A stretch of DNA of 22,300 nt, taken from IMG/VR virus record IMGVR_UViG_3300042731_007306, positions 1 to 22,300 of that record; one strand, written 5' to 3'. Made by a program: the position numbers and the translations under genes. Below the pieces are notes generated by a model that ran no database searches, was not told the DNA's origin, and was given only the letters and a program-made list of their open reading frames with translations. Positions 1-22,300 of this stretch are shown here, one piece after another (within the stretch, counting starts at the first letter, position 1; each line of letters begins with the position of its first letter). The stretch is from a virus.

Positions 1-95
1 CCGAAATACACCATGAGCCTCAAAAAGATGCCCGTGTTGTAGTACGCAAGAAGAGCCAGTCCAAGAAGAAGGGGGGTGGTGCGAAGAGAAGATAG
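1..95 (+). CDS. C-terminal tail of an unidentified rightward protein (5' partial)
   Basis: An open frame whose codons begin at base 3 runs from the window edge to a TAG at 93-95. The visible ~30 residues end in a lysine/arginine/glycine-rich tail (KKKGGGAKRR). Such basic tails are common at the ends of DNA- or RNA-binding phage proteins, but nothing visible allows a family call. It is the only plus-strand gene left of 4.7 kb and it converges on the leftward operon; the strong hairpin at 120-149 sits between the two convergent ends. The frame is chosen because it reads as polar, protein-like sequence right up to the stop, whereas the other plus frames stop early. Confidence 0.5.
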   Translation, partial: EIHHEPQKDARVVVRKKSQSKKKGGGAKRR

Positions 96-119
96 CTACG
101 GAAGCAACAAGGAAGGATG

Positions 120-149
120 GGGGCCGGCGAGAGGGAGAACGCCGGCCCC
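120..149. terminator. Perfect 10-bp hairpin between convergent genes, probable bidirectional terminator
   Basis: The ten bases GGGGCCGGCG (120-129) pair perfectly with CGCCGGCCCC (140-149) around a 10-nt loop. It lies 25 bp after the stop of the rightward gene and 10 bp beyond the stop of the last leftward gene, where a bidirectional terminator is expected. There is no clear T-run on either side, so classic intrinsic termination is not proven; it could instead act as an mRNA-stabilising stem. Confidence 0.5.
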
Positions 150-158
150 TCACTGTCT

Positions 159-278
159 CTACCGGCCGATCAGGACGATCAGCCCCGCGTACACAAAGTG
201 CAGAACCACGCTCAACGCCAGCATCCGCCGATACTCCAGCCGCGCGCGCACGTGCCAGTATTCATTCTGGTTTGTCAT
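159..278 (-). CDS. Small single-span membrane protein
   Basis: A 39-residue protein with a polar, arginine-containing N-terminus and a hydrophobic C-terminal half (roughly residues 20-38), so probably a tail-anchored membrane peptide. The start at 278 is chosen because its ATG overlaps the TGA of the upstream gene (ATGA), the junction style used through this operon; a longer in-frame start at 305 is possible. It is the last gene of the leftward operon, just before the hairpin at 120-149. The position and single span would suit a lysis-accessory peptide, but no specific motif supports that, and no family is recognised. Confidence 0.5.
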   Translation of the reverse strand: MTNQNEYWHVRARLEYRRMLALSVVLHFVYAGLIVLIGR

Positions 279-649
279 GCCAACGTCGCCCCTTTCCCCC
301 GCCATGTCAATGTCGGAGGCATCCGCTTGACGGGAACACGTAACGTTACCCGCCGTAGATCCCATCCCTGGAAATGCCGCGGCCGGTCATGGACGGTACG
401 GAAGAGAGCCGCCACGTCCTGGATCAAGTCTTCCGTCGCCACTGTCGCGTAGTTCAACCTGTCGCACTGTAGTCGGCCCGAGGCTATCGCCCGCCCTATC
501 CGCCGGCAGAACGGATCCTTGGGACTGCAGAACGCAAACCCGCAGAAGATCATCCCGTTTCGCCGTTCATACGCCACCGTCACCACGCCCTGATGCTTCG
601 TGTCCATCGACCCGAAGTACAGGTACCGTACTGGATCAGCCTCTTTCAT
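275..649 (-). CDS. Hypothetical protein, 124 aa
   Basis: Second-to-last gene of the leftward operon. The start at 649 is preceded on the minus strand by an AGGAGGG Shine-Dalgarno about 9 nt away and lies inside the end of the upstream gene (14-bp overlap). The N-terminal half carries three cysteines (FCGFAFCSPKDPFC) that could bind metal or form a disulfide, followed by an arginine-rich C-terminal half. I do not recognise the family. The reading frame is supported by the good ribosome site and by close packing with its neighbours, not by homology. Confidence 0.6.
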   Translation of the reverse strand: MKEADPVRYLYFGSMDTKHQGVVTVAYERRNGMIFCGFAFCSPKDPFCRRIGRAIASGRLQCDRLNYATVATEDLIQDVAALFRTVHDRPRHFQGWDLRRVTLRVPVKRMPPTLTWRGKGATLA

Positions 650-926
650 TGCCGTTGCCCTCCTGAATGCGTTGTTCTAGGTCTTTTGCCATATTGATGA
701 AACGCTGCTGGTCAATCCACCGTGTTCTTGCTTCGGCAGCCTCTCGGATGGCTTTTGCCATTGTCACTATCAGATGGAGATACTGTTTGCCGGCCGTCGC
801 CAGCAAATCAATCATACGCTCTGAAGCAGCCCTCTCCAATTCGGTGGCTAGAGCTTCCATCTCGTCGAGTTCGTGTTGCGACATGAGAAAAGCCTGCCGC
901 AAGGACTCGGACATCTCCTGGCTCAT
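636..926 (-). CDS. Hypothetical alpha-helical protein, 96 aa
   Basis: The sequence is rich in Glu, Ala, Leu, Arg and Met with almost no Gly or Pro, as expected for a long helical or coiled-coil protein (about residues 5-90). The start at 926 is preferred over 938 because a GGAGGG ribosome site lies just upstream of it; the longer start would place that site inside the gene. The end overlaps the next gene (275-649) by 14 bp. About 120 bp separates it from the upstream gene, one of the larger gaps in this operon, and only very short frames are seen there. Role unknown. Confidence 0.6.
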   Translation of the reverse strand: MSQEMSESLRQAFLMSQHELDEMEALATELERAASERMIDLLATAGKQYLHLIVTMAKAIREAAEARTRWIDQQRFINMAKDLEQRIQEGNGNERG

Positions 927-1045
927 AATTCCCTCCATTTCCCATCCTGGCCTGCCTCAGATTTGCCCAGGAAGGCCCCTAGCTGCCCGTCTGAGCCATT
1001 TTCTCCCCTCAGACAAGGGAAACTACCTCCCCACCCGGTTTCTTC

Positions 1046-1243
1046 TCATTTTTGGGCACGTTTCCCCCGGTTTGCTATTCTGTCCCACTCAACTGCCTTA
1101 TCCAGCCGCGAGAACGCGTAGAATTCGTCGGGCTCCCCCAGTGCCCGGATCTGCCGGCTGTTGCCGTCCACGTAGAATTCGCGGCCTGGCCCACCACCGA
1201 TGCTCAGCCTCTCTATCGGCAACGATCGGACGAATCTGCTCAT
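1046..1243 (-). CDS. Hypothetical protein, 65 aa
   Basis: A small basic protein with a central stretch that looks folded (GREFYVDG, then EPDEFYAFSRLDKAVEW). The ATG at 1243 follows an AGGAG ribosome site about 9-10 nt upstream, and the gene starts 4 bp after the stop of the preceding gene. No family is recognised. The tight spacing and the ribosome site are the main support. Confidence 0.6.
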   Translation of the reverse strand: MSRFVRSLPIERLSIGGGPGREFYVDGNSRQIRALGEPDEFYAFSRLDKAVEWDRIANRGKRAQK

Positions 1244-1247
1244 GACG

Positions 1248-1451
1248 TCAGAACTCCTCTCTTGTGTAGCCGTACTGTGCCAAGTCCTCGACTGTGTACC
1301 CCTGCGCCAACAGGGGCCCCGTTGTCCCTGCCCGCAGATAGTAGCGCCGGCGACCGTCCCGCAGCGAGTCCTCTACTCTCACCACGGCATACCGCCGCCG
1401 GCCCGTTGCAGAGACCACAACGTCACTCTCTTTGAGATCAGCCAGGCTCAT
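1248..1451 (-). CDS. Hypothetical protein, 67 aa
   Basis: A compact protein with alternating charged and beta-prone segments (VVVSATGRRRYAVVRVEDS, then YYLRAG), consistent with a small beta-rich fold, ending in a helical, acidic tail. It overlaps the end of the upstream gene by 14 bp and is followed 4 bp later by the next one, so it is almost certainly co-transcribed and probably translationally coupled. No family recognised. Confidence 0.6.
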   Translation of the reverse strand: MSLADLKESDVVVSATGRRRYAVVRVEDSLRDGRRRYYLRAGTTGPLLAQGYTVEDLAQYGYTREEF

Positions 1452-1785
1452 TCTGTTTCATCCCAAGCAGCTCTTCAAAACTCGAGAATGTACGAATTTC
1501 GATGCCGGCGTCGGGCCCCCGGTAGCCCCTCACGAAGTCTGCAAAGGATTGTCCTGCCTGGCAGCGGGCCTTGATGTAGTGCTCCTCCCCGTAGCCCCTG
1601 ATTCTTGGCAGGCTCTCAGCAGCACATTTCGGACAGTACGCGTGCGACCCAAAGATGAAACCACCCTCATCTGTTGAGTCAGTGTAGTCCCGATTGCATT
1701 GATCGCAGATCACCGTCTTGCCCAAAGACACACGCTCTCCCGTCGCCGCAGCCTCATCCCATTTCGCTTTCATCTCCTCACTCAT
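1438..1785 (-). CDS. Zinc-ribbon phage protein, 115 aa
   Basis: Two CxxC knuckles (C27/C30 in ICDQC and C51/C54 in YCPKC) about 20 residues apart form a zinc-ribbon-like site, followed by an IKARCQAGQSFADFVR segment resembling the C-terminal part of small conserved phage proteins. The start at 1785 is chosen because an AGGAG site sits 8 nt upstream and its ATG overlaps the upstream stop (ATGA); an upstream ATG at 1818 is in frame but lies deep inside the neighbour. Binding to nucleic acid or to host transcription proteins is possible but only inferred from the zinc ribbon. Confidence 0.7.
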   Translation of the reverse strand: MSEEMKAKWDEAAATGERVSLGKTVICDQCNRDYTDSTDEGGFIFGSHAYCPKCAAESLPRIRGYGEEHYIKARCQAGQSFADFVRGYRGPDAGIEIRTFSSFEELLGMKQNEPG

Positions 1786-2042
1786 CCCCCACGCTCCTCT
1801 CGTTTCTTCGCCAGCCACGCGTCAACCTTCTCCGGGCTACCATGACATACGGCCGGCATGTCGTTGTACACGTAGCTGCAGATTTCAAACAGTGTGTTGC
1901 GGTTCTCATCATCGGCCTGGCCGAACGATTCCATCAGATTATTCTCGAGCACCGCCCTGAGAAAGTCGCCCGTCGGTCGGCCTATTCTTGCGTACTCATC
2001 AAGACTGTGCCGGATATCCGGCCTGATTCGATCTGCATACAT
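1782..2042 (-). CDS. Conserved phage protein of unknown function, 86 aa
   Basis: The pattern IRHSLDEYARIGRPTGDFLRAVLENNL followed by DDENRNTLFEICSYVYN and CHGSPEKVDAWL matches, from memory, a small protein family found widely in tailed phages with no known role (each segment here is cited only as a landmark of that pattern). The start at 2042 has an AGGAG ribosome site 8 nt upstream; the frame extends further upstream but without a comparable site and into the next gene. Its C-terminal codons and stop form one of three similar GGAGCG-GGGG-ATGAG junctions in this operon. Confidence 0.7.
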   Translation of the reverse strand: MYADRIRPDIRHSLDEYARIGRPTGDFLRAVLENNLMESFGQADDENRNTLFEICSYVYNDMPAVCHGSPEKVDAWLAKKREERGG

Positions 2043-2056
2043 GAGATCAGCTCCTT

Positions 2057-2254
2057 TCAGTCCTCCGGTTCTGGGATCGGGCCGGACCATTGAAAGCCCA
2101 TGAAATAGGACATCTCTAGCGGATGGTCTCTGTAGGCGGTTGCCACCCACCATCGTTTCTTGGCCTGATAACAAAAGCCAATTTCGGCGGAAATGTGGAC
2201 ATGCCGCAACCAATACCACCCCGGCTCCGTCGGCTTGTCGGTCGTCCAGGTCAT
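2057..2254 (-). CDS. Small tryptophan-rich phage protein, 65 aa
   Basis: Begins MTWTTDKPTEPGWYW and ends WSGPIPEPED. This N- and C-terminal pattern is typical of short phage proteins of unknown function (a family resembling the DUF551-type 'PGWYW ... GPIPEP' proteins). The ATG overlaps the stop of the upstream gene (ATGA). The first ~30 bases are closely similar to the short frame at 2957-3001, which looks like a remnant copy of this gene's start. Confidence 0.65.
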   Translation of the reverse strand: MTWTTDKPTEPGWYWLRHVHISAEIGFCYQAKKRWWVATAYRDHPLEMSYFMGFQWSGPIPEPED

Positions 2255-2811
2255 GGCAGAAGCCCTTTCAGGCGCAAATGATTCCGTATTGCCTTTTCGC
2301 CCTCTTGTGTTGTAAGCCCCCGCAAGTAGGCTGTTCTGGCGATTCTGCCACCCACTATTGCTTGTCGGCAGATTTCATCCTTGAGATAGTTCACGGCCTG
2401 CCGAATCTCCGATATGGTGAGGTCAACAGGATCGCCGCTATCACAACCGCTACCATCAATTTCGCAAGCATTTGCCGTCATTTCCATCAGTTCTTCCCGT
2501 ATCCGGTCTTGCGCTTCTGCAAGAATGAGCGGGGAATCGTCTGGAATCGAACCAGCTTCTCCTGTGTTCTTCTGGCCGTCACCAGAAGCATTCACAGGCG
2601 AGGCTCCACCATGCGGCTGTACATCCGCTGGGCGCTTCCTCCCCGATTCCCCGTAGAGTTTCGCCAATAGCTTTCTCGACCGTTGCCGCAGCTCCCCTTC
2701 ATAGTTTAGGGGGTGGCTGGTTTCCTCATCATGGCCGACAATCTCCGTTAGCTTGTGCGGTTTCATGTCTATCCATTCCTGCAGCAAGTCCCATAGCTCT
2801 TTGTCGCTCAT
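2251..2811 (-). CDS. Hypothetical protein, 186 aa
   Basis: The largest gene of the leftward operon. The N-terminal ~70 residues are helical and charged (MSDKELWDLLQEWIDM onwards), the middle (about 75-120) is Gly/Ser/Asp-rich and probably a flexible linker, and the C-terminal part is again helical, ending in a basic stretch (GEKAIRNHLRLKGLLP). The start at 2811 overlaps the stop of the upstream 50-aa gene (ATGA) and has a G-rich ribosome site; the in-frame ATG at 2886 lacks one. No family recognised; the two-domain-plus-linker shape is an inference from composition. Confidence 0.6.
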   Translation of the reverse strand: MSDKELWDLLQEWIDMKPHKLTEIVGHDEETSHPLNYEGELRQRSRKLLAKLYGESGRKRPADVQPHGGASPVNASGDGQKNTGEAGSIPDDSPLILAEAQDRIREELMEMTANACEIDGSGCDSGDPVDLTISEIRQAVNYLKDEICRQAIVGGRIARTAYLRGLTTQEGEKAIRNHLRLKGLLP

Positions 2812-2960
2812 TTGCCACCCCGCTCTTTGCGAAACATGATATGTCCCACCGGCATCGGGCAAGGCTTTGAATGATCGGCTTTCCATTCAGCCAGCACCCG
2901 CTGCCAGTCTTTTCTCGGACATTCGCAGAACAATTCACCATTCTGTACTACAGTTCTCAT
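2808..2960 (-). CDS. Small cysteine-containing protein, 50 aa
   Basis: A short gene that is easily missed. It starts MRTVVQNGELFCECPRKDW and has three cysteines (CEC and KPCP) plus a basic C-terminus. A GGAGCGCGGGG ribosome region directly precedes the ATG, and both ends are ATGA overlaps: with the 14-codon frame upstream and with the 186-aa gene downstream. The upstream 24 bases are almost identical (one mismatch) to those before the gene starting at 3504. Function unknown. Confidence 0.65.
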   Translation of the reverse strand: MRTVVQNGELFCECPRKDWQRVLAEWKADHSKPCPMPVGHIMFRKERGGK

Positions 2961-3001
2961 TCCCCGCGCTCCTTTCTCCGTCGGTTGTCAGTCCAGGTCA
3001 T
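2957..3001 (-). pseudogene. 14-codon minicistron, probable remnant of an MTWT-type gene start
   Basis: The frame MTWTDNRRRKERGE is linked at both ends by ATGA overlaps to its neighbours. Its first 11 bases are identical to the start of the gene at 2254 (ATGACCTGGAC), and after small indels the GACAA and CCGACGGAG segments also match. This suggests that a second copy of that gene was cut down to a stub when the junction with the 50-aa gene formed. It may still serve to couple translation from 2998-3225 to 2808-2960. Confidence 0.4.
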
Positions 3002-3225
3002 GCTTGATTCCTTTCGCGAAATACTGGCCGTACAACACATTTCAGCTCTGCTTTCCCCGGCGTGGGCAGCCAGCAAATGTACGTTGCGCCGCATCGGGGG
3101 CAGGCAATGCGTTCAAGATTTGCCAGAATGAACTCGCCAGACGCTTGGCATGCAACACATTCCCCGGCAAATTCGTAGCACTTGTGACCGCGAACTTGTA
3201 GCGTATTGTAATGCCGAAAGCCCAT
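2998..3225 (-). CDS. Zinc-finger-like protein, 75 aa
   Basis: Contains CVAC (C23/C26) and CPRC (C42/C45) knuckles separated by a short helical segment, a four-cysteine zinc-binding arrangement, followed by GATYICW. The start at 3225 has an AGGGGGA ribosome site about 9 nt upstream. Likely a small nucleic-acid- or protein-binding zinc protein; the specific family is not recognised. It follows the previous gene with a 3-bp gap. Confidence 0.65.
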   Translation of the reverse strand: MGFRHYNTLQVRGHKCYEFAGECVACQASGEFILANLERIACPRCGATYICWLPTPGKAELKCVVRPVFRERNQA

Positions 3226-3228
3226 TTT

Positions 3229-3504
3229 TCAGTCCCCCTTTGCGAGTATCGGCAATCTGCCAAGTATCCCACGCAATTTCAAATCCTGTACGATCTGACA
3301 GGGAGCCCCGCTTAGTGCTGTTGGTACAACAGGTTCGTATCCTTCCCCTGGACAATCCTCCGCCGCCAAGAAACCGCCATCCCGTTCCGCCGTAGTAGGC
3401 TGAAACCAGAGATAGCACTTGGCAAACGGATTCATGACGTTTCTCTGCTGCCAATGCGTCAATTCCTGCACCGCCATCGTTTCAACGTCGCCCATTGTTC
3501 TCAT
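3229..3504 (-). CDS. Hypothetical protein, 91 aa
   Basis: Starts MRTMGDVETMAVQELTHWQQRN, with a helical N-terminus and a C-terminal part rich in Gly, Pro and Leu. The ATG overlaps the upstream stop (ATGA) and is preceded by the same GGAGCGCGGGG ribosome region as the 50-aa gene at 2960. The first three residues (MRT) are also shared with the genes starting at 2960 and 4435, because the similarity of the junctions extends into the coding start. Function unknown. Confidence 0.6.
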   Translation of the reverse strand: MRTMGDVETMAVQELTHWQQRNVMNPFAKCYLWFQPTTAERDGGFLAAEDCPGEGYEPVVPTALSGAPCQIVQDLKLRGILGRLPILAKGD

Positions 3505-3926
3505 ACCCCGCGCTCCTTTCCTTCCGCTTTCGTCAGGGCCGATTTCAGTTGCTGGACTAACTCATAGTCGCCTGGCATAAGCCCGCCATGTCGTTTCCTG
3601 GCACTTACTATGCCCCCCTTCATAACCCGCTCGCGATACTCCGCGACAAACTCCAAAGCAGACTGACAGGCAGCGTACAGGTCCCGATTCACCTTGCCGT
3701 CCTCCTTTGCCTGTTTGCTCAGCTCGCGTTCAATCCGCTTAATCCGTCTCTCGAACCATGCTACGTCTCTACCCTCACCAGAGCACACCACAGTCTGCAT
3801 CTCCTGCACGATCTGCCGCAGTAGCGTTACTGCGCGCGTCTGTTGGCCGGCACGATAATCATCACACCCGCGACATTTCTCAGTACTCCCGCAGTCGTAT
3901 GCGTACAAGCAGTCTTTCTCGATCAT
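3501..3926 (-). CDS. Hypothetical protein with N-terminal cysteine cluster, 141 aa
   Basis: The N-terminus holds four cysteines within about 16 residues (CLYAYDCGSTEKCRGC), a probable metal site, followed by a long helical, charged segment (about residues 30-130) with heptad-like spacing. The start at 3926 is preceded by GGGGGAGTC, the same junction as the gene at 4199. It ends KAEGKERGV, where the last codons double as the ribosome site of the next gene. Role unknown. Confidence 0.65.
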   Translation of the reverse strand: MIEKDCLYAYDCGSTEKCRGCDDYRAGQQTRAVTLLRQIVQEMQTVVCSGEGRDVAWFERRIKRIERELSKQAKEDGKVNRDLYAACQSALEFVAEYRERVMKGGIVSARKRHGGLMPGDYELVQQLKSALTKAEGKERGV

Positions 3927-3962
3927 GACTCCCCCGTTTGCGTGTTGACTCAGATTGTGACG

Positions 3963-4199
3963 TCAGATCCGGTATGTCACCAGCTGTCCCCAGTAGACAC
4001 TACCATCCCTCGGTAACTCTGACTCCAGGGTTCCCATACCCCTGCAGCCAAAGAATTTCTCCCCGGTCGGTCGGCTTGTGATCGTACCGTTCGCTCGAAC
4101 ACCGATCTCTTGCTCGGAGAGATAGTAGTAGATGGTGCCATAACACTGCGCCGCCCACCGTCGTGCCCACACTCTGGTTCCCGTCCATTCGATTCTCAT
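3963..4199 (-). CDS. Hypothetical protein, 78 aa
   Basis: Begins MRIEWTGTRVWARRW and has several aromatic, beta-prone stretches (CYGTIYYYLSEQEIGVR, then YWGQLVTYRI). The start at 4199 is chosen for its ATGA overlap with the upstream gene and the GGGGGAG ribosome site; a longer frame reaches 4313 but is a shadow of the neighbouring gene. A 36-bp gap separates it from the next gene. No family recognised. Confidence 0.6.
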   Translation of the reverse strand: MRIEWTGTRVWARRWAAQCYGTIYYYLSEQEIGVRANGTITSRPTGEKFFGCRGMGTLESELPRDGSVYWGQLVTYRI

Positions 4200-4435
4200 G
4201 ACTCCCCCTGTTTGCGGTTCGACAAAAATTCGCTCACAATTTTCTCCGTCCGCACATACCGTGCCTGAGCCGCGAAACCCATCAGCGCTCTGAGGGTCTG
4301 CACCCCGGACCATTCCCCCCTGGCTATGTATGCCCGCAGGACCCTCCGCAGACGGTTAGCCGCTCCCCGAGTCGCTGCCCAAACAACCTCCGTCCCGCTC
4401 ACTCCACCGACGCGGACCCCGTAGCTGGTTCTCAT
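4196..4435 (-). CDS. Hypothetical protein, first gene of the leftward operon, 79 aa
   Basis: A basic, helical protein (alanine- and arginine-rich, for example RGAANRLRRVLRAYIARGEW). The start at 4435 has a GGAG site 7 nt upstream. It is the first clear gene after the leftward promoter at 4574-4601, leaving an untranslated leader of roughly 130 nt. In that leader another minus-strand frame reads as plausible protein (about 4310-4530) but lacks a start codon, so a decayed or shifted gene may precede this one. Confidence 0.6.
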   Translation of the reverse strand: MRTSYGVRVGGVSGTEVVWAATRGAANRLRRVLRAYIARGEWSGVQTLRALMGFAAQARYVRTEKIVSEFLSNRKQGES

Positions 4436-4573
4436 GGCACATCTCCAAAATGGACGAGACCGACTCCGGAGCTGTGAGCACGAGAGCACCGTTCTGGTAG
4501 GTCTCGATACTCCGGGCCGGCCTCGTGTGGTTGACTACTCAAGGTGGATACTCTCCATGCTCACAATGTATAA

Positions 4574-4601
4574 ATTATCATTTTCCCTCACCCCCCGTCA
4601 A
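4574..4601 (-). promoter_or_regulatory. Sigma70-like promoter for the leftward operon
   Basis: On the minus strand, TTGACG (4601-4596) and GATAAT (4579-4574) are separated by 16 nt; each matches five of six consensus bases. It lies directly downstream of the palindromic operator at 4603-4636 in the direction of transcription and points into the minus-strand operon. Transcription would start near 4567. Confidence 0.6.
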
Positions 4602-4602
4602 C

Positions 4603-4636
4603 CATAAAATGATGTTTTATGACGATTGTCATAAAA
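4603..4636. promoter_or_regulatory. AT-rich palindromic operator between divergent promoters
   Basis: TTTTATGAC (4615-4623) and GTCATAAAA (4628-4636) form a perfect 9-bp inverted repeat with a 4-bp centre. A third half-site CATAAAA (4603-4609) faces the first one, so three half-sites alternate in orientation. The block abuts the leftward -35 element and lies about 90 bp before the rightward -35. The 12-mer AAAATGATGTTT occurs here (4606-4617) and again at 4714-4725 beside the rightward -35. The neighbouring ribbon-helix-helix protein is the obvious candidate binder, but that is inference. Confidence 0.6.
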
Positions 4637-4726
4637 CCCCCGCCAACATTGGCTTTTCGCATCCCTCCATCACCCTCTACAAGGCCCGTTTAGCTACCTA
4701 AATACCCCCACTGAAAATGATGTTTC

Positions 4727-4754
4727 TTGACACCCGCTCCCCACCACCTGTAAC
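4727..4754 (+). promoter_or_regulatory. Sigma70-like promoter for the regulator and terminase-small-subunit-like genes
   Basis: TTGACA (4727-4732, six of six) and TGTAAC (4749-4754, four of six) are separated by 16 nt. A start site near 4761 would give a leader of only about 13 nt before the ATG at 4774, which has no clear ribosome site. The AAAATGATGTTT repeat at 4714-4725 touches the -35 box, as expected if the same protein regulates both directions. Confidence 0.5.
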
Positions 4755-4773
4755 CTGTCACCCCATCAGACAC

Positions 4774-5007
4774 ATGACTACCAGAGCCCAAATCTCCGTC
4801 ACTCTCCCCATCACCCTCCGAGACCGGCTCCATGCCATTTCAGCCTACTGGCATAAGCCCTCATCCCATATCATCACCGATGCCCTCTCCGCATACATCT
4901 CCGCCGCCGAGCGTGGCCATGGCAGCCCCTTCCCGGAACCCTCTGCTCCCCCAAAGCGCGGTAGACCCCAAAAGAGCCCTCAGAAACCACAGGAGCCCCC
5001 ACAATGA
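4774..5007 (+). CDS. Ribbon-helix-helix transcriptional regulator with AT-hook-like tail
   Basis: The first ~45 residues (MTTRAQISVTLPITLRDRL, then a second helix SHIITDALSAYISAAE) have the strand-helix-helix pattern of the CopG/MetJ/Arc superfamily: a short beta strand for the DNA groove, then two amphipathic helices. The C-terminus is Pro/Lys-rich and carries KRGRPQK, which resembles an AT-hook. Total length is 77 aa. The start at 4774 is preferred because the in-frame ATG at 4717 lies upstream of the predicted promoter. The gene overlaps the next one by ATGA. It probably binds the palindromes at 4603-4636 and controls both promoters; the sequence does not show this directly. Confidence 0.7.
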   Translation: MTTRAQISVTLPITLRDRLHAISAYWHKPSSHIITDALSAYISAAERGHGSPFPEPSAPPKRGRPQKSPQKPQEPPQ

Positions 5008-5876
5008 CCAACAAGCCCTCTCACACCCCCTCAGAGCCCTCAAACACTCCCGACCAACCCAAACACCCAGAGACTCCCCCAGAACCCTCTCAGAACCCCT
5101 CAGAACCCCAGAACCCTCCACACCCCCCAAAACCCCCAATGGGGAGAGAGGGGAGACTACAGAGGGGAGAGAGGGGGGAAAGAGTAGACCAGGATAAGAC
5201 CTCGTCTCTCTCTCAGGAATCCCCAGACATCTCCCCAGAGAAACCCTCAGATACCCTCATCCCAAAAGACTCAGATATCAAAATCAGCCAGTCTCAAAAA
5301 GACCCCAACTCCCCCGACATCCCCGACAACCTCAAAGCCCTTCACCCCGATCTCGCCGCCGTTATCCAGGATAGCCACAAAAGCCTCTCAGATACTGGGT
5401 TTCTCGCATCTGCGTCGCACGTCACGCGCGAGCATGTGGGCGCGTTCCTCAAAGAGCTTGGTCAGCGTGGAGTCGTTCGGGACGCCTGCCGGGCATCCGG
5501 CATCCCTTGGCGAACGGCATATTGCCTTCGAGACCGAGACCCGATTTTTCGAGAGATGTGGGACGCAGCCCTGGCCATCTCCCGGGATGTCCTCGCCCGG
5601 GAAGCCTGGCGCCGCGCGGTCGAGGGGGTCATTGAACCGGTTGTCTCGAAGGGTGAGGTCGTGACCTACGTTCGCAAACACTCCGACCGGCTGATGGAAT
5701 TCCTTCTCGAACGTCTCGACCGGAAACGTTTCGGTCCCCCTATCCAGAAGCACGCCGTCGAGGGCCTAGTCGTCCACGTCCACGGGCTACCCCAGCTCGG
5801 AGAGCAGGACGGCCGGCGCGCGCCGATCGATGTCACCGGAGATGTCTCGGAGGATACCAGCGATGTGGAGCGATAG
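5004..5876 (+). CDS. terS: Terminase small subunit-like protein with long low-complexity N-terminus
   Basis: The C-terminal core (about residues 141-245 of 290) has the typical pattern of DNA-binding small terminase subunits of tailed phages: FLKELGQRGVVRDACRASG, then a helix with YCLRDRDPIFREMW, then LAREAWRRAVEGVIEP and a YVRKHSDRLMEFLLERL segment. The small subunit recognises the packaging site and activates the large subunit. Residues 1-130 are unusual: Pro/Ser/Thr/Glu-rich and encoded by C-rich repeats. The ATG at 5004 has an AGGAG site 8 nt upstream and overlaps the regulator's stop, supporting this start. The gene lies about 8 kb from the large subunit, which is unusual. A protein of this fold could instead be another phage DNA-binding factor. 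After the TAG, the same frame continues open for 59 codons. Confidence 0.65.
   Translation: MTNKPSHTPSEPSNTPDQPKHPETPPEPSQNPSEPQNPPHPPKPPMGREGRLQRGERGERVDQDKTSSLSQESPDISPEKPSDTLIPKDSDIKISQSQKDPNSPDIPDNLKALHPDLAAVIQDSHKSLSDTGFLASASHVTREHVGAFLKELGQRGVVRDACRASGIPWRTAYCLRDRDPIFREMWDAALAISRDVLAREAWRRAVEGVIEPVVSKGEVVTYVRKHSDRLMEFLLERLDRKRFGPPIQKHAVEGLVVHVHGLPQLGEQDGRRAPIDVTGDVSEDTSDVER
5020..5183. repeat. Low-complexity tract with C-rich to G-rich switch inside the terminase-small-like gene
   Basis: From about 5020 to 5140 the plus strand is almost free of G except in CAGA/CAGAG words; CAGAACCC occurs at 5080, 5091, 5101 and 5109. At 5141 it flips to purine-rich sequence with GGGGAGAGAGGGG at 5141-5153 and again at 5164-5176. 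The tract encodes the Pro/Ser-rich N-terminus. Packaging (pac) sites of several phages lie inside the small terminase gene, so this is a candidate recognition region, but no experimental signature is visible here. Confidence 0.5.
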
Positions 5877-6225
5877 CCCTATTTCAAGGTCGCGTCGTAT
5901 AAGAAACCACTATGGGAACTCAGCCGAGTTTTGGAGCAAAAACGCAGATTCCGGGCGCCATGTGCAACAGTCATACAAGCCCTTGTGGTGTGTCAGTCTG
6001 GCGTGTGGCCCTGGCCCTGTTTCGGGCTCTTCGGCTCTTTTTCGGCTGGGGCTTGAGATTGGCCAGTTTTCGGCTCCCGGCAGGCCCCCAGGGGGGGGGG
6101 AGGGACCATGGCCCCTGGCAGGCCCCCGGCCGGTGGAACAAGTATACCCCCCTCCTCTCCTGTGGAGGTGTTCAGGGGGTTGATGTGGGAATTTTGGTGG
6201 TATCGCGCGTGTGTGAGGTTTTTTG
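5877..6225. other. Intergenic region with TTCGGCT repeats, G10 run and hairpin (origin-like)
   Basis: No convincing gene lies here. TTCGGCT occurs at 6030-6036, 6041-6047 and 6069-6075, with a variant TTCGGGCT at 6021-6028. GGCAGGCCCCC is repeated at 6079-6089 and 6117-6127. CCAGGGG (6088-6094) can pair with CCCCTGG (6112-6118), and a run of ten G spans 6091-6100. The plus strand is C-rich to the left and G-rich to the right. Iteron-like repeats at a skew switch suggest a replication or transcription control region, but a frame at 5960-6226 that overlaps the next gene's ATG could be a small coupled gene. Confidence 0.4.
6183..6213 (+). promoter_or_regulatory. Upstream motif copy 1 (before the radical SAM gene)
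   Basis: ATGTGGGAATTTTGGT followed after a few bases by TCGCGCG and GTG. Nearly the same arrangement is found at 7129-7160, in both cases 13 to 36 bp before a gene start. The conserved core is ATGTGG(G)AATTTTGGT. It does not resemble a sigma70 promoter closely; a phage-specific promoter, regulator site or RNA element are all possible. Confidence 0.4.
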
Positions 6226-7113
6226 ATGGAGCGAGGTTTGATCCGGGTATTTCCGCGGAGGACGAGGGCGACGCCGTGCGATGAGGGGGCGTTTGATCAT
6301 CGCTTCTGGCCGGGGCTGTGGGATAAGTGCGGGGAAGTGCACATTTCGGTAACATTTTCGGCTGACAAGGGGAAGGCAGAGGAGTTGGCTAGGATATGGG
6401 CGCCAGTATGCGGGGGCAATGTGAAAGTGGGGGGTCCGGCTTATGGGGATCCAGGAGGTGAATTCCGGGTTGGGCAATATCTACGGCCGGGATATGTGAT
6501 CACGAGTCGGGGCTGTCCGAACCGGTGTTGGTTTTGCCAAGCGTGGCGGCGAGAAGGACGGGAGGTACGGGAATTGCAGATTCAGGACGGGTACAACGTC
6601 CTGGACAGCAACCTCTTGGCATGCAGTAGGCAGCACGTGGAAACGGTATTCGAGATGCTGTCGCGGCAGAAGGAGAAGGCGCGGTTTACAGGGGGGCTGG
6701 AAGCTGCGAGGCTGGCGCCATGGCATGTGGAATGGCTGGCGAAGCTGAAGCCGAAAGTGATGTGGTTTGCCTACGACACGGCGGATGATTTGGAGCCGTT
6801 GATGAGCGCGAGTCGGCTTTTGCAAGACGCGGGGCTGATGGGGGCTGCGCATCAGGCATGCTGCTACGTACTGATTGGATGGCGGGATGACACGATCCGA
6901 GAGGCTGAGCAGCGGTTGAGACGGGTAGTACGGCTGGGATTTTTTCCGCAAGCGATGCTGCTGGACAACGGGGTGCATCTACCTCCGGCGGAAAGACGAA
7001 CATGGCGGGAATTCCGGTGGGAATGGGCCACCAAGAAGATGGTGGGAGCGAAGATGAAGCGGATTGGGCAGATAGAGATTCGGAAGGTTCCAGACATCAT
7101 AATCGCACGGTGA
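6226..7113 (+). CDS. Radical SAM superfamily enzyme
   Basis: The signature CPNRCWFC (C97, C101, C104 of 295) is the CxxxCxxC motif that holds the [4Fe-4S] cluster and S-adenosylmethionine in radical SAM enzymes. It is preceded by VITSRG, the usual first strand of the barrel, and followed by segments compatible with the barrel (KVMWFAYDTADD, ACCYVLIGW). The first ~90 residues form a separate region (HISVTF and a Gly/Pro-rich GGPAYGDPGG stretch) reminiscent of the N-terminal part of some B12-binding-type radical SAM proteins, though no cobalamin motif is evident. The start at 6226 has a GAGG site 7 nt upstream and overlaps an upstream TGA. Substrate unknown; modification of nucleic acid or protein during infection is a reasonable guess only. 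Confidence 0.8.
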   Translation: MERGLIRVFPRRTRATPCDEGAFDHRFWPGLWDKCGEVHISVTFSADKGKAEELARIWAPVCGGNVKVGGPAYGDPGGEFRVGQYLRPGYVITSRGCPNRCWFCQAWRREGREVRELQIQDGYNVLDSNLLACSRQHVETVFEMLSRQKEKARFTGGLEAARLAPWHVEWLAKLKPKVMWFAYDTADDLEPLMSASRLLQDAGLMGAAHQACCYVLIGWRDDTIREAEQRLRRVVRLGFFPQAMLLDNGVHLPPAERRTWREFRWEWATKKMVGAKMKRIGQIEIRKVPDIIIAR

Positions 7114-7128
7114 GGGTGATTGGGGACA

Positions 7129-7160
7129 ATGTGGAATTTTGGTAGGGGGTCGCGCGCGTG
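7129..7160 (+). promoter_or_regulatory. Upstream motif copy 2 (before the first RRxFLK gene)
   Basis: ATGTGGAATTTTGGT followed by a short G run and TCGCGCGCGTG, matching the copy at 6183-6213 in sequence and order of parts. It lies in the 80-bp gap after the radical SAM gene and 36 bp before the next ATG. A T-rich stretch (ATATTTTTTT, 7174-7183) follows it. Confidence 0.4.
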
Positions 7161-7195
7161 ATGCGGGGAAATGATATTTTTTTCAGGGAGGGGTG

Positions 7196-7495
7196 ATGAG
7201 GCGTCGTAGTTTTTTGAAGGTGATGCTGGGCGTGTTGGGACTGATGGTGCCCGGGATGAAGGTGGTGGCGGGGGTGTTCCACGTGGAACGTGTGGAGCGG
7301 TGGTTGGAGGGATGGGAGTCGCGGATAGCGATAGAGCGGATGCGGATGGAATGGCGGGATCAGGCGGCGGCCGTGTTGGCGCGTGAGATGGACAGGCAGA
7401 TTTTGGAGGGTATCCGGTGTGGAGGGTTGATTGAGCCGGAGGTCGAGGGGGAAGGGGAGAACGCGGCGGTACCGGAGGGGTATTGGAGGTTTTGA
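7196..7495 (+). CDS. Small protein with twin-arginine-like leader, 99 aa
   Basis: Starts MRRRSFLKVMLGVLGLMVPG: a twin-arginine motif (RRSFLK) followed by a hydrophobic stretch, the standard layout of a Tat signal or an N-terminal membrane anchor. The remaining ~70 residues are helical and charged (WESRIAIERMRMEWRDQAAAVLAREMDRQ). The ATG at 7196 is preferred to the GTG at 7193 for spacing from GGGAGG. A second gene with the same type of leader lies at 8175. The parS-like palindrome at 7275-7290 falls within codons for FHVER. Function unknown; the protein is probably at or across the inner membrane. Confidence 0.6.
   Translation: MRRRSFLKVMLGVLGLMVPGMKVVAGVFHVERVERWLEGWESRIAIERMRMEWRDQAAAVLAREMDRQILEGIRCGGLIEPEVEGEGENAAVPEGYWRF
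7275..7290. promoter_or_regulatory. parS-like centromere site (ParB binding palindrome)
   Basis: TGTTCCACGTGGAACG matches the bacterial parS consensus TGTTNCACGTGNAACA at all specified positions except the last base; 7276-7289 is a perfect 14-bp palindrome. It lies inside a coding region in a G-rich context. ParB loads at such sites and uses them for chromosome or plasmid segregation. No ParA or ParB gene is in the window, so any use would depend on host or distant phage ParB. Confidence 0.55.
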
Positions 7496-7496
7496 G

Positions 7497-7889
7497 ATGA
7501 TCGAGAGTGCAGACAGGTGCCGGGTTGATGGGGACGCGCTGGTTGTGAGGGATATCGCGCAAGGATGCCGACTTCGGGGCGTGGCGTTGTATTGCGGCCC
7601 AGGGTGTCCGTTTTGCGTGGGGCGGGATGAATGGCGAGGGATGGGCAAGGTGACTCAGGTGGAAGCGGGTCCAGACTCTTGGGATGCGGCGGTAAAAGCG
7701 GTGAAGGAAACGTATGGTGTGGATGTGCCGTCAGGAGACTATGAGTTGGAGTTTCTATCTTCTGGCGCAGCGTTCGACAGATACTACTTGAAGCGGCGTG
7801 TACGTTGCTGGGACATCTGCTGCGGGCGTGAGGTGGTGAGGTACCGGGAGATAGAGGAGCCTGTTGCGGAGAAGGAGCGGGGGAAGTGA
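7497..7889 (+). CDS. Cysteine-rich hypothetical protein, 130 aa
   Basis: Two cysteine clusters are visible: YCGPGCPFC near residue 35 and CWDICC near residue 105, which together could form a metal site. Between them is a mixed region ending in a beta-prone ELEFLSSGAAFDRYYLKRRV. The start at 7497 has a TTGGAGG ribosome site 6 nt upstream and is one base after the previous stop; a longer frame overlaps the previous gene and is not used. No family recognised. Confidence 0.6.
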   Translation: MIESADRCRVDGDALVVRDIAQGCRLRGVALYCGPGCPFCVGRDEWRGMGKVTQVEAGPDSWDAAVKAVKETYGVDVPSGDYELEFLSSGAAFDRYYLKRRVRCWDICCGREVVRYREIEEPVAEKERGK

Positions 7890-8137
7890 ACATTGACATA
7901 TTCAAGGCGTTGCCGGCGGATGCGGTGAGGGGGAGGGCGGTGCTGGAGGACAGGAACGGTTTGGGCTCGGCGATAGAGATCGGTGACGGGAAGGCGGCGG
8001 AGGTGGAGCTGGGGGAGAACCGGGTACGGTTGGAGCTGATGGAAGATGGGGGGTTGAAGGTGGTGGATATGTCCGAGGGTGGAGTTTCGGCGAAACTGGA
8101 TACGCTGGGCGAGATACCGAGATCGCGTTTCAGTTGA
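7886..8137 (+). CDS. Hypothetical protein, GTG start, 83 aa
   Basis: The GTG start overlaps the upstream TGA (GTGA) and has AAGGAG 8 nt upstream. The sequence is rich in Gly, Glu and Val with alternating strands (AIEIGDGKAAEVELGENRVRLELM), suggesting a small beta-structured protein. No recognised family. It is part of the dense rightward operon and is followed 37 bp later by the second RRxFLK gene. Confidence 0.55.
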   Translation: MNIDIFKALPADAVRGRAVLEDRNGLGSAIEIGDGKAAEVELGENRVRLELMEDGGLKVVDMSEGGVSAKLDTLGEIPRSRFS

Positions 8138-8174
8138 ATTTGGAGGTTCTGGACAGGAGTCGGGAGGCTGGGCA

Positions 8175-8435
8175 ATGAAGCGCAGGGCATTTCTGAAGGG
8201 GTTGCTGGGGCTGGTGGGTGCGGCTCCTGTGCTCAAGTCTGCGAAATTCAAGTATCCGCCGCGCAAGCCAACTACCGTCAGGTTCGCGAGTAGACGATAT
8301 CGCTTTTCCGACAAGGTGCCGGAGGGAATGATCGAGGACAGCACGATGCGCTACGTGCCGCAGGTCTATTCGGAACGGCTGATGGTGGAGTTCTACAAGC
8401 AACCGGTACCGAAGACAACATTTCGGATGGGGTAG
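8175..8435 (+). CDS. Second small protein with twin-arginine-like leader, 86 aa
   Basis: Starts MKRRAFLKGLLGLVGAAPVL: RRAFLK plus a hydrophobic region and an Ala/Pro-containing possible cleavage area. The leader is closely similar to that of the gene at 7196, but the mature parts differ; here it is a basic segment (KYPPRKPTTVRFASRRYRF) followed by STMRYVPQVYSERLMVEFY. The start at 8175 has GGGAGG 7 nt upstream; an in-frame ATG at 8079 has no such support. Function unknown. Confidence 0.6.
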   Translation: MKRRAFLKGLLGLVGAAPVLKSAKFKYPPRKPTTVRFASRRYRFSDKVPEGMIEDSTMRYVPQVYSERLMVEFYKQPVPKTTFRMG

Positions 8436-8459
8436 AATGGGGGAAACAAGGAATCACTG

Positions 8460-8669
8460 ATGGATATGGCCAAACTGGACGAACTATTGCAGGTGTTCTC
8501 AGCTCGCCGAGCAGTATGCCCAATGGCGCAGAGCACAAGGGAAAACGACGGGGCCACTTATCCAGATAACGGACTATCCATGAAAGGAGAAAAAGGAGCA
8601 TCCAGCGGAAACGCTGGGAGCGGATTGAGGGCATTGGCGCAACGCATAGAACACGAGGAGGACAGAGAA
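8460..8669 (+). pseudogene. Probable small gene with a frameshift
   Basis: An ATG at 8460 with an AAGGA site starts MDMAKLDELLQVFS, but soon after this the protein-like reading moves to another frame: from 8503 a stretch of 26 codons (beginning LAEQYAQWRRAQGK and ending QITDYP) runs to a TGA at 8581-8583. The original frame stays open and runs into the next gene, but reads poorly (SARRAVCPMAQSTREN). A one-base change near 8500 would join the two parts into a ~40-aa protein. Sequence error, true decay or overlapping genes cannot be told apart here. Confidence 0.35.
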
Positions 8670-8945
8670 ATGACGACAGAGCTCAAGTCTGCAGAACCAG
8701 CAAACGCAGAGAGATTGTCACAAGTCAGTGCCCAATTGGAAGGGCTGGATAAAGAGGTCACGCGGGCCTCGCAGCTGGAAGGACGGCTGGAATGCGTCTT
8801 GTTACCCGCTAACCCGAGTACAGATGATGAGTCGCCGCCGTGTGATGACCTGATCCCCTTGGCAAAACTGATCTGGCAACTGACGCGGGGGTTGTCGAAC
8901 GTGACGATGCGCTATGAGGAGATGCTGCACCGAATAGAGTTGTGA
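8670..8945 (+). CDS. Hypothetical helical protein, 91 aa
   Basis: The ATG at 8670 has an AGGAGG ribosome site 8 nt upstream, the best start in this frame, although the frame is open back to 8460 and a 161-aa form is possible. The product is mostly helical (MTTELKSAEPANAERLSQVSAQ; coiled-coil-like spacing in SAQLEGLDKEVTRASQLEGRL), has a short acidic linker with one cysteine, and ends in another helix. No family recognised. Confidence 0.6.
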   Translation: MTTELKSAEPANAERLSQVSAQLEGLDKEVTRASQLEGRLECVLLPANPSTDDESPPCDDLIPLAKLIWQLTRGLSNVTMRYEEMLHRIEL

Positions 8946-8954
8946 GGTTCTATC

Positions 8955-9197
8955 ATGAGCAAGCGGATGATGAAAGAGATGGTGCAGCGTTGTCTTGGGG
9001 GCTTGCAGAACATTGGGGCGAACGGAGTGGTGGGTGTTTTGAAGCATGGGGATCAGATCCGGTTTTTCTCGGCGCCGATAGAGGAATTCAATGGGGCGAC
9101 GGTGAGTGCGGCGTTGGTGAAAGCGGGCCAGCAATTGGGGAGGGTGGTGAATGAGGAAGCGGCTATGCGAGCTGCTGCTAAGACTGGCAAGGGTTGA
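8955..9197 (+). CDS. Hypothetical protein, 80 aa
   Basis: Begins MSKRMMKEMVQRCLGGLQNIG, with GAGG 7 nt before the ATG. It has a Gly-rich first half with beta-prone VVGVLKHGDQIRFF and an Ala-rich helical C-terminus. It overlaps the next gene by 47 bp, which is more than the usual few bases in this operon. No recognised function. Confidence 0.6.
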   Translation: MSKRMMKEMVQRCLGGLQNIGANGVVGVLKHGDQIRFFSAPIEEFNGATVSAALVKAGQQLGRVVNEEAAMRAAAKTGKG

Positions 9198-9468
9198 GCC
9201 ATGGCAGATCATGCCGTGGTGGCTGCAGGTGTGCTTCTACGTGCTGTTTCCGAGTAGGATACGGTGCTGGTGGAAAATGCGCGGATATGATCCTGTCAAG
9301 AACGCGTATCACATCCAGGGCATAGATTTTGATGCTCAATTCTTGCACTCATTGGCGCGTCCCGAACGGTTGCCCGGCCCCTGGTTCCGGGTCGTTCAAG
9401 TCGAAGACGGGCTGATCACGATGGAGCGGATGATCTCCGGCGGGAGAACTGATGTCGGTCACGAGTGA
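9151..9468 (+). CDS. Hypothetical protein with hydrophobic N-terminal region, 105 aa
   Basis: The N-terminal part is rich in Trp, Leu and Phe (MPWWLQVCFYVLFPSRIRCWW), consistent with membrane association, and is followed by a soluble part (YDPVKNAYHIQGIDFDAQFL, then PWFRVVQVEDGLITMERM). The start at 9151 follows GGGAGGGTGGTGA and lies inside the preceding gene. Possibly an inner-membrane or membrane-edge phage protein. No family recognised. Confidence 0.5.
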   Translation: MRKRLCELLLRLARVEPWQIMPWWLQVCFYVLFPSRIRCWWKMRGYDPVKNAYHIQGIDFDAQFLHSLARPERLPGPWFRVVQVEDGLITMERMISGGRTDVGHE

Positions 9469-9640
9469 CCAATGTGAACAGCAGCTCCGGCAGTTGGCCG
9501 AGGACCTTCAAGCGGAGGCTGACCAACTCGAGATGGCTGCCGATACGCTGCGGGTGCTCCGGGAAAGTCGCCACCATCAAGAAGCACTGAAGAAAGCACG
9601 GGCATGGGCGCGGACGTTTTTGAAGAAGGAGGCGAAGTGA
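9452..9640 (+). CDS. Small coiled-coil protein, 62 aa
   Basis: Nearly the whole sequence is a charged helix with leucine spacing (QQLRQLAEDLQAEADQLEMA, then LRVLRESRHHQEALKKARAW). GGGAG lies 5 nt before the ATG, which is inside the end of the preceding gene. It may be an oligomerising accessory protein; the exact role is unknown. Confidence 0.6.
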   Translation: MSVTSDQCEQQLRQLAEDLQAEADQLEMAADTLRVLRESRHHQEALKKARAWARTFLKKEAK

Positions 9641-9641
9641 A

Positions 9642-10016
9642 ATGCCGGAATTTCTGGTACGACTGAAACAGAGCCCGCTGGGGATCACCATTCGGCATCC
9701 GCGGTGGAAATACCGGTCCCGGAAGGCGAAAAAGGAATGCGTGCGGAAGGCGAAGAAGTGCTGGGTCTGCGTGAGTGGGCCCGGACTCTTGAGCAGGAGT
9801 CTTGAGGCGCATCACCTTGAGCCGGAACACGTCTCGATCGCGATGGGCCGACCAGAGATGATGTGGAGCCAGAAGAACCTGCGGCCGGTATGCCGGGCAC
9901 ATCACAAGTGGGTTGGGCATCCTTGGGGCTGGCGGACCTGGAACGAAGCATTTGATGAGACGGTACTCGCGTTGAAGTACGCCCACCACACGACAGCAAG
10001 GAGGAAGAGTCTATGA
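9642..10016 (+). CDS. HNH family nuclease-like protein, 124 aa
   Basis: Shows the HNH beta-beta-alpha-metal pattern: CWVC (C40/C43), an HH pair (H57/H58), N79 in NLRPVC and a final C84 with HH (H87/H88). The four cysteine or histidine ligands and the histidines are in the usual order for phage HNH proteins, which often lie near the packaging genes and nick or cut DNA during packaging in some phages. The first ~40 residues are basic. The start has AAGGAGG upstream. Here the gene lies about 4 kb before the large terminase, so a link with packaging is plausible but not shown; it could also be a homing-type nuclease. Confidence 0.75.
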   Translation: MPEFLVRLKQSPLGITIRHPRWKYRSRKAKKECVRKAKKCWVCVSGPGLLSRSLEAHHLEPEHVSIAMGRPEMMWSQKNLRPVCRAHHKWVGHPWGWRTWNEAFDETVLALKYAHHTTARRKSL

Positions 10017-10291
10017 AGTATCGCAAGAAACCCGTAGTCGTCGAGGCAAGCCGATGGTTCAAGATGGGGGATGATCCTGGCGTCGTCCAATACAACAAGG
10101 GTGCCGATCTGCTCCGTGAATGCGAGCACTGTGGGGAGAGAATGGCTGAGCATGGGTGGATCAAGACTCTTGAGGGCGGTCACATTGTCTGCCCGGGAGA
10201 CTGGATTGTCACGGGGATCGAAAAAGAGCGATATCCGGTCAAAAATGGGATTTTCCGTAACACTTATGAGGAGGTGCCGAAGGATGAATAG
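10013..10291 (+). CDS. Conserved phage protein of unknown function, 92 aa
   Basis: The pattern YRKKPVVVEASRW near the start and PGDWIVTGIEKERYPVKNGIF near the end, followed by TYEEV, is a small conserved phage family of unknown function. Two cysteines in ECEHCGE add a possible metal site. The ATG at 10013 has AAGGAGG upstream and the gene overlaps the HNH gene by 4 bp. The next gene starts inside its last codons. Confidence 0.75.
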   Translation: MKYRKKPVVVEASRWFKMGDDPGVVQYNKGADLLRECEHCGERMAEHGWIKTLEGGHIVCPGDWIVTGIEKERYPVKNGIFRNTYEEVPKDE

Positions 10292-10775
10292 GCTGATCTC
10301 TCTATTGCTACTCGTATGCCTGATCCTGGGGGTCGGCTGCGGGTGCGCGTCAATTTGGGAGAAGATCTCAGACCGCCCTTGGCCGCCGTGGCAAAAGCCC
10401 GAAGCTGATCCTGTCATGCCGCCATCTCCCGACACGATACGGCCGACATCCGGGAGTGAACAGTTCCTGTGGAAACCCAAACGCCATAACGGGCCGCAAC
10501 TGATCGTGCTCTTGCCGTACTGGATCGCTCTGATCGACATCGACCGGGTCGAGATCCAGATGGGCAGTACGGTGATCGAGAAGGCCCATAACATGTCCTG
10601 GGAAGAAGGGGTGAACGGCAACAGGGTCCACTGCCGATACACGAAGCCTGGGGGAGCATACGGGAACGGGTTGGCACTGATGGCATACCTGGAAGACGGC
10701 CGTGTCTATGGCTGGGCCATTTTGCACGGCGCCGACAGGGTAGAGAAATACTCGCCCGACTACGCGAAGGAGTGA
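10284..10775 (+). CDS. Lipoprotein paralogue A, 163 aa
   Basis: An N-terminal hydrophobic leader ends in a cysteine region (LILGVGCGC), which looks like a lipobox though position -3 is not ideal. The mature part contains a conserved core shared with the gene at 12268: FLWKP, LIVLLPY, DIDRVEI, EEGVNGN, HCR, GxAYG and LAxxxYxE blocks in the same order. Both proteins are exactly 163 aa. The start overlaps the previous stop. It is probably attached to a membrane; a virion, superinfection-exclusion or lysis role would be guesses. Confidence 0.7.
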   Translation: MNRLISLLLLVCLILGVGCGCASIWEKISDRPWPPWQKPEADPVMPPSPDTIRPTSGSEQFLWKPKRHNGPQLIVLLPYWIALIDIDRVEIQMGSTVIEKAHNMSWEEGVNGNRVHCRYTKPGGAYGNGLALMAYLEDGRVYGWAILHGADRVEKYSPDYAKE

Positions 10776-10776
10776 C

Positions 10777-11199
10777 GTGAACAAAAAGGTCTGCGATTAT
10801 TTGCTCGGGCCAACCACGTTTCGAGTAGGGCTTGTGAGTAATCAAAGCGGCGGTTGTTACTCTCTGCCTACTTCCAGGGACCTCAAGGCTGTGATGAATA
10901 TCGGCGCGGATGTACCGCGGGAGTCTCTCGTCTTTTCCACTTTGCTACATGAGGCGACCGAGGCGTACTGGCACATGACTCAGCGTGCGATGGAACCGAT
11001 GTACCGGGCGCATGATAGCGGTCAGCAAGTCAGAACGTTCATCTTCACGCATCCTGAATTCAGCGAGGGTATGGCCGACGTTGGAGAGTTTGTGTTCTAC
11101 GTGTGGCCCAAGCTCTTGAAGCTGTACCGGGCGCACAAACGGGAGCTACGACAGAAAAGTCGGAAGAAGCGGAAGAAACGAAAAAGAGCGGGAGGCTAG
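10777..11199 (+). CDS. Phage protein with HExxE motif, 140 aa
   Basis: A GTG start with AAGGAG upstream, one base after the previous stop. The central STLLHEATEAYWHM (H58/E59 to E62) is like a metal-binding HExxE/HExxH motif in conserved phage proteins, followed by FTHPEFSEGMADVGEFVFYV, which is also typical of that phage family. Only part of a zinc protease signature is present, so catalysis is doubtful. The C-terminus is extremely basic (KSRKKRKKRKR), and the last 13 bases overlap the tRNA gene. Confidence 0.65.
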   Translation: MNKKVCDYLLGPTTFRVGLVSNQSGGCYSLPTSRDLKAVMNIGADVPRESLVFSTLLHEATEAYWHMTQRAMEPMYRAHDSGQQVRTFIFTHPEFSEGMADVGEFVFYVWPKLLKLYRAHKRELRQKSRKKRKKRKRAGG

Positions 11200-11262
11200 G
11201 CGTGGTCGCCTGGGATGGCTCATAACCATCCAATGTGGGTTCAACTCCCACTCCCGCAACCA
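11187..11262 (+). tRNA. tRNA with CAU anticodon (tRNA-Met or Ile2-type), atypical D-arm
   Basis: An anticodon stem GATGG/CCATC (11214-11218 with 11226-11230) holds a seven-base loop CTCATAA with CAT at 11221-11223. The T-arm GTGGG-TTCAACT-CCCAC is canonical, and the acceptor pairs 11188-11193 with 11252-11257; CCA is encoded at 11260-11262. Position 1 (A) faces A72, unpaired. The D-arm is odd: AGGC/GCCT at 11198-11211 has a six-base loop with a longer linker before it. Total 76 nt. The 5' end overlaps the preceding gene. Without a fold program the identity (Met or lysidine-modified Ile2) cannot be decided. Confidence 0.65.
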
Positions 11263-11282
11263 ATGGCAGGAAGGACAGCAAG

Positions 11283-11519
11283 ATGATCCAATGCGACAAG
11301 TGCGAAACCAGCGTGGCTGATGTCGATAAAGTCTTCGAGGTAGAGGACTTCGGGACAGTGCCGGCCACCAAGCAGCTCTGCGTGAAATGCAGCCGAAAAC
11401 TCGCGAAGGCCCGCCAGACCTTTCAGAATCAATGGAACAAGAAGCTCGATAAGGCCAGGCGGAAGTTCGAGGACGAATGGCTGGAGGGCAAGGTGAAGGA
11501 CGAGGAGGATGCGGAATGA
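11283..11519 (+). CDS. Zinc-knuckle protein with basic tail, 78 aa
   Basis: CxxC pairs at C4/C7 (CDKC) and C33/C36 (CVKC) make a zinc-ribbon-like site in the first half; the second half is a charged helix (KLAKARQTFQNQWNKKLDKA). The ATG at 11283 has AAGGA 7 nt upstream and follows the tRNA by 20 bp; the frame is open farther back into the tRNA, which is ignored. Role unknown. Confidence 0.65.
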   Translation: MIQCDKCETSVADVDKVFEVEDFGTVPATKQLCVKCSRKLAKARQTFQNQWNKKLDKARRKFEDEWLEGKVKDEEDAE

Positions 11520-12253
11520 AGAGATTGATGTTGGTGTTAGCATTGATCGGGTGCAAGGCGTTCGGCATTGCGAGCGAGGGCTACGTGCTCACCGTGATAC
11601 ATGATGACAGGCCGGTGCGCGAATTCGTCGAGGATAGTGAACGACGGGCGGCATTGCCCTTCGGATCCGAGTACAAGCTGCGTCTGGCGAATAACCATAA
11701 ACGGCGGGCTACCGCGGAGGTGCTGATAGACGGGGCGCCAGTATCGAAGCTGGGGAACATCGTGATCCCCGCAGAGGGCAACGTCACGCTGGAGCGGTTT
11801 CTGGACGCATCACTGACAGAGGGGAAGCGATTCAAGTTTGTGACGTTGGAGCATCCTGATGTGGATAATCCCGGTCGGGAAGAGAACGGGCTGGTCGAAG
11901 TGCGATTCCGGCTGGAGAAGGAACGGGGACAAGCCATCTATTATATCGTTCCCCCCAGACATGAAGATCTGCCACGGCATGAGCCTTGGCGATACTGGCA
12001 ACCCTGTACGAATTTACTGCTGAATTCTGACATCGGGACTCGCCTGGATTCCTCCACTGACTTTTCTGCGGATTCATACGTGAGCCAAGTAGGAACCGCG
12101 AATTGTTCGGCTACATTGCCCGGCGCGACGGTCGAGGGCGGCATCTCTGATCAACGATTCAGCCGGATCGCGCTGGAGGAGGAAGAGACCGTTGTTATCT
12201 TGAAGTTGCGGCTGAAAGGGATTCCGAAAGCCGAATTGAGTGTGGTGCAATGA
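11516..12253 (+). CDS. Exported or lipoprotein-type protein, 245 aa
   Basis: Begins MKRLMLVLALIGCKAFG: a short hydrophobic leader with LIGC resembling a lipobox (C13). The region after it has a beta-sandwich-like pattern seen in proteins of phages and large DNA viruses (NNHKRRATAEVLIDGAPV, LERFLDASLTEGKRFKFV, then NGLVEVRF) with unknown function. The C-terminal ~80 residues (from about WRYWQPCTN) look like a separate part. The ATG overlaps the previous stop (ATGA) with GAGGAGG 7 nt upstream. It could be a surface or virion-associated protein. Confidence 0.6.
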   Translation: MKRLMLVLALIGCKAFGIASEGYVLTVIHDDRPVREFVEDSERRAALPFGSEYKLRLANNHKRRATAEVLIDGAPVSKLGNIVIPAEGNVTLERFLDASLTEGKRFKFVTLEHPDVDNPGREENGLVEVRFRLEKERGQAIYYIVPPRHEDLPRHEPWRYWQPCTNLLLNSDIGTRLDSSTDFSADSYVSQVGTANCSATLPGATVEGGISDQRFSRIALEEEETVVILKLRLKGIPKAELSVVQ

Positions 12254-12267
12254 TCGGGAGGTGCATG

Positions 12268-12759
12268 ATGCGGAAAGTGACAATGATTCTAATCGTGGGC
12301 ATATTGCTGGCTGGCTGTTCCACGATGCGCGATGAGGCGGGCGGCTACCGATGGCGATGGCCATGGGAAAAGAAGCCCGAACCGGAAGTGGTCGAGCCCG
12401 ACCCTTGGCGCCCCAGTTCCGGTAGCAGGACGTTTCTGTGGAAACCCATTCGCGAGAATGCGAATGCCCTGATCGTCCTTCTGCCCTACACGTACGCTGT
12501 GGTCGATATTGACCGAGTTGAGATCTGGTCCCAGAACAACATGCTGGAACGCGCCTATGAAATCACCGGCGAGGAAGGTGTGAATGGGAACCATGCGCAT
12601 TGCCGATTCCGGCAATCCGGCGCGGCATATGGCGACAATTTGGCGGTACGCGTGTACATGGAGGCCGGCAACATGGCCGCCTGGCATGTGCCGCAGGGTG
12701 CCGAACGCTACGAGAACGACAGGGGTCCCGATTTGGTGGCTACGGCCGTTGGGCGATAA
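12268..12759 (+). CDS. Lipoprotein paralogue B, 163 aa
   Basis: Classic lipobox LLAGC (C17) after a short basic N-terminus (MRKVTMILIVGILLAG). The mature core repeats blocks of the gene at 10284: FLWKP, LIVLLPY, DIDRVEI, EEGVNGN, HCR, AYG and a Y-x-E pattern. The start at 12268 is chosen because it leaves 6 nt after GGGAGG and gives exactly the same length (163 aa) as the paralogue; ATGs at 12250 and 12265 are less well spaced. A duplication that is now diverged at about half of the positions. Probably membrane-anchored; role unknown. Confidence 0.75.
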   Translation: MRKVTMILIVGILLAGCSTMRDEAGGYRWRWPWEKKPEPEVVEPDPWRPSSGSRTFLWKPIRENANALIVLLPYTYAVVDIDRVEIWSQNNMLERAYEITGEEGVNGNHAHCRFRQSGAAYGDNLAVRVYMEAGNMAAWHVPQGAERYENDRGPDLVATAVGR

Positions 12760-12771
12760 GGAGGACATATC

Positions 12772-12903
12772 ATGCCATGGAAGGTGATAGGCAACAAGAT
12801 CTACAAGAAGAAGGGCGGCAAATGGATACTGCATCAGACATGCAAGAGTGAAAAGAACGCCCACATCGCCCTCGGCATCATCAAACGCAATACCAAGGAG
12901 TAA
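12772..12903 (+). CDS. Small basic protein, 43 aa
   Basis: A gene below the usual length cut. The ATG at 12772 has AAGGAGG (12758-12764) 7 nt upstream. The sequence (MPWKVIGNKIYKKKGGKWIL, then CKSEKNAHIALGII) follows the pattern of tiny conserved phage proteins found beside head genes. It lies 12 bp after lipoprotein B. It is likely a real coupled gene; no function is known. Confidence 0.65.
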   Translation: MPWKVIGNKIYKKKGGKWILHQTCKSEKNAHIALGIIKRNTKE

Positions 12904-12921
12904 CACTGGGAGGAGAATTCA

Positions 12922-13212
12922 GTGAAATTCGTTATCCCGACGGCAATTATTATCATCGTCGTGATCGGAGCCTTGTACGCAAGTCTCGATTTGTGGAAAC
13001 GGTATCAGGGTATGATCTACGAGGACATCCTGAACCACGAAATCATGCTGGAGGAGGAAAAACAGGAACTACTCGAAATTGCTTGGAAAGAGAAGGGTGA
13101 TAGCCGGGCGACGTTCACGTGGCGCGGAGTGCCGATGGAATTCGGTATCCGTGCTGATCATGTGGTTGTGGCACGACCAATCGGGTCGGAATGGAATGGA
13201 GGTGCGGAGTGA
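12922..13212 (+). CDS. Small inner-membrane protein, 96 aa
   Basis: GTG start with GGGAGGAG upstream. Residues 5-22 (IPTAIIIIVVIGALYASL) form one membrane span near the N-terminus, followed by a charged helical region (LEEEKQELLEIAWKEKG) and a short soluble tail. The topology resembles small phage membrane proteins such as spanin-like or antiholin-like factors, but no specific motif is seen. The end overlaps the next gene by 4 bp. Confidence 0.65.
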   Translation: MKFVIPTAIIIIVVIGALYASLDLWKRYQGMIYEDILNHEIMLEEEKQELLEIAWKEKGDSRATFTWRGVPMEFGIRADHVVVARPIGSEWNGGAE

Positions 13213-13580
13213 AGACTGTGCTGACGTGGTTGATGGTCGCGATACTGGCGTTTGTGGTGCTCACAGGGGTGTTGCTGGTGGGGTATGGCATGGTATCCCG
13301 CGGGATGGTGGTGCATGCCGAGAAGGGCCTGGCTGAGAGTTCCAAGGCTCCTCACGTATGCCCGGAACACGGGCCGGTGTATACGACGCAATTCTCCTAT
13401 GGCGACACAGAACGCGGGATCTCGATTGCGGAGAACTACTGCCCGCTGTGCTGGCGCGAGTTGATGAAGAAGGCTGGTGCTGGCCCCCTCGAGACACGTC
13501 GTATTCCGCAGGATCAGCAGCCGCATGTGATCGTCAAGGAGATCCCTCTACCGGCACCTGAGCCCGCTCCCCCGAAATGA
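13209..13580 (+). CDS. Membrane protein with CxxH and CxxC motifs, 123 aa
   Basis: GTG start (GTGA overlap) with GGAGG upstream. A membrane span (about residues 5-28) is followed by a soluble part holding CPEH (C51/H54) and CPLC (C78/C81), a likely metal site, and a proline-rich C-terminus. This is the last gene of the rightward operon before the gap at 13581. It could belong to the cell-envelope or lysis-related module, which is speculation. Confidence 0.6.
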   Translation: MKTVLTWLMVAILAFVVLTGVLLVGYGMVSRGMVVHAEKGLAESSKAPHVCPEHGPVYTTQFSYGDTERGISIAENYCPLCWRELMKKAGAGPLETRRIPQDQQPHVIVKEIPLPAPEPAPPK

Positions 13581-13669
13581 CTTGATCAACACTGGCGCGG
13601 GCGGTGACTCGGTGCTGGTATTATGCGCGGTCACTCTACCATCAAGGTTCCGGCCCGCGTCCGCGCGGG
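13581..13669 (+). promoter_or_regulatory. Leader with nested inverted repeats and a TCCG-loop hairpin
   Basis: CTTGAT (13581-13586) faces ATCAAG (13641-13646), and GTGAC (13603-13607) faces GTCAC (13630-13634) inside it. Immediately after, CCCGCG-TCCG-CGCGGG (13654-13669) is a perfect 6-bp hairpin with a tetraloop. There is no T-run after it, so this is not a standard terminator. The block occupies most of the 173-bp gap before the packaging module and may form an RNA switch, attenuator or processing site. Confidence 0.4.
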
Positions 13670-13753
13670 TGGGGACATCTTAGCAAATGAGGCGCATAGA
13701 CAGTGTCTTCGACCCCCGCGCTGGTCTCAATCGCGCAAACGGCAGGAGGTAAT

Positions 13754-14161
13754 ATGATCGCCAAGAAGGACGACGGCAAGGAGAATCCCTACGCTATCAA
13801 GACATCCGAAGTGCTCCAACGCATTGATATCGGCGCCATTGCCACGGCCGTGATCGGGAATGTCTACCGCCGCGGGGATGCCCCGCTCCGCCTCTTTGGG
13901 CTCTGCCCGCTCTGCGAGAAGGATGAAATCATTGTCATCTGGCCGAAACAGATCGCCGTATGTCCAGGATGCCAATTCGCCGGGAACGCTATCCAACTAC
14001 TCCAAGCCATCTTCAAGTGCAACCTGGTGACGGCCCTGGAGCACATCTCCAATATCGTGTTCTTCAATGTCCCATTTTCCAAGGACACCATCGTCGAAGC
14101 CTCCAACATGCCGCCTATCGAGATGAAGAAGACCCCCAATGCCGGAAATCCACACGCGTGA
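13754..14161 (+). CDS. CHC2-like zinc-ribbon protein upstream of the terminase, 135 aa
   Basis: Contains CPLC (C51/C54) and CPGC (C70/C73) with the spacing and context of the DnaG primase CHC2 zinc ribbon: GLCPLCEKDE, then a short strand, then CPGCQFAGNAIQLLQ, followed by a helix. In primases this domain binds DNA; no catalytic primase part is present here. AGGAGG precedes the ATG. The 3' end overlaps the large terminase gene by 23 bp, so the two are probably translated together. A packaging-related DNA-binding role is inferred from position; a terminase-accessory or small-subunit role is possible. Confidence 0.65.
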   Translation: MIAKKDDGKENPYAIKTSEVLQRIDIGAIATAVIGNVYRRGDAPLRLFGLCPLCEKDEIIVIWPKQIAVCPGCQFAGNAIQLLQAIFKCNLVTALEHISNIVFFNVPFSKDTIVEASNMPPIEMKKTPNAGNPHA

Positions 14162-15647
14162 CTACAATCCCGTCCCTACGGGCAAGCGGTTTCATGCCTC
14201 GCCGGCCTTCATCCGGGGCGTGATGGGCCCGGTTGGCAGCGGCAAGAGCGTGATGTGCGCCATGGAGGTCTTCGCCCGCTCGATCGCTCAGAAGCCCCAT
14301 AACGGCGTCCGCCGTACCCGCTGGGCCATTGTCCGTAACACCCGCTCCGAGCTTGAGTCGACGACCATCAAGACCTGGCAGGAATGGATTCCCGAAGAGA
14401 TCTGCTCTTTCAAATGGAGCCCCCACATCGTCGCAAGCCTCAAATTCCCTCTCGATGACGGCACCAAAGTGAGTGGGGAGCTCCATTTCCTCGGTCTGGA
14501 CAAGGAGAAGGACGTCCGGCATCTCCGGTCCCTTGAGTTGACTGGTGTCTGGCTGAATGAAGCATCCGAGATCCCCGAGGGCGTCTTCATCATGGCCAAT
14601 GTCCGTACCAGCCGCTATCCGTCCAAGGATCAGGGCGGGCCCACCTGGGCCGGCATCATCATGGACACCAACCCGCCCACAGAGGGCACCTGGTACCACA
14701 TTCTGGCCGAGGAACGGAAACCCGAGAACTGTGCCTTCTTCCGCCAACCCCCTGCATTGCTGCCAATTCCGAAGAAAAGTGCCAGTGCACCCCAGGAATA
14801 CATCCCAAATCAGGGTCAAGGCACCTATCCCCATGCCGAAAACGTCGAAAATCACACTGATGGCTGGAATTACTGGCTTCGCAGCATCGGCGTGGCCAGC
14901 GAAGAATGGATCCGGGTCTTCATCCTGGGCGAATACGGCAGTTCGATGGCCGGCAAGAAGGTCTACCAGGACTTCTATGAGAGCCGTCACGTGGCTTCTG
15001 GGCCCCTGCAAGTGCACCGGGGCATGAAACTCTTCTGTGGATGGGATTTCGGCGTCAGAGACACCGCTGTGGTCTTCTGTCAGCTCACTCCGCAAGGCCA
15101 GCTACGCGTGATTGATGAGCTTTGGGGCGAGGATGTCTATCTGCCGCAGTTCATCCGCAACACATTCACCCCCTACTACCAGCAGAAGTATTTCGGCATC
15201 CCGACAGTCCATGTCTGTGATCCGGCCGCGCGTCAACGGTCGCCAACGGCCACCGATACCTGCATTCAGGTCATGGAAAACCACGGGATCAACATCGAAC
15301 TGGCCCCAGACAACCGTTTCATCCCCAGACGCGATGCAGTGGAGCTTTTTCTGACATCCAGCATTATTGAGGGGCAGCCCGCCTTCCTGCTGTCGCCAAA
15401 TTGCCGGCTATTGCGGGCCGGATTCCGCGGTGCCTACCATTATCGTGCCGTGCGCACGTCAACAGGCCAGGCATACCGTGATGAGCCCGAGAAGACCAAG
15501 GAAAGCCATCCACATGACGCCCTGCAGTACGTCGCGCTGATGCTCCGCCACACGAATCCAGTCACCAGCGCCCCGTTCAACCCCCTAATCAGCCAGCAAG
15601 AAAAGCCTATCCAACTCCGCAAGCCCAAAGCGTCCGGCTGGACCTGA
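14139..15647 (+). CDS. terL: Terminase large subunit (packaging ATPase and nuclease)
   Basis: Walker A GPVGSGKS (30-37), Walker B GVWLNEAS (136-143), coupling motif DTNPP (176-180), and the RNase H-like nuclease acidic set D303 (GWDFG), D361 (CDPAA) and D460 (HPHDAL), in the order of phage large terminases. The enzyme threads DNA into the prohead and cuts it at the end of packaging. Length 502 aa is normal. The start at 14139 lies inside the preceding gene and has only a weak ribosome site; coupling to the overlapping upstream gene may explain this. The portal follows after a 158-bp control region, the normal order in head modules. Confidence 0.92.
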   Translation: MPEIHTRDYNPVPTGKRFHASPAFIRGVMGPVGSGKSVMCAMEVFARSIAQKPHNGVRRTRWAIVRNTRSELESTTIKTWQEWIPEEICSFKWSPHIVASLKFPLDDGTKVSGELHFLGLDKEKDVRHLRSLELTGVWLNEASEIPEGVFIMANVRTSRYPSKDQGGPTWAGIIMDTNPPTEGTWYHILAEERKPENCAFFRQPPALLPIPKKSASAPQEYIPNQGQGTYPHAENVENHTDGWNYWLRSIGVASEEWIRVFILGEYGSSMAGKKVYQDFYESRHVASGPLQVHRGMKLFCGWDFGVRDTAVVFCQLTPQGQLRVIDELWGEDVYLPQFIRNTFTPYYQQKYFGIPTVHVCDPAARQRSPTATDTCIQVMENHGINIELAPDNRFIPRRDAVELFLTSSIIEGQPAFLLSPNCRLLRAGFRGAYHYRAVRTSTGQAYRDEPEKTKESHPHDALQYVALMLRHTNPVTSAPFNPLISQQEKPIQLRKPKASGWT

Positions 15648-15661
15648 GACAGCCTGTCACG

Positions 15662-15685
15662 CAGTGTGCGGATTTCCGCACACTG
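15662..15685. promoter_or_regulatory. Operator-like palindrome, site 1
   Basis: CAGTGTGCGGA (15662-15672) is followed by TT and by TCCGCACACTG (15675-15685): a perfect 11-bp inverted repeat. It is the most symmetric of three copies in this gap and lies 45 bp upstream of the -35 box at 15730, just after the large terminase stop. Confidence 0.7.
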
Positions 15686-15693
15686 ACCTCTGT

Positions 15694-15717
15694 AAGTGTG
15701 TGGTTTCCCGCACACTT
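15694..15717. promoter_or_regulatory. Operator-like palindrome, site 2
   Basis: AAGTGTGTGG (15694-15703), a 4-nt centre TTTC, then CCGCACACTT (15708-15717): the same motif with one mismatch between the arms. Its centre is 32 bp from that of site 1, close to three helical turns, and it ends 12 bp before the -35 box. Confidence 0.65.
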
Positions 15718-15729
15718 TCTTTTCACCCC

Positions 15730-15758
15730 TTGACAAAATGGCGCATCCGTGGTATATC
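15730..15758 (+). promoter_or_regulatory. Sigma70-like promoter of the portal gene
   Basis: TTGACA (15730-15735, six of six), a 17-nt spacer and TATATC (15753-15758, four of six). The predicted start near 15765 gives a leader of about 40 nt before the portal ATG at 15806. Operator sites 1 and 2 lie upstream and site 3 lies across the start region, consistent with negative control from site 3 or combined control by one dimer or several. Confidence 0.65.
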
Positions 15759-15768
15759 TATCCCCGAA

Positions 15769-15788
15769 ATGTGCGGAAATCCGCACAC
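15769..15788. promoter_or_regulatory. Operator-like palindrome, site 3
   Basis: ATGTGCGG (15769-15776), centre AAAT, then CCGCACAC (15781-15788). Its centre is 73 bp from that of site 2, about seven helical turns, so all three sites would face the same side of the DNA. It begins 4 bp after the expected start of transcription, where a bound protein would block elongation or opening. Confidence 0.65.
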
Positions 15789-15805
15789 TCTCCCTTTTCC
15801 CGCGC

Positions 15806-18800
15806 ATGCACGAAACTTACACTCCGACTCCGAATGTTTCGACGGGGGCTGCGGTCGGCGCAACCGGCCTGATGCGTATCGCTAGCCCCGGCCAAGTTAC
15901 CGAGGCTGAAAAGGCTGCAGCACGGGCCGAAGAAGAACAGCAGACCCCCGTAATTGAGACTCTCGCCTCCTACATCCACGAATGCTTCGATACCAACCAG
16001 AAGTTCCGCCGAAATACGGGCATCGAAGATGCCATGATCGAGGCTCTGGAGCAGCGGAATGGAACCTACAGTACCGCCAAGCTCGCGGATATCCGTGAAC
16101 AGGGTGGCTCTGAGGTTTTTTTGACTCTCACCGAAGTGAAGTGCCGCCATGCAGAGGCATGGTGCATGGATATCCTGGCCCCGACCATCGACAAGCCGTG
16201 GAAATTGGCTCCCACCCCGGATCCCGAGCTCCCCCCAGGCACCGAAGAGGCCATTGTTGAGCGGAGCTTGGCTGAATGGCGCCAGCGGCTCAGTACCGGC
16301 GGTATGCTGCCCCAGGAGGTCTATGAGCTGGCTTCCCGGCTGCGAGACGACATCGATGATGAGATGCAGCGAGAGGCCACCCGCCGGGCCGAGAACATGG
16401 ACCGGAAGATCTACGACCAGATGGCCGAGGGTGGCTGGCAGGCGGCGTTCGAGGACTTCGTCACCGATCTCGTGACTTATCCTTGCGCGATCATGAAAGG
16501 GCCGATCGTCCGCAACCGGCCCAAGAAGCGCTGGGTCCGCAACAAACAAGGCAAGCTGGTTCGCAAGATCCGTACCGAATTGACCCCCGAATACGAACGC
16601 GTCTCACCCTACGATCTCTACCCTTCTCCTGGCTCTACTACGGTCGAGGACGCCGTCAACCTGATTGAACGCCAGGAATACTCCCGATCGCAGCTCCTGG
16701 ATATGAAGGGCAATGAGGGCTATGACGACGACGCTATCGACCTGGTGCTCCTTGAGTACGGTGTGCAGGGGTTCCACCACAACACTGAGGTCGACGAAGC
16801 CCGCAGCGACGAAGAGGATACCGGCGAACGCCAGCACGAACGACAGGATTGGATTGAGGCACTCGAGTTCTGGGGCTCCGCCCAAGGCGGGCTCCTGATC
16901 GACAAGGGCATGACCGAGGATCCTGACGGCAACCCGATCGAGCCTCTCGCTGAGTATGAGATCAACGCCATCGTTGTGAACAACAGAGTCATCTACCTGC
17001 GCTTCAACGACGATGAGGCCAAAGAGTGCGTGTACTCCAAGACCGTCTACGCCAAGGTGCCTGGATCATTTTGGGGCAAGGGCGTCCCTCAACTCATGAA
17101 GCCCATCCAGGACATCATCAACGCCACCGTGCGCGCGATGTCCAACAACGAAGGCATTGCCTCGGGCCCCCAGATCATCATCAACGACCACAAGCGGGTA
17201 CACCCGTCGACGGACATCGTCAACCTTCACCCCTGGAAGGTCTGGTTGGGGCGGAACCCACAGCATGAACAAGGAGCCAAATTCGTTGACTTCTTCCAGC
17301 CTGACTCGAACGCGGCCGAGCTCATGGGCATCATGGAGACCTTCATCAAGATGGCCGACGATTTCTCGGGCATCCCGGCATATAGCTACGGGAGTGATCA
17401 AGTTGCTGGTGCGGGAAGGGCCTTGGCCGACTATGAGACCGTCATGACCCCCGACGGTCCAATCCCCATGGGCCGCTTGGAAATCGGCGACCTCGTGGCG
17501 AACAGTTATGGCGGCTTCTCAAGGGTTGAGGGCATCTATCCGCAGGGTGAGCGCGACATTTACCGCATGACATTCAGTAATGGCGAACGAGTTGACTGTG
17601 ACCTTGAGCACCGATGGTCTGTCAGCCGGAATGTGACTAAGCCAAAGCCGTTTTTCAAAACATACACTTTGCGAGAAATTCTGGAGAAGGGGCTATTCCA
17701 TCGCGTCAAAAAAGACAAGCATCATGCCGAGGATCGCGACCTTCCCAAATGGGCTGTCCCAAAACCGCAGGCGATAGATTTCCCTGAACGCGAACTCAAG
17801 ATTGACCCATATACGATGGGCGCACTTATTGGGGATGGTGATGCGGCGGCAAGACTTGCGAGCGCCGACCCAGAGATTTTTGAGCGCATCCCTTACGAAT
17901 TGGGCATGGTCGAGACCTTGCGAAATAATCGAGCCGTGCGCCGGACCGTGAAAGGCATTCGCTCTGAATATCGCAGTTATGGATTGGCATGTAAATCCAT
18001 TCACAAATTCATACCGTTCGATTACCTCCATACCTCGATGGGGGACCGCCTTGAACTTCTCCGCGGCCTCATGGACACGGACGGCTGTTGCGAGGGGCAG
18101 AAAGGGCAGACATTTTTTGATACGTCCTCTGAGCGCTTGCGCGATGACTTTATGTATTTAGTGAAATCGCTGGGCGCAACGGGCGTGAGTGTCTTCACTT
18201 ACGCGGCCGCTGCTGGAAACGTGCATGGCCAAGAGCTGTGGGGCAAACAGAAATACAGGGTTTTCTTCGATCTTGGCGACACGCCCGTTTTTCACCTTCA
18301 GCGCAAATTGCGAAACCGAGCGAAGCGGAAAAGGAAGCAGCGCAGGAATACCTACATTACCGGCGTTGAATATGTTGGTCGATGCAAAGCGACGTGCATC
18401 ACGGTTGATGCGAAAAACAGTTTGTTTCTGTGCGGCAATTTCATCCCCACCCACAACACCGCGTCAGGCCTTTCCATGCTGATGAACAGTGCCGCGCGTG
18501 GCATCCGTAAGGTGATCGCATCTATCGACCAGGAAGTCATCAAGCCGATCATCGAGCGGCAGTACGACTGGAACATGCAGTATCTCGACGATGAGTCGCT
18601 CAAGGGCGACGTAGAAGTCAAGACCGTTGGCGTCCTCGCCATGATCGTCAAGGAACAGATGATGGTGCGGCGCACGGAATTGTTGAATGCAACCAATAAC
18701 CCGTTGGATGCGGTTATAACGGGAGCGGAGGGAAGAGCAAATGTGTTGAGACAATGGGCAAAACAACTTGAGATGGAGCCGGACGAAGTCGTGCCTTGGA

Positions 18801-18934
18801 CCCCAGAACAGTTGAAGCTGCTCGACCAGGTCATGATGAAACAACGGCTCGCAATGGCGGCTGCGGCGACCCAGCCGGAAACTCCTCCGGCCCAAGGCGC
18901 TCAAGCCCCTTCTTCGCGCCCTGAAGCGGCGTAG
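15806..18934 (+). CDS. Portal protein (P22-like) interrupted by an in-frame intein
   Basis: The precursor is 1042 aa: N-extein 538 aa, intein 346 aa (17420-18457), C-extein 158 aa; splicing gives about 696 aa, close to P22-type portals. Portal features include the segment YERVSPYDLYPSPGS, the KVPGSFWGKGVPQLMKPIQ segment and a GAGR/TASGLSMLMNSAARGI motif, which is the highly conserved 'GRTASGLSML' region of this portal family and holds the intein. The portal forms the dodecameric ring through which DNA enters and leaves. The C-terminus is Ala/Pro/Gln-rich. The start at 15806 has no clear ribosome site; a GTG at 15749 is in frame but lies within the promoter. It directly follows the large terminase. 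Confidence 0.88.
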   Translation: MHETYTPTPNVSTGAAVGATGLMRIASPGQVTEAEKAAARAEEEQQTPVIETLASYIHECFDTNQKFRRNTGIEDAMIEALEQRNGTYSTAKLADIREQGGSEVFLTLTEVKCRHAEAWCMDILAPTIDKPWKLAPTPDPELPPGTEEAIVERSLAEWRQRLSTGGMLPQEVYELASRLRDDIDDEMQREATRRAENMDRKIYDQMAEGGWQAAFEDFVTDLVTYPCAIMKGPIVRNRPKKRWVRNKQGKLVRKIRTELTPEYERVSPYDLYPSPGSTTVEDAVNLIERQEYSRSQLLDMKGNEGYDDDAIDLVLLEYGVQGFHHNTEVDEARSDEEDTGERQHERQDWIEALEFWGSAQGGLLIDKGMTEDPDGNPIEPLAEYEINAIVVNNRVIYLRFNDDEAKECVYSKTVYAKVPGSFWGKGVPQLMKPIQDIINATVRAMSNNEGIASGPQIIINDHKRVHPSTDIVNLHPWKVWLGRNPQHEQGAKFVDFFQPDSNAAELMGIMETFIKMADDFSGIPAYSYGSDQVAGAGRALADYETVMTPDGPIPMGRLEIGDLVANSYGGFSRVEGIYPQGERDIYRMTFSNGERVDCDLEHRWSVSRNVTKPKPFFKTYTLREILEKGLFHRVKKDKHHAEDRDLPKWAVPKPQAIDFPERELKIDPYTMGALIGDGDAAARLASADPEIFERIPYELGMVETLRNNRAVRRTVKGIRSEYRSYGLACKSIHKFIPFDYLHTSMGDRLELLRGLMDTDGCCEGQKGQTFFDTSSERLRDDFMYLVKSLGATGVSVFTYAAAAGNVHGQELWGKQKYRVFFDLGDTPVFHLQRKLRNRAKRKRKQRRNTYITGVEYVGRCKATCITVDAKNSLFLCGNFIPTHNTASGLSMLMNSAARGIRKVIASIDQEVIKPIIERQYDWNMQYLDDESLKGDVEVKTVGVLAMIVKEQMMVRRTELLNATNNPLDAVITGAEGRANVLRQWAKQLEMEPDEVVPWTPEQLKLLDQVMMKQRLAMAAAATQPETPPAQGAQAPSSRPEAA
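17420..18457 (+). other. Ala-1 intein with LAGLIDADG homing endonuclease domain, inserted in the portal
   Basis: Starts ALADYETVMTPDG (block A, first residue Ala, like class 2 inteins such as KlbA), followed by MGRLEIGDLV. Block B is near H64 (CDLEHRWSV). Two endonuclease motifs, GALIGDGDA (134-142) and LLRGLMDTDG (213-222), have both acidic residues expected in an active LAGLIDADG enzyme. Block F is near 319-337 (EYVGRCKATCITVDAKNSLF) and block G is FIPTHN (341-346), followed by Thr as +1 extein residue. Codons look less GC-rich than the flanks, suggesting recent arrival. Extein join: GAGR plus TASG. Confidence 0.9.
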
Positions 18935-18973
18935 ACATAGGGAGAGACCATGACAAACGTAGGAGGCAGACAG

Positions 18974-21709
18974 ATGGAACGATGGACAAGAAGGATAGTC
19001 GGTGCGGTTGTGGTGCTGCTGATCGCGGCAGGTGCTTTCGCCGCGGACAGGGAAAATTACCATGTCACGAGACTGTACGTAGGTGATCCTGCGATCCAAG
19101 TCAGTGGATCTGGGACTTCCCTTCTCGAACAGCTCAATGGTGGTACCAACACCTTCACCCGAATCAATGAGAAGGATTCCTCGCTCGGAATTACGATTGT
19201 AGCCACAACGAACATCACGCATCAGTCGGATTACACTCTGTTGCAGTGTGCAGCCGGGGCTGGCGACGGTGAGTTGAGGCTCCAGGGTGATGGTATCATC
19301 ACCGCCACAAGCAACCTGGTCGTCAACGCCAATACCGTGACGCTGCGTAATGCGAGTGGTGGGGGTGACTCCAACCTCGAATGCAATGGTAACTTCGTCC
19401 TAGGCGTTGTCAGCAACATGACTACGGAATGTTCGACCAACATTCTCCGTGGTGCAGCAGGCAACACCGATGCGGCGATGGAGGCCATCAACCTCTCAGT
19501 GATTGCCAGGACGAATATCACGGTCCGATGTGCGACATTGTTTGTGAGTGATACAGCGGGCACCAGCCATGGCGATATTTCTAGCGTTGCACAGGCCCAG
19601 CTACGGCTCGCTGCTGCGGATCGAACGACCGCAGGGGCGGGTACATCTCTAACGCTGACGGGTTCTGCTGGTCTCACGGCGGGAGCTGGTGGTGACATTA
19701 CGGCAACCGCGGGAACTGCTGCAGGTACGTCTACAGGCGGTGATCTGTCGCTCAATGCGGGAACTGGCGCAACTACTGGTGCTGGTGGTTACACCACATT
19801 GGTAGGGGGTACAGGTGGTGCTAACGGTGATGGCGGCGTAGCCGAAATAAGAGGTGGTCGTGGTGGGGCCTCGGCCGGTGCAGGTGCCAATGTGCGCGTC
19901 TACGGTGGCCGTGCATACGCGAATAATGAGGACGGTGGCGATGTTGACATCGCTGGCGGTCTAGCTCATAGCGCCGGTGAAGATGGTACGATCTATCTCA
20001 AGGGTTACGCAATCGCCATATCGGATCGCGGCGGTGACGGTGACGGCACAGTCACTTCTCCCAACCTTACGATGACCATGGCGACGAACCTCACGGTGAA
20101 CGCTGATGCCATCATCGCAAGCGATGCGGCTGGAACGGGTGCAGGAACCATCCAGACAGTTGCGGCACAGACCCTCAGTCTGGCATCCACAAGCGCGGGT
20201 GCATCTGGTAACGGCCCGGAGCTTGATATCACAGCCGGCAACGCCCATACGTCGGGTACGGGTGGTCCAATCGACATCAATGCGGGTACAGGTGCAGCCA
20301 ATACCGGCGGTGGCATCACTATTACGGCAGGTGCCTGCGCAAGTGGCAACGGCGCTGGTGGAACCGTGGATATAGACGCGGGTGATGCGGCTGGTAGCGG
20401 CAACAATGCTGGCGGAAATGTGCAAATTGACGCTGGTGACGGTGCCAACACAAGTGGTACTGGCGGAAACGTTTCCATCGCTGCTGGTACCGGCGGTTCA
20501 AACGGTGATGGTGGACCCATTGCCATAACTGCTGGCAGCGGTGGTGCCTCAGCAGGCGATGGCGGGAATATCACCCTGACGGCTGGTAATTCTCCAGCAG
20601 CCACTGATGGTAACGTAATTGTCAATGCGCTTGGGCTTACTGTGAGTGATCAAGCCGGAACGGGCGCGGGCAGTATCGCGGCTGTTACTGGCCAGGAGCT
20701 CAGTATTGGTGGCACGAACATCATTCTGCAAGCACTGAATGTACGGGTGCGAGGATTGACTGGGGAAACGGACGGGATCATTACCAGTCCGAATCTTACC
20801 ATGACGATGGCCACTAACCTGACGGTGAATGCTGACACGATTATCGCCAGCGATGCGGCCGGTACCGGAGCCGGCAAGCTCACAAGTGTCAGCGGGCAGA
20901 CGCTGAGCGTGGAGGCTAATGCCGCCACGTTGCTCATCGGTCCGGCTGATGCAACCAAGATCGAAATGGCCGATGCGGCCGTGGAGACGGAAGTCCAGGG
21001 CACGCTTGAGGTGATCGAAGAGGCCACCCTGGTTAAAGGCGTGGACCGCAGCCTCTACCTCGAGTATTACGAGGAGTTCTTGGACATCGCTGGGACAACG
21101 GAGCCGCAGCCGTGGGCGACCGATCTGGAGACGAGTTGTACTGCCGACTACATGGCGGACGAGCCTTGCGGCGTGCACCAGATCGCAACCACTGCAGCCG
21201 ACCAGGCGGATGCCGGTCAGCTTACGTGGGGCAACGATCTCAAGATCGACATGGACAAGGATCCGATCATCACGTTTCGGGTCCGAGTTGATGGCGTTGC
21301 TGACCTGGAGTCGGTTGAGAAGGTTATCTTCGGCGTCTGCCCAGACCATACGAACGCTGAGGATGCACTCGACAACATCGATGACAGCGCATGGTTCATG
21401 CTCAAGGGCGATAACGATCTCAACATCTACGTCGAGGGCGATGACGGCACGACCGACAACGATGACAGAGACAGTGGCGTTGATATCGTAGACGACACTT
21501 GGACTCTCTTGCAGATCGACTTCTCATCCCTGGCGGACGTGAAGTTCTATATCGACGGCGTGGAGCAGAGCTACGGCACGATCAACATGGCGGCCTCGGC
21601 AGGTACAGTCGTACAGCCGATCATCCTGATTCAGCGGACCAGCAACGCAGGGACTGAAGCTGCTGTTGGCGTTGAGACGGACTTCTGCCATATAAACGTA
21701 GATCGGTAA
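18974..21709 (+). CDS. Large exported-looking glycine-rich repeat protein (fibre or beta-helix type), 911 aa
   Basis: The start at 18974 follows AGGAGG at 18961-18966 and gives MERWTRRIVGAVVVLLIAAG with cleavage expected near AFA/AD; an upstream ATG at 18950 is also in frame with a GGGAG site. After the leader, most of the protein consists of short glycine-, threonine- and asparagine-rich repeats (GGDITATAGTAAG, GGPIDINAGTG, GGNVSIAAGTGG and similar) of about 18-20 residues, typical of a parallel beta-helix. A duplicated segment lies at residues 360-391 and 603-634. The last ~220 residues are not repetitive and resemble a concanavalin/LamG-like sandwich (ADVKFYIDGVEQSYG, near the end). It is probably a receptor-binding or tail-spike-like protein, but a Sec leader is unusual for a virion protein assembled in the cytoplasm. 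Confidence 0.65.
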   Translation: MERWTRRIVGAVVVLLIAAGAFAADRENYHVTRLYVGDPAIQVSGSGTSLLEQLNGGTNTFTRINEKDSSLGITIVATTNITHQSDYTLLQCAAGAGDGELRLQGDGIITATSNLVVNANTVTLRNASGGGDSNLECNGNFVLGVVSNMTTECSTNILRGAAGNTDAAMEAINLSVIARTNITVRCATLFVSDTAGTSHGDISSVAQAQLRLAAADRTTAGAGTSLTLTGSAGLTAGAGGDITATAGTAAGTSTGGDLSLNAGTGATTGAGGYTTLVGGTGGANGDGGVAEIRGGRGGASAGAGANVRVYGGRAYANNEDGGDVDIAGGLAHSAGEDGTIYLKGYAIAISDRGGDGDGTVTSPNLTMTMATNLTVNADAIIASDAAGTGAGTIQTVAAQTLSLASTSAGASGNGPELDITAGNAHTSGTGGPIDINAGTGAANTGGGITITAGACASGNGAGGTVDIDAGDAAGSGNNAGGNVQIDAGDGANTSGTGGNVSIAAGTGGSNGDGGPIAITAGSGGASAGDGGNITLTAGNSPAATDGNVIVNALGLTVSDQAGTGAGSIAAVTGQELSIGGTNIILQALNVRVRGLTGETDGIITSPNLTMTMATNLTVNADTIIASDAAGTGAGKLTSVSGQTLSVEANAATLLIGPADATKIEMADAAVETEVQGTLEVIEEATLVKGVDRSLYLEYYEEFLDIAGTTEPQPWATDLETSCTADYMADEPCGVHQIATTAADQADAGQLTWGNDLKIDMDKDPIITFRVRVDGVADLESVEKVIFGVCPDHTNAEDALDNIDDSAWFMLKGDNDLNIYVEGDDGTTDNDDRDSGVDIVDDTWTLLQIDFSSLADVKFYIDGVEQSYGTINMAASAGTVVQPIILIQRTSNAGTEAAVGVETDFCHINVDR
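20051..20146 (+). repeat. Internal repeat, copy 1 (32 codons)
   Basis: Encodes VTSPNLTMTMATNLTV and the following NADAIIASDAAGTGAG. It is 30 of 32 residues identical to the segment at 20780-20875, although the DNA differs at about two thirds of the codons, nearly always silently. It is embedded in the Gly-rich beta-helix region. Confidence 0.8.
20780..20875 (+). repeat. Internal repeat, copy 2 (32 codons)
   Basis: Encodes ITSPNLTMTMATNLTV and the following NADTIIASDAAGTGAG, the partner of 20051-20146. Only V to I and A to T differ between the copies, while I count about 19 synonymous codon changes. Confidence 0.8.
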
Positions 21710-21720
21710 CCTAATCACCC

Positions 21721-21766
21721 GGGGCGCTTGCTTCCGCGGTCGGGAGTAGATCGCCCCCTCATTTTC
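21721..21766 (+). terminator. Possible intrinsic terminator after the repeat protein
   Basis: GGGGCG (21721-21726) can pair with CGCCCC (21752-21757), with a partly structured loop between, and is followed by ATTTTC (21761-21766). The stem is short for its loop, so it is weak. It lies 12 bp after the stop of the repeat gene. Confidence 0.4.
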
Positions 21767-21787
21767 GCATAGGGAGTCAACGCAGCG

Positions 21788-22069
21788 ATGAAAGAGCCGG
21801 ACGAAGCCCTGTTGAAGACCGTCCTCACCTTGAAGACGGACAAACGCTTCTCGGACTTCATCGAATGGCTCCGTCAGTCCTGGGACGAAGGCACTCATAC
21901 CGAGCCCGCTATCGTCGAGGATTACCGCCTGCGTTGGCATCAAGGACAACAACAAACTCTCGATACCATTCTCGAAACAGTGGATGCGGCTGAGGAGAAG
22001 CTCAAAATGCTGTCGGACGCCAACCTCGCCCGCATCGAACGTAGCAAAAGGAAAATGGGCCTGTCGTGA
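21788..22069 (+). CDS. Conserved small phage protein downstream of the portal, 93 aa
   Basis: A helical, charged protein with the pattern DKRFSDFIEWLRQSWDE, then DYRLRWHQGQQQTLDTIL, then a helix to the end. Small proteins of this type (RWxQGxxQ-like) lie near portal and capsid genes in many phages; their role is not known. AGGGAG lies 11 nt before the ATG. The stop is followed at once by a region of direct repeats. Confidence 0.7.
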   Translation: MKEPDEALLKTVLTLKTDKRFSDFIEWLRQSWDEGTHTEPAIVEDYRLRWHQGQQQTLDTILETVDAAEEKLKMLSDANLARIERSKRKMGLS

Positions 22070-22096
22070 TGTGGCCCCGGAGCATACTCCATTGCG

Positions 22097-22159
22097 AGCG
22101 CCTCGGGATACCCTCCAATCCAGGCCAACCGTGCAGACGACGCAGCGCCTCGGGATACC
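22097..22159. repeat. Direct repeat of 16 bp with 47-bp period
   Basis: AGCGCCTCGGGATACC occurs at 22097-22112 and 22144-22159. TGGCCCCG also occurs at 22072-22079 and 22171-22178. The frames around the two copies both read APRDT but are one base out of phase, because 47 is not a multiple of three. Confidence 0.6.
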
Positions 22160-22212
22160 ATGGATAACCTGGCCCCGCGGCAGACTGAGCCTTGACGCAC
22201 AGGGAGGAAAGA

Positions 22213-22300
22213 ATGACGACAGCAGTGGACGACCATCTCGTGCCCCCAGCAGTCAGAGCAGAAGCGCAGCGAGCCGAAGAAGAGGCTCAAGCTGCCATAG
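22213..22300 (+). CDS. Start of a helical head-region protein (3' partial)
   Basis: ATG at 22213 with AGGGAGG 5 nt upstream; the frame runs open to the window edge for 29 codons. The visible part (MTTAVDDHLVPPAVRAEAQR, then Glu/Ala-rich) is acidic and helical. Its position after portal and the small conserved protein is where scaffolding genes often begin, and the composition would suit one, but too little is visible to decide. Confidence 0.5.
   Translation, partial: MTTAVDDHLVPPAVRAEAQRAEEEAQAAI

Follow-up and report, generated by a model that had tools for sequence, protein, structure and literature searches.

The window analysed here, the 22,300-base IMG/VR virus contig IMGVR_UViG_3300042731_007306 (all positions follow its numbering), raises the question of what a 346-residue insert represents in a phage portal gene and how it came to be there. 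The open frame that contains it (15749 to 18934) encodes 1061 amino acids, or 1042 if the ATG at 15806 is the start codon; GTG 15749 and ATG 15872 are the other candidates. By translation, the insert (ALADYET...IPTHN) occupies exactly positions 17420 to 18457 of the plus strand, preceded by GAGR and followed by TASG, and the portal without it measures 696 amino acids from ATG 15806, with GAGRTASG rejoined. The first-pass annotation had read this segment as a LAGLIDADG intein with a spliced product of about 696 residues; translation confirms its borders to the base and agrees with the size when counted from ATG 15806.

The interrupted portal gene and its insert

Once the insert is set aside, the host is an SU10/P22-type portal by profile and by fold. 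The portal part outside the insert matches Pfam SU10_portal (2.8e-14) and, in PHROGs, the head-tail adaptor and portal families phrog_332 (2.8e-50) and phrog_1216 (2.3e-16). The fold was taken from a weak predicted model (mean pLDDT 70) of an intein-free homologue, L130, which matches the SU10 portal 7z44 with a Z-score of 27.8; its pLDDT falls below 50 just before the insertion loop, too weak to place this loop in the tunnel or the stem. The N-extein (15806 to 17419, plus strand), which ends in GSDQVAGAGR, corresponds to the N-terminal part of the portal according to Pfam, PHROG and the portal alignment. The C-extein (18458 to 18934, plus strand), which begins with the +1 Thr (TASGLSMLMNSA...), corresponds to the remaining portal in the alignment with intein-free portals. 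Upstream lies the gene of the terminase large subunit (14139 to 15647, plus strand; phrog_2, 2.4e-25; Pfam Terminase_6N, 2.6e-5), whose Walker A motif (GPVGSGKS) is translated without interruption. Downstream of the portal gene, positions 18950 to 21709 encode a 919-aa Gly/Thr-rich protein that contains repeated motifs and matches neither Pfam nor PHROGs, and elsewhere in the window (6223 to 7113) a protein matches a phage radical SAM domain family (phrog_9298, 8.7e-16).

The joined 696-aa portal aligns with intein-free relatives without gaps, and GAGRTASG is contiguous in the intein-free portal of Rhizobium phage RHph_TM3_14A. When the rejoined junction was aligned against IMG/VR, at least 568 relatives were confirmed; the 80 best intein-free portals all read GAGRT[AS][ST]G, most being about 685 aa long, and a scan with six N-extein peptide patterns alone found no relatives. 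Alleles lacking the intein, which the first-pass annotation had proposed to seek in metagenomes, are thereby available, and the portals are contiguous at the insertion point. The segment is extra sequence in the portal alignment and not a normal portal domain, the reading that the same annotation had named as its possible refutation. Since GAGRT and GLSMLM are invariant across 19 aligned intein-free portals, the insertion site lies in the most conserved stretch of the protein, as had been proposed.

Within the insert, the N-terminal half of the splicing (Hint) domain (17420 to 17782, plus strand) carries blocks A and B, with Ala-1, D61xxH64 and W66 (codons of H64 and W66 at 17609 and 17615). 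It is followed by a LAGLIDADG homing endonuclease domain (17783 to 18340, plus strand) and by the C-terminal half of the splicing domain (18341 to 18457, plus strand), which carries blocks F and G, with C326 (18395) and T344-H345-N346 (18449 to 18457). The borders between Hint and endonuclease domains are approximate and were taken from the structural alignment of the intein model with the intron endonuclease I-Tsp061I, which matches model residues 122-307. Besides this match, the endonuclease assignment draws on Pfam LAGLIDADG_3 (2.8e-6, above cut-off, residues 211-253) and on two motifs that, as first described, retain their acidic residues: MGALIGDGD (17816 to 17842; D139 at 17834) and LLRGLMDTDG (18056 to 18085; D219 at 18074 and D221 at 18080). 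The insert also aligns over its full length with intein-bearing terminase profiles of PHROGs (6.5e-32). The profile check suggested earlier succeeded for the endonuclease and failed for the splicing domain: Pfam Intein_splicing has no match anywhere in the window and no Pfam Hint model matches the intein. A Hint fold is nevertheless indicated because the predicted structure matches this fold (see below) and because Hom_end_hint matches 7 of 35 relatives of the intein.

Inteins in other portals and their probable mobility

Class 3 inteins were found at about 20 portal loci and fall into three clades (A, B and C). Clade A, defined by the site of the window, comprises eight other distinct portals. 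Seven IMG/VR loci carry inteins that are 51-57% identical to that of the window, all at the same portal codon, and further scans located the clade A site in a Lentisphaerae MAG and in two more IMG/VR loci. Clade B (L052, which is L210 in IMG/VR, and L211-L213) is sister to A and is inserted six residues upstream, at YGNER/TGGAAQTASG (here and below the slash marks the insertion point). The inteins of clade B combine Ser-1 with the full WCT triplet of class 3, an unusual mixture of class 1-like and class 3 features. Clade C (L097 and L215-L221) consists of Met-1 class 3 inteins at SLNK/TATG or SLGN/TATG in SU10/N4-type portals. L097 is a Sphingopyxis portal (SU10_portal match, 1.2e-172) whose insertion site aligns with that of the window, and the hosts of L215-L221 appear to be portals, judging from their loop sequence.

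The intein tree supports A (98), B (100), A+B (100) and C (99), all on starred branches, and puts clade C and A+B in different halves. A tree constrained to unite the three clades is 33 log units worse (AU p 0.07, with eight clade C members), and a single origin is not rejected when only one clade C member is included (p 0.59). A common origin of A/B and C is disfavoured, and we firmly claim neither one origin nor two.

Two members of the set show sequence irregularities. Codon 6 of the L021 intein (match 1064-2080) is an in-frame TAG, where the related L020 has GAA; recoding of the stop, mutation and misassembly are all conceivable, and intein and portal are otherwise intact. The portal gene of L001 looks frameshifted: upstream of position 4500 a stop codon and a change of frame break its N-terminal half, probably through an error of assembly or sequencing.

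Related inteins recur in the same portal loop of unrelated phages, and most relatives of the window phage lack the insert. The first-pass annotation had regarded a portal host as uncommon, which is too strong given these approximately 20 loci and the six portal inteins known in cluster C1 mycobacteriophages (PMC5050341). The latter resemble the window intein in having a portal as host, and the comparison concerns the host protein alone; gp98, gp99 and gp112 of phage Alice, examined for the C1 portal intein, do not match any portal family.

In a portal tree with many long branches, whose details are unsure, carriers are scattered among intein-free portals, with five label changes, at least three of them forced by starred branches, and the portal of the window falls with five intein-free portals in a starred group with support of 100. 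The portal of the carrier L001 is 71% identical to that of intein-free L129. Identity between clade A inteins stays at 50-63% (84% for L051 and L021) while that of the portals spans 21-71%, and it keeps to this range for portals that are 53% identical and for those at 21%, a steadiness that fits homing between divergent phages. The sporadic presence of carriers next to close relatives without insert is likewise in keeping with a selfish homing element of the ordinary kind. The two kinds of allele share a source: metagenome IMG 3300035698 yielded L003 and L006, which carry the intein, as well as L130, which does not, and such natural pairs could serve for testing phage-to-phage homing.

It is very probable that the insert is a mobile class 3 LAGLIDADG intein parasitising the portal gene, one that would splice itself out and home into empty alleles. 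Mobility could nevertheless have ceased: the intein may still splice while its endonuclease is inactive, the element now being inherited with the gene. In half of the eight clade A rows (including L002, L004, L020/L051 and L021) Asn replaces D139 in motif 1, which suggests that some lineages of the family may be losing endonuclease activity. For the window copy we consider such decay unlikely, as it retains D139, D219 and D221 and its endonuclease domain is predicted to fold with high confidence.

It had also been suggested that splicing could act as a timing switch, i.e., that it gates portal assembly, for instance by redox control through the cysteine of block F. There is a precedent in the class 3 DnaBi1 intein of M. 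smegmatis, which is inhibited by H2O2 via its catalytic cysteine (PMC6195587), and the window intein has, in addition to C326, two cysteines (C60 and C338) that are invariant in six aligned clade A members. However, clade C lacks C338, nothing in the locus suggests regulation and the sequence bears no sign of conditional splicing. Moreover, close intein-free portals, among which the carriers are scattered, manage without the intein, and this sporadic distribution is what an ordinary selfish homing element would produce. We therefore regard a switch as very improbable and retain the mobile, self-splicing element as the preferred reading.

Class 3 signature, fold and proposed splicing

Class 3 inteins are defined by the WCT signature and use a C-H-T triad (PMC7664689); the signature comprises Trp at block B:12, Cys at block F:4 and Thr at block G:5 (PMC5050341). 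All three residues are present in the window intein, as W66, C326 and T344. Block B reads D61-L-E-H64 (DxxH), and the intein ends in H345-N346 followed by the +1 Thr. Position 1 offers no Cys or Ser nucleophile; it is Ala, as it is throughout the eight clade A rows. Among 97 sequences (the window intein and relatives), H64, C326, T344 and N346 are each conserved in 97, H345 in 96 and W66 in 94. The layout aligns with that of the class 3 DnaB1 intein of M. chimaera (6rix), C326 corresponding to C124 of MchDnaB1, with a shared THN.

The AlphaFold model of the intein (mean pLDDT 94.8) points in the same direction. By structural alignment it matches the class 3 DnaB intein of M. smegmatis (6bs8) with Z 20.2, at 1.6 Å over 123 of 125 residues, and 6rix with Z 19.2; full-length PI-SceI is matched with Z 26.7 over 319 residues. 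On the evidence of these residues and of the modelled fold, the insert belongs to class 3 and is more than an Ala-1 intein. The initial description of an Ala-1 LAGLIDADG intein was right on both points and incomplete, in that W66, C326 and T344 point to the block F cysteine as nucleophile.

Ala-1, and with it the missing N-terminal nucleophile, would also suit a class 2 intein, in which the +1 residue attacks directly, as in the archaeal KlbA inteins. Class 2 is, however, characterised by Ala-1 without the WCT triplet, whereas the window intein has both WCT and DxxH, its WCT residues are kept in 94 to 97 of the 97 sequences, the published definition of class 3 is this very signature (PMC7664689) and, at the domain level, the best solved fold relatives include class 3 DnaB inteins. 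An assignment to class 2 is accordingly most improbable.

As a class 3 intein, the element would be expressed and excised as follows. The portal gene would be translated as a single 1042-aa precursor (from ATG 15806), in which C326 of block F, with H64 and T344 and aided by W66, would attack the Arg/Ala-1 bond and hold the N-extein as a thioester. The N-extein chain would then be transferred to the side chain of the +1 Thr, cyclisation of N346 would free the intein, and an O-to-N shift would yield the ordinary portal of 696 aa, its GAGRTASG intact again. After release, the two-motif LAGLIDADG endonuclease is expected to cleave empty portal alleles at the rejoined GGTGCGGGAAGG/ACCGCG sequence, and repair of the break would copy the intein in. 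The choice of an invariant loop in an essential ring protein would make imprecise loss lethal and guarantee targets in other phages.

Finally, the window is a metagenomic contig, so an intein from another gene might have been joined to the portal during assembly, an idea that is refuted by the exact joined reading frame and by homologous inteins at the same codon in independent contigs of several samples and in the Lentisphaerae MAG.

Walker A resemblance and known systems

Most non-portal relatives of the window intein (54 rows in the comparison of DNA sites) sit between GK and a following T or S, in the Walker A motif, for which GK/T is a classic intein insertion site (PMC5050341). The portal site GAGR/T resembles GxGK/T, and L007 reads GGAGK. 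Compared over 27 bases, the window site agrees with the joined DNA sites at 11.9 on average and with other codon positions of the same host sequences at 7.0. The amino-acid constraint of the loop and the sampling, which used patterns from the intein family, both contribute to this difference, which is suggestive of a modestly closer likeness between the portal site and Walker A sites. Because most relatives occupy Walker A GK/T or GK/S, which GAGR/T resembles, it is plausible that the portal intein descended by a jump from a Walker A (GK/T) P-loop intein. More tentatively, and with odds slightly against it, the loop preceding the TASG/TATG helix of portals could mimic Walker A GK/T and could have been invaded by class 3 inteins from ATPase genes at least twice (A+B, and C). 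If this is true, portals would be a standing second home of P-loop inteins, whose endonucleases would tolerate mimicry across genes. Class 3 inteins are also found at a conserved site outside P-loops, VQGN/TSNIVFLKSTDD, in a long actinobacterial protein (L100, L072, L083 and L084).

Neither class 3 inteins nor inteins in phages are new. Our search of the open literature combining intein, portal and SU10 found no paper on inteins in SU10-type portals, and the literature examined contains no description of class 3 inteins entering the portal TASG loop repeatedly. The present data extend the recurrent hosts of class 3 inteins to a ring protein that is structural and not an enzyme, and provide a concrete case for the change of host gene by inteins, in which endonucleases homing to Walker A GK/T face a look-alike GR/T site in portals.

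In its two-domain architecture, the window intein resembles PI-SceI, the intein of yeast VMA1; the latter is a class 1 intein of 454 aa with Cys-1, whereas the window intein is a smaller, Ala-1 intein of class 3. With the Walker A (GK/T) inteins of TerL, DnaB and helicases it shares the superfamily and the position before Thr, after a basic residue and in a Gly-rich loop, but the portal loop, unlike those of the Walker A hosts, is not a nucleotide-binding P-loop. Its identity with the phage inteins of the annotated collection does not exceed about 34%. The closest parallels are the class 3 inteins of MP-Be DnaB, M. smegmatis and M. chimaera DnaB1 and mycobacteriophage TerL and RecB, which likewise have WCT, DxxH, a THN end and no nucleophile at position 1, and from which its Hint fold departs by 1.6-2.0 Å over about 125 residues. 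It differs from these known class 3 inteins in residing in a portal instead of an ATPase or a nuclease, and from the DnaB1 mini-inteins in keeping a full LAGLIDADG domain.
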